Shown piece after piece: positions 1 to 64,000 of a stretch of 64,000 nt of DNA (the stretch's first letter is position 1; the number at the start of each line of letters is the position of its first letter). Under the pieces are notes generated by a model. That model made no database searches. It was not told the origin of the DNA and worked only from the letters and a program-made list of their open reading frames with translations. Where the stretch lies: the NCBI RefSeq assembly GCF_001514215.1, contig NZ_KQ948852.1, forward strand, positions 191,254-255,253, given 5' to 3'. A program made the translations under genes and the position numbers. The stretch is from Streptomyces bungoensis. GTDB taxonomy: Bacteria > Actinomycetota > Actinomycetes > Streptomycetales > Streptomycetaceae.

Positions 1-1012
1 CGCGGGCGGTCGCCGTGGCCGGGTCCAGCGCGTCGACGACGCGCACGCGGCCCACCGGCTGCCCGCCACCGAGCAGCGGCTCGCCCGCGAACCCGGACAG
101 CGGGCCCGGATCGACGCCCGCGCGGGCCAGTGCGGCCGCGGCGACCGGGATACGGGCCCGGTTCGCACCGTCGGCGATCTTGACCGCTATGGCGCGGCCG
201 TCGGGCAGCGCGGCGACCTGCACGCCCTCGAATCCGTCCTTGGCGAGCAGACCCGGCACGGCCCGCATCAGCGCGGCGACGTCCCGCCGGGCGCCGGAGG
301 CCATCTCGGCGTGCTCGCGCATCGCGTCGGCGACCCGGGCCTCGGGCGTGCCGGGCGCGGCCGTGGCGATGCGGGCGGCGGCGCGGGCGAGCCCGTGCAG
401 GGAGACGGCGAACAGGGGCGCGCCGCAGCCGTCCACGGTGACCCGGGCGATGCCCTGGCCGGTCAGGTCCTCGACGGTCTTGGCGACGGCCTGCTGGAGC
501 GGGTGCGCCGGGTCCAGGTAGTCCGCGCGGGACCAGCCGTTCAGGGCGGTGGTCCACAGCATCGCCGCGTGCTTGCCGGAGCAGTTCTGGGCGAGGCGGG
601 AGGGCAGCCGGCCCTCGCGTATCCAGGTGTCGCGCACGACCGGGTCGTACGGCAGGTCGGGGACGTTGCGCAGGTCGTCCTCGGTGAGACCGGCGAGTTC
701 CAGGATCCGCCGGGCGCCGGCGAGGTGGCGTTCCTCGCCGGAGTGGCTGGCGGCGGCCAGGGACAGCAGTTCCCCGTCGAGGGGCAGCCCGGCCCGCAGC
801 ATGGCCACGGCCTGGACGGGCTTGAGGGCGGAGCGCGGGTAGAACGCCGCCTCGATGTCGCCGAGCCGGAACTCGACCCGGCCGTCGGCGCCGAGGACGA
901 CGACGGAGCCGTGGTGGACGCCCTCGACGACCCCGCCGCGGACGAGGTGGGCGACGGGGGCGTGGCGGGGTTCACGGACGACGGGTGCGGCCGCGGGGAG
1001 AGTGCTGTACAT
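1..1012 (-). CDS. L-asparaginase II family protein (C-terminus outside window)
   Basis: Reading left from an ATG at 1012, the frame stays open to the window edge for 337 codons. The translation fits the Asparaginase_II family (cytoplasmic bacterial asparaginase-like amidohydrolases that release ammonia from asparagine). Supporting motifs are YPRSALKPVQA near residue 58, NCSGKHAAML near residue 144 and DGCGAP near residue 196, which carry the conserved Ser, Lys and Cys of the family. It lies 133 bp beyond the end of a FadR-type GntR regulator on the same strand, so the regulator is a plausible controller. Only the last residues are missing. The family assignment is firm; the actual substrate is not tested by sequence. 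Confidence 0.85.
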   Translation of the reverse strand, partial: MYSTLPAAAPVVREPRHAPVAHLVRGGVVEGVHHGSVVVLGADGRVEFRLGDIEAAFYPRSALKPVQAVAMLRAGLPLDGELLSLAAASHSGEERHLAGARRILELAGLTEDDLRNVPDLPYDPVVRDTWIREGRLPSRLAQNCSGKHAAMLWTTALNGWSRADYLDPAHPLQQAVAKTVEDLTGQGIARVTVDGCGAPLFAVSLHGLARAAARIATAAPGTPEARVADAMREHAEMASGARRDVAALMRAVPGLLAKDGFEGVQVAALPDGRAIAVKIADGANRARIPVAAAALARAGVDPGPLSGFAGEPLLGGGQPVGRVRVVDALDPATATAR

Positions 1013-1145
1013 CACTGCCTGTATCGGTGGGTGGGGCGGGCCGGCGCGGGTCGCGCGCCGGCGCCGGTGGACGTGCGCGTCGGGCCGGGGTCTCCGGGCG
1101 CCGGCGCGGCCGGGCGAGGGCGTGCGGCGGCGGGGTACCGCTCGC

Positions 1146-1877
1146 TCATGCCCCGGGCCCGTCGTGCGCGGGGAGGTCCGTGCGCGGGGAGCGCACGATG
1201 TCGGTGAGGGTCTTCTCGACGCGGTCCAGGTGGTGACTCATGGCCTCCACCGCGTCGTGCTCGGAGCCGTCGACCAGCGCCTCGACGATCGCCCGGTGCT
1301 CGCGGTTGGACTGCTCGCGGCGTCCGCCCAGTTCGTTGAGGAAGGCCGACTGGCGGGCGAGGGCGTCGCGGATCTCCTCGATGACCCGGCGGAACACCGG
1401 GTTCTGGGCGGCCTCGGCGACGGCCAGGTGGAAGAGGGTGTCCATCGCGACCCAGGCGGTGGTGTCCGTCTCCCGCTCCATGCGGTCCAGGAGGTGCGCC
1501 AGGTGGTCGAGGTTCTCCGGGGTGCGGCGCGCGGCCGCGTATCCGGCGACCGGGATCTCGATGTGGCGGCGCACCTCGAGGAGGTCGCTGGCCGCGTAGT
1601 CGCCGAAGGTGGGGTCCTCCACGCTGCCCGCGACGACGAAGGTGCCCTTGCCGGTCCGGGAGACGGTCAGGCCCATCGTCTGCAGCGCGCGCAGGGCCTC
1701 GCGGAGCACGGGCCGGGACACCTCGAGGGTGCGGCACAGCTCGGCCTCGGAGGGCAGCTTGTCGCCGATGGCGTACTCGCCGCGCTCGATGGCGCCGCGG
1801 AGGTGGCCGAGCACCGCTTCCATCGCGCTGACGCGCCGCGGGACCGCACCACCTGTCTGGCTGTCTGACAGGTTCAC
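1146..1877 (-). CDS. FadR-subfamily GntR transcriptional regulator
   Basis: A 243-residue regulator with an N-terminal GntR winged helix (about residues 15-85, including LPSEAELCRTLEVSRPVLREAL) and a C-terminal all-helical FCD ligand domain (about 100-235). FadR-type regulators usually sense small organic acids and repress neighbouring catabolic genes. The GTG start at 1877 is the longest option. However, a perfect palindrome lies inside codons 3-6 of that start, and an ATG at 1823 gives a protein beginning at the HTH, so the true start may be the shorter one. The downstream asparaginase gene on the same strand is the likely target, and autoregulation through the palindrome is likely. Confidence 0.85.
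   Translation of the reverse strand: MNLSDSQTGGAVPRRVSAMEAVLGHLRGAIERGEYAIGDKLPSEAELCRTLEVSRPVLREALRALQTMGLTVSRTGKGTFVVAGSVEDPTFGDYAASDLLEVRRHIEIPVAGYAAARRTPENLDHLAHLLDRMERETDTTAWVAMDTLFHLAVAEAAQNPVFRRVIEEIRDALARQSAFLNELGGRREQSNREHRAIVEALVDGSEHDAVEAMSHHLDRVEKTLTDIVRSPRTDLPAHDGPGA
1861..1871. promoter_or_regulatory. Putative GntR operator, CTGTCTGACAG palindrome
   Basis: An 11-bp perfect palindrome with a central T, preceded eight bases earlier by a half-site repeat CTGTCTG. Its form (TGTC-N-GACA core) matches operators described for FadR-subfamily regulators such as LldR. It overlaps the first codons of the longest version of the adjacent GntR gene, which fits autoregulation and a downstream start. 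Confidence 0.5.
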
Positions 1878-1926
1878 GGGAGTGATCCTGCGGGCTGCGG
1901 GGCGGGGCTGTCAAGACGGGAGAACG

Positions 1927-1970
1927 CCCACGGGGTGCGGCGCCCGCGTGCAGGCACCGCACCCCGTGGG
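1927..1970 (-). terminator. Strong intrinsic hairpin after uppP
   Basis: A perfect 14-bp stem (1927-1940 pairing with 1957-1970) with a 16-base loop. It lies just past the uppP stop codon on the minus strand and before the GntR gene. There is no clear U-tract, as is usual for Streptomyces terminators. Confidence 0.75.
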
Positions 1971-1986
1971 TGATCAGGAGGTTCGC

Positions 1987-2823
1987 TCAGGCGTTGACCA
2001 CGCCGGCCGCGCACAGGCCGAGGATCGCCGCGCCGGCGATGAGCCGGTAGACGACGAAGGCGTTGAAGGAGTGCTTGGCGACGAACTTCAGCAGCCAGGC
2101 GATGGAGGCGTAGGCGACGACGAAGGACACGACCGTGCCGACGGCCAGCGGGGCGGCGCCCACACCGGCACCGAGGGCGTCCTTCAGCTCGTAGATGCCG
2201 GCGCCGGTCAGGGCCGGGATGCCGAGGAAGAACGACAGGCGGGTGGCGGCGACGCGGTCGAGGTCGAGGATGAGCGCGGTGGACATCGTCGCGCCGGACC
2301 GGGAGAAGCCGGGGAAGAGCAGGGCGAGGATCTGCGAGCAGCCGACCCACATGGCGTCCTTGAGGGAGGTGTCGTCCTCACCGCGCTTGTGCCGGCCCAT
2401 CTGGTCGGCCGCCCACATCACACCCGAGCCGACGATCAGCGATCCGCCGACCACCCAGAGCGAGGCGAGGGGGCCCTCGATCAGCGGCTTGGCGGCAAGA
2501 CCGACCACGACGATCGGGATCGTGGCGTAGATCACCCACCAGGCGAACTTGTAGTCGTGGTGGTAGCGCTCCTCGCGGTTGGTCAGGCCGCGGAACCAGG
2601 CGGAAACGATCCGCTTGATGTCCTTGAAGAAGTACACGAGCACGGCGGCGATGGCACCGACCTGGATGACGGCGGAGAACCCGACGACGGACTTGTCGTC
2701 GACGGGGATGTCCATGAGGCCCTCGGCGATCTTGAGGTGGCCGGTGGAGGACACGGGGAGGAACTCGGTCACCCCCTCGACTACTCCGAGGACGACGGCC
2801 TGACCGACGGAGATGGCGCTCAT
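1987..2823 (-). CDS. uppP: Undecaprenyl-diphosphate phosphatase
   Basis: A 278-residue polytopic membrane protein of the UppP/BacA family. It removes a phosphate from undecaprenyl diphosphate to recycle the lipid carrier of peptidoglycan and other envelope polymers, and extra copies raise bacitracin tolerance. Both family signatures are present: EGVTEFLPVSSTGH near residue 16 and FPGFSRSGATMS near residue 172, supplying the catalytic Glu, Ser and Arg. Length is normal for the family. It is a single-gene unit with its own strong terminator. Streptomyces often carry more than one uppP; nothing here shows which copy this is. Confidence 0.95.
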   Translation of the reverse strand: MSAISVGQAVVLGVVEGVTEFLPVSSTGHLKIAEGLMDIPVDDKSVVGFSAVIQVGAIAAVLVYFFKDIKRIVSAWFRGLTNREERYHHDYKFAWWVIYATIPIVVVGLAAKPLIEGPLASLWVVGGSLIVGSGVMWAADQMGRHKRGEDDTSLKDAMWVGCSQILALLFPGFSRSGATMSTALILDLDRVAATRLSFFLGIPALTGAGIYELKDALGAGVGAAPLAVGTVVSFVVAYASIAWLLKFVAKHSFNAFVVYRLIAGAAILGLCAAGVVNA

Positions 2824-3031
2824 GGGATCCAGTTCTGGGGAGAGGTTGGTCGACAGTGCTGTAGACAGTCTTACTATGCCCGGTCGTACGGCGGTCGGCT
2901 ACGTCCGGGTGCGCGCGAGCAGCCGGTGCGGACGGCGGGCCGCGGCGACGGGCGCCCGGGTACGCCGCGCGTACGTCTCCTTCGGCCCGCCCGTACGGGT
3001 GATCGCGGCCGCGCACCAGGGTACCGCCGGG

Positions 3032-3985
3032 TCAGCCGGCGCCCGGACCCGCACAGACCGCGAGGCCCGGCTCCCAGAGGCTGCCGAGGACCAGGTGGCC
3101 GTCCGCCGCGCAGACGCTGGTGACCATGCGGTAGCCGGAGCCGCGCCGGGTGAGGTGGTGGACGGTGCGGCCCCGGTCGTCCAGGGCCATGACACCGATG
3201 GTGCCGCCCGGCCGGAACGGGGCGCGCACGGCGACGCGGGCGGCGGCGCGCCGCAGGGCGGCCGGGGCGCGGTGCAGCAGATCCAGCGGGGGGATGCGCG
3301 GTGCGGCCAGGGCGACCCAGATCGGGCCGCCGGCGCGGTCGCGCCAGAGGTTGTCCGGCATGCCCGGCAGGGCCGCGAAGGGTTCGGACCGGCCGGCGCG
3401 CGGGCCGGTGAGGTGGTAGCGGGTGAGCCGGCAGGCGCCGGTCTCGGCGATCACCAGGAAGCCTCCGTCGGCGCTCGGGGCGATGCCGTTGGCGAACTGC
3501 AGTCCGTCCAGGAGGACTTCGGGGGCGCCGCCGCCGGGCGGCAGCCGCAGCAGGCGCCCGGTGCCGGTGTGCTCGGCGATGTCGCCGATCCACTGGGCCA
3601 GGGGGTAACGGCGGCTGGAGACCGTGAAGTACACGCTGCCGTCGTCCAGGGCCACGGCGTTGCTGCAGAACCGCAGGGGCTCCCCCGCCACCGAGCCGGC
3701 GAGGACCCGGACCGCGCCGCCCGAGGGTTCGACACGCAGCAGGCCGCGTTCGGCGTCGCACACCAGCAGGCCGCCGTCCGGGAGGAGTTCGAGGCCGAGG
3801 GGGCGGCCCCCGGTGTCGGCGAGTGTCTCCGCGCGGGCCGTGTCCGGGTCCGCGAGGCCACGCACGCGCAGGATGCGGCCGTCCGCCGTCCCGGTCAGGA
3901 CGCCGCCGCCGGGGTCGGCCACCACGTCCTCGGGGCCGCGGCCGCCGAGTCCGACACAGTGCAGCGGGACGAGTCTCGTGGTCAT
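3032..3985 (-). CDS. SMP-30/gluconolactonase-like beta-propeller protein
   Basis: A 317-residue soluble protein whose repeated Gly/Asp-rich blades resemble the SMP-30, gluconolactonase and strictosidine-synthase-like six-bladed propellers. The pattern includes LEDVVADPGGGVLTGTADG-like blade starts, FANGIAPSADGGFLVIAETG and MPDNLWRDRAGGPIWVALA. Enzymes of this group hydrolyse lactones or related esters with a bound divalent metal. The start codon lies 7 bp after the stop of the small HTH gene, so the two form one operon and the regulator probably controls it. No signal peptide is visible. The substrate is unknown. Confidence 0.75.
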   Translation of the reverse strand: MTTRLVPLHCVGLGGRGPEDVVADPGGGVLTGTADGRILRVRGLADPDTARAETLADTGGRPLGLELLPDGGLLVCDAERGLLRVEPSGGAVRVLAGSVAGEPLRFCSNAVALDDGSVYFTVSSRRYPLAQWIGDIAEHTGTGRLLRLPPGGGAPEVLLDGLQFANGIAPSADGGFLVIAETGACRLTRYHLTGPRAGRSEPFAALPGMPDNLWRDRAGGPIWVALAAPRIPPLDLLHRAPAALRRAAARVAVRAPFRPGGTIGVMALDDRGRTVHHLTRRGSGYRMVTSVCAADGHLVLGSLWEPGLAVCAGPGAG

Positions 3986-3992
3986 GTACTGC

Positions 3993-4283
3993 TCACCACC
4001 CCTTCTCGAACAACCGGGACACCTCGGCGATGCGGACCTCGTCGCGCCGGTAGTGGGTACGGCAGCGTATCCGGCGGGTGCGCAGGAGGCCCAGGCGGGC
4101 GAGGAGGTCGAGGTGGGCGGCGGCGGTCCGGCGGGGCACGCCCAGCTTGGCGGCCACGGCCCGCGCGGTGACGCCGTTCGCGGCGGGGTCGCCGCGACGG
4201 CGCCCGGCCGGGAAGTGGGCCGCCGGGTCCCTGAGCCAGTGCAGGATGGTCTGCCGCGTGCTGCCCGAAGGCGTCCCCGTCAT
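3993..4283 (-). CDS. Small winged-helix regulator (ArsR-like)
   Basis: A 96-residue protein that is little more than a winged helix-turn-helix (about residues 35-85: VTARAVAAKLGVPRRTAAAH followed by a LARLGLLR recognition and wing segment). A GGAGG ribosome site stands 8 bases before the ATG. It is the first gene of a two-gene operon with the SMP-30-like protein. No metal-binding cysteine cluster of classical ArsR proteins is present, so a metal role is not supported. It most likely represses its own operon. Confidence 0.7.
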   Translation of the reverse strand: MTGTPSGSTRQTILHWLRDPAAHFPAGRRRGDPAANGVTARAVAAKLGVPRRTAAAHLDLLARLGLLRTRRIRCRTHYRRDEVRIAEVSRLFEKGW

Positions 4284-4358
4284 CCGTACCGCCTCCGTCC
4301 CGGGCCTGCGCGGGCGCCGTGTTCCCGGTTCCCACTGTGGCGCAGCCGGTGCCGCCGC

Positions 4359-4388
4359 GTACCGGACTCCCCGGCCGTTGTCCGGTAC
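4359..4388. other. Inverted repeat GTACCGGAC/GTCCGGTAC
   Basis: Perfect 9-bp arms (4359-4367 and 4380-4388) separated by 12 bases, upstream of the small HTH regulator gene. A third partial copy GTACCGG starts at 4411. It could be the operator of that regulator, whose gene starts 76 bp away on the minus strand, or part of the downstream end of the galactanase transcript. Confidence 0.4.
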
Positions 4389-4426
4389 CGGACGGCCGCC
4401 GGGCCGGCCCGTACCGGGAAAGCGCG

Positions 4427-4460
4427 AGGGGCCCGGCCGTCCCCCTGCGGCCGGGCCCCT
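4427..4460 (-). terminator. Strong hairpin ending the galactanase transcript
   Basis: A perfect 13-bp GC-only stem (4427-4439 with 4448-4460) and 8-base loop, starting 12 bp past the stop codon of the GH53 gene on the minus strand. A typical Streptomyces terminator. Confidence 0.8.
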
Positions 4461-4472
4461 GTCCGCGGTGGT

Positions 4473-6032
4473 TCAGCGGTGGCCGAACCACGACATGGAG
4501 GAGAGCGCCCTGTCGTCGTAGCCGAACAGGGCCTGGTTCTCCCAGCCGTTGCCGGAGGAGGCGTCGGCCGGGTCCCAGCCGTTGCCCGTGACGGCGGTCC
4601 AGGTCGCCTCCCAGTAGAAGACGCCGAGACCACGGTGGTCGGGGACGGCTTCGACGATGCTCGCCACGTCGTTCATCCACCTGGTCTGTCCGGCCACCGT
4701 CGCCGGGTAGCCCGCGACCAGTTCACCGGTGGTGTCGATCTGGTTGGTCAGCGAGTCGTCGCTGTCGAGACGGAACGGGTAGGCGGTCTCGGCCACGAAC
4801 ACCGGCTTGCCGTAGCGGGCGGCCGCGTCGTCCAGAGTGGTCTGGAAGTCGGAGAGCGGGCCGTGCCAGTAGCCGTAGTACGACAGGCCGATCGCGTCGA
4901 ACCGGACGCCGTTCGCGACCGCCTTGTCGAACCACCACTCCGTGCCGGCCTTGTCCCCGCCCTTGGCCAGGTGCAGCGCGACGACGGTGGACGGATTGAC
5001 CGCCTTGACGGCGTCGTAGCCCGAGTTGAGCAGCCCGGCGAGCTGGGTCCAGTTGTCCGTCGATCCCTCGGACCACAGCATGCCGCCGTTGATCTCGTTG
5101 CCCACCTGGACCATGTCGGCGGTGGTGCCCTGGGCCTTGAGCGCGCCCAGGACGTCGTACGTGTGGGTGTACACGTCGGTCTTCAACTGGCTGTAGGAGT
5201 ACCCCGCCCACGCGGCCGGCTTGGTCTGCTTGCCGGGGTCGGCCCAGGTGTCGGAGTAGTGGAAGTCGACCAGCAGCTTCATGCCGGCCGCCTTGATTCG
5301 CCTGGCCGTCGCGAGCACGTGCGCCTTGTCGTTGAAGCCGTCGGCCGGGTTCACCCAGACCTTCAGCCGGGCGTAGTTCATGCCCGCGTCGCGCAGGAGG
5401 GTGACCGCGTCCCCGGTGGTGCCGGAACTCGTCCGGTAGACGCCGCCCTTGGCCTCGCTCTTGGCGAGGGAGGAGATGTCGGCACCATGGATGGACGTAC
5501 CACTGGTACCGGACGTGAAGGTCAGATCGTCCACGTTGATCCAGTTGCCGGCGTTCGCGTCACTGTTGATGCTGACGGTGCACTGGTTGTCGGTCACCTT
5601 GACGGGCGTGACGATGCGGATCCACCCGCTGGACGAGACCGGCAGGTCGGTGCGCTGCTCCGTGCTCCCGCAGTTCTTCACGGCGATGTAGGCGGCCTTC
5701 TGCCCCCCGCTGGAGCGGACCCAGGCGGACAGGACGTACGCGCCGTTCGCCAGTCCGGACAGGTACTGGTACGTCTCCACCTTGTAGGCGCTGGACGCGT
5801 AGTGGCTCAGGCGGTAACTGCCGCCGTGGCCGCCGGACTCGGTGTACGAGGCGCCGTTGTCGCCGTACTCCGACCAGCCGGCCGGGGTGGCCGTGCCGGT
5901 GCCGTCGGACTCGAACCCGCCGTTGGTGAGGGTGCTCGCGGCCTCGGCGGTCTGGGCGGGCAGGGCGGTGAGGGCGAGACCGGCCGCGAGCGGCAGCAGC
6001 AGGACCCTGATGGTGCGTCTGGGATGGAACAT
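4473..6032 (-). CDS. ganB: Secreted arabinogalactan endo-beta-1,4-galactanase, GH53 with N-terminal carbohydrate-binding domain
   Basis: A 519-residue exported enzyme. Residues 1-32 form a signal peptide (Arg-rich start, hydrophobic core, AEA cleavage site). Residues about 33-175 are a jelly-roll carbohydrate-binding module beginning LTNGGFESDGTGTATPAGW. Residues about 180-515 are the GH53 barrel. The acid/base Glu sits in QVGNEINGGMLW and the nucleophile Glu in PVFVAETAYPF. The enzyme cuts beta-1,4-galactan outside the cell, yielding galacto-oligosaccharides for the adjacent ABC importer. It follows the GH42 gene on the same strand, but a strong hairpin lies between them. No LacI-type operator is seen at its own start. 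Confidence 0.93.
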   Translation of the reverse strand: MFHPRRTIRVLLLPLAAGLALTALPAQTAEAASTLTNGGFESDGTGTATPAGWSEYGDNGASYTESGGHGGSYRLSHYASSAYKVETYQYLSGLANGAYVLSAWVRSSGGQKAAYIAVKNCGSTEQRTDLPVSSSGWIRIVTPVKVTDNQCTVSINSDANAGNWINVDDLTFTSGTSGTSIHGADISSLAKSEAKGGVYRTSSGTTGDAVTLLRDAGMNYARLKVWVNPADGFNDKAHVLATARRIKAAGMKLLVDFHYSDTWADPGKQTKPAAWAGYSYSQLKTDVYTHTYDVLGALKAQGTTADMVQVGNEINGGMLWSEGSTDNWTQLAGLLNSGYDAVKAVNPSTVVALHLAKGGDKAGTEWWFDKAVANGVRFDAIGLSYYGYWHGPLSDFQTTLDDAAARYGKPVFVAETAYPFRLDSDDSLTNQIDTTGELVAGYPATVAGQTRWMNDVASIVEAVPDHRGLGVFYWEATWTAVTGNGWDPADASSGNGWENQALFGYDDRALSSMSWFGHR

Positions 6033-6071
6033 CGTCGTCCGTCGTCCCTTCGACGTAACTGGGTGGGGTGT

Positions 6072-6136
6072 CCTCCGGCGGGCCCGGAGGAGAGCCCCTC
6101 CGCCCGCGGCTCTCGTGGCACTCGCGGGCGGAGGGG
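6072..6136 (-). terminator. Intercistronic hairpins between GH42 and GH53 genes
   Basis: Two hairpins lie in the 111-bp gap. One has a perfect 14-bp stem (6095-6108 with 6123-6136, 14-base loop). The second has a 7-bp stem (6072-6078 with 6084-6090). Their position after the GH42 stop suggests partial termination or RNA processing that sets unequal levels of the two enzymes. Confidence 0.6.
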
Positions 6137-6143
6137 AGCCGGC

Positions 6144-8165
6144 TCAGCCGTCGAGTCGTACGACCCGGACGGCCCCCGCCGGGACCGCCAGGCGGCCCGC
6201 GGCGCGTTCGCCCGTCAGCAGCTCGGTGCCGGGTCCGTCCAGCGGCACCTTGGCGTCGGCGGCGGTGTGGTTGATCGCGAAGAGATAGCTGCCCTGCTCC
6301 CCGCTGCGGCGCACGACCTCCACGTCCCGGGGCAGGTCCGCGCGCGGGGCGATCCGCGCGTCGTCGGCGGCCCGGCCGATGACGGCGTCCAGGCCGCGTG
6401 TGTCGAGGCGGGTGGAGACGTACCAGGCGGTGCCCCGGCCGAAGCGGTGCCGGGTGACGGCCGGGCGGCCCGCCGTCAGCCCGTCGGCGTAGGTCCACAC
6501 GGTCTCGGCGCCGCGCGGCACCACGAACTCCGTCCACACGTCCCCGGTGGGCTCCTCGCCGTCGGGCCCGGTCAGGCGCACCCGGTCGTCCCGCAGGAGC
6601 GGCGAGAACTCCTCCACGGTCAGGCCCAGCACGTCCCGCAGCGCGCCCGGGTAGGCGCCCTCGTGCACGGCGTCGTGCTCGTCGACGATGCCGGAGAAGT
6701 ACGACACGACGAGCGTGCCGCCGTCGCGGACGTACTCCGTGAGGTTGCGCCCGGCCGCCTCCGTGGTCAGGTACAGCGCCGGCACGACGACCAGGGGATA
6801 GGCGGACAGGTCGGCCTCGGGGTGGGCGAAGTCGACCGTGAGGTGACGGTCGTAGAGGACCTCGTAGAAGGAGTCGGCGCGCTCGCGGGCGTCGTGGTCC
6901 TCGCTGGGGCGCCAGGACAGGTTCTGCGCCCACCAGGACTGCCAGTCCCAGACCATGGCCGCGTCGGCCTCGGTCCGGGTGCCGCGCAGGGTGCTCAGCG
7001 AGTCGACCGACGCGCCGAGTTCGACGACCTCGCGCCAGACGCGGGTGTCGGTGCCGCCGTGCGGCAGCATCGCGGAGTGGAACTTCTCGGCGCCCCGCCG
7101 GGACTGGCGCCACTGGAAGAACATGGCGCCCTCGGAGCCGCGCGCGACGTGCGCGAGGGAGTTGCGGGCCATCTGGCCGGGGGCCTTGGCGGGGTTGCGC
7201 GGCTGCCAGTTGACGCCCGAGGTGGAGTGCTCCAGCAGCAGCCAGGGGGCGCCGCCCGCGACCGAGCGCGTGAGGTCGGCGGCCATGGCGAGGTTGACGT
7301 GGGTGCGGCGGCCGTCGGTGATCAGGTAGTGGTCGTTGGTGACGAGGTCGACCTCGCGGCCCCAGGCCCAGTAGTCCAGGGAGTCGCACTGGCTGAGCGC
7401 GGTCATGAAGTTGGTCGTCACCGGCACGCCCGGGGAGAGGCGGTGCAGGATGTCGCGCTCCATACGGAAGTTCTCGCGGATGGTGGCGTCGGTGAACCGC
7501 CTGTAGTCCAGGGCCTGGCCGGGGTTGCCGACGGTCGGGGTGGCCCGGGGCGGGTTGATCTGCTCGAGTCCGGTGTAGTGCTGGCCCCAGAAGGCGGTGC
7601 CCCAGGCCTCGTTGACCGCGTCGACGGTGCCGTACGCGGTGGCGAGCCAGCGGCGGAAGTGGGCGGCGCAGGAGTCGCAGTAGCAGGCCGAGACGGGGAC
7701 GCCGTACTCGTTGTGGACGTGCCACATGGCGAGCGCCGGATGGCTTCCGTAGCGTTCGGCGAGCCGGGTGGTGATGGCCGCGGCGGCGGCGCGGTAGTCC
7801 GCGTTGCCGTGGCAGATCGCGCCGCGCGAGCCGAACTCGTGGCGCATGCCCTCCGCGGTCACCGGCAGCGCCTCGGGGTGCGCCCGGTAGAACCAGGCGG
7901 GCGGCGCCACGGTGGGCGTGCCGAGGTCGACCCGGATGCCGTGGGAATGCAGCAGGTCGAGGACCCGGTCCAGCCAGCCGAAGTCGTACGCGCCGGGTGC
8001 GGGCTCCAGCAGGGCCCAGGAGAAGATCCCGACGCTGACCATGGTGACGCCGGCCTCCCGCATCAGCCGGACGTCCTCCTGCCAGACGCTCTCCGGCCAC
8101 TGCTCGGGGTTGTAGTCCCCGCCGAAGGCGAGTCTGGTCAGGCCCCGGGGGCTGGTGTCCGGCAT
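6144..8165 (-). CDS. ganA: Beta-galactosidase, GH42 (intracellular)
   Basis: A 673-residue GH42 enzyme with no signal peptide, expected to trim imported galacto-oligosaccharides to galactose in the cytoplasm. The N-terminal barrel (about 1-390) begins FGGDYNPEQWPESVW. The acid/base Glu is in MWHVHNEYG and the nucleophile Glu in LLLEHSTSGVNWQ. The zinc-site cysteines typical of GH42 are visible as CYCDSC plus the Cys in RGAICHGN. A trimerisation domain and small beta domain follow. I chose the ATG at 8165 because GGGAG stands 7 bases upstream; an in-frame start 14 codons earlier lacks this. It is transcribed divergently from the importer operon, with shared operators between. Confidence 0.95.
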   Translation of the reverse strand: MPDTSPRGLTRLAFGGDYNPEQWPESVWQEDVRLMREAGVTMVSVGIFSWALLEPAPGAYDFGWLDRVLDLLHSHGIRVDLGTPTVAPPAWFYRAHPEALPVTAEGMRHEFGSRGAICHGNADYRAAAAAITTRLAERYGSHPALAMWHVHNEYGVPVSACYCDSCAAHFRRWLATAYGTVDAVNEAWGTAFWGQHYTGLEQINPPRATPTVGNPGQALDYRRFTDATIRENFRMERDILHRLSPGVPVTTNFMTALSQCDSLDYWAWGREVDLVTNDHYLITDGRRTHVNLAMAADLTRSVAGGAPWLLLEHSTSGVNWQPRNPAKAPGQMARNSLAHVARGSEGAMFFQWRQSRRGAEKFHSAMLPHGGTDTRVWREVVELGASVDSLSTLRGTRTEADAAMVWDWQSWWAQNLSWRPSEDHDARERADSFYEVLYDRHLTVDFAHPEADLSAYPLVVVPALYLTTEAAGRNLTEYVRDGGTLVVSYFSGIVDEHDAVHEGAYPGALRDVLGLTVEEFSPLLRDDRVRLTGPDGEEPTGDVWTEFVVPRGAETVWTYADGLTAGRPAVTRHRFGRGTAWYVSTRLDTRGLDAVIGRAADDARIAPRADLPRDVEVVRRSGEQGSYLFAINHTAADAKVPLDGPGTELLTGERAAGRLAVPAGAVRVVRLDG

Positions 8166-8253
8166 TGGATGTCTCCCGTTGGGTCGATCATTTGGGAACG
8201 TGCACACACATCATCGGCGGCGCGAGCCCAACATAACCGCACAGCAACAACCA

Positions 8254-8282
8254 TTGACAAGTGTCCGGGATGTTTCTCTACT
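8254..8282 (+). promoter_or_regulatory. Promoter of the galacto-oligosaccharide importer operon
   Basis: A perfect -35 TTGACA at 8254-8259, 17-bp spacer, and -10 TCTACT at 8277-8282. The last base of the -10 is the first base of the first operator, so repressor binding would block transcription. On the opposite strand TTGTCA followed by a weak -10 may serve the GH42 gene. Confidence 0.7.
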
Positions 8283-8348
8283 GTGAACGCTCACAGACCA
8301 GGACACGGCTCCGCGAGGGGCGGAGTGCCGGGTCTGTGAGCGTTCACA
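8282..8348. promoter_or_regulatory. Paired LacI-family operators in mirror orientation
   Basis: TGTGAACGCTCACA at 8282-8295 and its exact reverse complement TGTGAGCGTTCACA at 8335-8348. Each is itself a 12-of-14 palindrome with a central CG, the LacI-family hallmark. The mirrored match extends to 18 bp per arm (8282-8299 and 8331-8348). Centres are 53 bp apart, about five helical turns, which would allow looping. They are expected to bind the LacI protein encoded at the end of the operon. Confidence 0.85.
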
Positions 8349-8402
8349 TCTTGCATGGCAGGTCCCCGCAGTGGGCGGGGACCCAGGTCAGGGGAGAGAT
8401 CC

Positions 8403-9719
8403 ATGCCGCACACGAAGCGCCGCCGCCTCGTGACTACCGCCGTCGCCGTCTCGCTCGGCGCCACCACGCTCGCCGCCTGCGGTTCCGAGGACGGCGGCAA
8501 GGCCGAGTCGGGCCCCGTCTCGCTGACGTACTGGACCTGGGCGCCCGGCATGGACAAGGTCGTCGACCTGTGGAACAAGGGGCCGGGCAGGAAGGACCGG
8601 ATCACCGTCACGGTGAAGAAGCAGGCCTCCGGCGACACGCTGGTCACCAAGATCCTCACGGCGCACAAGGCGAAGAAGGCCCCCGACCTGGTCCAGGCCG
8701 AGTACCAGGCGCTGCCGACCCTGGTCAGCAACGACGCGCTGGCCGACATATCCAGGGAGGTCGGCGACGTCAAGGGGAGGTTCGCCGACGGCGTCTGGCA
8801 GCAGACCACGCTGGGCACGGACGCGGTCTACGCGGTGCCGCAGGACATCGGCCCGATGATGTTCTACTACCGCGCCGACCTGTTCAAGAAGTACGGCCTG
8901 AAGGTGCCGGCCACCTGGGAGCAGTTCGCCGAGACCGCCCGCGCGCTGAAGAAGAAGGCGCCGGACAAGGACCTGACCACGTTCTCCGCCAACGACTCGG
9001 GCCTGTTCGCCGGTCTCGCCCAGCAGGCCGGCGCGAAGTGGTGGACCACCTCCGGCGACAAGTGGAAGGTCGCGATCGACGACGCGGCCACCCGGAAGGT
9101 CGCCCGGTTCTGGGGCGGCCTCGTCAAGGAGGGCGTCGTCGACAACCAGCCGATGTACACCCCGGCCTGGAACAAGGCGCTCGACACCGGCAAGCAGATC
9201 GCCTGGGTCAGCGCGGTGTGGGCGCCGGGCACGCTGACCACCGCCGCCCCGGACACCAAGGGCAAGTGGGCCATGGCGCCGCTCCCCCAGTGGTCGCTCG
9301 ACCAGGACGTCACCGGCAGCTGGGGCGGCTCCTCCACGGCCGTCACGACCGACTCCGCGCACCAGGCGGCCGCGGCGAAGTTCGCCGCGTGGCTGAACAC
9401 CGACGGTGACGCCCTCAACGCGCTGGCCAAGGAGAGCGGCATCTACCCGGCGTCCACCTCCGCCCAGCTCAGCGGCGCCTTCTCCAACCCGCCGGCCTAC
9501 TTCTCGAACCAGGCGGACTTCTACACCAAGGCCGCCGAGATCGCGAAGACCACCGCGCCGTCCGCGTGGGGCCCGAACGTGAACGTCGCCTACACGTCCT
9601 TCAAGGACGCCTTCGGCGCCGCCGCGAAGGACAGGTCCGACTTCGGCGCCGCCCTGCGGAAGATGCAGGACGACACGGTCGCCGACATGACGAAGCAGGG
9701 CTTCGAGGTCTCCCGGTGA
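8403..9719 (+). CDS. Galacto-oligosaccharide ABC transporter, substrate-binding lipoprotein
   Basis: A 438-residue extracellular solute-binding protein (SBP_bac_1 fold). It has an Arg-rich signal peptide and a lipobox LAAC with Cys26 as the lipidated residue. The mature part starts with the usual VSLTYWTWAPG strand, and features such as SWGGSSTAV near residue 305 fit CUT1 sugar binders. The ATG at 8403 is supported by GGGGAG 6 bases upstream. It is the first gene of a coupled operon (binding protein, two permeases, regulator). The ligand, galactan oligosaccharides, is inferred from the GH53 and GH42 genes across the shared operators. Confidence 0.9.
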   Translation: MPHTKRRRLVTTAVAVSLGATTLAACGSEDGGKAESGPVSLTYWTWAPGMDKVVDLWNKGPGRKDRITVTVKKQASGDTLVTKILTAHKAKKAPDLVQAEYQALPTLVSNDALADISREVGDVKGRFADGVWQQTTLGTDAVYAVPQDIGPMMFYYRADLFKKYGLKVPATWEQFAETARALKKKAPDKDLTTFSANDSGLFAGLAQQAGAKWWTTSGDKWKVAIDDAATRKVARFWGGLVKEGVVDNQPMYTPAWNKALDTGKQIAWVSAVWAPGTLTTAAPDTKGKWAMAPLPQWSLDQDVTGSWGGSSTAVTTDSAHQAAAAKFAAWLNTDGDALNALAKESGIYPASTSAQLSGAFSNPPAYFSNQADFYTKAAEIAKTTAPSAWGPNVNVAYTSFKDAFGAAAKDRSDFGAALRKMQDDTVADMTKQGFEVSR

Positions 9720-10642
9720 GCAGCTCCGCAAGCCGGAGGCCGTACGGGGTCAAGGGGGCCCCGTACGGCTTCCTCCTCCCCGCCGCGCTCCTCTTCGCGC
9801 TCTTCTTCGCGCTGCCCATCGGCTACGCCGTCTGGCTCAGCTTCCGCAAGGTGCACGTCTCCGGCCTGGGCCTCGGCTCCGGCGCCCGCCGCGAGGTCTG
9901 GGCCGGCTTCGAGAACTACACCGGGGCCTTCCGGGACAGCGAGCTGCTGCACGGCGCGCTGCGCGTGCTCGGCTACGGCTGCGTCGTCGTCCCGGTGATG
10001 CTCGGCCTCGCCCTGCTGTTCGCGCTGATGCTCGACACCGACAGGGTGCGGCTCGCCCCGTTCACCCGGCTCGCCATCTTCCTGCCGTACGCCGTCCCCG
10101 GTGTGGTGGCCGCACTGCTGTGGGGCTTCCTGTACCTGCCGGACGTCAGCCCCTTCTACTTCGTGCTCGGCAAGCTCGGCCTGCCCCAGCCCGACCTGCT
10201 GGACGGCGGCCCGCTCTACCTCGCCCTGTCGAACATCGCGGTGTGGGGCGGCACCGGCTTCAACATGATCGTCATCTACACCTCGCTGCGGGCCGTCCCG
10301 GCCGAGGTGTACGAGGCGGCGAGGCTGGACGGCGCCACCCCGCTGCAGATCGCGCTGCGGATCAAGATCCCCATGGTGGCGCCGTCGCTGGTGCTCACCT
10401 TCTTCTTCTCGATCATCGCGACGCTCCAGGTGTTCAACGAGCCGACCACCCTCAAGCCGCTCACCAACTCCGTCAACACGACCTGGAGCCCACTGATGAA
10501 GGTGTACCAGGACGCCTTCGGCCGGGGCGACATCTACGCGGCGGCAGCCGAGGCGACCCTGATCGCCCTGGTCACCCTGGCGCTGTCGTTCGGTTTCCTG
10601 CGGGCCGCGAACCGCCGCAACAGGCAGGAGGAAGCGCGATGA
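9716..10642 (+). CDS. Sugar ABC transporter permease (first)
   Basis: A 308-residue CUT1-type inner-membrane permease with six expected transmembrane segments. Near residue 200 it carries the EAA loop (EVYEAARLDGATPLQIALRI), where the ATPase docks. Its GTG start overlaps the stop of the binding-protein gene (GTGA), so translation is coupled. It would pair with the next gene to form the channel for galacto-oligosaccharides. Confidence 0.9.
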   Translation: MSSSASRRPYGVKGAPYGFLLPAALLFALFFALPIGYAVWLSFRKVHVSGLGLGSGARREVWAGFENYTGAFRDSELLHGALRVLGYGCVVVPVMLGLALLFALMLDTDRVRLAPFTRLAIFLPYAVPGVVAALLWGFLYLPDVSPFYFVLGKLGLPQPDLLDGGPLYLALSNIAVWGGTGFNMIVIYTSLRAVPAEVYEAARLDGATPLQIALRIKIPMVAPSLVLTFFFSIIATLQVFNEPTTLKPLTNSVNTTWSPLMKVYQDAFGRGDIYAAAAEATLIALVTLALSFGFLRAANRRNRQEEAR

Positions 10643-11544
10643 GTTCCCTTGCGCTGCGCAAGGCGGCCCCGGCAGCCGGCACCACCCCGGGTACGGCCCA
10701 GGGCCCGCCGCTGCGCCGCCGGATCGCCCTGGTCCCGACGGTCACGCTGCTGCTCGGCGCGGTCTACACGCTGCTGCCGGTGGCCTGGGTGGTGATCGCG
10801 TCCACCAAGTCCGGGCACGAACTGTTCTCCACGTTCACCTTCCTGCCCGGCACCGGATTCACCGGCAACCTGAAGGACCTCGACGCCTATCGCGGCGGCA
10901 TCTACTGGGAGTGGATGGGCAACTCGGCCCTGTACGCCGGCCTCGGCGCCGTGCTGTCGACCGCCGTCTCGGCGTTCAGCGGCTACGCGCTCGCGACCTA
11001 CCGCTTCCGGGGCCGCGAGACGATGTTCAACGTCCTGCTCGCGGGCGTGCTGATGCCGCCGGTGATCCTGGCCATCCCGCAGTACCTGCTGCTGGCGAAG
11101 GCCGACCTCACCGACTCCTACCTGTCCGTGCTGCTGCCGCAGATCCTCTCGCCGTACGGCGTCTACCTGTCGCGGATCTACGCGGCCGCCGCCGTCCCCG
11201 CGGACGTGGTGGAGGCCGGGCGGATGGACGGGGCGGGCGAGTGGCGGATCTTCACCCGGATCGCGCTGCCGATGATGATCCCCGGCATGGTCACGGTGTT
11301 CCTGTTCCAGTTCGTCGCGGTGTGGAACAACTTCCTGCTGCCGTACATCATGCTCAGTGACGACGAGAGGTTCCCGCTCACGCTGGGCCTGTACACGCTG
11401 CTGGAGCAGGGCGCGAACACCCCGGCGCTGTACACGCTGGTGATCACGGGCGCGTTCCTCGCGGTGCTCCCGCTGATCGCGCTGTTCCTGGTCGTCCAGC
11501 GCTTCTGGAGCCTGGACCTGCTGTCCGGGGCCGTAAAGTCATGA
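10639..11544 (+). CDS. Sugar ABC transporter permease (second)
   Basis: A 301-residue MalG-like permease with the EAA loop DVVEAGRMDGAGEWRIFTRI near residue 195 and six hydrophobic segments. An ATGA overlap joins it to the preceding permease, with AGGAGGAAG upstream of the start. The operon encodes no ATP-binding subunit; in Streptomyces the shared ATPase MsiK energises several such importers, and that is the likely partner here. Confidence 0.9.
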   Translation: MSSLALRKAAPAAGTTPGTAQGPPLRRRIALVPTVTLLLGAVYTLLPVAWVVIASTKSGHELFSTFTFLPGTGFTGNLKDLDAYRGGIYWEWMGNSALYAGLGAVLSTAVSAFSGYALATYRFRGRETMFNVLLAGVLMPPVILAIPQYLLLAKADLTDSYLSVLLPQILSPYGVYLSRIYAAAAVPADVVEAGRMDGAGEWRIFTRIALPMMIPGMVTVFLFQFVAVWNNFLLPYIMLSDDERFPLTLGLYTLLEQGANTPALYTLVITGAFLAVLPLIALFLVVQRFWSLDLLSGAVKS

Positions 11545-12572
11545 CCATGAGCAATCCGGGGGGCCGGCGCAGACCGCCGACGATCCATGACGTGGCGCGC
11601 GAGGCGGGCGTCTCGCGCGGCACCGTCTCGCGCGTGCTCAACGGCGGCCACTACGTCAGCCCCGCCGCGCAGGAGGCGGTCAACGCCGCCATCCGGAAGA
11701 CCGGGTACGTCGTGAACCGGCACGCCCGCTCGCTCATCACCGGGCGCTCCGACTCGGTCGGCTTCCTGCTGACCGAGCCGCAGGAGCGGTTCTTCGAGGA
11801 CCCCAACTTCAACGTCCTGCTGCGCGGCTGCACCCAGGCGCTCGCCGCGCACGACATCCCGCTGCTGCTGATGCTGGCGGGCACCGAGGACGAGCGGCGC
11901 CGCATCACGCGGTACATCACGGCCGGGCACGTCGACGGGGTGCTGCTGGTCTCCAGCCACTCCGGCGACCCGGTCGCCGAGGAGCTTCGGGAGGCGGGGG
12001 TGCCGCTGGTGGCCTGCGGCAAGCCGATCGGCCTCGGCTCCAAGGTGAGCTACGTGGCCGCCGACGACCGGGACGGCGCCCGGGACATGGTCCGCCACCT
12101 GGTGGCGCTGGGCCGGCGGCGGATCGGCGTGGTCACCGGCCCGCTGGACACGCCCGGCGGCGTGGAGCGCCTCGCCGGCTACCGGGAGGTGCTCGCGGAG
12201 GCGGGCATCGCGGTCGACGACCGGCTGGTCGTCTCCGGCGACTACAGCCGGGCCAGCGGCGAGGCGGGCGCGGAGCGGCTGCTGGCGCAGGCGCCCGACA
12301 TGGACGCGGTGTTCGTCGCCTCGGACCTGATGGCCCAGGGCGTGCTCGCGGCCCTGCACCGGGCGGGCCGCCGGGTGCCCGAGGACATCGCGGTCGGCGG
12401 CTTCGACGACTCCCCCGCGGCGACGGCCGCGACCCCGGCGCTGACGACCATCCGCCAGCCCTGGGACCGGATCAGCAACGAGATGGTCCGGGTGCTCCTG
12501 GCCGAGATCGGCGGCGAGGACCCGTCGGCGGTGATCCTCCCGACGGAACTGGTGCGCCGCGACTCGACCTGA
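11541..12572 (+). CDS. ganR: LacI-family regulator of galactan utilisation
   Basis: A 343-residue LacI/GalR protein. The N-terminal HTH with hinge helix occupies about residues 10-65 (PTIHDVAREAGVSRGTVSRVLNGG). A periplasmic-binding-protein-like sensor domain follows to the end, with typical VGGFDDSP and TTIRQPW segments. The ATG overlaps the permease stop (ATGA); a second ATG two codons later is equally possible. Its position in the operon and the two LacI-type operators upstream make it the local repressor, released by a galactan breakdown product. The symbol follows the GanR name used for Streptomyces galactan regulators and is inferred from context. Confidence 0.85.
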   Translation: MTMSNPGGRRRPPTIHDVAREAGVSRGTVSRVLNGGHYVSPAAQEAVNAAIRKTGYVVNRHARSLITGRSDSVGFLLTEPQERFFEDPNFNVLLRGCTQALAAHDIPLLLMLAGTEDERRRITRYITAGHVDGVLLVSSHSGDPVAEELREAGVPLVACGKPIGLGSKVSYVAADDRDGARDMVRHLVALGRRRIGVVTGPLDTPGGVERLAGYREVLAEAGIAVDDRLVVSGDYSRASGEAGAERLLAQAPDMDAVFVASDLMAQGVLAALHRAGRRVPEDIAVGGFDDSPAATAATPALTTIRQPWDRISNEMVRVLLAEIGGEDPSAVILPTELVRRDST

Positions 12573-12708
12573 GAGCGCCGGCGGGCCGGCCGTCACGGGC
12601 CGCCCTGAACCGGTCAGGATCGGAGAAGCCCCGGTGGGCTCGCCGCGCCTAGCGTGAGAGCACCGACGCGGAACGCGTCGGGTCACGCGACGCGAAGGAG
12701 TGGGTCCC

Positions 12709-13059
12709 ATGACCGCCGGACTGCAGACGATCGTCTACCCCGTCAAGGACAAGGACCGCGCCAAGGCCCTGTTCACCGTCCTGCTGGGGGTCGAGCCGTT
12801 CGTGGACGAGCCCTACTACGTTGGCTTCAAGGCCGAGGGGCAGGACGTCGGCCTCGACCCGAACGGTCATGCGCAGGGCCTGACCGGGCCGGTGCCGTTC
12901 TGGCACGTCACCGATCTGCGGGAGCGGCTGGCGGCCCTGCTGGCGGCGGGCGCCGAGGTGGTGCAGGACGTCCGGGACGTCGGCGACGGCCGGCTCGTGG
13001 CATCGGTCAAGGACCCCGACGGGAACCTGGTGGGCCTGCTCCAGGACCCGTCCGCCTGA
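12709..13059 (+). CDS. VOC (glyoxalase/bleomycin-resistance fold) protein
   Basis: A 116-residue single-domain vicinal-oxygen-chelate fold protein, with the paired beta-alpha-beta-beta-beta motifs starting LQTIVYPVKDKDRAKALFTV and closing SVKDPDGNLVGLLQD. The ATG at 12709 is preceded by AAGGAG at 8 bases; a GTG three codons earlier is less likely. Members bind metals and act on, or sequester, small molecules, and many are uncharacterised. A divergent function cannot be set from sequence. The MarR gene follows 74 bp downstream with its own promoter-like region. Confidence 0.8.
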   Translation: MTAGLQTIVYPVKDKDRAKALFTVLLGVEPFVDEPYYVGFKAEGQDVGLDPNGHAQGLTGPVPFWHVTDLRERLAALLAAGAEVVQDVRDVGDGRLVASVKDPDGNLVGLLQDPSA

Positions 13060-13089
13060 GGCCCGGGGCGGGCACCGCACACCGAATTA

Positions 13090-13103
13090 GTTGCACACTC
13101 AAC
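13090..13103. promoter_or_regulatory. MarR-type operator, GTTG-N6-CAAC
   Basis: The inverted repeat GTTGCACACTCAAC lies 31 bp upstream of the MarR gene start. A likely -10 TACGGT at 13122-13127 ends seven bases before the ATG, so the transcript would start at the start codon (leaderless). The operator would sit over the -35 region, fitting autorepression. Confidence 0.5.
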
Positions 13104-13133
13104 AATTGGCCGAATCGGTGCTACGGTGCGGGT

Positions 13134-13532
13134 ATGGCAGTCAAGACGGCCGACGTGCGGCTCGAGGAACGGTGGCGGGACATCCTCACGGTGCACGCGC
13201 GGACGATGTGCGAGATCGACCGGGCGCTGCATCCGCACGGGCTGGGCGCCAGCGACTTCGAGGTGCTGGACATCCTGGCCTCCGAGTCGCCCGGGGAGGG
13301 CGACCAGTGCCGGGTGCAGAACCTGGTCGGCCGGGTGCATCTCAGCCAGAGCGCCCTGTCCCGGCTGATCGGCCGGCTGGAGCGGGAGGGCCTGGTCGAG
13401 CGCTCGGTGTGCGCGGAGGACCGGCGCGGGGTGTGGGTCGCGCTCACGCGCAAGGGGCGCGAGCTGTACGCCGAGGTGCTGCCGCTGCAGCGGCAGGTCC
13501 TGGAGCGCATGCTGGCCGAGCGGGCCGGCTAG
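13134..13532 (+). CDS. MarR-family transcriptional regulator
   Basis: A 132-residue winged-helix protein. The HTH region is around residues 60-100 (VQNLVGRVHLSQSALSRLIG, then REGLVERSVCAEDRRGVWV as recognition helix and wing). Length and helix order are standard for MarR. The start is an ATG with no clear ribosome site but a suitable -10 just upstream, so leaderless translation is likely. The VOC gene upstream could be a target. It converges on the SseB-like gene with a small hairpin between. Confidence 0.88.
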   Translation: MAVKTADVRLEERWRDILTVHARTMCEIDRALHPHGLGASDFEVLDILASESPGEGDQCRVQNLVGRVHLSQSALSRLIGRLEREGLVERSVCAEDRRGVWVALTRKGRELYAEVLPLQRQVLERMLAERAG

Positions 13533-13540
13533 ACGGCCGG

Positions 13541-13557
13541 CCCGCCGCGACGGCGGG
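13541..13557. terminator. Short hairpin between convergent genes
   Basis: CCCGCCG (13541-13547) pairs with CGGCGGG (13551-13557) across a 3-base loop, between the MarR stop and the stop of the minus-strand SseB-like gene. It is a short but GC-rich bidirectional candidate. Confidence 0.45.
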
Positions 13558-13559
13558 GC

Positions 13560-13961
13560 TCAGCGGGCCAGCAGCGTGCGCACCCCGTGCGAGGTCAGCG
13601 TCAGACCGTGGTCCGAGCTGCCGTCTATCGCGAGGGACAGCTCCTCCTCGGGCCACTGCGAGGCGAGTGCGCCGAGCGGGATCAGGCGGTAGCGGGAGAC
13701 GAACGGCAGCAGGTCGGCCATCGTCCCCTCCGAGGTGAACACGGGGACGACGGGGTCGCCCCCCGCCTGCTCGAGGACGGGCAGAGCCACCGTCGAGGCG
13801 TCGGCGCCCTCTCCGTCCACCGCGTCGTCCGGCACCGGGACGAGCACCTCGCTGTGGGCGAGCGTGTCCAGGGCGGCCTGGTCCTCGGCGTTCACGGCCA
13901 GCGCGTCGAGCGCCTGCTGGGCGGGCGTCGGCAGATGGTCGTCGTATGCGGGTGTCTCCAT
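13560..13961 (-). CDS. SseB-like protein
   Basis: A 133-residue protein matching the SseB N-terminal domain pattern. The segment SEVLVPVPDD leads, a Ser/Thr-rich acidic loop follows, then PVFTSEGTMADL and LPLGALASQWPEEEL-type helices. In enterobacteria SseB is a secretion chaperone, but in Streptomyces these are common cytosolic proteins of unknown role, some linked to type VII secretion neighbourhoods. The start METPAYDD at 13961 has only a weak GGGG ribosome site. No operon partner is apparent. Confidence 0.65.
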   Translation of the reverse strand: METPAYDDHLPTPAQQALDALAVNAEDQAALDTLAHSEVLVPVPDDAVDGEGADASTVALPVLEQAGGDPVVPVFTSEGTMADLLPFVSRYRLIPLGALASQWPEEELSLAIDGSSDHGLTLTSHGVRTLLAR

Positions 13962-14139
13962 GGCAGATCCCCAGGTAGCTGCGGTCGTACGGCCACGCGG
14001 AGGGCGTGGCCCGGGCGTGCTCCGCCTCGCGTACCCGGTGGGGTCTGCGGCATGCATGAGGATCCCGGGGAGAGCCGGCGTCCGCGCGATGTCCGTCGTG
14101 GGCGGTTCTCGTGGAGGCGCCGGGCGCCGGGTCGGGCCG

Positions 14140-14286
14140 TCACCGGCCCTCGCCGGTTCCGCCGCCGTCGTCGTCCTCGTCGAAGTCCTCACCCTCGGCC
14201 TGCGACGGCGTGGTGCGCGGCGGGGACGGTCGCGTGTCGTCCGGCTCCCGCTCACCCTCGGCCTGGGACGGGGTCTGCTCGCTCAT
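14140..14286 (-). CDS. Small acidic hypothetical protein
   Basis: A 48-residue, very acidic, Gly/Ser/Pro-rich protein starting MSEQTPSQAEGE. The octapeptide TPSQAEGE occurs twice (residues about 4-11 and 27-34), and the tail is DEDDDGGGTGEG. The ATG at 14286 has a GGAGG ribosome site; upstream codons in frame are not needed. It should be disordered. I do not recognise a family. Codon bias and the ribosome site make it a likely real gene. Confidence 0.55.
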   Translation of the reverse strand: MSEQTPSQAEGEREPDDTRPSPPRTTPSQAEGEDFDEDDDGGGTGEGR

Positions 14287-14441
14287 CGGTGCCTCCGTGT
14301 CGGTCGGATGCCGGTGTGCCGAAGCCTGGCGAGTACCCGCCCACCGGAGGAGCCACAACCGGACAAACAAGGTGAATCCGCCCGGACGAGCCGGGTACCT
14401 GACGAGTCCGGAACGAGAACCCCTACCGCCCTGGAGGAACC

Positions 14442-14636
14442 ATGGCGGCTGTCAGCCCCACAGACCTGCAGAAAGCCCTGTCCGGTGCGGAGTACCCGGC
14501 CGACTCGGACCGGCTGCGGAAGGTCGCCGAGGACAACCACGCGCCCAAGGAGATCACCGACCGCCTCGCACACCTCGGGAAGAAGAAGTTCCGGAGTCCC
14601 GCCGAAGTGAGCAAGGAGGTCTTCCGGAACGCGTGA
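14442..14636 (+). CDS. DUF2795 family protein
   Basis: A 64-residue protein with the DUF2795 pattern: VSPTDLQKALSGAEYPA at the start, then LRKVAEDNHAPKEITDRLAHL and KKKFRSPAEVSKEV. These helical proteins are widespread in actinobacteria with no known function. CTGGAGGAACC upstream provides a good ribosome site. It is monocistronic and converges on the P-loop kinase gene. Confidence 0.8.
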   Translation: MAAVSPTDLQKALSGAEYPADSDRLRKVAEDNHAPKEITDRLAHLGKKKFRSPAEVSKEVFRNA

Positions 14637-14654
14637 CCGGCCGACGCTCGGCGT

Positions 14655-15299
14655 TCACACCCCCAGGTGCGACGGCTCGGCCCGGCGGGCGGTACGGAGC
14701 GTGACGCCCAGCCTCTCGAACGCGGTGGGCCGGGGCCGGCCGGGCAGGAAGTCCCGGATGCGCAGGGCGCACTCCTCGGGCGAGAGCAGGCTGGTGTCCA
14801 CGTCCAGGTCGTGCACCTCGTGGGCGTGAACGTGGTCGAACTGCTGCGCGGCGAGGCCCGGTTGCCGGTCGCCGCGCTCGCGCTCACGGCGCTCCAGTTC
14901 GGGCAGCGGGCAGCGGACCCCGACCAGGACCGTGTCCTCGGGCACGAGCAGGTCGAGGAGGTCCAGCAGGCGCCAGCGGCGGCTGAGCGGATGGTCCACG
15001 ACGAGGTTGTTGCCTCCCGCGGCCATCCCGGCGACGGCGCGGTGGAACCCCTTGACGGTGCGGTCGATCTCCTCCTGGAGGCCCTGCCCGGCCAGGGGGT
15101 TGCCGCCGCGCAGCCCGTGGAAGGCGTCGACCGGCATGTGGAACCAGGTGCCGTCGAGGAGGCCGAGCAGCGCCCGCGCGATGCTGGACTTGCCGGAACT
15201 GGACGTGCCGTTGAGCAGGATGACGGTGCCGCCGGCGGCGGTGCCGGGGATGCGCGCGTGCTCCGGGTCCGCTGCCTCCGGGACCGCCTCGGTCGTCAT
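14655..15299 (-). CDS. P-loop phosphotransferase, chloramphenicol-3-O-phosphotransferase-like
   Basis: A 214-residue cytosolic kinase. A Walker A GTSSSGKSSIA lies near residue 30, followed by the Asp-bearing MPVDAFHGL that corresponds to the catalytic Asp region of chloramphenicol phosphotransferase, and an Arg-rich lid (ELERRERERGDR near residue 140). The family phosphorylates small hydroxyl compounds; chloramphenicol resistance is known only for a few members, so the substrate stays open. The MTTEAVPE start at 15299 is preceded by AAGGA; a longer in-frame start lacks a ribosome site. Confidence 0.75.
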   Translation of the reverse strand: MTTEAVPEAADPEHARIPGTAAGGTVILLNGTSSSGKSSIARALLGLLDGTWFHMPVDAFHGLRGGNPLAGQGLQEEIDRTVKGFHRAVAGMAAGGNNLVVDHPLSRRWRLLDLLDLLVPEDTVLVGVRCPLPELERRERERGDRQPGLAAQQFDHVHAHEVHDLDVDTSLLSPEECALRIRDFLPGRPRPTAFERLGVTLRTARRAEPSHLGV

Positions 15300-15459
15300 G
15301 GGTTCGTGTCCTTCCGTTCCGTGGGGTGTGCCCGGGCTGCGGGGTGCCTTGATCATCGCACGGACGGCCCCGGCAGGGGCATGCCCGTGCACCGGCGTCA
15401 ACTGCCTTTTCAGGAGGTGACTTTCCGCGTCGGCGGGCGAGCCCGCGCGCCCCGTGGCA

Positions 15460-17538
15460 TCACGCCTCCAGCGGCTGTGCGCGGGCGATGAGGAGCGCCA
15501 CGTCGTCGTGTCCGGCCGGGTGCCGCAGCTGCCGCAGGAGCCGGTCGCAGGTCTCCTCGATGGAGCGGTCCGGCCGTGCCAGCAGGCGCAGGAGGTCGGC
15601 CAGGCGCGCGTCGATGGGGTCGTGGCGGGTCTCGACCAGCCCGTCGGTGTAGAGGATCAGTGCGTCGCCGGGCGCCAGGTCGAGGGAGGTGGTCGCGAAG
15701 GGCACGCCGCCCACTCCGAGCGGGGTGCCGGTGGGCAGGTCGAGCAGCTCGGGCGGCCTGCCCGCGCGCACCATCACCGGGGGCAGATGGCCGGCGGAGC
15801 TCACCTGCAACCGGGCGCGGTGCGGGTCGTAGACCGCGTACACGCAGGTGGCGATGTAGGGGTCCAGGCCGTGCGTGATCCGGTCGAGGTGGGTGAGGAT
15901 CCGGGCCGGGTCGAGGTCGAGGTCGGCGAGGGTGGAGGTGGCGGTGCGCAGCCGGCCCATGGTGGTCGCGGCCGGGATTCCGCTGCCCATGACGTCGCCG
16001 ACGATGAGGGCGGTGCGGTCGCCGTCGAGCGCGATCACGTCGTACCAGTCGCCGCCCACCTCGCTGAACGCCGTCGCCGGCCGGTAGCGGGCGGCGACCT
16101 CCAGACCGGGATGGCGGGGCGAGAGCCGCGGCAGCAGGCTGCGCTGGAGGGTCTCGGCGGCGCTGCGGATGTGCTGGTGCAGCACGGCGTTGTCGATGCT
16201 CAGCGCGGCGACGGAGGCCAGTTCGCAGGCGAGGGCGAGGTCGTCCTCGTCGAAGGGCGCGGGGTTGCGGGCGCGGGCCAGGCCCATGACGCCGATGGTC
16301 TGCCCGCGGGCGATGAGGGGCACCGCCATGTCGGTGTGGACACCGGCCTCGGCGAGCCGGCGGGCGGCGTCGGAGTCGGTGGCGATGCGGTCGAGGTCGC
16401 CGCCGCGCAGGTGGCTGATCAGGACGGGGCGGTGGGTGCGGATGCAGCGGGCCGCCGGGTGGTCGGCGTGGTAGGTCGTGAGGGTGCCCGGCCGGGCGGG
16501 CGCCTCGGCGGCGTCCGTGGGGTGGGCGGCCTTCACCGCGAGGGCGCGGAACAGCGCCGGCTCCTCGCCGATGTCCGTGCGGCCCGTGCGCAGGAAGGGG
16601 TCGAGCAGGTCGACGGCGACGAAGTCGGCCAGGGCGGGCACGAGGACGTCGGCGAGTTCCCCCGCCGTCCGCTCCGCCTCCAGGGTGGTGCCGATGCGGG
16701 CCGAGCCGGTGGCCATCAGGCGCAGCCGCCGCTGGGCCCGGTCGGCCTGCTTGGCCGCCTGGTAGCGGTCGGTGACGTCGACGACGACGTTGGCGACGCC
16801 CAGAACGTGCCCGAGGTGGTCCTCCAGCCGGTAGATCGACACGGCCCAGGCGTGCTCGTGGCCGGGGTCGGCGGCCGTACGGCCCACCACCTGCTGGTCG
16901 ACCACCGGGACGCCGGTCGACAGGACCTTCTGTATGGCGGCCTCGGCGGGCAGGAACCACGGGCCGGAGAGGATCTCGCGGAAGCTGCGGCCGACGTGGT
17001 CGGCCTCGGGGACGCCGTGCATCGCGGCCAGGGCCGGGTTGACGACCACGTACCGCAGGTCGGTGTCCAGCACCGACAGCCCGATCGGGGCCTGGGTGAC
17101 CAGCCGGGTGGACAGCGCCAGGTTGCGCTCCACCTGCCGCAGGGTGGACCGGTCGGTGGCCAGGCCCAGCGCGTAGTGGTCGCCGAGGCTGTCCGTGAGC
17201 CGCATGTTGCGGAACTCGACCAGCCGGGTGCCGCCCTCCCTGGTCCGGACGGGGAAGGCGCCCGCCCAGCCCCGGCCGGTCTCCATCACCTCGGCGAACA
17301 GCCTGATCGCCCTGTCCTGGTGCTCGGGGTGCAGGAGCAGCGGCGCCGCGTACTGCCCGACCGCCTCGCTGCGGGAGTACCCGAACAGTTCCTCCGCCTG
17401 CGGGCTCCACATGTCGATCCTGCCGTCGGCCTCCAGCAGCACCGCGGCGACCGCCAGCAGGTCCATCAGCCCGCTCGGGCCCGGTCCCCTGTCGTCGTCG
17501 AGGTCCGGCTGCTCCGGACGCTGCTTCGCTCGGCTCAT
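15460..17538 (-). CDS. PP2C-type (SpoIIE) serine phosphatase with PAS and GAF sensors
   Basis: A 692-residue cytosolic signalling protein. A PAS domain (about 20-140, with WSPQAEELFGYSRSEAVG), a second PAS (about 145-270), a GAF domain (about 290-440) and a C-terminal SpoIIE/PP2C phosphatase (about 460-690, with VGGDWYDVIALDGDRTALIVGDVMG and HDDVALLIAR). It probably dephosphorylates an anti-sigma-factor antagonist in a partner-switching pathway. The ATG at 17538 has GGGGAG at a good distance. It is one of four such phosphatases in this window. No anti-sigma kinase or antagonist gene lies beside it, so its partner is elsewhere. Confidence 0.92.
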   Translation of the reverse strand: MSRAKQRPEQPDLDDDRGPGPSGLMDLLAVAAVLLEADGRIDMWSPQAEELFGYSRSEAVGQYAAPLLLHPEHQDRAIRLFAEVMETGRGWAGAFPVRTREGGTRLVEFRNMRLTDSLGDHYALGLATDRSTLRQVERNLALSTRLVTQAPIGLSVLDTDLRYVVVNPALAAMHGVPEADHVGRSFREILSGPWFLPAEAAIQKVLSTGVPVVDQQVVGRTAADPGHEHAWAVSIYRLEDHLGHVLGVANVVVDVTDRYQAAKQADRAQRRLRLMATGSARIGTTLEAERTAGELADVLVPALADFVAVDLLDPFLRTGRTDIGEEPALFRALAVKAAHPTDAAEAPARPGTLTTYHADHPAARCIRTHRPVLISHLRGGDLDRIATDSDAARRLAEAGVHTDMAVPLIARGQTIGVMGLARARNPAPFDEDDLALACELASVAALSIDNAVLHQHIRSAAETLQRSLLPRLSPRHPGLEVAARYRPATAFSEVGGDWYDVIALDGDRTALIVGDVMGSGIPAATTMGRLRTATSTLADLDLDPARILTHLDRITHGLDPYIATCVYAVYDPHRARLQVSSAGHLPPVMVRAGRPPELLDLPTGTPLGVGGVPFATTSLDLAPGDALILYTDGLVETRHDPIDARLADLLRLLARPDRSIEETCDRLLRQLRHPAGHDDVALLIARAQPLEA

Positions 17539-17704
17539 CGCACACGCTCCCCGTCCACGATGCGGCACGGAACCCCGGGCGGCCAGGGGGACGCGCCGGG
17601 CGGGGCACGTCCGCGCCCGGCATCCCGGGCACCGGGCCACCACGAGATCCATGGTGCGCCCTCCCGCCCGCCCCGGTCGGCGAGGCGGGCGGTGCGTCGC
17701 CGGC

Positions 17705-18112
17705 TCAGCCGATCTCGTAGTCGAACCAGATCCGGTGGGTGCCGTCGGCGTCGACCGCGATGCCGCCCGCGCCGGTGATCCCGGTCAGGTCCCCGGTGCC
17801 GCTCGCGGGGACGACGGTGAAGAACTCCGCGGTGCGGTCGGTGCCGGTCGTCGTCGCCGAGTGGACGAAGTTGAAGGCGCCGCTCCGGCCGTGCAGCGAT
17901 CCTTCGAAGGACTCCATGGCCACGTAGGTGCCCACGCCGACCGCCTGGTCGAACGCGGCGGTGAACAGGGTCGCCGAACGGCCGGCGACCTCGCCCTCGA
18001 AGTGCTTCTCCATCGTCGCCACCCCTACCGGCAGCCCGGTGGGCACGGCCGGTTCCGGCGTCAGCTCTGCGGGGACGAACGCTTTGACGGTGAACGTTCC
18101 GTTGGCTCTCAT
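17705..18112 (-). CDS. DUF3224 family protein
   Basis: A 135-residue protein with the DUF3224 pattern: an N-terminal MRANGTFTVKAF strand, the motif EKHFEGEVAGRS near residue 36, YVAMESFEGSLHGRSGAF near residue 62, and a closing GDLTGITGAGGI with a final DYEIG. The family forms a small allene-oxide-cyclase-like barrel of unknown function, common in actinobacteria. The start is the ATG at 18112. It is monocistronic. Confidence 0.85.
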   Translation of the reverse strand: MRANGTFTVKAFVPAELTPEPAVPTGLPVGVATMEKHFEGEVAGRSATLFTAAFDQAVGVGTYVAMESFEGSLHGRSGAFNFVHSATTTGTDRTAEFFTVVPASGTGDLTGITGAGGIAVDADGTHRIWFDYEIG

Positions 18113-18266
18113 GGGCCGACCGTACCGACCGGGTCCGACAGTGCCCGGCCGTCGCGGACTCCCGGGCCGGTGGAACCTCCCCCGGCCTGGCGGCATCTGG
18201 CTGTGCGTGAGGCAGGTGCGGTGCCACCCGGGTCCCGCAGGAGAGCCTCGCCGAGGGGGAAGGCCG

Positions 18267-18800
18267 ATGTCGACGCGGACCACGGCGGTCGCGGCGGCCG
18301 GACTGGCGGTAGTGCTGGCCGCGGTCGGCTGCGGCCGGGACGGCGCCGCAGCCGCACCGGCGCGAGCCCGGCCGGCCGCCTGCCGGACGGCCCAGCTGAG
18401 CTGGCGGCTGACCCGTCTCCCGGGCAGGCCGCACCACCCGGCGGCCACGCTCGGCGCCACGCTCCGGGGCGCCCGGAGGTGCGCCTTCGACGGCTACCCG
18501 GAGCTGGACGTCTACGTGGGCAAGGGCCCGGACGTCCCGGCCCGGCCGGAGCGGGGGGCCGGACCGGTCCGGGTGGAGCTCCACCCGGGCCACACCCTGG
18601 AGTTCCCGGTCTTCTACGCGGCGTCCCCCTTGCCGGACGGCAGTTGCCGTCTCCCGGCCGACACCACCCCCAGCGTCTCCGTACGGCCCCCGCACGCGCA
18701 CGACGGCTCCCTCCTGCGGCTGTCCGACGCGCGCGGGCACGCCGAGCGGATGCAGGTGTGCGGCACCGGCATGCTCCTGGGCTCCCCCAGGCTGCGGTGA
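18267..18800 (+). CDS. DUF4232-like secreted lipoprotein
   Basis: A 177-residue exported protein. An N-terminal hydrophobic signal ends in AAVGC, with Cys22 as the probable lipid anchor. The mature domain has the DUF4232-type layout with conserved Cys residues (PAACRTAQL, RRCAFDGYP and MQVCGTG) that may form disulfides, and a beta-rich body. GAGGGGGAAGG precedes the ATG. The function is unknown. The secreted protease follows 61 bp later with its own ribosome site. Confidence 0.7.
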   Translation: MSTRTTAVAAAGLAVVLAAVGCGRDGAAAAPARARPAACRTAQLSWRLTRLPGRPHHPAATLGATLRGARRCAFDGYPELDVYVGKGPDVPARPERGAGPVRVELHPGHTLEFPVFYAASPLPDGSCRLPADTTPSVSVRPPHAHDGSLLRLSDARGHAERMQVCGTGMLLGSPRLR

Positions 18801-18861
18801 GCGGCCGCGCTTCCCGCCCCAGTCCGGCCCTGTTTCGATCTGCCTCTTGGAGAAGTAGCAC

Positions 18862-20757
18862 GTGCTCGTCACACGCATCCGGCTCGGTGCCGTCGCGGCG
18901 CTGAGCGCCGCCGCCCTGCTGCCGGGTCACACCGCGACGGCCCGGCCCGCCACGGCGGCCCCGGTGCCACCCGGCGCGCCGGTACCGCACGCGCCGGAGG
19001 CCCCGCACCGCGCGGCCCCCGCGGCCCGGCGCCCGGCCGGTCCCCCCGCTGCCGCCGTGCCCACGCCGGCCGCCGACGGCGCCTGGACGGCCGAGGCCGC
19101 CGCCCGCTTCTGGACCAGGGAGCGCATGGCCGCGGCCACCGACCCCTCCGGCCGTACCGCCCCACCGAAGGGCTGGACCGCGGCCGGGCGACCGTCCTCC
19201 GCCGGGATCACGGGCCGGCACTTCGCGGGCATCAAGTCCGTCGGCACGCTCTTCGACACCGGCGGGGGCCCGCGCGGTCACAGCTGCTCGGCCGCCGTGG
19301 TGCGCAGCACGGGCCACGACCTGGTCCTGACCGCGGGGCACTGCGTCGGGCAGCACGCGATGTTCGTGCCCGACTACGACTCCACCAAGTCCGCGGCCCA
19401 GCAGCCGTACGGCGTGTGGGCGGTCCGGCAGTGGTTCCGTGACAAGAGGTACGCGTCGGACACGAGCACGAACTCCGACCTGGACTTCGCCTTCGCGGCC
19501 CTGCAGCCGAACGGAACGCGCGAGGTGCAGGACGTCGTGGGCGGCAACACCCTGGCCCGCACGCCCGGATTCGCCAACAAGGTGACGGTGATCGGCTATC
19601 CGAAGGTCGCGCACAACCCGCAGGACCAGGCGCTGCGCTGCCCGGGCGTCACCACGACGGCCGCGCTCCCCGGCTACTACCAGATGCGGATCACCTGCGG
19701 GGGCATGTGGGGCGGGGTGTCCGGCGGCCCCTGGTTCTCCCGGTTCGACGCCTCCGGCGACACCGGCACCATCATCGGCAACGTGGGCGGCTACAACGGG
19801 GGCGGCCCCGCCGTGCCCCCCACGGATCCGCGGTACAACGAGATCACCTACAGCCCGCTGTACGGCGACCGCTTCTTCCAGCTCTACGACGACGCCCAGC
19901 AGGGCGCCAACCCCGACCACGGCCCCTACACGCAGCCGCCCCTGCCGTACAGCATGGGGTTCGGCGCGTCCTGGAGGCACGCCAGGCTGCTGGCCGCGGG
20001 CGACTTCGACGGCACCGGCCGCAGTGACCTGATCGTGGTGCGGGACGACGGCAGGACGACCCTGTACACCGGCGACGGCGACGGCCACTTCGTGCGCGAG
20101 CGGCAGTTGCTGGCGAAGAACTCCCGCTGGGCGGACGCGCGGACGATCACCGCGGGCGACTTCACCGGATCGGACCGGTTCGACCTGCTGGTCCGCTGGG
20201 CGGACGGCGAGGTGAGGCTCTACCCGGACGTCGGCGACCTGGGCCTGGACCGGGCCGGCACCCTGATGGCCGGACCCGGCGGCGCCTGGCGGAAGGCGGT
20301 CCAGTTCGCGGCGGGCCGCTTCGGGGACTCGGGCCGGGTCGGTGACCTGGTCGTCCGCTGGGCCGACGGCGGGCTGACCCTCCACACCGGTGTCGGCGCC
20401 GGCACCTTCGGCCGGAGGCACCAGCTGTCGGGCCCCGGCGCGACCTGGCAGAAGGCTTCGCTGGTGACCGGCGGCGAGTTCTCCGGCCGCCGCGTCTGGG
20501 ACCTGCTGGTGCGGTGGAGGAACGGAGAACTCGACACCTACGCGGGCACCACCGCCTCCGGTCTCGGCAGCACGTCACGTATCCGGAAGCCCAACGGGCT
20601 GTGGACGCACGGCACGGTCCTGGCCACGGGCGACTTCACCGGCGACCACCGCACCAACGACCTGGTCGTGCGGTGGTCCGACGGCGAGACGACGCTGTAC
20701 GCCGACACCACCGGGTCCCGCCTGGGCGGTGAGGTGACCCTCGTGCCACCCGCCTGA
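18862..20757 (+). CDS. Secreted trypsin/V8-like serine protease with C-terminal FG-GAP-type repeats
   Basis: A 631-residue exported protein. Residues 1-30 form the signal peptide, followed by a long Pro/Ala-rich propeptide (to about 110). The chymotrypsin-fold protease spans about 130-340 with His160 in LTAGHCV, Asp206 or Asp208 in NSDLDFAF, and Ser287 in GGVSGGPWFS. Residues about 375-625 contain five repeats of the FG-GAP/VCBS form (LLAAGDFDGTGRSDLIV and similar), probably a calcium-binding beta-propeller for wall or substrate contact. A GTG start follows GGAGAAG. It converges on crtU. Confidence 0.9.
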   Translation: MLVTRIRLGAVAALSAAALLPGHTATARPATAAPVPPGAPVPHAPEAPHRAAPAARRPAGPPAAAVPTPAADGAWTAEAAARFWTRERMAAATDPSGRTAPPKGWTAAGRPSSAGITGRHFAGIKSVGTLFDTGGGPRGHSCSAAVVRSTGHDLVLTAGHCVGQHAMFVPDYDSTKSAAQQPYGVWAVRQWFRDKRYASDTSTNSDLDFAFAALQPNGTREVQDVVGGNTLARTPGFANKVTVIGYPKVAHNPQDQALRCPGVTTTAALPGYYQMRITCGGMWGGVSGGPWFSRFDASGDTGTIIGNVGGYNGGGPAVPPTDPRYNEITYSPLYGDRFFQLYDDAQQGANPDHGPYTQPPLPYSMGFGASWRHARLLAAGDFDGTGRSDLIVVRDDGRTTLYTGDGDGHFVRERQLLAKNSRWADARTITAGDFTGSDRFDLLVRWADGEVRLYPDVGDLGLDRAGTLMAGPGGAWRKAVQFAAGRFGDSGRVGDLVVRWADGGLTLHTGVGAGTFGRRHQLSGPGATWQKASLVTGGEFSGRRVWDLLVRWRNGELDTYAGTTASGLGSTSRIRKPNGLWTHGTVLATGDFTGDHRTNDLVVRWSDGETTLYADTTGSRLGGEVTLVPPA

Positions 20758-20792
20758 CCCGGGCCCGGCCGGTGCCGCCCCGGCGCGCCCGA

Positions 20793-22349
20793 TCACCCGC
20801 TCGCCCACCTCGCCAGGCCCCGGAGCAGGGCGTTGCGGCCGCGGTCCGGCACCGTCCACAGGGTCTGGCCCCGCACCCCCCACTGCTCCAGCAGGGCGTT
20901 GGCGGCCTGGAACCCGGTCGTCGCCGCCCGTTCCATCAGCGCCACGGGCAGTTCGCCGCGCACCAGGTCGCCCGCCACCACCAGGCGCGGATCGGGGGTG
21001 CGCACGGTCGGCCGGTCCGGGTAGCCGCCCACCGGGAACAGGGGGCAGTCCGCCCGCCACTCGTGGCGGGCGTCGACCACCGTGGCCGCGCGCGTCTCCG
21101 GGTAGACGCGGTGCAGCTGGTCGACGAGGCGCTTCTCCTCGACGTCCCGGGCCGCCTCGGGCGCAACCGCGTAGGCGTGGAGTTCCACGACCGACCCTCC
21201 GGTGCGCGCGGCCCACCGGGCGGCCTCGTCCTCCCAGCGTTCCAGGACGCTGATGTTGTCCAGCGTGCCGAAGCCGCTGGTCCCGAGGAAGCCGGGCCGG
21301 TCGGGCGCGACGGGCCGGTCCAGCCACAGGCGGCTGACCAGGAACGGCGGGGCGGTGCGCAGCCGTGCGACGCGCTCGCGCCAGGGGGCGTCGCCGAGCC
21401 GGTCCGAGCGGGCGACGAGGGAGCGCAGTCCGGCGGCGTCCAGGGCGAGGACGACGCTGTCGTACGGCGTCTCGTCGCCGTCGGTGGTGATCCGGTACCC
21501 GCCGTCCCGGGCCGGCTCGATGTGCTCGACGGGCGTGCCGGTGCGCACCTGGGCGCCGTGCCGCTCCACGTAGTCGGCGAGCGGGTTCCACAGGGCGTCC
21601 GGGAAGGGGGCGCGGGGCACGTCGAACAGCAGGCCCTCGGCGGAGCCGAGGAAGTAGATGTGGAACATCAGCGCCAGCTCCGCCGCCGACAGCTGCCGCG
21701 GGTCGGCGAAGAAGCTCCGGGAGAACACCTCGAAGGCCAGGTGGCGGGCCTTCTCCGGGAAGCGGACGGCGTCCAGGAAGTCGTGGGCGCTGATGCCGTC
21801 GAGGCGTGCGTAGACGTCGGGGACGCGGACGTCGAACAGGGGCATGGCGGCGACCGGGTCCATGGCGCCCAGGTCCCGCAGTCCGAAGGAGGGGCTGAGC
21901 AGGGCGAAGCCGAGGGCGCTGAACGGCGGGGTCCGCGGCACGTGCCGGAAGCCGTCCCGCGTCCCGCTGCCGTGCAGCAGCGGGTAGTCCGGCAGTCCGG
22001 TCAGCCGCTCCAGGGCGGGGTCGGTACGGCGCAGCAGCCCGCGCAGGTTGTAGTACTGGCGGAAGAAGGCGTGGAAGCCCCGGCTCATGGTCGCCGCGGT
22101 GCCGTCCCGCAGGCGGGTCGGCCAGCCTCCGACCCGTCCGCCGAGGTAGGGCAGGCGTTCGTACAGCGTGACGGCCACGCCGCGCTCGGCCAGGGCCGTG
22201 GCGGCGGCCAGCCCGGCGATGCCGCCGCCGACGACGGCGGTGCTGGGGCGGGCGCCGTCGATGCGGCGCCGTCCCGCGGGGCCGGGCAGGACGCGGGCGC
22301 GCCGGTCCCGCCCGCGGCGGGCGGCGGGCGGCCGTGCCGCGCCGGTCAT
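20793..22349 (-). CDS. crtU: FAD-dependent carotenoid desaturase/methyltransferase-type oxidoreductase
   Basis: A 518-residue flavoprotein. The dinucleotide-binding motif VVGGGIAGLAAATALAERG lies at about residues 46-64, the body resembles the phytoene-desaturase/amine-oxidase fold, and the FAD-closing segment is near LVVAGDLVRGELPVALMERA. In Streptomyces crtU encodes the enzyme that aromatises the beta-ionone rings of beta-carotene to give isorenieratene. Its ATG overlaps the crtT stop (ATGA). It is the last gene of the crtY-crtT-crtU operon. The assignment rests on fold plus position beside crtT, crtY and crtEIBV. Confidence 0.88.
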   Translation of the reverse strand: MTGAARPPAARRGRDRRARVLPGPAGRRRIDGARPSTAVVGGGIAGLAAATALAERGVAVTLYERLPYLGGRVGGWPTRLRDGTAATMSRGFHAFFRQYYNLRGLLRRTDPALERLTGLPDYPLLHGSGTRDGFRHVPRTPPFSALGFALLSPSFGLRDLGAMDPVAAMPLFDVRVPDVYARLDGISAHDFLDAVRFPEKARHLAFEVFSRSFFADPRQLSAAELALMFHIYFLGSAEGLLFDVPRAPFPDALWNPLADYVERHGAQVRTGTPVEHIEPARDGGYRITTDGDETPYDSVVLALDAAGLRSLVARSDRLGDAPWRERVARLRTAPPFLVSRLWLDRPVAPDRPGFLGTSGFGTLDNISVLERWEDEAARWAARTGGSVVELHAYAVAPEAARDVEEKRLVDQLHRVYPETRAATVVDARHEWRADCPLFPVGGYPDRPTVRTPDPRLVVAGDLVRGELPVALMERAATTGFQAANALLEQWGVRGQTLWTVPDRGRNALLRGLARWASG

Positions 22350-23065
22350 CGCGCGGTCTCCGGGCGCCGGGCGACGAAGGTGTGGGTGATGCCCGTCTGC
22401 CATCCGGGCAGCGGCAGGGCCCGCACCGTGTCGAAGCCGGCCGCGTCCAGGCGGTCCGTGAAGCGGTCCGCGGTGTCGAAGTCGACGACGCTGCGCCGCA
22501 GATGGCGGTACAGGGCGCCGTCTCCGAGGGCGCTCGCCACCGGCTGGACGAGACCCCGGCTCACCATGGTCCACACCGCGCGGTCGGCGCGCCGGCCGCT
22601 GAGGGTGTACTCGTGCACGGCGAGCCGTCCCCCGGGCGCGAGCAGGTCGTGCACGGTGGTGAGGACGGCGTCGGGGTCGTCGACGTTGCGCAGCAGGTAG
22701 GCGGCGAACACCGCGTCGAACGGCCCCGTCACGCCGGCCTCGGCGAGCCGCTCCACCGGCGCGTGCACGAAGGTGACTCCGTCCGCCCAGGGCTTGGCGG
22801 CGGCCCGCTCCAGCATGCCGGCGGAGGCGTCGACGGCCGTGATGTGCGCGGCCGGCAGTTCGGAGCGCAGCGCCGCGGTCGAGGCGCCGGTGCCGCAGCC
22901 GAGGTCGAGCAGGCGCAGCCCCGCGCCGTACCCGGGCAGGCCGAGCCGGCGCACCGAGCGCCGCAGGTGGGCGTGGTAGCCGGGGTTGGCGGCCACCAGC
23001 GCGTCGTAGCTGCGGGAGGCGTGGTCGAAGGCGGCGGCGAGGTCGTCGTCGCGCAGCAGGGTCAT
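22346..23065 (-). CDS. crtT: SAM-dependent methyltransferase of the carotenoid cluster
   Basis: A 239-residue class I methyltransferase. Motif I is LRLLDLGCGTGASTAAL near residue 50, followed by the acidic ITAVDASAGMLERA and a VFAAYLLRNVDDP post-motif. The Streptomyces crt clusters carry this gene between the cyclase and the desaturase; its exact step is not settled. It is preceded by crtY with 36 bp between and overlaps crtU, so all three are co-translated or co-transcribed. GGAG precedes the ATG. Confidence 0.88.
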   Translation of the reverse strand: MTLLRDDDLAAAFDHASRSYDALVAANPGYHAHLRRSVRRLGLPGYGAGLRLLDLGCGTGASTAALRSELPAAHITAVDASAGMLERAAAKPWADGVTFVHAPVERLAEAGVTGPFDAVFAAYLLRNVDDPDAVLTTVHDLLAPGGRLAVHEYTLSGRRADRAVWTMVSRGLVQPVASALGDGALYRHLRRSVVDFDTADRFTDRLDAAGFDTVRALPLPGWQTGITHTFVARRPETAR

Positions 23066-23101
23066 GCGGTCTCCAGGGCGGGTGGGTACGGGTGCGGAGG
23101 G

Positions 23102-24289
23102 TCAGTCGAAGGGGCGGCGGGGCAGGGTCGGCAGTTCCAGCGCCGATCGCAGCATCGGTGCGACCGGGGTGCGCAGGCCGATGGCGAGGTCCTCGTGCAG
23201 CCGGGTGTCGCCGTCGAGGAAGCGCAGCAGCCGGTCCATGGGGACCTGGGCGAAGAGCCGGCCGAACAGGGCGGGGCCGTCGACCCGGCCGCTGGCCAGG
23301 GCGCGCAGCAGCACGGCGTCCATGGCGCGGGAGCGGGCGGAGTGGGCGGGCGGCGGCACCGGCGGGCGCCCCCGGCGCAGCGCGGCCGCGACGGCGCGCG
23401 TCTGGCGCTGGAGGCCCGCGAAGGTGTAGCCGGTGGCGGGCCGGGTGGCGCCGCCGGCGGCGCCGATCCGGAAGACCGAGGCCCCGGCCCGGCGGGCCAT
23501 CGGGGCGTCCGTCATGGGGATGACCCCGGTCTCCGTGGCGAGGATCCGCCGGTCGCCGAGGCGCAGCACGTCGTCGGCGTAGTGGCGTACGGCCGCCTCG
23601 TAGCCCTCCGGTGTCAGGGTGCGCGGGGAGAACTCGGTGTACTCCACGAGGGCTTCGCGGGGTCCGGTGGGCAGTACGTAGCCGAAGGAGAGCCCGTCGG
23701 CGGGCTGCGGGGTGCGGAAGTCCATCAGGTCCGCGACGCGCGTGTCGAAGACCGGCCGGGACGTGCGCACGAACCAGCCGTGGAAGTGCTGGAGCAGGGT
23801 GGTGCGCGCGGCCGGCAGGCTGCCCAGGGGGCGGGAGTCGAAGACCCAGCGGGCGTGCAGGACACGGCGGGTGCCGTCGGCCTCCTTCAGGTGGACGCGG
23901 GCACCGCCGGCGACGTCCTCCACCGTGTCGACGGCGGCCTCCAGGCGGCGCACGTTGGGGCTGCCCGCCAGGTCCCGGCCGACCAGGCGCTCGAAGTCGT
24001 CGGACCGGATCATCTTGTACCGCAGCGGCCCGAGGTCGCCCTCCAGGGAGTCGCCCGTGGGCGGGCGGACCCTGAGCCGCCGCCAGCGGGCCGTCACCGC
24101 GGCGTCGAACCGGCCGCCCTCCGGCTCCCAGAAGCACCAGGTGCGGCGCGGCGCGCTCAGGGGGCCGGGCGGTGCGCCCACCAGGACCACGGACGGCGTC
24201 CGCAGGCCCGGCACCCGCCCGGACAGCCGGTGGGCCAGGGAGAGTCCCGCCGCTCCCGCCCCCACCACCGCCACCTCCGCCTGCAGCAC
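23102..24289 (-). CDS. crtY: Lycopene beta-cyclase
   Basis: A 395-residue flavin-dependent cyclase that converts the ends of lycopene to beta-rings. The Rossmann motif VAVVGAGAAGLSLAHRLSG lies at residues 6-24, and family landmarks include TWCFWEPEGG, YKMIRSDDFE and GAAGGATRPATGYTF near residue 285. I chose the GTG at 24289 because AGGAGG stands 7 bases upstream and the FAD motif follows at once. It is the first gene of the minus-strand crt operon and is divergent from crtE. Confidence 0.92.
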   Translation of the reverse strand: MLQAEVAVVGAGAAGLSLAHRLSGRVPGLRTPSVVLVGAPPGPLSAPRRTWCFWEPEGGRFDAAVTARWRRLRVRPPTGDSLEGDLGPLRYKMIRSDDFERLVGRDLAGSPNVRRLEAAVDTVEDVAGGARVHLKEADGTRRVLHARWVFDSRPLGSLPAARTTLLQHFHGWFVRTSRPVFDTRVADLMDFRTPQPADGLSFGYVLPTGPREALVEYTEFSPRTLTPEGYEAAVRHYADDVLRLGDRRILATETGVIPMTDAPMARRAGASVFRIGAAGGATRPATGYTFAGLQRQTRAVAAALRRGRPPVPPPAHSARSRAMDAVLLRALASGRVDGPALFGRLFAQVPMDRLLRFLDGDTRLHEDLAIGLRTPVAPMLRSALELPTLPRRPFD

Positions 24290-24524
24290 CGCGGCCTCCT
24301 CCTGGCTGTGCCCCGCTCGCCTCGCCTGCCGTATTCCCGCCCGTGTGCCCGAACGGATGCGGGTCACTCGTCTGCGGCAGCCGGCCGTCCTTCGGTGGAC
24401 GACCGGGGAAAAGACATCCCGCTGCGGCAGTCCCGCCCGTCGGGTGGTGCCGCATCCGTGTCCGGCCTCCGCGCCGAAGCAGGTGGTGACGGAGCGAAGT
24501 GCGTTGACGACGAGAGGAACTGGG
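24290..24524. promoter_or_regulatory. Divergent crtY/crtE promoter region
   Basis: A 235-bp spacer between the two carotenoid operons. The 9-mer CTGCGGCAG occurs twice, at 24372-24380 and 24422-24430, exactly 50 bp apart. I could not find a convincing sigma-70-type promoter, which fits transcription by an ECF sigma factor such as the LitS protein encoded about 8 kb away. That link is inference. Confidence 0.4.
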
Positions 24525-25820
24525 ATGAGCCCCACACAGGCGAAGGAACACCACGGCGCCGCGCCGCCGCCCGTCCCGCGCCTGCTGCCCGTGCCGGGAT
24601 CGCCCGTCCGGACGCACCCGGACGGGGCACCGGACGACGGCCGCCCGGAGGAGGCGGGAGCCGTGGACCCGGCCGGCGCCGAGGACGCGCACCTCGTCGA
24701 CGCCGACGTGCCCGCCGCCGTCGGACGGGTCCTCGACCGCGTCCTGGACGAACGCCTCGCCCGTGCGCGGGAGATGGACGAGCTGTTCGCCGAAGACCTG
24801 GCGGGACGCGTCGCCGGCTTCACCCGCGCCGGAGGCAAGCGGATCAGGCCCCAGCTGCTGTGGTGGTCCCTGCGCGCCTGCGGCGGCGCCGACCCGGCGA
24901 CCGTCTCGGCGGCCCTGCGGATCGGCGCGGCCCTCGAACTGCTGCAGACCTGTGCCCTGGTCCACGACGACGTCATGGACGGCTCCGTGCTGCGGCGCGG
25001 CCGGCCCGCGCTCCACACCGACCTGCGCGCCCGGTACGCCACGGCCGCGTCCACCGAGCGCGCCGGGCGGTTCGGGGACGCCGCCGGCATCCTGGCCGGC
25101 GACCTGGCGCTCGTCTGGGCGGACGACCTCGTCGCCGAGACACTCCTGGACCCGGCGACGGCGCGCGAGGTGCGGCGGCTGTGGAGCGACATGCGCACCG
25201 AGATGGTGGCGGGTCAGTACCTGGACGTGCAGGGCCAGGTCACGGCGTCGCACTCGCTGCCGCGCGTCCTGCGCACCGCGTGCCTGAAGAGCGCTCTGTA
25301 CTCCGTCGAGCGGCCGCTGGCGCTGGGGGCCGTCCTGGCCGGCGCCGACGGCACCACGCTGCGGGCCCTGTGCTCGGCGGGCCGTTGTGTCGGCATGGCC
25401 TTCCAGCTGCGCGACGACCTGGACGACGTCTTCGGCGACCCGGGCCTGACCGGCAAGAGCTCGGGTTCGGACATCCGGGAGGGCAAGCCCACGTACGTCG
25501 TGGCCCTGGCGCGGGCCCGGGCCGCCGCCGCCGGCGACCACCGCGCCCTGGCCGTGCTGGACCGGTCGCTCGGGGATGCCGCGCTGCCGCCGGCCGGCCT
25601 GGAGGAGGTGCGGGCGGTGCTCGAGTCGACCGGCGCGCGGGCCGTGGTCGAGACGAAGATCAGCCGCCTGGTGGCGCAGGGGCTGCGCCACTTCGACGGC
25701 GCGCTGCTCGACCCGGAGGGCGGCGGACGGCTGCGCCGGCTGCTGCGCTCCGCGGCCGACGGCGGCACCGGTTCCGCCGCGGCGCCGGACGTTCCGGGTG
25801 TCCGGGGGGCGCGGCGATGA
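24525..25820 (+). CDS. crtE: Geranylgeranyl diphosphate synthase
   Basis: A 431-residue polyprenyl synthase with a Pro-rich, acidic N-terminal extension (about 1-70). The first Asp-rich motif is in CALVHDDVMDGS near residue 147 and the second in LRDDLDDVFGD near residue 296. Both bind magnesium and the allylic diphosphate. The product, GGPP, feeds phytoene synthase. The start codon follows a GAGAGGAAC ribosome site. The stop overlaps the crtI start (ATGA), beginning the coupled crtEIBV operon. The N-terminal extension is longer than in most GGPP synthases. Confidence 0.93.
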   Translation: MSPTQAKEHHGAAPPPVPRLLPVPGSPVRTHPDGAPDDGRPEEAGAVDPAGAEDAHLVDADVPAAVGRVLDRVLDERLARAREMDELFAEDLAGRVAGFTRAGGKRIRPQLLWWSLRACGGADPATVSAALRIGAALELLQTCALVHDDVMDGSVLRRGRPALHTDLRARYATAASTERAGRFGDAAGILAGDLALVWADDLVAETLLDPATAREVRRLWSDMRTEMVAGQYLDVQGQVTASHSLPRVLRTACLKSALYSVERPLALGAVLAGADGTTLRALCSAGRCVGMAFQLRDDLDDVFGDPGLTGKSSGSDIREGKPTYVVALARARAAAAGDHRALAVLDRSLGDAALPPAGLEEVRAVLESTGARAVVETKISRLVAQGLRHFDGALLDPEGGGRLRRLLRSAADGGTGSAAAPDVPGVRGARR

Positions 25821-27355
25821 CGCGTACGCTGCCCGGCCGGACCGACCACGTCGTGGTCGTGGGAGCCGGACTCGCCGGACTGGCCGCCGCCCTGCACCTG
25901 CTGGGCGCCGGACGCCGGGTCACCGTCGTGGAACGGGACGCGCTGCCCGGCGGCCGGGCCGGACGCCTGGAGCTCGGCGGCTACCGCATGGACACCGGCC
26001 CCACCGTGCTGACCATGCCGGACCTGGCCGACGAGGCGTTCGCGGCCGTCGGCGACAGCCTGTACCGGCGCGTCGAGCTGATCCCCCTGCACCCGGCCTA
26101 CCGGGCCGGCTTCGCGGACGGCACCAGCCTCGACGTGCACACCGGGGCGGACGCCATGGCCGCGGAGGTGGAACGCTTCGCCGGAGCGGGTGAGGCGGCC
26201 GGGTACCTGCGGCTGCGTGCCTGGCTGGAGCGGCTCTACCGGGCGCAGATGCGCAGCTTCATCGACGCCAACTTCGACTCGCCCCTCGGTCTGCTGGGCG
26301 CCGACCTGGCCCGGCTGGCGGCGCTCGGCGGCTTCGGCCGGCTGGACGCCCGGATCGGGCGCTTCCTGAACGACGAGCGGCTGCGCCGCGTCTTCTCCTT
26401 CCAGGCGCTCTACGCGGGCGTGCCCCCGGAGCGGGCCCTGGCCGCCTACGCCGTCATCGCCTACATGGACACCGTCGCCGGGGTGTACTTCCCGCGCGGC
26501 GGCATGCACGCCCTGCCGCGGGCGATGGCGGACGCCGCCGCCGAGGCGGGCGCCGACCTGCGCTTCGGGCAGCGGGTGACCCGGCTGGAGCGGTCCGGCG
26601 CACGCGTCACCGCGGTCGTCACCGACCAGGACCGCATCCCCTGCGACGCGGTCGTCCTCACCCCGGACCTGCCGGTCGCCTACCGCCTCCTGGGCCGCCG
26701 GCCCCGGCGTCCGCTGCGGCTGCGGCACTCGCCGTCCGCGGTCGTGCTGCACGCGGGCACGGACCGCACCTGGCCGCACCTGGCCCACCACACCCTGTCG
26801 TTCGGCGCGGCGTGGCGCGGCACGTTCGAGGAACTGACCCGCACGGGACGGCTGATGAGCGACCCGTCGCTGCTGATCACCCGTCCCACCGCCACCGACC
26901 CCGGACTCGCTCCGCCGGGACGCCACCTGCACTACATCCTCGCGCCCTGCCCCAACACCGACATCGGCCCGACGGCCGCCGCGTGGGGCGAACTGGGCCC
27001 GCGCTACCGGGACACGCTGCTGCGGGAGCTGGAGCGGCGCGGACTGGACGGCATCGAGGACGCGATCGAGGAGGAGAGCCTCGTCACCCCGGCCGCCTGG
27101 CACGCCCAGGGACACGCGGCCGGCACGCCCTTCTCCGCGGCCCACACCTTCCCCCAGACCGGGCCGTTCCGGCCCCGCAACCTGGTGCGCGGCACCGAGA
27201 ACGCCGTCCTCGCCGGCTGCGGCACCACCCCCGGTGTGGGCGTGCCGACCGTGCTCGTGTCGGGAAAGCTCGCCGCCGCGCGCGTCACCGGCCTGCCCGG
27301 CCGCGCCCCGGCCGGCGGGCGCGCACCGCTGCCCGTGAAGGAGACCACCGGATGA
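25817..27355 (+). CDS. crtI: Phytoene desaturase
   Basis: A 512-residue CrtI-type flavoprotein that takes phytoene to lycopene. The N-terminal FAD motif [19 protein letters not shown] lies at residues 11-29, then [20 protein letters not shown]. The C-terminal bacterial desaturase signature is [20 protein letters not shown]-like, near residue 457. Length is standard. ATGA overlaps join it to crtE upstream and crtB downstream. Confidence 0.95.
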
Positions 27356-28392
27356 CCGACCGTGAACTGGCCGCGGCGGGGATCGCCGACCCGGCGCTGC
27401 GCGCGGCCTACCGCCACTGCCGCGCGCTCAACGCCCGGCACGGCAAGACGTACTTCCTCGCCACCCGGCTGCTGCCCGTCGAGCGCAGGCCCGCCGTGCA
27501 CGCCCTGTACGGGTTCGCCCGCTGGGCCGACGACATCGTCGACTCCCTCGACCCCGCGGTCGGCTCCGGCGCGCGCGTCGAGGCGCTGACGGACCTGCAG
27601 GACGCCCTGGAGACGGGACTGCGCGACGGCCGCAGCCGGGAACCGGTGGTGCTGGCCCTCGCCGACACCGCGCGCCGCTACGGCATCGAGCACGCGCACT
27701 TCCGCGACTTCATGGCCGCGATGCGCGCCGACCTCACGGTCACCGACTATCCGACCTACGCCGACCTGCGCGGCTACATGCACGGCTCCGCCGCCGTGAT
27801 CGGGTTGCAGATGCTGCCGGTCCTGGGCACGGTGGTGCCGCGCGAGGAGGCCGCGCCGCACGCCGCCGCGCTGGGCGTCGCCTTCCAGCTGAGCAACTTC
27901 CTGCGGGACGTCGGCGAGGACCTGGACCGCGGCCGGGTCTACGTGCCCGCGGACCTGCTCGCCGGCCACGGCGTCGACCGGGAGATGCTGCGCTGGAGCC
28001 GGGACACGGGCCGGCCGGACCGGCGGATCACCGCCGCGTTCAGGGAGTTCGAGGCGCTGACCCGGGGCGTGTACCGGGAGGCGGCACCGGGGCTCGCGAT
28101 GCTCGACCCGGTGTCACGGCCCTGCATCCGCACCGCGTTCGTCCTGTACGGCGGCATCCTGGACGCCGTCGCCCGGGACGGGTACGCGGTGCTGCACCGG
28201 CGGGCCGTGGTCCCGCGCCGGCACCGTGCCGTGGTCGCCGCGGACGGGCTCACCCGGGTGGCCGCCGCACGGCTGCGCGCCCGTCACCGGGCAGGGCGGC
28301 CGGTGCCCGTTCCGGCCCGCCCGCTGCCCACCGCCGCATCCACCGCCGCGTCCGTCGCACCGGGCCGGCCCGTCACCGAGGAGGTCGCGTGA
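27352..28392 (+). CDS. crtB: Phytoene synthase
   Basis: A 346-residue squalene/phytoene synthase that condenses two GGPP to phytoene. The substrate-binding Asp motifs are [11 protein letters not shown] near residue 58 and [20 protein letters not shown] near residue 182. The last 60 residues are Ala/Pro/Arg-rich and probably unstructured. Coupled to crtI by ATGA and to crtV by GTGA. Confidence 0.95.
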
Positions 28393-29390
28393 GCGTGCGC
28401 CGCCACATCCCGCTGTCCCTGCGCCGCCGCCCGGTGCCGTGGGACCGTCAGCGGCCCACCTGGCGCGACGCGAAGCCCGCGGTGATCGCTCAGGCGCTGA
28501 AGCGGGCTCAGGCGCGTCCCTCGGGCAACTGGTACGTCGTCGGCGCGACCCGTGATCTGCGCGCCGACCGCCCGCTGGCGCGCACCGTCGCGGGGCAGGA
28601 GGTGGTCGTCTGGCGCGGAGCCGACGGCCGGCTCGTGGCCGGTCCCGGCATCTGCCCCCACCTGGGGGCGCCGCTGCGGGACAGCCCCGTGCGCTGCGGC
28701 ACCCTGGTGTGCCACTGGCACGGCCTCGCCCTGGAGGGCGGCCCGTACGCGGGCTGGCGGCCGCTGCCGGCGCACGACGACGGGGTCCTGGTGTGGGTGC
28801 GGCTCGACGAGGTCGGTGGGGAGCTCCCGCTGGACGCGCCGGTCGTGCCGGTGCGCCCCGCGCCGGAGCGTGCGCTGACGGCCGTCTACGTCGGCACGGG
28901 GATCTGCGAGCCCGAGGACGTCGTGGCCAATCGCCTGGACCCGTGGCACGGTGCGTGGTTCCATCCGTACTCGTTCGTCGACCTGGCGGTCGTCGGCTCG
29001 CCGGACGACGGCGAGGAGGGCGGCGAGGACGCGTTCACCGTCGACGTCTCCTTCAAGGTGGCGGGGCGGCTGGTGGTGCCGGTGCGGGCCGTGTTCACCG
29101 CTCCCGAGCCGCGCACGGTCGTCATGCACATCACCCGGGGCGAGGGCGAGGGCTCCGTGGTCGAGACGCACGCCACCCCGCTCGGCCCGGACGCGCACGG
29201 CAGGCCGCGCACGGCGGTCGTCGAGGCCGTGGTGGCGGCCTCCGACCGCCGCGGCTTCGCCGCCGCACGCCGGGCCGCACCGCTCCTGCGCCCCCTGATG
29301 CGGGCCGCGGCGGGCCGGCTCTGGCGCGACGACCTGGCCTATGCCGAACGCCGCTGGGAGCTGATGTCCACGGGGCGCTACCCCGGGTGA
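28389..29390 (+). CDS. crtV: Rieske-type iron-sulfur protein of the carotenoid cluster
   Basis: A 333-residue protein. An N-terminal Rieske domain has CPHLGAP and CHWHG motifs (C-x-H ... C-x2-H near residues 88-110), which bind a [2Fe-2S] cluster. The rest looks like a catalytic or substrate-binding domain of the DUF5914 kind. It occupies the crtV position, for which older annotation says methylesterase; the visible Rieske motif argues instead for a redox or oxygenase function. GTGA overlap with crtB. The stop sits in a hairpin shared with the convergent phosphatase gene. Confidence 0.8.
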
Positions 29391-29423
29391 GCGCCGCCCG
29401 GCGGCCGGTGACGCCCGCTCACC
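29386..29423. terminator. Hairpin spanning two convergent stop codons
   Basis: GGTGAGCG (29386-29393) pairs with CGCTCACC (29416-29423). The stem contains both the crtV stop and the stop of the convergent phosphatase gene. A bidirectional terminator is plausible. Confidence 0.45.
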
Positions 29424-31275
29424 GGGTCCGCCGCCTCCTGCCGGCGCCGTTGCCTCGGGTCACCCGGTCGGGGACGGTCTCCCCGGGCAGCGGCGTGCGC
29501 AGCGCGAGCAGGGCCACGTCGTCGTCGTTGCCCGCGGGGCGGACCCGGTGCAGGAGCTGGTCGATGAAGGAGTCCAGGGGGCGGTGGGCCAGCGCGGCGG
29601 CGTGCCGGCGCAGCCGGTCCAGGCCCTCGTCCAGGGAGTGGCCGGGCTCCTCGATCAGTCCGTCGGTGTACATGACCAGAGTGCTGCCGGGCGGGAGGGT
29701 CACGGTGGCGTCGGTCCGCGTGGCCGCGGCGCCGGTGCCCAGCAGGACGCCGTGGCCCCCGCCGAGGTACTCGGTGAGGCCGTCACGGCTCAGCAGAAGG
29801 GGCGGGGGGTGGCCGGCGTTGGTCCAGGTCAGCTGCCACTCGCCGTCCTCCGGCCGTTCGAGGCGGGCGAACAGCAGGGTCGCCATGGCGACCTCGGTGA
29901 TGTGGTGGATGGCCGCGTCCAGCCGCTCGACGACCCGGGCGGGGGTGTCCCACCGGGACCAGGCGTAGGCGCGCAGCATGTTGCGGACCTGCGCCATCCC
30001 GGCGGCGGCCTCCAGGTCGTGCCCGACGACGTCGCCGATGGCCAGGGCGGTGGCGCCGTCCGGCAGCGGGAAGGCGTCGTACCAGTCCCCGCCGACCTGC
30101 GAGGCGTGGGGTGCGGGCAGGTAGCGCACGGTCATCTGCAGGTTCGGCACCGTCGGCATCTGGGGCAGCAGGTGGTTCTGCATGGTCTCGGCGACCGTGC
30201 GCTGGCGCTGGTAGAGGCGCGCGTTGTCCAGGGCCAGCCCGGCACGGCGGGCGATGTCCTCCAGCAGGGGCAGGTCGTCGGTGCTGAAGGGCACCGGGTT
30301 GTCCGACCGCCCGAGGGTCAGGGCCCCCAGCACTGCGCGGGTGCCGCGGATGGGCGCGATGACGGCGGAGTGCATGCCGGTGGCCTCGAACAGGTGGCGC
30401 TGCTCGACGGCGATGCCCGAATCCGGTTCCACCTGGTACGTCTGCGGTCCGGCGACCGTGGACGCGACACCGCGCAGGGCCCGCGACAGCGGCATCGGGG
30501 ACTCCTCCGGGATCGGCGGCATCGGCCCCTGCAACTCCTCCAGGTGGGACAGGGCCTCGCCGTCGGCGTGGACCACCGCGGTGCGCCAGACCTCGTCGCG
30601 CTCGCTGATCAGGTCGATGACGACCCAGTCCGCCAGCCGCGGGACGACCAGGTGCACCAGCCGGCGCAGCGCCTCGTCGACGTCGAGGGTGGAGGTCAGC
30701 CGGGTGGTGGTCTCGGCCAGCAGGGCCAGCCGTGCCAGCTCCGTCAGCTGTCCGGAGCGCTGCTGCCCCGGCGGACCGGCCGGTACGCCCTGGCCGGCGG
30801 CGTGGAACAGGACGAGGGTGCCGGTGAGCTCGTCACCGGTGTCGTACGGGGCGATCTGCCAGGAGATCGGGAGCAGGGCGCCGTCCCTGCGGGCGAAGTA
30901 GTCGAGTCCCGACTGGGCCGGGCGCCCGGCGAGGAACGCCTGCCGCATGGCGCACTGCGTCCGGGCGATCGGCTGACCGTGCAGGTCCCGGTGCAGCAGG
31001 TCGTGGGCGTCCTGTCCGAGGAGGCGTTCCGCCGGCCACGCCAGCAGTTCCTCGGCGCTGCTGTTGGCGGCGACGATGCGGCCCTGCGCGTCCACGACGT
31101 AGGCGCCGGTCGCGATGGCCTCCAGTTGCGCGGAGAGTGCGGCCGTGACGCCGGGCGGGGGCGGCGAGCCCGGTCTCTCCCTGTGCTTCGGCTCTGACAT
31201 CACCCGGTTCCCTCGGCTGGTCCGACACGCGCGCACGCTGCGGTACCCGAGGCGGGTTACCTCACCGGACCGCAT
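29419..31275 (-). CDS. SpoIIE-type phosphatase with PAS and GAF domains
   Basis: A 618-residue phosphatase. PAS domain at about 50-165 (AYVVDAQGRIVAANSSAEELL), a GAF domain at about 205-355, and a SpoIIE/PP2C domain at about 375-610 (VGGDWYDAFPLPDGATALAIGDVVG, NDDDVALLALR). I chose the ATG at 31275 because AGGAGG lies 5 bases upstream; an ATG at 31200 (MSEPKHRERPG) is a shorter alternative. It converges on crtV and sits within the light-response island. Whether it acts on the LitS pathway is not shown. Confidence 0.88.
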   Translation of the reverse strand: MRSGEVTRLGYRSVRACRTSRGNRVMSEPKHRERPGSPPPPGVTAALSAQLEAIATGAYVVDAQGRIVAANSSAEELLAWPAERLLGQDAHDLLHRDLHGQPIARTQCAMRQAFLAGRPAQSGLDYFARRDGALLPISWQIAPYDTGDELTGTLVLFHAAGQGVPAGPPGQQRSGQLTELARLALLAETTTRLTSTLDVDEALRRLVHLVVPRLADWVVIDLISERDEVWRTAVVHADGEALSHLEELQGPMPPIPEESPMPLSRALRGVASTVAGPQTYQVEPDSGIAVEQRHLFEATGMHSAVIAPIRGTRAVLGALTLGRSDNPVPFSTDDLPLLEDIARRAGLALDNARLYQRQRTVAETMQNHLLPQMPTVPNLQMTVRYLPAPHASQVGGDWYDAFPLPDGATALAIGDVVGHDLEAAAGMAQVRNMLRAYAWSRWDTPARVVERLDAAIHHITEVAMATLLFARLERPEDGEWQLTWTNAGHPPPLLLSRDGLTEYLGGGHGVLLGTGAAATRTDATVTLPPGSTLVMYTDGLIEEPGHSLDEGLDRLRRHAAALAHRPLDSFIDQLLHRVRPAGNDDDVALLALRTPLPGETVPDRVTRGNGAGRRRRTR

Positions 31276-31451
31276 GCAACCCTCCTCGTGCCCCCGTGCC
31301 GCGAAGGTCACGCCACGGGTGGGATCCGGGTGGCCGGTGCGTCCGGCGCGCCGGCCACCCACCGTGACCGCCCGGGTGCGGATCGGGTGGGTCTCACCAG
31401 GGTGGGAGGAGCCGAGCGCACTCGGGCCGACGCGGGAAGGACGGGCGGGAG

Positions 31452-31793
31452 ATGGCGGACGACGACGAGCGGCGCGAGGTGGACGAGACGTTCCGCGAAC
31501 TGGTGAACATGACGCCGTCCCGGCTGGAGATGTGGCTGGGGACGGACGAGTCCCAGGAGGCGGGTCAGCACAGGGACGGCGGCGAGTCGACCGGTCACGC
31601 CTCGGGGCGCCGGATCGTCGAGATCCTGCGCAAGGAGAAGGGCGACCTGTCGGACGCCGACTACGCGCACATGCGCAAGGTCAACGGATACATCCGCCGC
31701 CACCTCGCGCAGCGGCCGTCGCGGGACGTAGGCGACAGCCGGTGGCGTCACTCGCTGATGAACCGGGGCCACGACCCGCCGGCCGGCAGCTGA
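31452..31793 (+). CDS. DUF3140 family protein
   Basis: A 113-residue protein. It matches the DUF3140 layout: an acidic start, FRELVNMTPSRLEMWLGTDES near residue 15, GRRIVEILRKEKGDLSDADYAHMRKVNGYIRRH in the centre, and a final WRHSLMNRGHDP. These small DNA-binding-like proteins have no known function. GGGAGATGG contains the ribosome site overlapping the start. It converges on the WhiB gene. Confidence 0.8.
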   Translation: MADDDERREVDETFRELVNMTPSRLEMWLGTDESQEAGQHRDGGESTGHASGRRIVEILRKEKGDLSDADYAHMRKVNGYIRRHLAQRPSRDVGDSRWRHSLMNRGHDPPAGS

Positions 31794-31808
31794 CCCGGGC
31801 GGCACGCG

Positions 31809-32087
31809 TCATTCCGCTTCGCCGGCGCCCCGGGAGCGCTCCGCCGATGTCCTGGCCGGGGACAGCGACTTGCGCTGGCGGGCGGTCAGCCCTCCCCACA
31901 CCCCGTCGGCCTCGCCCCGCCGCAGCGCCCAGGACCGGCACTCCTGCTCGACGGGGCAGCGGTGGCAGATCCGCCTGGCCCGTTCTATCTGCGCCAGGGA
32001 CGCCCCGTCCTCGGTGACGGGGAAGAAGAGCTCGGGGTCCTCGAAGCGGCAGGCCGCCGACTCACGCCAGTTCACGATGTCCTCCAC
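31809..32087 (-). CDS. WhiB-like iron-sulfur transcription factor
   Basis: A 92-residue Wbl protein with the four cluster cysteines Cys13, Cys41, Cys44 and Cys50 (CHRC plus flanking), the G-V-W-G-G turn at about residues 62-66 and a basic ARQRKSL tail. Wbl proteins carry a [4Fe-4S] cluster sensitive to oxygen or nitric oxide and act with the principal sigma factor on development or stress genes. Its location next to DUF3140 and an SsgA-like gene is between carotenoid and light-control genes. No fused domains. Confidence 0.95.
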   Translation of the reverse strand: MEDIVNWRESAACRFEDPELFFPVTEDGASLAQIERARRICHRCPVEQECRSWALRRGEADGVWGGLTARQRKSLSPARTSAERSRGAGEAE

Positions 32088-32325
32088 CTGGCAGACCGGC
32101 CGGCGGCCGTGGGCGACCGTGGGGCCGACCGAGCCGTCCGGCGTCTCGTGTGTCGTCCACCCGGCAGAGGTGTACTCACGCTAGGTGGCTCGCAAGTCCT
32201 TGTCCAGGTCAGCCGACCCGGTGCATCCGAGCCCGGGCGCCGGGGGGAAGCTGGAGTGCGGCTCTTTTCGTCCGGCTCCCTGCCGCCGTGGCCGCACCAC
32301 TCCCGCGCTCTCCCTGGGAGGCACG

Positions 32326-32784
32326 ATGCGCGACCCCGTGACCTCGTGGAACGAGACCCGGCCCGCCCGGGGTGACCTGTGCCCTCGCCTCACCCTGACC
32401 GTCCTCGTGCTCGTGGACGGCGAGGCGGTGCCGTTCCATACGCGTTTCGACTACGACCGCGACGACCCGCTGGCCGTACGGATGGCCTTCCTCGACGCCC
32501 CGGATCCCGCCCGGCCGTGGGTGTTCTCGCGTGACCTGCTGTACGCCGGTCTGCACGCCCCGGCGGGCGACGGTGCCGTGCGGGTCCGTCCGCCCTGCCG
32601 CTGCCACTCCCCCACGATGGCCCGCATACTCCTGCACGGCGGCCGCTCGGCCGCGGCGCTCTACGTGCCGGCCGCCGAACTGCACGACTGGCTGGAGGGG
32701 ACCTACGCGGCGGTGCGGGCCGGGGAGGAGGCATCCCGTCTCCGCGTCGACGACATGCTGCGGCGGCTGGTGCGAGGGGGGTGA
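32326..32784 (+). CDS. SsgA-family sporulation/cell-division protein
   Basis: A 152-residue SsgA-like protein (SALP), a family restricted to morphologically complex actinobacteria where members place septa and control peptidoglycan during sporulation. Family features: TLTVLVLVDGEAVPFHTRFDYD near residue 22, DPLAVRMAFLD, WVFSRDLLYAGL near residue 66 and a C-terminal helix ELHDWLEGTYAAVRAGEE. The start is the ATG at 32326, with GGGAGG just before it. The stop is followed after 3 bp by a 9-bp tandem repeat. Which SALP this is cannot be told from sequence alone. Confidence 0.88.
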   Translation: MRDPVTSWNETRPARGDLCPRLTLTVLVLVDGEAVPFHTRFDYDRDDPLAVRMAFLDAPDPARPWVFSRDLLYAGLHAPAGDGAVRVRPPCRCHSPTMARILLHGGRSAAALYVPAAELHDWLEGTYAAVRAGEEASRLRVDDMLRRLVRGG

Positions 32785-32787
32785 CGG

Positions 32788-32850
32788 CCACCCAGGCCAC
32801 TCAGGCCACTCAGGCCACTCAGGCCACTCAGGCCACTCAGGCCACTCAGC
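32788..32850. repeat. Seven tandem copies of a 9-bp unit (CCACTCAGG)
   Basis: Units start at 32788, 32797, 32806, 32815, 32824, 32833 and 32842. The first reads CCACCCAGG and the last ends in C; the five between are identical. It lies immediately after the SsgA-like stop and before a LitR-like site. Likely a slippage-prone minisatellite. Confidence 0.95.
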
Positions 32851-32859
32851 GATATGAAA

Positions 32860-32879
32860 CGCATCGATGGTGCATCGAA
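32860..32879. promoter_or_regulatory. Second LitR-like 11-bp direct repeat
   Basis: CGCATCG at 32860-32866 and TGCATCG at 32871-32877 repeat with an 11-bp period. The sequence matches the element between litS and litR at 17 of 19 core positions and has the same orientation. Yet it lies in the convergent spacer beyond the litS stop, where no gene start is near. Confidence 0.5.
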
Positions 32880-32927
32880 TACTGCTGAACCGAAAATGGC
32901 GGCAGGTTTCTCCGGCGGCCACCTCTC

Positions 32928-33518
32928 TCAGGCGGCCGCCAGCCCTTCCTCCTCCAGGGAGCGGCGCAACCGGTCCAGACCCCGCCGGGTGTGGCTCTTG
33001 ACCGTTCCGAGCGGCCACCCCGTGACATGGGCGATCTGCGTCTGGGTCAGGTCCTGGTAGAAGGCGAGCCGCAGCACCCGGCGCTGCGGCTCGCTGAGCC
33101 GCTCCAGGGCGCGTCCCACGACCAGCCGGTCGAGCGCGGCCTCCGGGTCCCCGCCGGCTCGCTCCGCTACGGGCGTGAGCACCCCGGCCGCCGCCGTGGC
33201 CAGTTGCGCGCGGCGGGTGCGGGCGGCGAGGGCGTCCGCCACCTTGCGCCGGGTGATGCCGACCAGCCACGCCGGGAAGGAGCCGCGCTCCGGGGCGTAG
33301 CCGTCGCGGCCGCGCCAGGCGGCGGTGAACACCTGCTGGGTCACGTCCTCCGCCTCACGCGGGTCCCCGAGCGCCTGCCTGGCCAGGCCGTGGACGAGGC
33401 CGGACCACTGCCGGTGCAGCAGGGTCCAGTCGTCGGGAGCGTCCTGCCGGCGGCGGTCGAGCAGTGCGGTGGGGGCGGGGGTGGATGTGGGAGCGGGAGC
33501 GGATGGGAGCAGGTTCAT
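32928..33518 (-). CDS. litS: ECF-type sigma factor LitS
   Basis: A 196-residue sigma factor. Region 2 spans about 35-100 (EAEDVTQQVFTAAWRGRDGY, SFPAWLVGITRRKVADALA) and region 4 about 130-185 (LERLSEPQRRVLRLAFYQDLTQTQIAHVTGWP, GTVKSHTRRGLDRL, cited in parts). AAGGAGG precedes the ATG at 33518. It is divergent from the B12-binding LitR gene, the arrangement of litS/litR in Streptomyces coelicolor, where light releases LitR repression of litS and LitS then drives carotenoid genes. No anti-sigma gene is adjacent. Confidence 0.88.
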   Translation of the reverse strand: MNLLPSAPAPTSTPAPTALLDRRRQDAPDDWTLLHRQWSGLVHGLARQALGDPREAEDVTQQVFTAAWRGRDGYAPERGSFPAWLVGITRRKVADALAARTRRAQLATAAAGVLTPVAERAGGDPEAALDRLVVGRALERLSEPQRRVLRLAFYQDLTQTQIAHVTGWPLGTVKSHTRRGLDRLRRSLEEEGLAAA

Positions 33519-33653
33519 GGCGAGCCTCCTTCACGTGACCGCGGCGGCGCCCCACGCCATCACTGGGCGTGCGGCACCCGTCCTGGCCACGCTTGCCGGG
33601 TACGGACCCTGGGTCTTGCCTCAGACTGCGTGCCGGTGGACCATGGGGACAAC

Positions 33654-33676
33654 TTGCATCGATAGTGCATCGGAAT
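33654..33676. promoter_or_regulatory. Putative LitR operator between litS and litR
   Basis: TGCATCG at 33655-33661 and again at 33666-33672, giving direct repeats with an 11-bp period. CarH/LitR-type B12 photoreceptors are known to bind 11-bp direct repeats as tetramers, so the spacing fits. It sits in the 224-bp divergent spacer and could repress both genes in the dark. Confidence 0.6.
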
Positions 33677-33742
33677 GAACCGACAGGGCGCGCCCGGCCG
33701 TCGGCTTCCGGCGCGACGGAAGGAAGCGGGGCCGCGTTGCCC

Positions 33743-34864
33743 ATGAACGACCACGGAGCCGGTCCCACCGGTGTCGCCGGTCCCGGCGCCCCGCCGGACG
33801 AGACGGCCGCGGGGATGACGACCGGTGCGCTCGCCCGCCGGCTCGGCGTGTCCCCGACCACGCTGCGCTCCTGGGACCGCCGTTACGGACTCGGTCCGGC
33901 CGTGCGCATGGACGGACGGCACCGCCGCTGGGCCCCCCAGGACATCGCGATGGTGGAGGAGATGTGCCGGCTGACGGCGGCGGGCACCTCGCCGGCCGAG
34001 GCGGCGCGGGTGGCCCGGCTGCGCTCCGCCCCGGACGTCACCGGGGCCCGGGCCGCCGTGCCGGCCCCGGAGCCGGTCGCCGTACCGCCCGGCGCGCCGG
34101 GCGCGGCACCGGCCTCCGGCGCGGCCCCCGCCGGTCTCCCGCCCGCGGCCACGACGCGTCCCGGCGGTGCGGGCAGCGGGCTTCCGCTCGGCGACGTCCG
34201 GCAGGAGTGCCGGGGGCTGGCCCGTGCAGCGGTGCGGCTGGACGCGCCGGAACTGGAACAGCGGCTCACCCAGAGCGTCCGGCAGCACGGGCTGCTGGTG
34301 GCGTGGGAGGAGGTGATGGTGCCGACACTGCGCGCCGTCGGCCGCAAGTGGGAGTCCTCCGGCGACCGCTACGTGGAGGTCGAGCACCTGCTGTCCTGGC
34401 ACATCTCCACCACCCTGCGCAGCGCGCCCCTGCTGCTGCCGCGGGCCGAGCCGCTCACCGGTGCCCCGCCGGTGGTGCTGGCCTGCACGCCGGGCGAGCA
34501 GCACTCGCTGGCCCTGGAGGCGCTGACGGCCGCGCTGGGCGAGTGCGGGGTGCCGACCCGGACGCTGGGCGCCGCGGTGCCGGCGGAGGCCCTGCTGGCG
34601 TGTGTGCGGCGCATCGGCCCGGCGGCCGTCGTCCTGTGGGCGCAGACCCGTTCCACGGCGTCGATGCCGCTGGCCCGGCACGTCGCCGGCCTCGAGTGGG
34701 GCGCCGCGGGGGCGCGCAGGCGCCCGGTGGTGCTGCCCGCCGGGCCGGGCTGGGACCGGCGGGCCTCCGCCGGCTTCCCCCGCTGCACCGGGCTGCGCGA
34801 CGCGGTGCAGACCCTGCGCCGTCTCTACGACGACGGCGACGGACGCCGGCCGCGAGCGGACTGA
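33743..34864 (+). CDS. litR: MerR-type, cobalamin-binding light-responsive repressor LitR
   Basis: A 373-residue CarH/LitR-type photoreceptor. MerR winged helix at about 25-95 (TTGALARRLGVSPTTLRSWDRRYGLG), a Pro/Ala-rich linker to about 155, a four-helix bundle at about 160-235 and a Rossmann B12-binding domain to the end. The light-sensing Trp motif appears as KWESSGDRYVEVEH, one residue longer than the W-x9-EH of CarH, and the cobalt ligand is His254 in GEQHSLAL. Adenosylcobalamin is expected to hold a repressing tetramer until light breaks it. The ATG at 33743 lacks a close ribosome site. Confidence 0.9.
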   Translation: MNDHGAGPTGVAGPGAPPDETAAGMTTGALARRLGVSPTTLRSWDRRYGLGPAVRMDGRHRRWAPQDIAMVEEMCRLTAAGTSPAEAARVARLRSAPDVTGARAAVPAPEPVAVPPGAPGAAPASGAAPAGLPPAATTRPGGAGSGLPLGDVRQECRGLARAAVRLDAPELEQRLTQSVRQHGLLVAWEEVMVPTLRAVGRKWESSGDRYVEVEHLLSWHISTTLRSAPLLLPRAEPLTGAPPVVLACTPGEQHSLALEALTAALGECGVPTRTLGAAVPAEALLACVRRIGPAAVVLWAQTRSTASMPLARHVAGLEWGAAGARRRPVVLPAGPGWDRRASAGFPRCTGLRDAVQTLRRLYDDGDGRRPRAD

Positions 34865-34884
34865 GCCGGGCGGGCCGACCGGCG

Positions 34885-36393
34885 TCAGGGCGGCTGCCCG
34901 TCCCACCGCCGGTCGGTGCGCAGCACCTCCTCGACGTCGCCGAGCCGGTCCAGGCCCTGCACGGCGCGGGCGGTGCGGTTGTTGCCGGCGAGAACGGCGC
35001 GGTGGCGGTGGACGAAGGACCAGTAGCCGGTGGTGTAGGGGCAGGCCCGGTCACCGGTGCGGTCGCCGGGCCGGTACGCGCACCCGTCGCACAGGTCGCT
35101 CATACGGTGGATGTAGGCGCCGCCCGAGGTGTACGGCTTGGTGGTCATCAGGCCGCCGTCGGCGTACTGGGACATGCCGGTGACGTTCGGCAGCATCACC
35201 CAGTCGTAGCCGTCGACGAAGCAGCGGTGGAACCAGTCGGTCACCGCGCCCGGGTCCCAGCCGCGTTGCAGGGCGTGGCTGCCGAGCACCATCAGCCGGG
35301 GGATGTGATGGGTCCAGCCGGTGTCGCGGACCTGCGCGAGGACGGTGGACAGGCAGCGGGCCGTCACGGCGTCCGCGTCGAGTTCGAGGAACCACTCGGG
35401 CAGCGGCGCGTGGTGGCGCAGGGAGTTGCGGTGGCGGTAGTCCTCGCCGAAGTACCAGTAGAGCTGCCACACGTACTCGCGCCAGCCCGCGATCTGCCGG
35501 ACGAAGCCCTCGACGCTGTGCACGGGCGCCCGGCCGGCCCGCCAGGCGTCCTCGGCGGCGGTGACCACCTCGGCCGGGTCGAGCAGGCCGAGGTTGAGGG
35601 AGGAGGACAGCAGGCTGTGGCTCATCACGGGGTCGGCGGCCAGCATGGCGTCCTCGTGCGGTCCGAACCCGGCGAGCCGGTGGTCCAGGAAACGCCGCAG
35701 CGCGGCCAGGGCCTCGCGGCGGGACGCCGGGAAGCGGCGCGGCCCGTCCCGGCCGACGAAGCGGATCCCCTCCTCCCGCTCCCAGCGGTCCAGGTCGGCG
35801 CGGACCTGCTCGTCGATGTCGTCCTCGCGGGGCCGGTAGGGCCTGGGGGCGCCGAGGGTGCGCGTGCCCCTGGGCGGCGGTTCGCGGTTGGCGTGGTCGT
35901 GGTTCCAGCGTCCGCCGGCCGGGGTGCCGCCGTCCATGAGCAGGTCCAGTTCGCGGCGCACCCAGTGGTAGAAGTCCTCCTGCCGGAGCCGTCCGCCGCC
36001 GCGTCCGCCGGCCCAGGCGCGGAACGCGTCGTGCGGCAGCAGGAAGCCGCGCGCGGGCAGCACCCGCACCCCCTCCAGGGAGTGGACCAGGCGCAGGGCG
36101 GCCCGGGAGGTGGGGTGACGGACCGTCACGGGCGCGTCGCCGACGGCCTCGCGCAGGCCCTGCCGGTAGGTCTCGGCCCGGACGTAGCGGACGCGGTCGC
36201 CGAGTTCGGCGGCGCGGTGGCGCATCGCGGAGAGCACCAGGTGGGCCTTGGCCCGGTGGTAGCGGCGCCTGCGGAACACCGAGCGGGCCTCGATCATGAC
36301 CACCGGGGCGTCCGCGGCCGGCCCGTCGTCCTCCCCCGGGGCGAGGAAGCGGGGGCCGAGCTGGTCGCCGAACAGCCAGTGACGGTCCGTCAT
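34885..36393 (-). CDS. Iron-sulfur photolyase/cryptochrome (PhrB, (6-4) type)
   Basis: A 502-residue FeS-BCP family photolyase. The N-terminal Rossmann domain starts LFGDQLGPRF and a helical FAD domain follows. Four cysteines, Cys347, Cys435, Cys438 and Cys451, keep exactly the spacing of the [4Fe-4S] ligands of Agrobacterium PhrB (350, 438, 441, 454). Members repair (6-4) photoproducts with FAD and a lumazine antenna. The ATG overlaps the stop of the CPD photolyase gene (ATGA), so both repair enzymes are coupled and probably light-induced. It converges on litR. Confidence 0.92.
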   Translation of the reverse strand: MTDRHWLFGDQLGPRFLAPGEDDGPAADAPVVMIEARSVFRRRRYHRAKAHLVLSAMRHRAAELGDRVRYVRAETYRQGLREAVGDAPVTVRHPTSRAALRLVHSLEGVRVLPARGFLLPHDAFRAWAGGRGGGRLRQEDFYHWVRRELDLLMDGGTPAGGRWNHDHANREPPPRGTRTLGAPRPYRPREDDIDEQVRADLDRWEREEGIRFVGRDGPRRFPASRREALAALRRFLDHRLAGFGPHEDAMLAADPVMSHSLLSSSLNLGLLDPAEVVTAAEDAWRAGRAPVHSVEGFVRQIAGWREYVWQLYWYFGEDYRHRNSLRHHAPLPEWFLELDADAVTARCLSTVLAQVRDTGWTHHIPRLMVLGSHALQRGWDPGAVTDWFHRCFVDGYDWVMLPNVTGMSQYADGGLMTTKPYTSGGAYIHRMSDLCDGCAYRPGDRTGDRACPYTTGYWSFVHRHRAVLAGNNRTARAVQGLDRLGDVEEVLRTDRRWDGQPP

Positions 36394-37781
36394 CCACGCG
36401 GCTCCCGCTCGGTTCCGGTACGGGCCCGGCGGAAGCGGTCCAGTCCCTCGGCCAGTTCCACCACGCGCTCCGGGTAGTGGAGCGCGGCACGCGCCGGACC
36501 GGGCAGCTTCCACGGCTCGTGCACCGCCGGGGCGTCGACGTCGCGGAGTTCCGGCACCCAGCGGCGGACGTAGACGCCGTCGGGGTCGTACCGCTTGGCC
36601 TGGGTGACGGGGTTGAGGACCCGGTTGGGCCGGGTGTCGGTGCCGACGCCCGCCATCCACTGCCAGTTGAGCTGGTTGTTGGGCACGTCACCGTCGACCA
36701 GCCAGTGCAGGAAGTGGGCGGCACCGATCCGCCAGTCGACGTAGAGGGTCTTGGTGAGGAAGCTCGCGGTCAGCAACCGCGCGCGGTTGTGCATCCAGCC
36801 CTCCTGGCTCAGCTGCCGCATCGCCGCGTCGATCACCGGGTAACCGGTGCGGCCCTCCCGCCAGGCCAGGATGTCGGCCCCCGCGGTGCGTTCCGAGCGC
36901 CAGCGGTCGCGTTTGGTGCGGTAGTCGAGCCGGGCGGCGGCGGGGCGGGCGGCGAGCACCTGACGGTGGAAGTCGCGCCAGGCGAGCTGCCGCACCAGCG
37001 CCTCGGCGCCCGGCCCGCCCCGGCGGCGGGCCCGGTGCACCAGCTCCACCGGCGACAGGGTGCCGAAGTGCAGGTGGGCGGAGAGCCGGGAGGTTGTGTC
37101 GCCGGCGAGGTCGTCCCGGGTGGTGTCGTAGGCGTCCAGACCGCGCCGCCAGTAGGCGGCCACCCGCCGGCGGGCCGCGCTCTCCCCGCCGGGCGGCAGG
37201 GCCGGCGAGACGCCGGCGACCTCGGCGCGGCCGGGCAGCGGATCGCCCTTCACCTGCTCGGGGACCGGCACCCGGCGCGGGGCGGCGACGACGGGCCGCA
37301 GGCGGGCCCCCGCCCAGTGCCGGAAGTACGGGGTGAAGACGGCGAAGTGGTCCGACGTGGAGGGGGTCAGCTCACCGGGCGGTACGGCCACGGTGACGGT
37401 GTCGTGGACGAACAGGCGGCGCCCGTCGGCCTCCAGGGCCCGGCGCAGCCGCTCCTCGCGCCGGGCGGCGAAGGCGCTGTGCGCCGCGGACATGTGCACC
37501 TCGTCGGCGTCCGCCTCGGTCACCGCGCGGCACACCTCCTCCACCAGGTCGCCCGAGCGGACCACGAGCCGCCCGCCGCGCTCGCGCAGCGAGGCGTCGA
37601 GGTCGGCCAGACAGTCGGCGAGGAAGGCGCTGCGGTTGGGGGCGTCGAACCCGGCGGCCGCCACGGCGCGGTCGCGCACGAAGAGCGGGACGACCGCGTC
37701 GGCGGAGTCCAGCGCGGCGTGCAGCGGCGGGTGGTCGTGCAGGCGCAGGTCGGAGGTGAACAGGACGACCGAGACGTGCAT
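36390..37781 (-). CDS. phr: Deoxyribodipyrimidine photo-lyase (class I, CPD)
   Basis: A 463-residue photolyase. An N-terminal antenna-binding Rossmann domain begins SVVLFTSDLRLHDHPPLHAAL. The C-terminal FAD-binding helical domain includes TSRLSAHLHFGTLSP near residue 245, the WRDFHRQVL helix and the signature DVPNNQLNWQWMAGVGTDTR near residue 370. It uses light to split cyclobutane pyrimidine dimers. It starts 5 bp after the SDR/DUF2867 stop and overlaps the FeS photolyase start, forming a three-gene DNA-repair operon. Confidence 0.95.
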   Translation of the reverse strand: MHVSVVLFTSDLRLHDHPPLHAALDSADAVVPLFVRDRAVAAAGFDAPNRSAFLADCLADLDASLRERGGRLVVRSGDLVEEVCRAVTEADADEVHMSAAHSAFAARREERLRRALEADGRRLFVHDTVTVAVPPGELTPSTSDHFAVFTPYFRHWAGARLRPVVAAPRRVPVPEQVKGDPLPGRAEVAGVSPALPPGGESAARRRVAAYWRRGLDAYDTTRDDLAGDTTSRLSAHLHFGTLSPVELVHRARRRGGPGAEALVRQLAWRDFHRQVLAARPAAARLDYRTKRDRWRSERTAGADILAWREGRTGYPVIDAAMRQLSQEGWMHNRARLLTASFLTKTLYVDWRIGAAHFLHWLVDGDVPNNQLNWQWMAGVGTDTRPNRVLNPVTQAKRYDPDGVYVRRWVPELRDVDAPAVHEPWKLPGPARAALHYPERVVELAEGLDRFRRARTGTEREPRG

Positions 37782-37786
37782 GGGTT

Positions 37787-39472
37787 TCAGCTTCCCTCCG
37801 GTGGACGGCGGCGGCCGGCGCGGACGCCCCTGTCTTCCGGCGCCGCGGCGCCCCCGGATGCGGTACGGGAGTCGGCACCGGGAGCGCGGCCGGAACCGGC
37901 GGGCGCGCTGTCCGCGGTGGTGCGCGGCGGGCTCCCGCGCTCCTGCTGGACGCGGCCCGCGGCGCGGACGATGTTGCGGGCCATGCCGCCGAAGACGACC
38001 GCGTGGAACGGCGAGACGCTCCACCAGTACAGGTGGCCGAGCAGTCCGCGGGGGTGGAACAGCGCCCTCTGCCGGTACCGGACGGGCCCGGGGCCGTCGC
38101 CGTCGACGCACATCTCCAGCCAGGCCAGTCCGGGCAGTCGCATCTCGGCGCGCAGCCGCAGCAGCCGTCCGCGCCGGATCTCCTCCACCCGCCAGAAGTC
38201 CAGCGAGTCGCCGACCCGCAGCCGCCGCGCGTCCCGCCGTCCCCGGCGCAGGCCCACACCGCCGACGAGGCGGTCGAGCCAGCCCCGTACCGCCCAGGCG
38301 AGCGGGAAGGAGTACCAGCCGTTCTCCCCGCCGATGCCCTCGACGACCTGCCACAGGGCGTCGGGCGCCACGTCCGCCTCGCGTTCGCGCACGTCGGTGT
38401 AGAGGCTGCCGCCGGCCCAGTCCGGGTCGGTGGGCAGCGGGTCGCTGGGGGCGCCCGGCACGGAGGCGGAGGACCAGCGGGTGCTGACCTGCGCGTCGCG
38501 CACGCGCTGCAGGGCGAGGCCGACGGCGCGGTCGAAGCCCAGGGGCTGCCCGGGCGGGCTGGGCACGTACCGCTCGATGTCCCGCTCCCGGCACACCACT
38601 TCGTGGCGCAGGGACTCGGTGAGCGGGCGGGCGATGCCGGCCGGCACAGGGGTCACCAGGCCGACCCAGTGGCTGGACAGGCCGGGCGTGAGCACCGGTA
38701 CCGGTACGACGATCCGCCGGTGCAGGCCGGCGACGGCGGCGTACCGCTGCATCATCTCGAGGTAGGTGAGCACCTCCGGGCCCCCGATGTCGAAGGTCCG
38801 GCTGACGTCGGACGGCAGACCGGCGCAGCCCACCAGGATGCGCAGGACGTCCCGTACGGCGATCGGCTGGATGCGGGTGTGCACCCAGCGCGGGGTGACC
38901 ATCACCGGCAGGCGCTCGGTGAGGTAGCGCAACATCTCGAAACTGGCCGAGCCCGAGCCGATGATGACGGCGGCGCGCAGCACTGCGGTGGGCACGCCCG
39001 AGTCGAGCAGGATGCGGCCCACCTCGGCACGGGAGCGCAGGTGCGGGGAGAGCTCCGACTCGGGAACCCCGGCGGGGGTGAGGCCGCCGAGGTAGACGAG
39101 GCGGCCGACGCCCGTCCGGCGGGCCTGCTCGCCGAAGACCTGGGCCGCGGTCCGGTCGGTCCGTTCGAAGTCCCGCCCGGTGCCCAGCGCGTGGACGAGG
39201 TAGTAGGCGACGTCCACGCCCTCCATGGCCCGCGCCACCGCCGCGGCGTCGGTGATGTCGCCCTGGACGATCTCCACCCGGCCGGCCCAGGGGTGGTCGC
39301 GGAGCTTGCGCGGTGTGCGGACCAGACAGCGCACCCGGTACCCGGCGTCCAGCAGGTCCGGCACCAGCCGGCCACCGATGTAGCCGCTGGCGCCGGTCAC
39401 CAGGCAGGTCAGAGCCTCGCCGCCCTCCGCCGGCCCGTGCCCGGTCGCCGCGGTGGGGTGTTCGTCGCGCAT
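37787..39472 (-). CDS. SDR-family NAD(P)-binding protein fused to DUF2867
   Basis: A 561-residue two-domain protein. The N-terminal extended short-chain dehydrogenase/NmrA-like Rossmann domain (about 20-300) has TCLVTGASGYIGGRL. A C-terminal DUF2867 domain (about 345-500) contains WSVSPFHAVVFGGMARNI near the end, followed by a disordered Pro/Arg-rich tail. The catalytic Tyr of classical SDRs is not obvious, so it may be atypical. It is the first gene of the photolyase operon; the pairing with phr is common in light-inducible Streptomyces loci. GAGGCGGG precedes the ATG. Confidence 0.85.
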   Translation of the reverse strand: MRDEHPTAATGHGPAEGGEALTCLVTGASGYIGGRLVPDLLDAGYRVRCLVRTPRKLRDHPWAGRVEIVQGDITDAAAVARAMEGVDVAYYLVHALGTGRDFERTDRTAAQVFGEQARRTGVGRLVYLGGLTPAGVPESELSPHLRSRAEVGRILLDSGVPTAVLRAAVIIGSGSASFEMLRYLTERLPVMVTPRWVHTRIQPIAVRDVLRILVGCAGLPSDVSRTFDIGGPEVLTYLEMMQRYAAVAGLHRRIVVPVPVLTPGLSSHWVGLVTPVPAGIARPLTESLRHEVVCRERDIERYVPSPPGQPLGFDRAVGLALQRVRDAQVSTRWSSASVPGAPSDPLPTDPDWAGGSLYTDVREREADVAPDALWQVVEGIGGENGWYSFPLAWAVRGWLDRLVGGVGLRRGRRDARRLRVGDSLDFWRVEEIRRGRLLRLRAEMRLPGLAWLEMCVDGDGPGPVRYRQRALFHPRGLLGHLYWWSVSPFHAVVFGGMARNIVRAAGRVQQERGSPPRTTADSAPAGSGRAPGADSRTASGGAAAPEDRGVRAGRRRPPEGS

Positions 39473-39706
39473 GAGCCCGCCTCTGCCGTCCGTCGGGACG
39501 TCGTCGTGTGTGCCTCTCCGTCCTCTACGGTGCGGCCAGGCCGTCCGGATGCGCCCGGGGGGCGCGGCGGTCGGGTGACGCCGGGAGGGTGCGGGTCAGG
39601 GGCGAGGTCATTCCTTGGTCCCTTGGTCCTCCCCGCTGCGTCGGCGGGGGGGGAAGGAGAGGGCGGGCGGCGGAGATGACGGGAGAGGGACCCGGCGGGA
39701 GACGGC

Positions 39707-40201
39707 CTTGGCGGAGGGGGGCCTTGGGCACGACGGCCCTGCCGGGCAGTGGGCCTGGCGGGAGACCACCTCGCCGGAAGACGGCCCCCGGCCGACTACA
39801 CCCCCCAGCAAAACGCGGCCCCCGACGGAAGACAGCCCTACCCGGCAGTGGGCCAGGCCGGGAGACCACCTCGCCGGAAGCCGACCCCGGCGGAAGACAG
39901 CCCGCAGCAAAACGCGGCCCCCGACGGAAGACAGCCCTACCCGGCAGTGGGCCAGGCCGGGAGACCACCTCGCCGGAAGCCGACCCCGGCGGAAGACAGC
40001 CCGCAGCAAAACGCGGCCCCCGACGGAGGACAGCCTTACCAGGCATTGGGTCTGGCCGGGAGACGGCCCGGCGAAAGGCGGCCCCCGGCGGAAGACAGCC
40101 CCCGCCGAAACGCGGCCCCCGCCGGAAAACGGCCCTGCCCGGCAGTGAGCCTGGCCGGGAGACCACCCCACTGGAAGGCGGGTCCGGCAGGAGACGGCCC
40201 C
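39707..40201. repeat. Tandem array of five 99-bp repeats
   Basis: Units begin at 39707, 39806, 39905, 40004 and 40103 with an exact 99-bp period. Units two and three are identical over all 99 bases; the outer ones are diverged. Inside each unit GGAAGAC and GGAGAC-type blocks recur. Similar GGAAGACGGCC-rich sequence extends on both sides from about 39,660 to 40,320. Every unit length is a multiple of three and several frames on both strands stay open, so protein coding cannot be judged from openness alone. The whole 39,473-40,386 interval has no gene I can support. Confidence 0.9.
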
Positions 40202-40386
40202 GCCGGAAGACGGCCCTGGCTGGAGACCGGGCCCGGGAGAAACGGGCCTGGCGGGAAACGGCGCCCCCGCGAGGCCGCCCCGGCGAAAGGCGGCCCCGCC
40301 GGAAGGCGCCCCCGGGAGAACCCGAAGCCGCGCGCTCCCACCCCAAAGCGCGCGGGCCCCGGCCGGATGCCCGGCCGGGTGCGGGC

Positions 40387-40812
40387 TCACCGCTGGCCGG
40401 CCGCCCGCACGGTGCCCAGGTCCTCACCCGTGAGTTCCGCGATGCGGTGCGCGGGCACGCCGGCGGCCAGGGCGCGCGTGAGCAGCTCGTCCCGGCCGTC
40501 GGTGCAGTCGCGGTAGGCTCGGAGCTCCTCCTCGAGCGGCACGGTGGCCTCCGGGGCCGTCCGGCTGCGCAGCCGGCTCAGCTCCTCGTCGCTCAGCGGC
40601 ACCGGCACCCGCTCCGCGTCCGCGGGGATCGCCTCCCGCTCCTCCGGCGGCACGATGCGCAGGTGGGGCGAGGTCGCGGTCACCTTCTGCGCGGCGAGCC
40701 AGGCGACGACCGCCGCGGTGTCCATGCACGACAGCTCACCGAGAGCGGCGGGCGGCACACCCAGGTGCGCGGTCGTCTCGTCGACGAGAAACAGATAGGC
40801 GTCGTCAGTCAT
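40387..40812 (-). CDS. Hypothetical protein, DUF6003-like
   Basis: A 141-residue cytosolic protein starting MTDDAYLFLVDET. A hydrophobic N-terminal strand is followed by an MDTAAVVAWLAAQKVTATSP segment, an acidic linker with VPVPLSDEELSRLRSR, and a C-terminal helix-turn-helix-like end (GVPAHRIAELTGEDLGTVR). The order resembles the streptomycete DUF6003 group, which I suggest only tentatively. GGAGG stands 8 bases before the ATG. Its 3' end borders the 99-bp repeat region. Function unknown. Confidence 0.7.
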   Translation of the reverse strand: MTDDAYLFLVDETTAHLGVPPAALGELSCMDTAAVVAWLAAQKVTATSPHLRIVPPEEREAIPADAERVPVPLSDEELSRLRSRTAPEATVPLEEELRAYRDCTDGRDELLTRALAAGVPAHRIAELTGEDLGTVRAAGQR

Positions 40813-40901
40813 TACCAGTCCTCCGCGGAGCTTGTCGGCCGTTCGCCGTGCCCATACCCCGTCACGGACCGCACACCCGGGCCATGAGTGTCGCCTCGGA
40901 C

Positions 40902-41330
40902 TCAGCGCGCCCCCGGTACCTCTTCCGTCGTCCCGTGCAGCGGCGACGAGGGATCGCTGCCGTAGGGGCGGGTGAAGGCCTCCAGGCCGTGCCCGGCGGG
41001 ATCCCGGAAGTACACGCCCCGGCCGCCGTCGTTGCGGTTGATCCGGCGCGGATGCCTGCCGTGCGGGTCGGCCTGCAGGGGGACTTCGGCCGCCACCAGC
41101 CGCGCGAGGATCTGGTCGAACTCGTCCTCGGAGACGAGGAACGCGTAGTGCTGCACGGGGATGTCGACGTCGACGGTCGCGAAGTCCAGCGTGACGCCGT
41201 TGGCGGTCCGCACCGGCAGGAACATCCCGGCCGGCTCCCCGACCTCCAGCCCCATGATCCCGGCGAGGAAGTGAGCTGACTCCTCCCGGTCACGGGAGTA
41301 AACGATGGTGTGGTTGAACTCGACTGACAC
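40902..41330 (-). CDS. VOC-family (glyoxalase-like) protein
   Basis: A 142-residue vicinal-oxygen-chelate protein with both half-domains: FNHTIVYSRDREESAHFLAGIMGL at the N-terminus and HYAFLVSEDEFDQIL to GRGVYFRDPAGHGLEAFT at the C-terminus. Candidate metal ligands are His in NHT, His in QHY and Glu in LEAF, as in glyoxalase and dioxygenase relatives. The GTG start at 41330 has GGAGG upstream. It is divergent from the GlxA-type regulator of the next operon across 333 bp. Confidence 0.85.
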   Translation of the reverse strand: MSVEFNHTIVYSRDREESAHFLAGIMGLEVGEPAGMFLPVRTANGVTLDFATVDVDIPVQHYAFLVSEDEFDQILARLVAAEVPLQADPHGRHPRRINRNDGGRGVYFRDPAGHGLEAFTRPYGSDPSSPLHGTTEEVPGAR

Positions 41331-41663
41331 GGGTCAATGCCTCCATGGGCATCTCCGCGGCCCCTCCATGCCTCACCCGGCCGGTGACCGGCACGCGAAG
41401 CCGCACCGCAGAGCGTAGACATGACGCCCCGACAGCGTCGAGCCGTTATCGCGCCGACCGGCGGTGTCCTGCCTCAGCCCTTTTCGAAGGGGCGCACTCC
41501 GGCATTGTGTTGCGTCCACCCCTGTGACCTGCCTCACCCGCCACCACCTCTCACCGCCCGCGAACCCGCTGGCCAGCGCCCCTCTTCGGCGTCCCGCGCC
41601 CGGGCGCTGGCCGGATACGTCAGTAATCTGTCATTGCAGCCAGTGCGGTGATCGATACAGGCT
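41331..41663. promoter_or_regulatory. Divergent spacer upstream of the ThDP/KAS III operon
   Basis: A 333-bp region between the VOC gene and the GlxA-type regulator. It must hold the promoter of the five-gene operon. I see TAATCT (41624-41629) and GATACA (41654-41659) as possible -10 elements but no matching -35. No strong palindrome or gene was found. Confidence 0.4.
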
Positions 41664-42686
41664 GTGACCGTGCTGGAGCGACGTGTTGTTGTGGTGGTGT
41701 ACCGGGGCGCGATGGCCCTGGACATCACCGGACCGATTGAAGTGTTCGATACCGCCAACCGGCTTCTCGCCCCGTCGGGCACCCCCTACCGGATCGACCT
41801 GGTGTCCGCCGACGCGCCCCTGGTGCGCACGAGTTCGGGGGTGACGGTGGAGGCCTCCCCGCTGGAGGCGGCGGAGGGTGCCATCGACACGCTTCTCGTG
41901 CCGGGGGGATGGAGTCTGCCGGACGCGCTGCGCGACCGGGCGCTGGTGTCCTGGATCGACCGGGCGGCGGCCCGTTCACGAAGGGTCGCCTCGGTCTGCG
42001 GCGGATCCTTTCTGCTGGCCGAGGCGGGGCTTCTGGACGGCAGACGCGCCACCACGCACTGGGCGTACAGCGAGGCGATGGCCGGCCGCTACCCGAAGGT
42101 GACGGTGGACGCCGAGCCGATCTTCGTCTGGGACGGCCCGTTCGTGACCTCGGCGGGCGTGTCGACCGGGATCGACATGGCGCTGGCCCTGGTGGAGGCC
42201 GACCACGGCGCGGCGCTCGCGCTGGAGACGGCACGGTTCCTGGTGCTCTTCCTGAAGCGGCACGGCGGGCAGTCGCAGTTCAGCGCCGTCCTCGACGCCC
42301 AGCTGGCCGACCATCCCCCGATCCGGACCGCACAGGAGTGGGTCCTGGAGAACCTGCACCATCCGTTACCCGTGGCCGAGCTCGCCCGGCAGGCCAACAT
42401 GAGCCTGCGCAACTTCGCCCGGGTCTTCCGGCGCGAGGTGGGCACGACGCCCGGCCAGTACGTCGAGCGGACGCGCATCGCCCGCGCGCGTGAGCTGCTG
42501 GAGACCACCGACCTGACCATCAGCCAGGTGGCGGGCCGTTGCGGCTTCGCGGCCACCGAGACCTTCTTCCGCTCCTTCGGGCGGACCCTGGGGCTGACCC
42601 CGAAGGAGTACCGGCACCGCTTCCAGGTCGTCGCGCCATCCGGCCTCATCGACCGGCACCACGAGACGGACAGGAGCCCGGCATGA
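41664..42686 (+). CDS. GlxA-family regulator (DJ-1/PfpI domain plus AraC HTH), TTA-containing
   Basis: A 340-residue regulator. The N-terminal DJ-1/PfpI-like sensor (about 8-190) has nucleophile-elbow Cys112 in ASVCGGSFLLAEAG. Two C-terminal AraC helix-turn-helices (about 225-320) include LARQANMSLRNFARVFRREV and AGRCGFAATETFFRSFGR. Such proteins usually activate neighbouring operons. Codon 235 is TTA (42366-42368), so translation should depend on the bldA tRNA. The stop overlaps the ThDP gene start (ATGA), placing the regulator in the operon it probably controls. GTG starts at 41664 or 41670 are both possible. Confidence 0.88.
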   Translation: MTVLERRVVVVVYRGAMALDITGPIEVFDTANRLLAPSGTPYRIDLVSADAPLVRTSSGVTVEASPLEAAEGAIDTLLVPGGWSLPDALRDRALVSWIDRAAARSRRVASVCGGSFLLAEAGLLDGRRATTHWAYSEAMAGRYPKVTVDAEPIFVWDGPFVTSAGVSTGIDMALALVEADHGAALALETARFLVLFLKRHGGQSQFSAVLDAQLADHPPIRTAQEWVLENLHHPLPVAELARQANMSLRNFARVFRREVGTTPGQYVERTRIARARELLETTDLTISQVAGRCGFAATETFFRSFGRTLGLTPKEYRHRFQVVAPSGLIDRHHETDRSPA

Positions 42687-44461
42687 CCTCCCCGACCTCC
42701 CCGGCCCCGGACAGGCCCGCCGCAGGAACGGTACGGCTGGTCGACTACCTGGCCGGGGAACTCGCCCGGGCCGGCGTCACCCATCTGTTCGGCGTCGGCG
42801 GCGCGAACATCGAGGACCTCTACGACGCCGTCCACCGCGGCGGCTCGGTCCGGGGCGTCGTCGCCAAGCACGAGTTCTCCGCCGTCACGATGGCCGACGG
42901 GTACGCCCGGACCACCAGGCGCCTGGGCGTGGTCGCCGCCACCTCGGGTGGCGGGGCGATGAACCTCGTGCCGGGCCTGGCGGAGGCGCACGCCTCGCGG
43001 GTGCCCGTGCTGGCCCTGGTGGGCGAGCCGCCGACCGGCCAGGCCGGCCACGGGGCGTTCCAGGACTCCAGCGGCAGGGCGGGCAGCTTCGACGCCTCGG
43101 AGGTCTTCGGACCGGTCTCCCGGTTCTGCGCCCGGGTCCGGGACGCGGACTCGCTCCCGGAGTTGCTGTCCCGCGCGGTGGCCGCGGCACGGACGGACCC
43201 GCGGGGGCCGGCGGTGCTGCTGCTGCCCAAGGACGTGCAGCAGGCGCGGATCCGCCGGCCCGGCCGTGGCCCGGCACCGGGCCTGCCGGCACCGGCCTCG
43301 ACGGCAGCGGCGGCCGCACTCGACACCGCGGCCCTCAGCGCCGTGTCGGACATCCTCCGCGGGGCCGGCCGCGTCCTCATCGTCGCCGGTGAGGGCGTCG
43401 CCGCCGCGGACGCGCGGGCGGAACTGGCCGAACTGGCCGGGAGGCTCGGGGCGTGGGTGGCCGTCACCCCCGACGCCAAGGACGTCTTCGACAACCGCGA
43501 TCCGAGGTTCGCCGGCGTGGCCGGGGTGATGGGGCATGCCAACGTCGAGGACTGCCTGCGCCGGGCCGACGTGTGCCTGCTGGCCGGTACCCGGCTGCCG
43601 CTCCTGGCGCGCGGCGGCCTCGACCGCGCGCTGTCCGCCACCGAGGTCGTGTGCCTCGGGCCCGAACCGCCGTTCGTACCGGGCACCGCGCTGCGGGGGG
43701 ACGTGCGGGAGGCGCTGCGCGCGGTGACCGCCCGGCTGCCGGCACGCCCGCGTGCGTGTCCGCCGCACGCCGGCCCCCGCCCCCGGCCCCTGCCGGATCC
43801 GGACGGCCGGACCGCCGGGCGAACCGTCCGGTACCCCCAGGCGATCGCCGCGGTGGAGGCCGCCCTCCCCCAGCACGCGCACGTCTTCGTGGACGCCGGC
43901 AACGCGGGTGCCAGCGCGGTCCACCTCCTCCCGGCACCGCGCCACGGCCGCTTCGTGGTGGCCGTGGGCATGGGGGGCATGGGGTACACCTTCGGTGCCG
44001 GGATCGGCGCCGCGCTCGCCACCGGACGGCGTACGTACGTCCTGGCCGGCGACGGCTCCTTCTTCATGCACGGGATGGAAGTGCACACCGCCGTGGAGTA
44101 CGCCGCCCCCGTGACCTTCGTCGTCTTCAACAACAACGCCCACGCCATGTGCGCGCTGCGCGAGGAGTTCCTCCAGGGCGGCAGCCGCCGCGACGACGTG
44201 TTCGGCCGGACCGACCTCGCCGCCGGAGTGGCCGCCGCGTTCCCGTCCCTCGACGTCACCAGGGCGGACGACGCGGCGCAGTTGCGCGAGGCGCTGCTGC
44301 GCGGCAACGCCGGCGACGGCCCGGCGTTCGTCGCGCTGGACTGCGACCCGGCCGAGATCCCCCCGTTCCTTCCCTTCCAGTCCTTCACCACCACCGACCG
44401 CACCGCACGCAACGACCACGAGGAGAGTTCGGATGAGCGAGGAGTCGTCCACGTTGGCTGA
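42683..44461 (+). CDS. Thiamine-diphosphate-dependent enzyme (acetolactate-synthase/decarboxylase type)
   Basis: A 592-residue ThDP enzyme with pyrimidine-binding, central and diphosphate-binding domains. The cofactor-activating Glu64 lies in VVAKHEFSAVTMADGYAR. The diphosphate/magnesium motif is GDG at 456-458 with NNN at 483-485. Family members decarboxylate 2-oxo acids or join the resulting acyl anion to an aldehyde or ketone. Its place beside an aminotransferase and a KAS III-like enzyme suggests secondary metabolism rather than branched-chain amino acid synthesis. A 29-bp overlap with the next gene implies tight coupling. Substrate unknown. Confidence 0.85.
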   Translation: MTSPTSPAPDRPAAGTVRLVDYLAGELARAGVTHLFGVGGANIEDLYDAVHRGGSVRGVVAKHEFSAVTMADGYARTTRRLGVVAATSGGGAMNLVPGLAEAHASRVPVLALVGEPPTGQAGHGAFQDSSGRAGSFDASEVFGPVSRFCARVRDADSLPELLSRAVAAARTDPRGPAVLLLPKDVQQARIRRPGRGPAPGLPAPASTAAAAALDTAALSAVSDILRGAGRVLIVAGEGVAAADARAELAELAGRLGAWVAVTPDAKDVFDNRDPRFAGVAGVMGHANVEDCLRRADVCLLAGTRLPLLARGGLDRALSATEVVCLGPEPPFVPGTALRGDVREALRAVTARLPARPRACPPHAGPRPRPLPDPDGRTAGRTVRYPQAIAAVEAALPQHAHVFVDAGNAGASAVHLLPAPRHGRFVVAVGMGGMGYTFGAGIGAALATGRRTYVLAGDGSFFMHGMEVHTAVEYAAPVTFVVFNNNAHAMCALREEFLQGGSRRDDVFGRTDLAAGVAAAFPSLDVTRADDAAQLREALLRGNAGDGPAFVALDCDPAEIPPFLPFQSFTTTDRTARNDHEESSDERGVVHVG

Positions 44462-45086
44462 CATCCCCGGCCTGATGCGGATCGAGAACGCCGGCAGGGA
44501 GGAGCTGACCGCCCACTGCATGGAGCTCACCCACGCCGTCTATCCCCACCACCAGGTCTACGGGCAGTACTGCACCATCCACGAGTACGTCGACTGCCCT
44601 CCCGAGCTGGTCTACGACTACCTCCGCCAGGGCCACCACCTGGAGGAGTGGACGTGCAGCCTGCGGGACTTCGCCCCCACCGGCACACCGGGGCTGTGGG
44701 TCGGCCACGACCGGCTCGAGGACGACACCAGGATCTACTGCAAGGTGGACGCCCACCCCGAGTCCATGACCGTGGACTACCACTGCTCCTGGGACCAGGG
44801 CGAGAAGCTGTGGATGATCTACCTCATGCGCGTCGTGCCCGCCGCCCTGGTGCTCGACAGGCCGGGTTCGGTGATCACCTGGACCAACTGCCGGCACCCC
44901 TACTACGACGCCAACCCCCACCCCGACAAGAGCCCCCGCCCCGACCGGCCCTGGGTGGGTGACTACTGGGACCTGTTCTACGCCGGGCACACGGTGGAGA
45001 TGAACAACCTCAAGGCGATCCTGGAACACCGCCACCGGCGCGGCCTGCCCGTCTGTACGGCTCCGGCGACGGCGGTGACGCGGTGA
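44433..45086 (+). CDS. SRPBCC-fold (polyketide cyclase/START-like) protein
   Basis: A 217-residue protein that fits the SRPBCC helix-grip fold. A YGQYCTIHEYVDCPPELVYDYL strand-helix start lies near residue 43, followed by HHLEEWTCSLRDF, a beta-rich middle and a long C-terminal helix (DLFYAGHTVEMNNLKAILEH, near residue 180). The fold binds hydrophobic ligands, and members serve as aromatases/cyclases in polyketide pathways. It overlaps the ThDP gene by 29 bp, with GAGGAG before its ATG, and overlaps the KAS III-like gene (GTGA). It may bind or cyclise the product of its neighbours. Confidence 0.75.
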   Translation: MSEESSTLADIPGLMRIENAGREELTAHCMELTHAVYPHHQVYGQYCTIHEYVDCPPELVYDYLRQGHHLEEWTCSLRDFAPTGTPGLWVGHDRLEDDTRIYCKVDAHPESMTVDYHCSWDQGEKLWMIYLMRVVPAALVLDRPGSVITWTNCRHPYYDANPHPDKSPRPDRPWVGDYWDLFYAGHTVEMNNLKAILEHRHRRGLPVCTAPATAVTR

Positions 45087-46102
45087 CCGCGGTCAGTCTC
45101 ACCGACGTCGCGGGGTACCTCCCCGGTGACCCGGTCCCGGCCGAGTTCTACACCGAGTACCCGGGAGCGGAGGACAAGCTGCGCGGCCATCCCATGTTCA
45201 GGGTCCCGCCGTTCCGGCACCACGTGGCGCCGGACGAAACCAACGCGGACATGGTCGAGCGCGCCGTGCAGCCGCTGATCGAGCGGCACGGGCGGGCCGC
45301 GATACAGAACGTCGACGTGCTGCTGGTGCACAGCCAGTTACCGGACCTGCCGTTCGTGGGCGCCGGCACCGAAGTGGCACGCCGGCTGGGCCTGCGGCCG
45401 GAGTGGCTCGTCGACGTGGCCAACGCGGGCTGCGCCTCCTTCGTCCACATGCTGAAGCTGGCCCGGCACCTCCTCACCACCACCGACGCGAGGACCGCGC
45501 TGATCTGCAACGCGCAGAGCGCGGCGGGCCAGTGGTTCACCCAGTCCGAGGTGCGCAGGCTCGCCCAGGCCGCGATCCCGGGCGACGGCTGCGGCGTGGG
45601 GTACGTGACGAGGTCGGCCGGCTCCCCGGTCCTCGACGTGGAGACCCGGCACATCGGCGACTACGCCGGGGACATGCGGGTGGCGGTCGACGACGGCCGC
45701 AAGTACTGGGAGCCCGGGGAGTCCCAACTGCGGATCGGGTTCACCGACTCCAGCGTCGCCAAGGTCCTGGCACGCGGCAACCGGCTCGTGCCGGAGGTCG
45801 TCACGGACCTGTGCGGACGGCTCGGTGTGGCGACCGGCGACATCGACGTCCTCATCACCAACCAGCCGAACCGCACCTTCCTGCGGAACTGGCGGGAGGC
45901 GCTCCAACTGCCGGCCGAACGGCACCTGAACACCTTCGACCAGTACGGGAACCTGTTCGGAGCGGCGATCCCGGTCACCCTGGACCGCGCGATCCGCTCG
46001 GGAGAGGTGAAGGACGGCGACCTGGTGGTGCTGGGGGGATTCGCCCACGCGGGCGACTTCGCCGGTGCCGCCGCCGTCCGCTGGCACGGCGGGCGGGGAT
46101 GA
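45083..46102 (+). CDS. KAS III-like (FabH-type) acyl transferase/condensing enzyme, atypical triad, TTA-containing
   Basis: A 339-residue thiolase-fold protein. Cys117 in ANAGCASF is the acyl-accepting residue. Asn290 in QYGNLFGAAIP matches Asn274 of E. coli FabH. The catalytic His is replaced: the HQAN motif reads NQPN with Asn260, at the same 30-residue distance from Asn290. KAS III relatives with altered triads often transfer acyl groups instead of decarboxylative condensation, so this may form esters, amides or ketones with a ThDP-derived product. Codon 86 is TTA (45338-45340). GTG start overlaps the SRPBCC stop. Confidence 0.85.
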   Translation: MTAVSLTDVAGYLPGDPVPAEFYTEYPGAEDKLRGHPMFRVPPFRHHVAPDETNADMVERAVQPLIERHGRAAIQNVDVLLVHSQLPDLPFVGAGTEVARRLGLRPEWLVDVANAGCASFVHMLKLARHLLTTTDARTALICNAQSAAGQWFTQSEVRRLAQAAIPGDGCGVGYVTRSAGSPVLDVETRHIGDYAGDMRVAVDDGRKYWEPGESQLRIGFTDSSVAKVLARGNRLVPEVVTDLCGRLGVATGDIDVLITNQPNRTFLRNWREALQLPAERHLNTFDQYGNLFGAAIPVTLDRAIRSGEVKDGDLVVLGGFAHAGDFAGAAAVRWHGGRG

Positions 46103-46105
46103 CCG

Positions 46106-47209
46106 ATGAGCGTGCCCGTCCTGCACCGGCTGGTCCTGAACGAGAGCCCGTACCCGCCCCTGCCCGCCGTGCGCGAGGCGATGCGACGGGCCGTCGCCCA
46201 GGCCCACCGGTACCCGCAGTTCTACCCGGACGACCTCACCGAGCGGATCGCCGCATGGTGCGGGCTGCCCTCCGACCACGTCGTGGTGGGCAGCGGATCG
46301 GTGGGCGTGGCCCTGCAGTCGCTCCAGGCGGTCGTCCGGGGCGGTGACGCGATGGTCTACGCCTGGCGCAGCTTCGACGCCTACCCGTTGCTTGCCGAGA
46401 TGACCGGTGCCCGGCCCGTTCCCGTCCCCCTCTCGCCGGACGGGCGGCAGGACCTGGGCGCACTGCTGGCCGCGCTCGGCCGTCGCACCCGCGTCGTGGT
46501 GCTGTGCAATCCGCACAACCCCACCGGAAGCATGATCACCGCCGAGTCCCTGTCGGAGTTCCTGGGGCGGGTCCCCCGGCACGTCACCGTGCTCCTCGAC
46601 GAGGCGTACGTGGAGTTCGCGCGCGGCCCCGGGCTGCCGGACACGCCCGCGCTGCTGGGCGCGCACCCCAACCTGCTGGTCCTGCGCACGTTCTCCAAGG
46701 CGTACGGCCTGGCCGCCCTGCGGGTCGGCTACGGGCTCGGCTCCCCGGACCTGGTGGAGCGGATCCGCCGGCAGCAGTTGCCCTTCGGGATCAACGCCGT
46801 GGCCACGGCGGCGGTGAAGGCCTCGCTGCGGGCCGGCGGCGAGCTCCGGCTGCGCGTGGACAGCGTCGTCGCCGAACGCGAACGGCTGCGCCACGAGCTC
46901 GCCGGCCTCGGCTGGCACGTCCCCGCGGGCCACGCCAACTCCGTCTGGCTCGCCGCGCCCGATCGGGTGGACGAGGGCGCCCGGGCCCTGGCCCTCGCCG
47001 GCGTCCAGGCCCGCCACTACCCCGGCGAGGGGCTGCGGCTCACCGTCGGCGGCCGCAAGGCCAACGACACGGTGCTCACCGCGCTGGCGGGACTGGGCGC
47101 ACCACGGCGCACGACGGACCGCGCCTACGCGGAACGGTCCCGAGCACCGGGGTGCCCGCAGCGGACGGCGACGGCCGCGATGTCGTCGTCGAGCCGCCCG
47201 CCGCTGTAG
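46106..47209 (+). CDS. HisC-like PLP-dependent aminotransferase
   Basis: A 367-residue fold-type I aminotransferase of the histidinol-phosphate family. LVLNESPYPPLP opens the chain, GSGSVGVALQ binds the cofactor phosphate, NPHNPTGS lies near residue 134, DEAYVEFA near residue 158 and the Schiff-base Lys198 in FSKAYGLAALR. Many HisC-like enzymes in secondary-metabolite clusters aminate ketones or aldehydes. It starts 3 bp after the KAS III-like stop and ends the five-gene operon. Its 3' end overlaps the convergent phosphatase gene by 85 bp, so the last 28 codons may be a late extension. Confidence 0.88.
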   Translation: MSVPVLHRLVLNESPYPPLPAVREAMRRAVAQAHRYPQFYPDDLTERIAAWCGLPSDHVVVGSGSVGVALQSLQAVVRGGDAMVYAWRSFDAYPLLAEMTGARPVPVPLSPDGRQDLGALLAALGRRTRVVVLCNPHNPTGSMITAESLSEFLGRVPRHVTVLLDEAYVEFARGPGLPDTPALLGAHPNLLVLRTFSKAYGLAALRVGYGLGSPDLVERIRRQQLPFGINAVATAAVKASLRAGGELRLRVDSVVAERERLRHELAGLGWHVPAGHANSVWLAAPDRVDEGARALALAGVQARHYPGEGLRLTVGGRKANDTVLTALAGLGAPRRTTDRAYAERSRAPGCPQRTATAAMSSSSRPPL

Positions 47210-48252
47210 TGGAGCAGGTCGTGGTGCAGCCGGTCCAGCAGTTCCCGCGGAGCCGCCGGGCCGAGCTGCCGCGTCCACTCCGGCAGCGGGAAGAACGTGC
47301 CGGCGCGGTTCCGGGTCTCCGTCACTCCGTCGGTGTACAGGAGCATCTGGTCGCCCGAGGCGAAGGAGACGGTGTCGACGCTGTAGTCGTCTCCGATGAG
47401 CGTCGCGAGGTTGAGGGGCGGGGAGGGAGCGGTGGGCTCCAGGACGCGGATCTCACCGCTGCGCATCAGCAGGGGCGGGGGGTGCCCGCAGTTGAGGATC
47501 TTCACCTGCCCTCCGGCCGGCGGGATCTCGGCGATCAGAGCCGTGGCGAAGTGCTCGGACTGGTCCGGGTCGAGGGTCGCGACGCTGTAGCGGCCCATGC
47601 TGGTCTCCAGACGGTGGATGATGCCCCTCAGGTGGGGCTGGTCGTACGCGTTCTCCCGGAAGCAGTTGATCACCGCGGCGGCCGCACCCACCGCCGACAG
47701 CCCCTTGCCGCGCACGTCACCGATGAGCAGCCGGACCCCGTACGGCGTGTCGGCCACCTCGTAGAAGTCGCCTCCGATGCGGGCCTGCTCCTGGGCCGCC
47801 AGGTACAGCGACTCGATCTCGACGTCCTGGACCCGGCGGGGCAGCGGGCGCAGCAGCACCCGCTGCGCCGCGTCGGCGACGAGCCGGATCTGGAAGAGGG
47901 CCTCCTCCCGCTGGAGCCGGAGATGGCTCGTGTAGGCGGCCGCCAGAGTGACCGCCGCGATCGCGGCCACCGTGTAGGGCGTTCCCAGATCGGAGTAGAC
48001 GAAGCTGAGCCCGATCATGACCAGCAGGCAGAACGCCCCCAGCAGGATCGTCGGGACCACGGGCCACATGGCGGCGGCGAGGGCGGGTGCGGCGGGAAGG
48101 AGGCGGCTGAAGGCGATGTCCCTGGGGGTGGCGAAGGCCAGGCCGGTGATGAGGACGGTGAGGATCACGGGGGACAGCAGGACGCCCTCGCGTCGGCCAC
48201 CGTAGGGAGCGCGGTGGCGCCGTGGCCGTCCTTTACTGATCACAAAAAGCAT
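47125..48252 (-). CDS. Membrane-bound SpoIIE-type phosphatase
   Basis: A 375-residue protein. Residues about 22-115 contain three to four transmembrane segments and residues about 140-365 a PP2C/SpoIIE phosphatase (ARIGGDFYEVADTPYGVRLLIGDVRG, DQMLLYTDGVTE, LDDDIAAVAVR). This compact membrane-plus-phosphatase form is common in Streptomyces and lacks PAS or GAF sensors. The ATG at 48252 is in an unusually AT-rich stretch with TATATG about 12 bases upstream, so the transcript may have a very short leader. It is divergent from another SpoIIE phosphatase and converges on the aminotransferase gene. Confidence 0.9.
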   Translation of the reverse strand: MLFVISKGRPRRHRAPYGGRREGVLLSPVILTVLITGLAFATPRDIAFSRLLPAAPALAAAMWPVVPTILLGAFCLLVMIGLSFVYSDLGTPYTVAAIAAVTLAAAYTSHLRLQREEALFQIRLVADAAQRVLLRPLPRRVQDVEIESLYLAAQEQARIGGDFYEVADTPYGVRLLIGDVRGKGLSAVGAAAAVINCFRENAYDQPHLRGIIHRLETSMGRYSVATLDPDQSEHFATALIAEIPPAGGQVKILNCGHPPPLLMRSGEIRVLEPTAPSPPLNLATLIGDDYSVDTVSFASGDQMLLYTDGVTETRNRAGTFFPLPEWTRQLGPAAPRELLDRLHHDLLHYSGGRLDDDIAAVAVRCGHPGARDRSA

Positions 48253-48340
48253 CTTATCCGGGCATATAGGGCTTCGTTCCCTGAGTGCGTACGGGCCCGA
48301 CCGGCGCCCCGCTTCTCCACGGGAGTGCTATCAAGGGTGT

Positions 48341-51157
48341 ATGGAGGTGTTCTCCGGGCGCTCTCGCGGCCCGGAACGTCATCCGCCTGCCGGACGCTCG
48401 CGCGAGCCTCATGCTTCCCTGCTGGACGTGCGCAGCGCGGCCGGACAGGTGTTCCTGCTCCAGGTCGTCATCGTGGTCCTGCTCGTCGTGGCCGCGGTGG
48501 CGGGCATGGTGCTCCAGACCGCGCGTGACGCGCTCCAGCGGGGACGCAGGGAGTCGGTCGTCGCGGCCCAGTCGTTCGCGAGTGCCCCGGGTACGGCCGC
48601 GGCGCTGCGGAGCCCCGATCCGACGGCGGTGCTGCAGCCGCGCGCCGAGGCGGCGCGCAGACGCACGGGCGTGGACTTCGTCGTCGCCATGAACACGCAG
48701 GGCATTCGGTACACGTACCCCTATTCGCGGGAGATCGGGAAGAAGTTCGTCGGCACCATCGCACCGGCGCTGAAGGGCCGTACCGTCGTCGAGCAGGCCG
48801 GTGGGCCGCCGCTGCCCGCGGGCAGGGGGACCGACGTGCAGGCGGTGGTCCCCGTGACCGACGCGGGGGGCAAGGTGGTCGGCCTGGTCTCCGCCGGCAT
48901 CACGGTGAAGAACGTGGCGGGACTGTGGCTGCCGCAGCTGCCGATCATCCTGGGCAGTGGCGCGGCCGCGCTGGCACTGGCCGTGACAGGGACGACGCTG
49001 GTGTCCCGACGGCTGCGGCGGCAGACGCACGGCCTGGCCCCCGAGGAGCTGGCGCAGCTGTACGAGCACCACGACGCGGTACTGCACGCGGTCCGGGAAG
49101 GCGTGCTGATCACCGCGGCCGACGGACGGCTGCTGCTGGCGAACGACGAGGCGGCACGGCTGCTCGGACTGTCCGGGGACGTGCGGGGGCGCCCGGTGCG
49201 GGAGCTGGGACTGCCGGAGCCGGTGATGAGCCTGCTGGCGTCGCCGGAGGCGGTCACCGACGAGGTTCTCCCCGCGGGGGACCGGTTGCTCTCGGTGAAC
49301 AAGCGGCCGACGTACCCGAAGGGCGGCCGCGGGGGCAGCGTGGTGACCCTCCGGGACACCACCGAGCTGGTGGCGGTCTCGGGACGGGCCGAGGTCGCGC
49401 GGGAGCGGCTGAAGCTGCTCTACGAGGCCGGGGGGGCGATCGGAACGACGCTGGACGTGTCCCGTACGGCCCAGGAACTGGCCGACGTGGCGGCACTGCA
49501 GTTCGCCGACCTCGTGACGGTGGACCTGCTCGACGCGGTGCTGCGGGGGTGGGAGCCGACGGCGGAGGGCTGGCGGCACCTGCGCCGGGCGGCGATCGGC
49601 GGCGACCGGCGGGCGGTGCCGGTGTATCCGCTGGGCGAGGTGATCACGTTCTCGTCCCGCACCCCGCAGATGCGGACGCTGCAGGAGGGCCGGGGCATGC
49701 TGGAGGCGGACCTGCGGCGGGCGCAGGGCTGGCGGGAACAGGACCCGGAGCGTGCCCGGAAGGCCCTGGAGTGCGGGCTGCGGTCACTGGTGACCGTGCC
49801 GCTGCGGGCGCGGAACGTGGCGCTGGGGGTGGCGAACTTCTACCGGACGTCGGGCTCCCCGGCGTTCGAGCCGGAGGACCTCGCCTTCGCGGAGGAACTG
49901 GCCGTTCGGGCGGCGGTGGCCATCGACAACGCCCGGCGGTTCACCCGGGAGCACGCGATGGCGGTCACGCTGCAACGGAGTCTGCTGCCGCGGGGGCAGC
50001 CGGAGCAGGACGCGCTGGAGGTGGCCTGGCGGTACCTGCCCGCGGAGGCGGGAGTGGGCGGGGACTGGTTCGACGTCATCCCGCTGCCGGGCGCCCGGGT
50101 GGCCCTGGTGATGGGGGACGTCGTCGGGCACGGGCTGCACGCGGCGGCGACGATGGGCCGGCTGCGCACCGCGGTGCACAACTTCTCGACCCTGGACCTG
50201 CCCGTCGACGAGGTGCTCGGGAACCTGGACGACCTCGTCGTCCGCATGGACAACGAGGAGGACGCGGGCGACGCCGCGGACAGCCACGAGGGGGAGGGCG
50301 TGACCGGGGCGACCTGCCTGTACGCGGTCTACGACCCGGTGGCCGGGGTCTGCACGATGGCCCGTGCCGGCCACCCGGAACCGGTGGTGGTGCGCCCGGA
50401 CGGCACGGTCGCCTGCCCCGGCGTGCCGGCCTCGGCGCCCCTCGGCCTGGGCGGCTACCCCTTCGAGACCGCCGAGGTGCCCCTGCCGGAGGGTTCCCAG
50501 CTGGTGCTGTACACCGACGGCCTGGTGGAGGACCGCGCCCACGACATCGACATCGGGATGGAGCGGCTGCGCCGGGCACTGGACGGCTCCGGGGGCCGCG
50601 CTCCGAAGGAGACCTGCCAGGCGGTGATCGACGCGCTGCAGCCGTCGCACTCCTGCGACGACATCGCTCTGCTGGTGGCGCGCACCCGGGTGATCCCGCC
50701 CTCGCGCGTGGCCGAGTGGGAGGTGCCGTCGGACCCGGCGGTGGTGCCCGAGGTGCGGGCCCGATGCAGGGAGACGCTGCGGGAATGGGGGCTGGAGGAG
50801 ACCGGGTTCGCCACGGAACTGATCCTCAGCGAGCTGGTCACGAACGCGATCCGCTACGGCTCCCCGCCGGTCGGCGTGCGCCTGCTGCACGGACGCTGCC
50901 TGATCTGCGAGGTATCGGACGGCAGCGGCACCCTGCCGCGCCTGCGACGGGCCGCGACCACGGACGAGGGCGGACGGGGCCTGTTCCTGGTGGCGCACTA
51001 CGCCCAGCGATGGGGCACGCGCTACACGCCCCGCGGCAAGGTCATCTGGACGGAACAGGTCCTCCCCGACGGGGCTTCGGCCGCCCCGGCCCTGGCACCG
51101 GTCGACTTCCTGCTCGACCAGTTCGACCTGGACCAGTTCGACGATCCCGGGTTGTGA
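48341..51157 (+). CDS. Multidomain sensor SpoIIE phosphatase with HATPase kinase-like domain
   Basis: A 938-residue signalling protein. A transmembrane helix at about 37-58, an extracytoplasmic CitA/DcuS-like sensor (about 60-195), a second transmembrane helix (about 200-222), PAS (about 240-340), GAF (about 355-540), SpoIIE/PP2C phosphatase (about 560-785, VGGDWFDVIPLPGARVALVMG) and a C-terminal HATPase anti-sigma-kinase-like domain (about 800-915, ELVTNAIRYGSPPVG). Phosphatase and kinase-like halves in one chain suggest a self-contained partner-switching node that answers an outside signal. It ends in a repeated LDQFDLDQFD tail. Start ATG at 48341. Confidence 0.92.
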   Translation: MEVFSGRSRGPERHPPAGRSREPHASLLDVRSAAGQVFLLQVVIVVLLVVAAVAGMVLQTARDALQRGRRESVVAAQSFASAPGTAAALRSPDPTAVLQPRAEAARRRTGVDFVVAMNTQGIRYTYPYSREIGKKFVGTIAPALKGRTVVEQAGGPPLPAGRGTDVQAVVPVTDAGGKVVGLVSAGITVKNVAGLWLPQLPIILGSGAAALALAVTGTTLVSRRLRRQTHGLAPEELAQLYEHHDAVLHAVREGVLITAADGRLLLANDEAARLLGLSGDVRGRPVRELGLPEPVMSLLASPEAVTDEVLPAGDRLLSVNKRPTYPKGGRGGSVVTLRDTTELVAVSGRAEVARERLKLLYEAGGAIGTTLDVSRTAQELADVAALQFADLVTVDLLDAVLRGWEPTAEGWRHLRRAAIGGDRRAVPVYPLGEVITFSSRTPQMRTLQEGRGMLEADLRRAQGWREQDPERARKALECGLRSLVTVPLRARNVALGVANFYRTSGSPAFEPEDLAFAEELAVRAAVAIDNARRFTREHAMAVTLQRSLLPRGQPEQDALEVAWRYLPAEAGVGGDWFDVIPLPGARVALVMGDVVGHGLHAAATMGRLRTAVHNFSTLDLPVDEVLGNLDDLVVRMDNEEDAGDAADSHEGEGVTGATCLYAVYDPVAGVCTMARAGHPEPVVVRPDGTVACPGVPASAPLGLGGYPFETAEVPLPEGSQLVLYTDGLVEDRAHDIDIGMERLRRALDGSGGRAPKETCQAVIDALQPSHSCDDIALLVARTRVIPPSRVAEWEVPSDPAVVPEVRARCRETLREWGLEETGFATELILSELVTNAIRYGSPPVGVRLLHGRCLICEVSDGSGTLPRLRRAATTDEGGRGLFLVAHYAQRWGTRYTPRGKVIWTEQVLPDGASAAPALAPVDFLLDQFDLDQFDDPGL

Positions 51158-51270
51158 GCCGGTGGGCTGCCGGACAGCGCCGACGCCTCCACCAACTGCG
51201 CCCGCAACGCTCGGACTTGTGAGCGAAGCCGCCCGACTCATAGCGAACCACCAAGTCCACGTCGTACTCG

Positions 51271-51534
51271 TTGTGTTGGCCTGGCCGATCCACCACTGCA
51301 ACGGGCCTATGGCTCGACCCGTCGGCGTTCCGAAACCTTGATCATGTCTTCCTCACACTCTTCGACGACTTCTGCGACGCCGACGAGCCGGAGCGGTACC
51401 TCGGCGTCAGCCTTCGAAGCCACGAGGAGGTCGTCCTGATGGTCGACGCCGGCGACCCCGGCCCCGAGCCCCCGCCCCTGCTCCAGCCGCCGGGGATGAC
51501 GTGGCAGGCTCCGGCGCTGCGATCCACACGCTGA
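51271..51534 (+). pseudogene. Possible gene remnant
   Basis: An 87-codon open frame whose middle (NLDHVFLTLFDDFCDADEPERYLGVSLRS, given here as a region) has natural-looking amino acid order, lower GC and no Streptomyces-style upstream ribosome site. It may be a leftover of a small hypothetical protein like those annotated as SCO4402 type. The rest of the 433-bp interval 51,158-51,590 shows nothing else. Low confidence. Confidence 0.25.
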
Positions 51535-51590
51535 CCAAGGCGCCCGGTCACGAGTGCGGCGACGGCGACAGCCCGGGAGACGCGGAGCGT

Positions 51591-52874
51591 TCAGACCGGG
51601 CTGGCGGGGTTCGGTGCCGCCGGGGACCGGGGCGGCCAGGTCTGCGGTGACAGGATGCCGAGCACGTAGGCACGGGCGACCAGCGCCGGGCGGGTGGCGG
51701 CGTCGAGCAGGGCGCGCAGGCGGCTCAGGTGGTAGTCCAGCGTCTGCCGGGACAGGCGCAGCGTCCGTGCGATGTCCGCGTTGCTGTGCCCGGCCGCCAG
51801 CAGGGCGAGTATGCGGATCTGGGCGGGCGTCAGATCCGGTTGGGCCTGGTGGCGCAGGCCGAGGTGGGTGCCGACGGCCCACACGCCGGACACGCCGGGT
51901 GTCGTGCCGCACACGGCGCTCAGATGGATGCGGGCCCGGCGCCACCAGCCCTCCCGGTCGACGAGCACGGCGCAGGTGCGGGCGCTTCGGCGCCGGCCGC
52001 TGATCAGGTCGTCCCAGATCCGGTGCACGGCGCCGCGTTCGGGCGTCCTGGCGAGCAGGGTGTCGCCCGGCAGGCCCATCAGGTCGGAGAGCCGGATGCG
52101 CAGGGCGTCGGCGACCGCGGTGCCGGCCTCGCTGACCCGGCCGTCCGGGGTCAGGCGGACGCAGAGCAGTCCGCTGTGGTCGCGCAGGGCCCGTAAGTCG
52201 GCCTCGGCCCGGTGGCGTTGGTCGAGCACCTGGGCGTAGTCGGTGACGTCGACGTAGATGCCCGCGACACAGCGGGTCGCGCCCCAGCGGACGGGGAAGC
52301 GGTAGCCCGCCGCGCGGCCGGAGCAACCGTCGGCACGCCGGTAGGTGAGGGTGTGCCGCACAGGACGGCCACGTGTGAGGACCTCCTGGTCGAGGGCGAG
52401 GAAGCGGGTGACGTCGCCGGCTTCGTCGACGTCGGCGAGGTGACGGCCGATCACGGCGTCGCGCGTGGTGCCGTACAGGTGGGCATAGGCGTGGTTGGCC
52501 CACAGGTAGCGGCCGGTGGGGTCGCGCACGAATGCCGCGGCGGGCGCGAGGTCGGCGAACGTGGCGTACGGGTCGCCGTCCGGACGGTCGTCCATCTCGA
52601 TCGCCACTCCCCTGCTGCGCTGCCGTCCGGGCCCGCCGGGTTCCGGCCAGTGGACGTGGAAGGTCCGGCCCTCGAAACGCGCGCGGTAGGGGCCGCAGCC
52701 GGACCCGCCGGACGGGCCGCAGCCGTCCGCGTGGAGGGCTTCGAGGAAGCGGCGGGTGCCGCGCCGGCCGTCGAACGCGGCGCCCCCGCTGTCGACCACG
52801 CCCAGGCCGCTGTCGGCTTCCCACCAGGAGACCGCGAGAGGAGCGAGCAACGCTTTGAAATCAGCTTCGTCCAC
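51591..52874 (-). CDS. PAS-domain LuxR-type regulator, TTA-containing
   Basis: A 427-residue regulator. One PAS domain at about 100-220 (AAFVRDPTGRYLWANHAYAHLYG), a second PAS-like part to about 340 and a C-terminal LuxR helix-turn-helix (LTPAQIRILALLAAGHSNADIARTL, cited as a region, about 348-405). The GTG at 52874 follows AAGGAG by 6 bases; a TTG five codons earlier is less likely. Codon 227 is TTA (52194-52196 on the plus strand), predicting bldA dependence. It is divergent from the ATP-grasp operon, which it most likely activates. Confidence 0.85.
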   Translation of the reverse strand: MDEADFKALLAPLAVSWWEADSGLGVVDSGGAAFDGRRGTRRFLEALHADGCGPSGGSGCGPYRARFEGRTFHVHWPEPGGPGRQRSRGVAIEMDDRPDGDPYATFADLAPAAAFVRDPTGRYLWANHAYAHLYGTTRDAVIGRHLADVDEAGDVTRFLALDQEVLTRGRPVRHTLTYRRADGCSGRAAGYRFPVRWGATRCVAGIYVDVTDYAQVLDQRHRAEADLRALRDHSGLLCVRLTPDGRVSEAGTAVADALRIRLSDLMGLPGDTLLARTPERGAVHRIWDDLISGRRRSARTCAVLVDREGWWRRARIHLSAVCGTTPGVSGVWAVGTHLGLRHQAQPDLTPAQIRILALLAAGHSNADIARTLRLSRQTLDYHLSRLRALLDAATRPALVARAYVLGILSPQTWPPRSPAAPNPASPV

Positions 52875-53192
52875 GTCCAACTCCTTCAACCCTGTACGAC
52901 ATCACTTTGCGTGACACCTCATGCCTAACCCGTAAGCGACGGGGCATGCGGGCGGGGCAGGCGCTCCGTGCTGCGGCGCCGGCGCACGCCCGCTCCTCCA
53001 CCTGACGCGAAGCGGCGGAAGCAGTAAGGCATTTGCCTGAGTGCTCCGGGCATCTCGGCTCCTCGGACGCGGGCGCGTGCTGGTTCGCTTGAAGGGGACG
53101 GCGTGGCAGCGGTCGACGCACCGACGCCGCCGCGGACCAGACACCGGCGCGGCCCCGCGGCCGCCCGACGACAGCGAAGGAGTTGGAGTTCC
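52875..53192. promoter_or_regulatory. Divergent control region of the ATP-grasp operon
   Basis: A 318-bp spacer. AGGCATTTGCCT at 53027-53038 is an inverted repeat (AGGCA, TT, TGCCT) that could bind the LuxR-type regulator. TCACTTTGCGTGA at 52902-52914 has TCAC/GTGA arms close to the regulator start. I found no clear sigma-70 promoter and no small gene. Confidence 0.45.
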
Positions 53193-54566
53193 GTGAGCAA
53201 GGTGCTGTACGTGCATGCCAAGGGCGGCCCTCCGGTGGGCCACGCCCTCACGCGGGTGGCCGCGCGGTCCGCGGTGCACCTGCTGGCCCTCAGCGACCTG
53301 CCCGCCCCCGTGGCCCATGACGCCGGGAGGTTGTGCGCGTCGGTCGTCAGCCCCCTCGACGCCCACGGTGGCGACCTGGTCGAACTCATCACCGACCGAG
53401 CCCGCGAGGTGGGCGCGGACGCCGTACTCACCTTCTCGGAGTACGCGGTGGTCGCGGTCGCCGAGGCGGCCCGGCGGCTCGGGCTGAGGGGCGCCGGGCC
53501 CGCGTCCGCCCTGGCGCGCGACAAGCGCCTGATGCGTGCGGCGTGGAAGCGCCGGGGCATACCCCAGCCACGGTTCCGCTCCGTCACCAGCGCGGCGGAC
53601 CTGGAGCGTGCCACCCTACGGTTGTCATGTCCACTTCTTTTAAAGGCGGCATGGAGCGCCGGGTCGACCGCCCACCAGATCATCGAGCGGCCCGAGGACG
53701 CGCTGGACGCCTGGCAGCGGTCGCGCGCGGTGATGGCCGAGTCCGCGCTGCTCGGGTTCGCGGAACTGCACGTCCCCGGCGCCTCGGAGGACTTCATCGT
53801 CGAGGAGATCGTCAGCGGATGTGCCGAGGAGTGGTTCGACGGCCCCGGCTGGGGCGACTACGTCAGCGTCGAAGGCGTTGTGGCGGATGGGGCGTTCCGT
53901 CCCGTCTGCCTGAGCGGACGGATGCCGACGGTGGCGCCGTTCACCGAGCGCGCCGGGATCACCCCGGCCGCCGTGGGAAGCGAGGCCCAGGACGCCATCG
54001 TGGACCTCGCCCGGCGCGCCGTGGACGCCCTGGGGCTGGAGAACTGCGGCACCCACACGGAGATCAAGCTGGGCAGGGACGGCCGCATGTGGGTCATCGA
54101 GACGGCCGCGCGGTTCGGCGGGGCCATGACGGTGCCGCAGATCGAGGAGGTCTTCGGCCTGGATCTCGTCGGCATGTTCACCGACCTGTTGCTCGGCGGC
54201 TCACCCGCCTGGCCCGCACGGGCGTTGACGCCCGAGGACGCCACGGGCGCGGCCGGCTCGCTGGTGGTCCTCGCCGTGCAGGGCGACGGCACCCCCTGGC
54301 CGCGCCGCCATCGATGGGATGCCTCGGCGGTCGTCCGTTCGGCGCCGGTCGGCACCGGCAGCACGCTGACCGTCGTCCGCGAGAGCTCTCTGCCGGACGG
54401 GGCCCCCGTTCCGGTCTACGAACCGGCCGCCGGGGCCAACACCATGGCGGGCCTGTGCCTGTTGTCGGCGGACCGGCCGCAGTCCGTCGTGCGCGACTTC
54501 ACCGCCCTGGTCGACGCGCTTCCGCGCATCCTGCCGACGGACGCCGCCGAGGGGGCCCGGCCATGA
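53193..54566 (+). CDS. ATP-grasp carboxylate-amine ligase-like enzyme, TTA-containing
   Basis: A 457-residue ATP-grasp protein. A Rossmann-like N-domain (about 1-105, starting VLYVHAKGGPPVGHAL), the ATP-grasp core (about 110-320) and a C-terminal lid. The metal-binding region reads HTEIKL then WVIETAARFGGAM near residue 310, a variant of the usual E-x-N-x-R pattern. Related enzymes join amino acids or other acids to amines through an acyl phosphate. A TTA codon sits at residue 150 (53640-53642) inside a patch of rare codons. GTG start with AAGGAG upstream; ATGA overlap with the dikinase gene. Substrates unknown. Confidence 0.85.
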   Translation: MSKVLYVHAKGGPPVGHALTRVAARSAVHLLALSDLPAPVAHDAGRLCASVVSPLDAHGGDLVELITDRAREVGADAVLTFSEYAVVAVAEAARRLGLRGAGPASALARDKRLMRAAWKRRGIPQPRFRSVTSAADLERATLRLSCPLLLKAAWSAGSTAHQIIERPEDALDAWQRSRAVMAESALLGFAELHVPGASEDFIVEEIVSGCAEEWFDGPGWGDYVSVEGVVADGAFRPVCLSGRMPTVAPFTERAGITPAAVGSEAQDAIVDLARRAVDALGLENCGTHTEIKLGRDGRMWVIETAARFGGAMTVPQIEEVFGLDLVGMFTDLLLGGSPAWPARALTPEDATGAAGSLVVLAVQGDGTPWPRRHRWDASAVVRSAPVGTGSTLTVVRESSLPDGAPVPVYEPAAGANTMAGLCLLSADRPQSVVRDFTALVDALPRILPTDAAEGARP

Positions 54567-56575
54567 CCCGTGTACCGGACCTGGCCGAGGTCCCCGACAC
54601 GGCGGGCGACCGCACCGTCGTCGGCGCCAATCTCTCGCTGCCGCTGTTCCGCGCGCTGTCCGGCGTGCTCGCCGGACACCCGTACCTGAAGGTCGTGGTG
54701 GACAGGTCCGCGGACACCTGGCACCTGCTCGACACCCGGGTGCACCCCTTCCACGTCGACTACATCGCCACGCGCATCCTCGGCATGGCGATGGACGAAC
54801 TCGACGCGGACCTGGACGCGTTCAACGCCTCCGTGTACATGGCGCCCGACCGCCGGTTCCTGCTCGGTGTGCTGTCCCTGCACAGCGACGACGGTGCCGA
54901 GGGCCCCGAGCGGTCCTTCCTGGTCCTGGAGACGACCGAGGCGGACACCATGTCCGGCGCACTGCTTGAGGAGTTCTACCACTTCGTGCGCGCAAGGGTG
55001 GACGGCCGTCTCCCCCTGCTGCTGAAACCGGCGAACCACGGGCAGGAGCACGAACTCGCCTCGGTCGGTGAGGCACGCGTTCCGCGCATCCTCAGCCAGG
55101 AGCTGTTCGGCAACCGGACCCGGACCTGCCTCAACCCGGGGGTGGCCGAGGGCCGGCTGCGCTACTTCCGCCATCCGGCGCAGTACCGCAGCGCCGCCCC
55201 CCAGCTCGGCTGGGCGGACATCGTCGCGATGGCCTGCCTGCCCGACGACGTGCCCCGGGTCGCCGGGTTCGTCAACACGGAGCCCACGACGCCGCTTTCG
55301 CACACCAACGTCCTGGCGTCGGGCTGGGGCATCCCGAACGCCATCGTCCGCGACCTGGACGCCCTGGTGCGGCGGCACGGGCTGGACGGCGCATGGGTCC
55401 GCTACCGGGTGTCCGAGGACTCCATCACCCTGGAGCGGCTGTCCGACGCCCCGGCCCTGGAGCGGCCGGTCTGGCACCAGCAGCGCATCCGCATCGACGC
55501 ACCCCTGCTGGACGAGGCGCCGGTCATGGCTCTTCACCGGCTGCGGCGCGCCGACCGCGACAGCTACGGCACCAAGGCCGCCAACCTCGGCGAACTGCAC
55601 CATGTCCTGGACAGCCGCACCGCCGACCTGACCGCGTTCTACGCGCTCCCGCGACCTCCGCGGCCCGATCTGCTCGCCCACCTGGCCGGGCGGCTCGGCG
55701 AGCCGGACGCGCCCGTGGAAAGGCTGCGCGCCGCGGCGGCCGAACGCGTGGCGGCCACCGTCCGGGCGCCCGAGGGGGTGGCGCTCCCGTTCCGCCTGCA
55801 CCATCTCTTCCTGACCTCGTCGCCCGCTCTGCAACAGGGCATCGGCAAACTGAAGATGGCGCTCGAACTCGAAGCGCTCGACGTGATCGACTCCCTCTGT
55901 CTGGACCTGCAGCGCCTGATGCACAGCACGCCGATCCCCGACGAGGTGGTACGAGCCATCACCGGTGCGGTGCCGGGCCTGCTGGCCGGCGGAGGCCGTC
56001 TCGTGGTGCGCTCGTCCTCCAACGCCGAGGACCTGCCGGGTTTCTCGGCGGCCGGGATCTACGACTCGGTGACCACCGTGCGCGGCGAGCGGCAGTTGCT
56101 GGACGCGGTGCGGCAGGTGTGGACGTCGCTGCTGTCGCCACGGAGCGTACGGCTGCGGCACGAGGCCGGCATCGTGCTGGACGACACCTACATGGGAGTG
56201 ATCATCCAGCGGTACGTGCCCGCCGGACTCGGGGGTGTGCTGGTGACCTGCAATCCGACCCGGCGCGAGGACTTCCGCAACGTGTACGTCAACTGCACGG
56301 ACGGTTCGCCGGAGCGGGTGGTCGAGGGCACGGTCCTGCCCCACCAGTACCTGTACAACACCGTCGAGGGCGGCGGCCGCACCGTGGACGTCGGCTCGTC
56401 GGGTGAGGACCTCCCGCCGGGCACGCGCACGTCACTGGGCGAACTGGCCCTGGTGGGACGCCTGCTGCAGTCCCACTTCAGCGCGGACGACCTCGACGGC
56501 GCCCTGGACGTCGAGTGGCTCATGACCGAGGAGGGGGCGTTCCACCTGGTCCAGGTCCGCCCGTACGCCCGGTGA
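54563..56575 (+). CDS. PEP-synthase/dikinase-like enzyme with swivel domain before ATP-grasp domain
   Basis: A 670-residue protein. Residues about 1-200 are a novel N-terminal domain. A phosphohistidine swivel domain follows (about 205-300) with His247 in TTPLSHTNVLASGWGIPN. The C-terminal PEP/pyruvate-binding ATP-grasp domain (about 340-668) has RSSSNAEDLPGFSAAG at 483 and ends DVEWLMTEEGAFHLVQVRP. PEP synthase and rifampin phosphotransferase have the ATP domain first; this order is like plant glucan, water dikinase. It probably phosphorylates an unknown acceptor via phosphohistidine. ATGA overlap with the ligase and TGATG with the transporter gene. Confidence 0.82.
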   Translation: MTRVPDLAEVPDTAGDRTVVGANLSLPLFRALSGVLAGHPYLKVVVDRSADTWHLLDTRVHPFHVDYIATRILGMAMDELDADLDAFNASVYMAPDRRFLLGVLSLHSDDGAEGPERSFLVLETTEADTMSGALLEEFYHFVRARVDGRLPLLLKPANHGQEHELASVGEARVPRILSQELFGNRTRTCLNPGVAEGRLRYFRHPAQYRSAAPQLGWADIVAMACLPDDVPRVAGFVNTEPTTPLSHTNVLASGWGIPNAIVRDLDALVRRHGLDGAWVRYRVSEDSITLERLSDAPALERPVWHQQRIRIDAPLLDEAPVMALHRLRRADRDSYGTKAANLGELHHVLDSRTADLTAFYALPRPPRPDLLAHLAGRLGEPDAPVERLRAAAAERVAATVRAPEGVALPFRLHHLFLTSSPALQQGIGKLKMALELEALDVIDSLCLDLQRLMHSTPIPDEVVRAITGAVPGLLAGGGRLVVRSSSNAEDLPGFSAAGIYDSVTTVRGERQLLDAVRQVWTSLLSPRSVRLRHEAGIVLDDTYMGVIIQRYVPAGLGGVLVTCNPTRREDFRNVYVNCTDGSPERVVEGTVLPHQYLYNTVEGGGRTVDVGSSGEDLPPGTRTSLGELALVGRLLQSHFSADDLDGALDVEWLMTEEGAFHLVQVRPYAR

Positions 56576-57945
56576 TGCGCTCCGTGACCGCCGTGTGGCG
56601 CCGCTCCGCGGACCCGGCCCTGACCCCGGCCGCCCGCCGCATCGTCCGCCTCAACAACGGGTTCCAGCTGCTGTTCAACCTGTTGTGGTGGATGCCGGTG
56701 TTCTACGCCTACCAGCGCGCCGCGGGCCTGTCGGACGGCCAGATCTTCGGCATCCAGAGCATCTACTACGTCGCCTTCTGCCTGTTCGAGATACCCACGG
56801 GAGTCGTCGCCGACCGCGTCGGCGCCCGCAACTGCCTGCGCGCGGGCGCGGTGGTCATGACGGTGGCGAACCTGGTGCCGGTGCTGGCGCCCTCGTACCC
56901 GGGCTTCCTCGCGCACTTCCTCGCGATCGCCGCGGGGCGCTCCCTGACCTCGGGCGCGGCGAGCGCCTGCCTGTACGAGGGCCTGCGCGCGGAGGGAGCG
57001 GACGCCCACTACCTCAGGGCGGAGGGCACGGCGCGTGCCCTCGGGCTCGCCGCCAAGGTCGTCTGCTGGCCGCTCGTCGGACCGCTGATGTCCCTGGCCC
57101 ATCAGTCGCCGTACGTGCTCAGCGCGGTGTGCGCCGCGGGCTCTCTCGGCTGCGCCCTGGCCCTGCCCCGGATCGCCACCGCCGACCCGGGCTCGGGGTC
57201 CGGCACCGGTGGGCGTCAGCGGGGAACTCTGCTGCGGGACACGGGCGCCGCCCTGCGCGTCCTTCGGTCGTCACCGTGGCTGGCGCTGCTCATGGTGCAG
57301 GGCGTGGCGGTCTTCACGTTGTCGCGGATCTGCCAGGTCAATCTGTTCCAGCCGGTTCTGCTGGAGCACGGCATCGCCGAAAGCAGTCACGGCGGTGTCC
57401 TCGCGGCGATGACGGTCGCCGAGGCAGTGGCCTCCGCGCGGCCCCAGTGGCTGAGCCGGCGGCTGTCGCCCGCGGCCTGGGTGTCCCTGCTGAGCGCCGC
57501 CCTCGCCGCCGCACTGGCCGCCACCACGGTCGGCGGCCCCTGGGCCGTGGCCGGGCTGCTGTGCGCGTTCGCCGCGATCACCGGGTTCGGCTATCCGGTG
57601 CAGCGCCGGCTCATCAACGACGCCATCCCGAAGGGGGCGCCGCGTGCCACGCTGCTGTCGGTGGAGAGCATCGTGGACCGCGGTGTGTGCGCGGTGGCGG
57701 CGGTGGCCGCGGGCGCGTATCTGGCGGCGGGCCGGCTCGACGCGCTTCTGTGGCAGTCCGCCGCGGTCACCTGCGTGCTGATGCCGGTGCTTCATCTCGC
57801 TCTGCGCCGCGTGGGTCCGGCGCCGGCCGCGGGTGGGGCGCGTGGAGCACACGGCACCGAGGCGGCCTCCGCCCAGGCGGTCGCACAGCCGGTGGAGGAG
57901 CCCGTCGCGCTGCCCGTCGACGAGGGCGTGGCCCCGCACCCGTGA
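56575..57945 (+). CDS. MFS transporter, likely exporter
   Basis: A 456-residue major facilitator with 12 expected membrane segments. The loop 2-3 signature reads GVVADRVGARNCLRAG near residue 80. The tail after about residue 415 is a Pro/Val/Glu-rich cytosolic extension. The ATG overlaps the dikinase stop (TGATG); a GTG one codon earlier is possible. As last gene of the ligase-dikinase operon it probably exports the product or confers self-protection. Direction of transport is inferred. Confidence 0.85.
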   Translation: MRSVTAVWRRSADPALTPAARRIVRLNNGFQLLFNLLWWMPVFYAYQRAAGLSDGQIFGIQSIYYVAFCLFEIPTGVVADRVGARNCLRAGAVVMTVANLVPVLAPSYPGFLAHFLAIAAGRSLTSGAASACLYEGLRAEGADAHYLRAEGTARALGLAAKVVCWPLVGPLMSLAHQSPYVLSAVCAAGSLGCALALPRIATADPGSGSGTGGRQRGTLLRDTGAALRVLRSSPWLALLMVQGVAVFTLSRICQVNLFQPVLLEHGIAESSHGGVLAAMTVAEAVASARPQWLSRRLSPAAWVSLLSAALAAALAATTVGGPWAVAGLLCAFAAITGFGYPVQRRLINDAIPKGAPRATLLSVESIVDRGVCAVAAVAAGAYLAAGRLDALLWQSAAVTCVLMPVLHLALRRVGPAPAAGGARGAHGTEAASAQAVAQPVEEPVALPVDEGVAPHP

Positions 57946-58139
57946 TCCGGCCCGCGGGGATCAGCGCACCCCCGGATTCTCCACGATCCGACCCGACCCG
58001 ATCCGCCACGCCGCGGCCCGATTGCAGCCCCGTGGTCGCGCACCGGAGACGCTCGTCGTTCAGGGGAGGCGTCAGCAGCGGCGATCCGACGGCTCAGGGC
58101 CCCGGGTGCGCGAGTCCGGGCCGGGCCGCAAGCTGGTGC

Positions 58140-58166
58140 GGTAGGAGCGGTAGGAGCGGTAGGAGC
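58140..58166. repeat. Three tandem copies of GGTAGGAGC
   Basis: Copies start at 58140, 58149 and 58158, followed by the variant GGTGGTAGC. The unit is again 9 bp, as in the repeat at 32.8 kb, but the sequence differs. It lies in the 275-bp spacer upstream of the lipid-kinase-like gene. Confidence 0.85.
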
Positions 58167-58220
58167 GGTGGTAGCCGGAGGAAGTGTCGGGCTGATGCAT
58201 GCGACCCGTCGGCTCTCGTC

Positions 58221-59204
58221 ATGAGCGAGAACGCGCCCCGACCGGTGGCCGCTGCGCGGCGACCGTATCTGATAGTGAATCCGCGCTCGGGTGGAGGGAA
58301 GGCGACCCGGTTCCGGATCGCGGAAGGAGCCCGTGCGTTGGGGTCCCAGGTGTTCCTGGTCGATCCTGCCCGGCACGAGGACCTCGCGGCCGTCGCCCGG
58401 CGCGCGGTGGAGGACGGTGCGGATCTGCTCGGCGTGGCCGGCGGAGATGGCACTCAGGCACTCGTCGCCGCGGTGGCCGCGGAGAGCGGCCTGCCTTTCG
58501 TGGTCGTTCCGGCCGGTACCCGCAACCACTTCGCGATGGACCTCGGCCTGGACCGTGAGGACCCGTCGGCCGCGCTGGAGGCCCTCACCGACTGCGTCGA
58601 GCTGCGCGTGGATCTCGGGTACGCCGGCGAGCGGGCCTTCGTCAACAACGTGTCGTTCGGCGCGTACGCCGCTCTGGTACAGGATCCGGCCTACCGGGAG
58701 GACAAGATCGGCACGATGGTGCGGATCCTTCCGGAGTTCCTGGCCCGCCACGAGGGACCGGAGCTGCTGGTACGCGCGGGGCTGCTCACCGTGGACCGGC
58801 CGGATGCGGTGCTGGTGAGCAACAACCCCTACCAGGTCGATGACCCGGCCGGGCTCGGCAGGCGTGCCCGGCTCGACTCGGGGCTCCTGGGACTCCTGGC
58901 CGCCAGGGCGGAGACGCCCGCCGAGACGGCAGCCGGATCGCGCAGCGGCCGGCCGCACGGCCTGACCCATCTCGCCACGCCGGACGACGTAATCGTCCAC
59001 GCCGAGGTACCGGCCGTACCCGTCGGGCTGGACGGCGAGGCCGTCACCCTTCCCACTCCCGTGCGGTGCCGGATCAGTGCGGGCGCGCTCCGCGTACGGG
59101 TGCCCCGCCATCGGACTGGCGGCGCCGTCACTCGGGGCTGGGCCGCCGTCCGGCGGCTGGCCTCCGCTGTCGGACGAACAGCCCCTGGCCATCACAGCGA
59201 CTGA
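58221..59204 (+). CDS. Diacylglycerol/lipid kinase-like protein
   Basis: A 327-residue member of the DAGK catalytic (YegS/BmrU) family. YLIVNPRSGGGKATRF lies near residue 16, GVAGGDGTQAL near residue 74, and PAGTRNHFAMDLGL near residue 99 supplies the nucleotide-binding loop. The C-terminal beta sandwich follows. The family phosphorylates diacylglycerol or related lipids at the membrane face. The ATG at 58221 has no clear ribosome site, so a leaderless transcript is possible. It is monocistronic. Confidence 0.88.
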   Translation: MSENAPRPVAAARRPYLIVNPRSGGGKATRFRIAEGARALGSQVFLVDPARHEDLAAVARRAVEDGADLLGVAGGDGTQALVAAVAAESGLPFVVVPAGTRNHFAMDLGLDREDPSAALEALTDCVELRVDLGYAGERAFVNNVSFGAYAALVQDPAYREDKIGTMVRILPEFLARHEGPELLVRAGLLTVDRPDAVLVSNNPYQVDDPAGLGRRARLDSGLLGLLAARAETPAETAAGSRSGRPHGLTHLATPDDVIVHAEVPAVPVGLDGEAVTLPTPVRCRISAGALRVRVPRHRTGGAVTRGWAAVRRLASAVGRTAPGHHSD

Positions 59205-59633
59205 CCTGGCCGGTGTCAGGCACCGGTCCGGTCGGCGCCCCTCTCGGCACCGGCGAGGCCGCCCCCCGTGCCGCTAGCCGGGTACGGGAGATCGCCGGAC
59301 ACAGGCGTCCCGTGCCCGAGGTGCCACTGCCCCACCCGCCTCGGCCTCACCCTGGCCGGACACGCGCCGGGCTCCGCGATCCCGAACCGAGGACCAGCGA
59401 CCAGGTGGTGGCCACCGCGGTCGGTACGGCCGCCGGTCGGCACGCGTGTGGCGAGCGGCGCTTGAGGATGGGCTGCACCACGAGCCCACCCTCGACGTCG
59501 GCCTGGATCTCGGTGCGGAGACTGATCAAGCGCGGCGCCGCGTGAGCCGAACAGAAGCACCCAGCATATGCGGCGTGACATCGGGGAACTCCGGAGACTG
59601 GCAACCCTGCCAGACGCGCGGAGGGAGCTCGAT
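59205..59633. other. Intergenic region without supported gene
   Basis: 429 bp between the lipid-kinase-like gene and the His-rich protein gene. Open frames here lack ribosome sites and recognisable domains. I see no strong repeat or terminator. Confidence 0.5.
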
Positions 59634-60173
59634 ATGAGCCAGGTCAAGGCGGGTTCACCGGATCTTCGTCAGCCGTTGCAGACCCTCGGCTCCGCTCTCA
59701 GCCGCTTGCCCGGAGCCGAGCAGATGGGCAAGGCCACCGACAGCGCACTGGACTGGATCGGAACCGTCTCTCCGCGCGGCCGCCGGATGGCGGTCTACGC
59801 CGGAGCCGGGGTTCTCGGTCTCGCCGGGGTGGTGGAATGGCCCCTGGCTCTCACCGGCGCGGCCGTCGCCTGGCTGACCCAGCCCCGTCCCCGACAAGAC
59901 GCACGCGACGAGACGGCCCAGAACGACGGGGTCCGAAGCCCGCAGGGCGACGCGGCGGTAACCGGGGCGCGGGCCGCTGTGGCCGACCGCGGCCCCGCTC
60001 CCTCGGCAGGCACCGACACGCAGCACTACGGTCCCGGCGACCGGCTGGCGCCGTTCCCTCTGCACCACGACCATCCCGAACACCACACGCACGAGCAACC
60101 CGCCAAGGTCGGTGACCCTGTCACCGCATCGGCACTCAAGAAGGTCGCGAAAGCCTCGGAGCACCACACCTGA
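59634..60173 (+). CDS. Hypothetical membrane protein with His-rich C-terminus
   Basis: A 179-residue protein starting MSQVKAGSPDLRQPLQTLG. A hydrophobic stretch of about 30 residues (about 50-85, AVYAGAGVLGLAGVVEWPLA) forms one or two membrane segments. The tail is hydrophilic with a His-rich segment LHHDHPEHHTHEQ near residue 145, which could bind metal. GGAGGGAG precedes the ATG at 59634; an upstream in-frame ATG at 59568 has no ribosome site. I do not recognise the family. Confidence 0.6.
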   Translation: MSQVKAGSPDLRQPLQTLGSALSRLPGAEQMGKATDSALDWIGTVSPRGRRMAVYAGAGVLGLAGVVEWPLALTGAAVAWLTQPRPRQDARDETAQNDGVRSPQGDAAVTGARAAVADRGPAPSAGTDTQHYGPGDRLAPFPLHHDHPEHHTHEQPAKVGDPVTASALKKVAKASEHHT

Positions 60174-60329
60174 CCACGCGTTCCCAGCAGCGCCTCCGGC
60201 AGGCCGGGCTGGAGGACCGCACCGGTACACCCGGGCGCGCAGGGCGGCTGGATCGACCGGCCGGCGAGCACCGCTGAAGTTGCGGCAGGTGTCGTCCCGA
60301 CGGGCCGATGTCGCAAGCCGTCCTCATCC

Positions 60330-60520
60330 CCCTCGCTTGTCCGGTCCCTGACGGCGGGCGGCGTGCGGGCTGTGCGCCCACGTGTCGGAGATGACCCGTA
60401 GCCGCGCTGGAAGGCGCGGCTGAGGTGTGCCGCGTCGGCGAAGCCCCGACGGGGCGCGCATCGTCGCGCGCGGCTTCGCCCCCGGACCGGCGAGGAGCGC
60501 ACGATCGGCCTCGTGCATGC
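60330..60520 (-). pseudogene. Remnant of an AraC-type regulator C-terminus
   Basis: Minus-strand translation contains RGFADAAHLSRAFQRGYG-like sequence (about 60,397-60,455), the classic second HTH of AraC regulators. Helix-like MHEADRALLAG lies in a different frame just before it. No intact start, sensor domain or stable frame exists, so this is a decayed fragment. The rest of 60,174-60,705 holds the two palindromes and nothing else I can support. Confidence 0.5.
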
Positions 60521-60677
60521 GCGGCCCGGGCCGCGCGACGCGGCGAGCGCATCGGTCGGCCGTCGCGGCCCCTCGTCGACGCCGTCCCTGCGTCGCTCAG
60601 TGAGCCCGGCCGCGCAGAGGGCGAGGACGGTGCCCGCCTGCAGGCCGATGACTCCCGCCTTCGCCGCCTCGACATTT

Positions 60678-60692
60678 CCATACGTCGTATGG
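60678..60692. promoter_or_regulatory. Palindromic operator CCATACGTCGTATGG
   Basis: A perfect 15-bp palindrome (CCATACG, T, CGTATGG). It shares its arms with the palindrome centred 34 bp downstream. The form is like a TetR-family operator. Confidence 0.65.
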
Positions 60693-60705
60693 TATTCCTG
60701 GCAGC

Positions 60706-61626
60706 ATGCTTCCATACGGCGTATGGAAATCCCTCAAAGGCTGGGTGCCGGCCGACCACCTCAAGCTCCCCCGCATGCGGGACGTGGATGCGCACTGGCG
60801 GCTCGGGGTGGCGGCCACCGGGCTGGACCGGATCACCAAGCGGGTGCGTCTGGCCGACGGTGAGCAAGTCCCGTACGACCGGTTGCTGATCGCCACGGGC
60901 ACCCGCGCACGGCAGTGGCCGAACCCTACCGAGGCCGCCCTGCAGGGGGTCCACACGATCCGCTCGCGTGACGATGCCGCTCAGTTGCAGAACGCGCTGG
61001 CCGAGCCGCCGTCGCGGGTCCTGGTCATCGGCGCCGGGTTCATCGGCTCGGAAGTGGCCTCTGTCTGCCGCGAACTCGGCCTCCCGGTGACCGTCGTCGA
61101 GCGGGGTTCGGCACCGCTGGTCGGCGCTCGGCGGGGTGATCGGGGAGATCGCCGCGCGGATGCAGCGCGATCACGGTGTGGACCTGCGCTGCGGTCTCGG
61201 CGTGTCGTCATTGGAGGGTGACTCCGGCGGACACGTGCGGCGTGTCCATCTGTCGGACGGAACCACCGTCGACGCCGATGTGGTGGTGGCCTCAAGTCCG
61301 TCGGTGCGCCGCCCTTCGGTGACGAGATCGCCTTCACCCAGGGATCCGTCACCGAGCGCCGGTTCGCCGCCGCCTACGGCCGGCGGGGCCGCATTGTCGC
61401 GGCTGTCGCCTTCGATCACGGTAAGTGGCTGGAGTACTACGGGAAGTTGATCGAGAACTCCGGTCCGTTCCCGCCTCCGCCGCCGGGCTGGGACCAGCCG
61501 CCCGACATGACGCCGAGGCCGGCCGAGTTCCCGCAACCCGGCGTCCCGACGGCGATCCCCGACGTCGTCCTGACCGGCCACGACCCGAGCGAGCGGACGG
61601 CTGAGTTCCGGCCCCGGCGCCACTGA
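60706..61626 (+). pseudogene. Decayed NAD(P)/FAD-dependent ferredoxin reductase
   Basis: Matches the ferredoxin-reductase family that serves P450s: DAHWRLGVAATGLD, PYDRLLIATGTRARQWPN, and the NAD-binding VLVIGAGFIGSEVASVCREL. The N-terminal FAD motif is missing. Near 61,130 the frame shifts (SAPLVGA then GGVIGEIAARMQRDHG in the next frame). Near 61,295 the reading jumps again to LKSVGAPPFGDEIAFTQG, skipping the segment with the second FAD motif, so an internal deletion is also present. The final part runs in frame to the stop at 61,624-61,626. Three separate lesions mean it cannot be functional. Confidence 0.85.
60710..60728. promoter_or_regulatory. Palindromic operator, 19 bp (TTCCATACG-G-CGTATGGAA)
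   Basis: A perfect 19-bp palindrome centred on 60719, with the same CCATACG arms as the one at 60678. The best remaining start codon of the decayed reductase (60706) lies directly before it, so the operator now falls inside the reading frame. Confidence 0.7.
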
Positions 61627-61667
61627 ACGCGCCCGCCGGGTCGAGTGAACGCGCCCGCCGGGTCGAG
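61624..61667. repeat. Perfect 22-bp tandem duplication
   Basis: Bases 61624-61645 are repeated exactly at 61646-61667. Each copy begins TGAACGCGCC, the first TGA being the stop of the decayed reductase. It lies at the junction with the truncated P450 and marks a rearrangement or slippage event. Confidence 0.95.
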
Positions 61668-61710
61668 CGTGCGGGCGGACAGCATCGACGAGAAGAAGGA
61701 GGGGAGCCTC

Positions 61711-61896
61711 GTGGTCGAGGAAACCCCCTGGCAGCAGGCCCTCCGCTACGCGAACCGCGCCAACCCGTATCCCTTCTACGAGGCACTGGGCAAGACACCG
61801 GTGGCACGACAGCCGGACGGAACCCATGTCGTCAGCACCTACCGGGAGATCGTCACGCTACGGCCGCCGCGCTCGCCGTGGGGGCTTTCCGTATGA
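61711..61896 (+). pseudogene. Truncated cytochrome P450
   Basis: A GTG with AGGAGGGG upstream begins a normal P450 N-terminus: TPWQQALRYANRANPYPFYEALGKTPVARQ, then GTHVVSTYREIVTL by residue 50 (quoted in part). After about 61,860 the match ends and the frame stops at 61,894-61,896. No heme-binding Cys motif follows. The adjacent decayed reductase was probably its redox partner. Confidence 0.8.
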
Positions 61897-62088
61897 CGCG
61901 GCGTCCCGGTCGGCACTCGTTCCGACCGACTCCGAGCCCCTGAACCGCCCTTCCGCGAGCTGGCATAGTGGCCGCACGCATAGGCACGCCTCGAACTATG
62001 GTGCCCCGCCACATGTGCGCCTGACCTGCGTCTTCCTACCGTGTGCCGACACGTACCCGTCCCCACCGCACACGAGGAAGTGGCGCAC

Positions 62089-63465
62089 ATGGCCTCCGCA
62101 GCATCGGCTCCACCGACCCCCGCCAGCCTCCCCCGCATCGTCGCCGCCAGCCTCATCGGCACCACCATCGAGTGGTACGACTTCTTCCTGTACGGCTCCG
62201 CCGCCGCCCTGGTGTTCAACAAGCTGTTCTTCCCGGACTCCGACCCCCTCGTCGGGACGCTGCTGTCGTTCCTGACCTACGCCGTCGGGTTCGCGGCGCG
62301 ACCGCTCGGTGCGCTGGTGTTCGGGCACTACGGTGACCGGCTGGGGCGCAAGAAGCTGCTGGTGCTGAGTCTGCTGATGATGGGCGGGGCGACCTTCGCC
62401 ATCGGCCTGCTGCCCACGCACGCGAGCGTCGGGGCCGCGGCGCCGGTGCTGCTGACCACGCTGCGCCTGATCCAGGGGTTCGCGCTCGGTGGCGAGTGGG
62501 GCGGTGCCGTCCTGCTGGTGTCCGAGCACGGGGACGCCCGGCGCCGGGGGTTCTGGGCCGCGTGGCCGCAGACGGGGGCGCCGGCCGGGCAGTTGCTGGC
62601 GACCGGTGTGCTGTCGCTGCTCACCGCGCTGCTCTCGGACGACGCCTTCGGCTCCTGGGGCTGGCGCATCCCGTTCCTGCTCTCCGGCGTCCTGGTGGTC
62701 ATCGGACTGTGGATTCGTCTCTCCGTCGACGAATCGCCCGTCTTCAAGGAGGCGCTGGAGCGGGCGGAGGCCCGGCAGGCCGACGAACCGGAGAAGCTGC
62801 CGATCGTCGCCGTGCTGCGGCACCACTGGCGGGACGTGCTCGTCGCGATGGGCGCCCGCATGGCCGAGAACATCAGTTACTACGTCATCACGGCCTTCAT
62901 CCTCGTCTACGCCGTCGCGTCGGCCGGGGTGTCGAAGCAGACCGCGCTCAACGCCGTCCTCATCGGCTCCGCCGTGCACTTCGCGGTGATCCCGGCCTGG
63001 GGCGCGCTGTCCGACCGGATCGGGCGGCGGCCGGTGTACCTGTTCGGGGCCGCCGGGATCGGGCTGTGGATGTTCCCCTTCTTCTCGCTCGTCGACAAGG
63101 CCTCGTTCGGGTACCTGGTGACGGCCGTGACCGTCGGGCTCGTGCTGCACGGCGCCATGTACGCGCCCCAGGCGGCCTTCTTCGCGGAGATGTTCGCCAC
63201 CCGGATGCGGTACTCGGGCGCGTCCATCGGCGCCCAGTTCGCGTCGGTGGCGGCCGGCGCGCCCGCGCCGCTCATCGCCACCGCGCTGCTCGACGCGTAC
63301 GGCGACTCCACGCCGATCGCCCTGTACGTGATCGCGGCCGCCGTCCTGACGCTGATCGCCGTGGCGGTCGCCCGGGAGACACGGCACCGGGACCTGGCGG
63401 ACGTGACGGCCGGGGACGGCGCGCGGGACGCGGCGAGCCCGGCCGCCGAGGCCCGGACCGCCTGA
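62089..63465 (+). CDS. MHS-family metabolite:H+ symporter (MFS)
   Basis: A 458-residue transporter with 12 expected membrane segments. The metabolite:H+ symporter pattern is clear: GTTIEWYDFFLYGSAAALVF near residue 24, GHYGDRLGRKKLL near residue 84, and RLIQGFALGGEWGGAVLLV near residue 128. Relatives import dicarboxylates, betaine/proline, shikimate or aromatic acids. The ATG at 62089 has GAGGAAG upstream; a GTG 16 codons earlier is less likely. It converges on a PucR-type regulator, and the two may be functionally linked to import of a nutrient. Confidence 0.92.
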   Translation: MASAASAPPTPASLPRIVAASLIGTTIEWYDFFLYGSAAALVFNKLFFPDSDPLVGTLLSFLTYAVGFAARPLGALVFGHYGDRLGRKKLLVLSLLMMGGATFAIGLLPTHASVGAAAPVLLTTLRLIQGFALGGEWGGAVLLVSEHGDARRRGFWAAWPQTGAPAGQLLATGVLSLLTALLSDDAFGSWGWRIPFLLSGVLVVIGLWIRLSVDESPVFKEALERAEARQADEPEKLPIVAVLRHHWRDVLVAMGARMAENISYYVITAFILVYAVASAGVSKQTALNAVLIGSAVHFAVIPAWGALSDRIGRRPVYLFGAAGIGLWMFPFFSLVDKASFGYLVTAVTVGLVLHGAMYAPQAAFFAEMFATRMRYSGASIGAQFASVAAGAPAPLIATALLDAYGDSTPIALYVIAAAVLTLIAVAVARETRHRDLADVTAGDGARDAASPAAEARTA

Positions 63466-63492
63466 TCCGCGGCACGCCAAGACGGCACCTGG

Positions 63493-63513
63493 CCGGCGCC
63501 CGTGCGGCGCCGG
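63493..63513. terminator. Bidirectional hairpin between convergent genes
   Basis: CCGGCGCC (63493-63500) pairs with GGCGCCGG (63506-63513) over a 5-base loop. It lies between the transporter stop and the stop of the minus-strand PucR-type gene. Confidence 0.75.
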
Positions 63514-64000
63514 TCAGCACCGCTCCGGGGCCGCCAGCCGATGCAGGCGCAGGGCGAGCTGGATCTCCAGGGCGCGGGCCGGGGTCTGCCAGTCCTCGCC
63601 GAGGAGGCGGCCCACCCGTTCCAGCCGCTGGGCGACCGTGTTCACGTGCACGTGGAGCGCGTCCTTGGTGCGGGCGGGGCTCATCCCCGAGTCGAAGTAG
63701 GCGTCCAGCGTCTGCAGCAGCTCCGTGCCGCGGCGCCGGTCGTAGGTCACGACGGGGCCGATGGTGCGCTCGACGAATCCGCCGACGTCCCGTTCCCCGG
63801 CGAGGAGCAGGCCGAGGAAGCCGAAGTCCTCGGCCGCCGCGCCGTCCCCGTCACGACCCAGCAGGTGCAGTGCCTCCAGGCAGCGGCGGCCCTCGCGGTA
63901 GCCGGCGGCCACTCCGTCGGGGCAGGCGGCTAGATCGGTGACGGGCGCGGAGGCGCCGACGGTGACGGGCTGGTGGACGGCCGTGCCGAGGTGGCGGGCG
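63514..64000 (-). CDS. PucR/CdaR-type regulator, C-terminal part (cut by window end)
   Basis: 162 codons remain open to the window edge. The visible part is the C-terminal PucR domain: a GGDEF-like region fragment with GREGRRCLEAL-type helix, then LLQTLDAYFDSGMSPARTKDALHVHVNTVAQRLERV, which is the HTH_30 DNA-binding helix set (quoted as a region), and a final LEIQLALRLHRL. These regulators activate purine, polyol or organic-acid use genes. The neighbouring symporter is a plausible target. The N-terminus lies outside the window. Confidence 0.85.
   Translation of the reverse strand, partial: ARHLGTAVHQPVTVGASAPVTDLAACPDGVAAGYREGRRCLEALHLLGRDGDGAAAEDFGFLGLLLAGERDVGGFVERTIGPVVTYDRRRGTELLQTLDAYFDSGMSPARTKDALHVHVNTVAQRLERVGRLLGEDWQTPARALEIQLALRLHRLAAPERC

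Follow-up and report, generated by a model that had tools for sequence, protein, structure and literature searches.

Carbazoles are three-ring compounds of a known antioxidant class. The closest described systems to the locus analysed here are the clusters for carquinostatin A (cqsB1-B7, Streptomyces exfoliatus) and neocarazostatin A (nzs). In the accessible parts of the published work, the enzyme set for the carbazole core comprises CqsB3/NzsH, CqsB1/NzsJ, CqsB2/NzsI and the aminotransferase CqsB7 (PMC7466098), and NzsD is named as the aminotransferase (PMC10100901). The carbazole synthase that acts in carquinostatin biosynthesis, CqsB2, resembles the type II polyketide aromatase/cyclases TcmN and WhiE-ORFIV, with a common Bet v1-like fold, but its substrate is a free unstable indole intermediate instead of the ACP-bound poly-beta-keto chain used by these enzymes (PMC7466098, accessible part). 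The same text describes the lipocarbazoles as carbazoles of the 3-oxygenated type (PMC7466098).

We analysed a 64-kb stretch of the Streptomyces bungoensis genome (the window), in which five plus-strand ORFs, all open, tile positions 41664-47209. They encode a regulator with DJ-1/PfpI and AraC-type helix-turn-helix domains (41664-42686), a ThDP-dependent carboligase with TPP enzyme N, M and C domains (42683-44461; counterpart of CqsB3/NzsH), an SRPBCC/Bet v1-like carbazole synthase homolog (44433-45086; CqsB2/NzsI), a KAS III-like acyl transfer or condensation enzyme (ACP_syn_III, 45083-46102; CqsB1/NzsJ) and a HisC-like class I/II aminotransferase (Aminotran_1_2, 46106-47209; CqsB7); Pfam provided the domains of genes 1, 2, 4 and 5. 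Reading of the sequence confirmed the junctions listed in the first-pass annotation: an ATGA overlap (42683-42686), a 29-bp overlap of the ThDP and SRPBCC genes (44433-44461), a shared GTGA between the SRPBCC and KAS genes (45083-45086) and a 3-bp gap before the aminotransferase gene (46103-46105). No Rfam family was detected in 40800-48600, and the two terminator-like sites in the operon were both intragenic, approximately the number expected by chance. The view of these genes as one coupled unit was borne out by the order regulator-ThDP-SRPBCC-KAS on one strand, which recurred in all 49 named loci of the window's clade (L077-L125); this arrangement is therefore not due to chance. With start codons chosen by script, the 29-bp overlap was exact in 38 of the 49 loci, and 4-bp overlaps were found between SRPBCC and KAS in 47 and between regulator and ThDP in 35. 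Thus, independent variation of the genes between genomes, against which the annotation had staked its claim, was not seen for these four genes and was seen for the aminotransferase. The gene set had also been called undescribed and without a known equivalent; however, its content is the published carbazole-core set of cqs/nzs, as far as the accessible text goes (PMC7466098), and its order is that of carbazomycin-like loci and the reverse of carquinostatin-like ones.

The SRPBCC protein belongs to no family in Pfam or NCBIfam. Its sole PDB sequence match was CqsB2 (E 2.4e-52; 85 of 195 aligned residues identical), which was also the top Foldseek match of its predicted model (E 7.9e-20; next match E 4.7e-7). 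Window residues Asp93, Tyr130, Tyr158, His186 and Glu189 occupy CqsB2 positions E105, Y144, Y172, H206 and E209, i.e., four of the five proposed catalytic residues are identical and the fifth is changed from Glu105 to Asp. The same replacement, with the other four residues kept, was present in 98 of 104 distinct relatives. Across 22 relatives, including a carquinostatin-type protein, 35 residues were invariant.

The ThDP enzyme retains the catalytic Glu64 position. Its best PDB matches were BbmA and CsmA, on which a literature search found nothing. In the KAS III-like enzyme, the residues are Cys117, Asn260 and Asn290, and both FabH and the carquinostatin type have His at the position of Asn260; such a Cys-Asn-Asn triad instead of Cys-His-Asn was found in 99 of 104 distinct sequences. 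Compared with carquinostatin-type enzymes, identity was low for both the ThDP enzyme (37-38%) and KAS (26-30%). These values were counted against a carbazole core, as was the missing triad His. Window-type SRPBCC and KAS genes adjoin a ThDP enzyme that is carquinostatin-like by its best match (47-56%) in four loci from outside the Actinobacteria (L127, L135-L137).

The aminotransferase, with PLP Lys198 and its last ~30 residues past the conserved domain, scored above the NCBIfam cut-off of the HisC-like subfamily PRK03321 (382 vs 374 bits). It is of the CqsB7 type that helps to define the cqs/nzs subfamily and is 51-55% identical to the aminotransferases of three carquinostatin/neocarazostatin-type loci (L071-L073), compared with 46% for its best paralog in the same genome. 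This gene is the variable member of the operon: a match was present in 22 of the 49 clade loci and was full length (at least 330 aa) in 18, the remaining ones being degenerate or cut by a contig end.

The window operon and the cqs/nzs clusters share homologous ThDP, carbazole synthase, KAS III-like and aminotransferase genes and the same proposed reaction series, as given in the accessible text (PMC7466098). In the broad sense, the window has the features of a carbazole-core locus: a CqsB2/NzsI-type SRPBCC protein, a linked ThDP carboligase with the catalytic Glu and a linked KAS III-like enzyme. However, carquinostatin-type loci (L071-L075) have the order KAS-SRPBCC-ThDP and retain the KAS His and SRPBCC Glu105, whereas the window has the order ThDP-SRPBCC-KAS with Asn and Asp; both the Cys-His-Asn KAS and the gene order that define the cqs/nzs subfamily are absent from it. 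Moreover, L071-L073 carry a second KAS III and a small gene of ACP size, and L072, whose SRPBCC protein is 98% identical to CqsB2, has the dedicated ACP, second KAS III and prenyltransferase of the subfamily, with Pfam recognizing an ACP and a squalene/phytoene-synthase-like gene; none of these extra genes occurs in the window operon. Neither did we find an ACP, second KAS III or prenyltransferase among the five genes or in the scanned immediate neighbors. That the operon differs from cqs and nzs in having neither an ACP nor a second KAS III was also counted against a carbazole core. In contrast to cqs/nzs, the window operon has its own DJ-1/AraC regulator.

A second group of six loci (C1: L062, L064-L066, L068 and L070) was taken for the chlocarbazomycin (chlCz)/carbazomycin B type based on gene sizes in L064, where KAS (341), ACP (83), FAD (441), SDR (338 and 308) and ThDP (585 or 591, depending on the start) agree with chlCz and SRPBCC does not (222 vs 199). 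These loci share with the window the ThDP-SRPBCC-KAS order, the Asn for His in KAS and the Asp at CqsB2 position 105, and their SRPBCC and KAS proteins are 52-57% identical to those of the window. They differ in having an ACP, a methyltransferase, FAD and SDR oxidoreductases, a transporter and a desaturase and in lacking a window-type regulator. According to the accessible text, the link between chlCz and its product comes from genome mining (PMC10100901), a point counted against a carbazole core. Another related locus was found in Tsukamurella. The lipocarbazole producer is Tsukamurella pseudospumae Acta 1857; ThDP-SRPBCC-KAS was present in another species of this genus, with no window-type regulator and with a TrpB-like gene nearby. 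That the species differ and that the TrpB-like gene occurred in only one locus were both counted against a carbazole core; the latter was dropped as a general companion, being confined to one of the loci examined. No cluster assigned to lipocarbazoles was found in the literature searched.

Gene 1 could be aligned only from residue 13 in most relatives, and its start may be the GTG at 41664 or another GTG within the next 33 bp. An imperfect inverted repeat, GTGA..TCAC (41524-41539), lies upstream, with the clade consensus GTGAG-N4-CTCAC in 26 aligned upstream regions including the window; it is likely a regulator site. A conserved block on the plus strand (41606-41659), probably the promoter, holds TGGCCGGATA at 41608, which differs from the AdpA site TGGCSNGWWY at one position, and ends in a -10-like GATACA (41654-41659). 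The motif TGGCCG[GA]AT was present upstream in 23 of 25 named clade A loci. A simple scan for sigma-70 promoters of the window operon returned none. The conserved block ahead of the regulator gene is probably bound by the DJ-1/AraC protein itself, which would thereby switch the operon.

We conclude that the operon is very probably a minimal, self-regulated unit for the carbazole core; we observed directly the homology, the catalytic residues, the conserved order and promoter and the variable flanks, and infer the substrates, product and regulation. This conclusion is drawn because the SRPBCC protein matches CqsB2 by sequence, Foldseek model and catalytic and invariant residues, because the aminotransferase is similar to those of L071-L073, because a carquinostatin-type ThDP enzyme adjoins window-type SRPBCC and KAS in four loci, because the C1 loci keep the order with similar SRPBCC and KAS, and because the cassette, near a TrpB-like gene, occurs in Tsukamurella, to which the lipocarbazole producer also belongs. 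In the proposed pathway, the aminotransferase would convert L-tryptophan to indole-3-pyruvate, which the ThDP enzyme would combine with pyruvate to give a keto intermediate. The KAS III-like enzyme may load an acyl group that primary metabolism supplies as acyl-CoA or acyl-ACP and couple it, in a decarboxylative step, to the acid intermediate. The SRPBCC protein would then take the unstable product directly, close a new ring at indole C2 and aromatize it, yielding a putative 1-alkyl-2-methyl-carbazole-3,4-diol that may oxidize to an ortho-quinone. Since the operon has no tailoring gene, the simplest product would be carbazoquinocin-like.

The distance of the ThDP and KAS enzymes from the tryptophan-using type, together with an aminotransferase from a broad, HisC-like family whose best PDB match is a putative phenylalanine aminotransferase, leaves some room for the same machinery acting on phenylpyruvate, 4-hydroxyphenylpyruvate or another keto acid to give a different fused aromatic quinone. 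We consider this unlikely: on chemical grounds, ring closure requires a nucleophilic ring carbon such as indole C2; carquinostatin-type ThDP enzymes co-occur with window-type SRPBCC and KAS; and of the proteins compared, those of carquinostatin-type loci are the closest to the aminotransferase. Decay or silence of the operon in S. bungoensis, or absorption of its product into another pathway, has a very low probability; degenerate copies do exist, as in the broken second cassette of L076 in another genome and the degenerate aminotransferases, but in the window the frames are intact, the catalytic residues present and the promoter conserved. The first-pass annotation agrees with the Cqs/Nzs counterparts, as judged by sequence, in its putative roles of ThDP enzyme (keto intermediate), KAS III relative (acyl transfer) and SRPBCC protein (cyclization). 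Its analogy to the PigD/PigE branch of prodigiosin synthesis, in which a ThDP acyloin would be aminated to an aminoketone and then form a pyrrole or similar ring, draws on the presence of ThDP and PLP enzymes in one operon. We rejected it as hardly credible: PigE carries a class III aminotransferase domain, whereas the window enzyme is of class I/II; many otherwise intact operons have no aminotransferase, so amination is not a core step; and the SRPBCC protein is homologous to a carbazole synthase. Instead of adding nitrogen later, the aminotransferase most likely removes it from tryptophan at the start of the carbazole pathway.

The operon is most likely a divergent, widespread version of a known pathway, compact and self-contained. 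Its SRPBCC gene was present in 37 of 392 sampled Streptomyces species (about one in ten), and the cassette in Mycobacterium, Nocardia, Rhodococcus, Tsukamurella and MAGs of other phyla. Neighboring genes differ among clade loci (49 upstream genes in 45 families, 47 downstream genes in 43), and shared flanking genes were dropped as a clue to the product. An ECF sigma gene was found near the cassette in 18 of 22 Mycobacteriales loci, and 16 of these 18 had a SigL-type promoter ahead of the cassette. With the strict pattern, no such promoter was detected in the 49 loci of the window's own clade or before the window operon; a looser pattern gave one match (L122) among 50 upstream regions. The SigL consensus text TGAAC was not found in the literature searched.

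New here are the order kept in 49 loci with differing neighbors, the Cys-Asn-Asn KAS, the wider range of taxa and the SigL-type promoters in Mycobacteriales. A broader reading, to which we give somewhat less than an even chance, sees in the cassette a stress-linked module of wide occurrence that makes a lipid-soluble carbazole antioxidant, not merely a rare antibiotic pathway. In Mycobacteriales, its genes would be regulon members under a redox-controlled SigL/RslA-type sigma/anti-sigma pair, the DJ-1/AraC regulator would have taken over the switch in Streptomyces, and the KAS III branch may have lost its catalytic His because its beta-keto acid substrate decarboxylates easily. The analysis gives the operon a name and a testable product, and its key cyclase is one that standard profile libraries (Pfam, NCBIfam) miss. 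A branch of KAS III enzymes that lack the customary His would serve carbon-carbon bond formation, and the SigL-type promoters of mycobacteria and nocardia, if real, would connect an indole-derived antioxidant with a sigma factor known chiefly from work on envelope lipids.

The five-gene operon (window 41664-47209, plus strand) lies in a genome of 8.4 Mb. The first-pass annotation had proposed five coupled genes, for a regulator, a ThDP enzyme, an SRPBCC protein, a KAS III-like protein and an aminotransferase; its ORFs, coordinates and junctions were borne out by the window sequence, and its family names by Pfam and NCBIfam. In profile searches, the SRPBCC protein itself belonged to no family of either database. 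Its single match among PDB sequences was CqsB2 (6ipv, E 2.4e-52), with 85 of 195 aligned residues identical. A structure model predicted from 22 relatives (mean pLDDT 87) again gave CqsB2 first in Foldseek (E 7.9e-20), followed by plant ABA receptors (about 5e-7); the Foldseek pair with CqsB2 had a TM score of 0.70 and a global rmsd of 16 A, so domain placement differs between the two structures. In carquinostatin A biosynthesis, according to the review PMC7466098, CqsB2 acts as carbazole synthase, and Glu105, Tyr144, Tyr172, His206 and Glu209 are named as its residues; the window protein has Asp, Tyr, Tyr, His and Glu at these positions. In the pathway outlined in the same review, CqsB7 turns tryptophan into indole-3-pyruvate, the ThDP enzyme CqsB3 adds pyruvate, the KAS III-like CqsB1 supplies an acyl group and CqsB2 closes the ring. 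Each of these four steps has one window gene. The window operon is most likely a divergent, stand-alone form of this known kind of pathway, for a carbazole core.

Two local features were also observed. At 47110-47209, where the aminotransferase gene ends with ~30 residues that had no match in relatives, it overlaps the tail of a SpoIIE-type phosphatase gene that converges on it (47125-48252, minus strand). A tandem repeat (39732-40201; 99-bp unit, 4.7 copies, 85% matches) lies in GC-rich surroundings, with DUF6003 on one side and an NAD-dependent epimerase-like gene on the other.

Within the window's genus, the SRPBCC gene occurred in 37 of 392 genomes, its own included, and 38 regions were sorted by SRPBCC identity to the window into group A (84-91%; 18 intact loci, L039-L056, and a broken copy, L076), group B (72-75%; three loci, L057-L059), group C (50-58%; eleven loci, L060-L070) and group D (40-43%; five loci, L071-L075). 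The gene order was regulator-ThDP-SRPBCC-KAS in groups A and B, often with an added aminotransferase (L050, in group A, starts at a contig end that cuts the ThDP gene), ThDP-SRPBCC-KAS without regulator in group C, and KAS-SRPBCC-ThDP in group D. L076 is a second operon copy in genome G194, alongside the intact clade B copy L057. The SRPBCC proteins of two group D loci share 98% (L072) and 97% (L073) of their residues with CqsB2. The gene row of L072 (KAS, SRPBCC, ThDP, squalene/phytoene-synthase-like gene, second KAS, ACP, aminotransferase) fits cqsB1-B7. Six group C loci shared ACP, methyltransferase, FAD and SDR genes. These loci are likely, rather than proven, to be of the chlCz type: most gene sizes of L064 agree with the table in PMC10100901, but its SRPBCC protein has 222 aa versus 199 aa in chlCz. 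In a sub-group of C (L060, L061, L067), a class III aminotransferase gene followed KAS, and menaquinone (futalosine-type) radical SAM and VitK2 genes lay on the opposite side (Pfam, L060 only); this could be an aminated-type carbazole pathway.

We scanned 84,980 species genomes for relatives and used the best 80 of 520 stretches for the counts of named loci. Among these 80, all 49 loci L077-L125 had regulator-ThDP-SRPBCC-KAS, in Streptomyces, Kitasatospora, Streptacidiphilus, Streptantibioticus, Wenjunlia, Saccharothrix sp. ST-888, Actinoplanes and Planosporangium; 22 of the 49 had the aminotransferase, full length in 18. With genes called by a simple script, their 49 upstream neighbours fell into 45 families and their 47 downstream neighbours into 43; the operon therefore stands alone, set down in many places. 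Three clade B loci (L108, L109, L111) shared a gene set after the cassette, comprising in L108 (Pfam) a PucR regulator, KAS III, an AurF-like oxygenase, a reductase, a phosphopantetheinyl transferase-ACP fusion and an MMPL transporter, suggesting that the pathway there is tailored or joined with another.

Alignment of 26 clade A sequences (the window and 25 loci) revealed a conserved block upstream of the regulator gene, containing a GTGAG-N4-CTCAC repeat, TTGGCCGGATaCGTCA and a -10-like GATACA. Within it, TGGCCGGATA has one mismatch to the AdpA site consensus TGGCSNGWWY, and TGGCCG[GA]AT occupied this position in 23 of the 25 named loci. AdpA is of the same DJ-1/AraC type as the operon regulator, which may thus control its own gene through the AdpA-like site.

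On a broader scale, the SRPBCC gene was found in 82 of 251 genomes of a same-class family taken as mycobacterial and in 16 of 396 genomes of a whole-phylum sample (two weak). The best 80 of 520 stretches included 22 Mycobacteriales loci (L130, L131, L133, L138-L156), of which 21 had a complete ThDP-SRPBCC-KAS-aminotransferase series, arranged like genes 2-5 of the window operon, and 18 an ECF sigma gene (family H6). Sigma and zf-HC2 anti-sigma genes directly preceded the cassette in nine (L144-L147, L149, L150, L152, L155, L156); in L138 several genes separate the sigma gene from the cassette, and in eight Nocardia loci it stands on the cassette's other side. In eight Mycobacteriales loci secY precedes the sigma gene. 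By Pfam, L145 reads SecY, adenylate kinase, M24 peptidase, sigma, anti-sigma, cassette and MarR, then mmsB-, acyl-CoA dehydrogenase- and aldehyde dehydrogenase-like genes, a neighbourhood like that of sigL-rslA in M. tuberculosis (Rv0732-Rv0737). The L147 locus of Mycobacterium shimoidei has a lone SRPBCC gene behind the anti-sigma gene, preceded by a SigL-type site of its own, and, ~8 kb on, a second, cut ThDP-SRPBCC-KAS set. On plasmids of Rhodococcus opacus and Nocardia (L180, L181), cassette genes adjoin a hemerythrin-domain gene; the Nocardia plasmid has SRPBCC-ThDP order, and its KAS and aminotransferase are encoded on the opposite strand at a distance of several genes.

The SigL promoter was sought with a loose pattern and then with a stricter one. 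The stricter pattern had 25 matches on the two strands of 453,284 bases, compared with an average of 2.1 in 20 resamplings; this count is partly post hoc because the pattern was shaped on the loose matches. Sixteen sites lay just before the ThDP gene and six before the sigma gene; of the remaining three, one precedes the lone SRPBCC gene of L147. Strict sites occurred in 16 of 18 loci with the sigma gene (L146 and L155 had a looser site only) and in 0 of 4 without it, counts that are not independent because the species are close kin. None was present in the window's clade (0 of 49 loci among the best 80 of 520). The -10 part, CGTG-T-CA, fits the SigL consensus C-G-T-G-N-C/A-A-G given in PMC6372665; several Nocardia sites read CGTATC, with the G missing. 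PMC2877774 describes RslA as a sensor of redox change.

The window KAS (45083-46102) keeps Cys117 and Asn290 and has Asn260 at the FabH His position. Among 104 distinct KAS sequences (118 rows), 99 had Cys-Asn-Asn, and the five with Cys-His-Asn all belonged to group D (carquinostatin/neocarazostatin type); the His was not kept in groups A, B and C or in wider relatives. Trees of KAS (50 rows) and SRPBCC (51 rows), chosen from fuller sets, put group D on a separate branch, its placement unsure because this branch is very long (program warning); in the KAS tree, A and B grouped with Mycobacteriales (support 100/98).

From sequence relationships we infer that the operon would start from tryptophan. 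Its aminotransferase was 51-55% identical to those of L071-L073 and 46% to the nearest paralogue in its own genome, and among the best 80 of 520 stretches four non-actinobacterial loci (L127, L135, L136, L137) joined window-type SRPBCC and KAS to a ThDP enzyme nearest the carquinostatin type (47-56%). Ring closure at indole C2 would also be chemically apt. In Tsukamurella tyrosinosolvens NCTC13231 (L179:7361-13316, a record called plasmid 7), a TrpB-like gene lies ~1.3 kb beyond ThDP-SRPBCC-KAS, with an indole/styrene monooxygenase gene also further along, and lipocarbazoles come from the same genus (T. pseudospumae, according to the reference list of PMC7466098). Against tryptophan, however, the ThDP enzyme and KAS were only 37-38% and 26-30% identical to the carquinostatin type, and no examined locus besides L179 had a TrpB-like gene.

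Among open-access papers listed in searches on carbazole compounds and their biosynthesis genes, also in combination with SigL/RslA, Mycobacterium or Tsukamurella, none was recognisable, by title and abstract beginning, as describing the regulator-linked operon or the mycobacterial cassette. What makes the operon of interest is how far it has spread, a KAS that lacks the His and, in its mycobacterial relatives, the possible connection to SigL.
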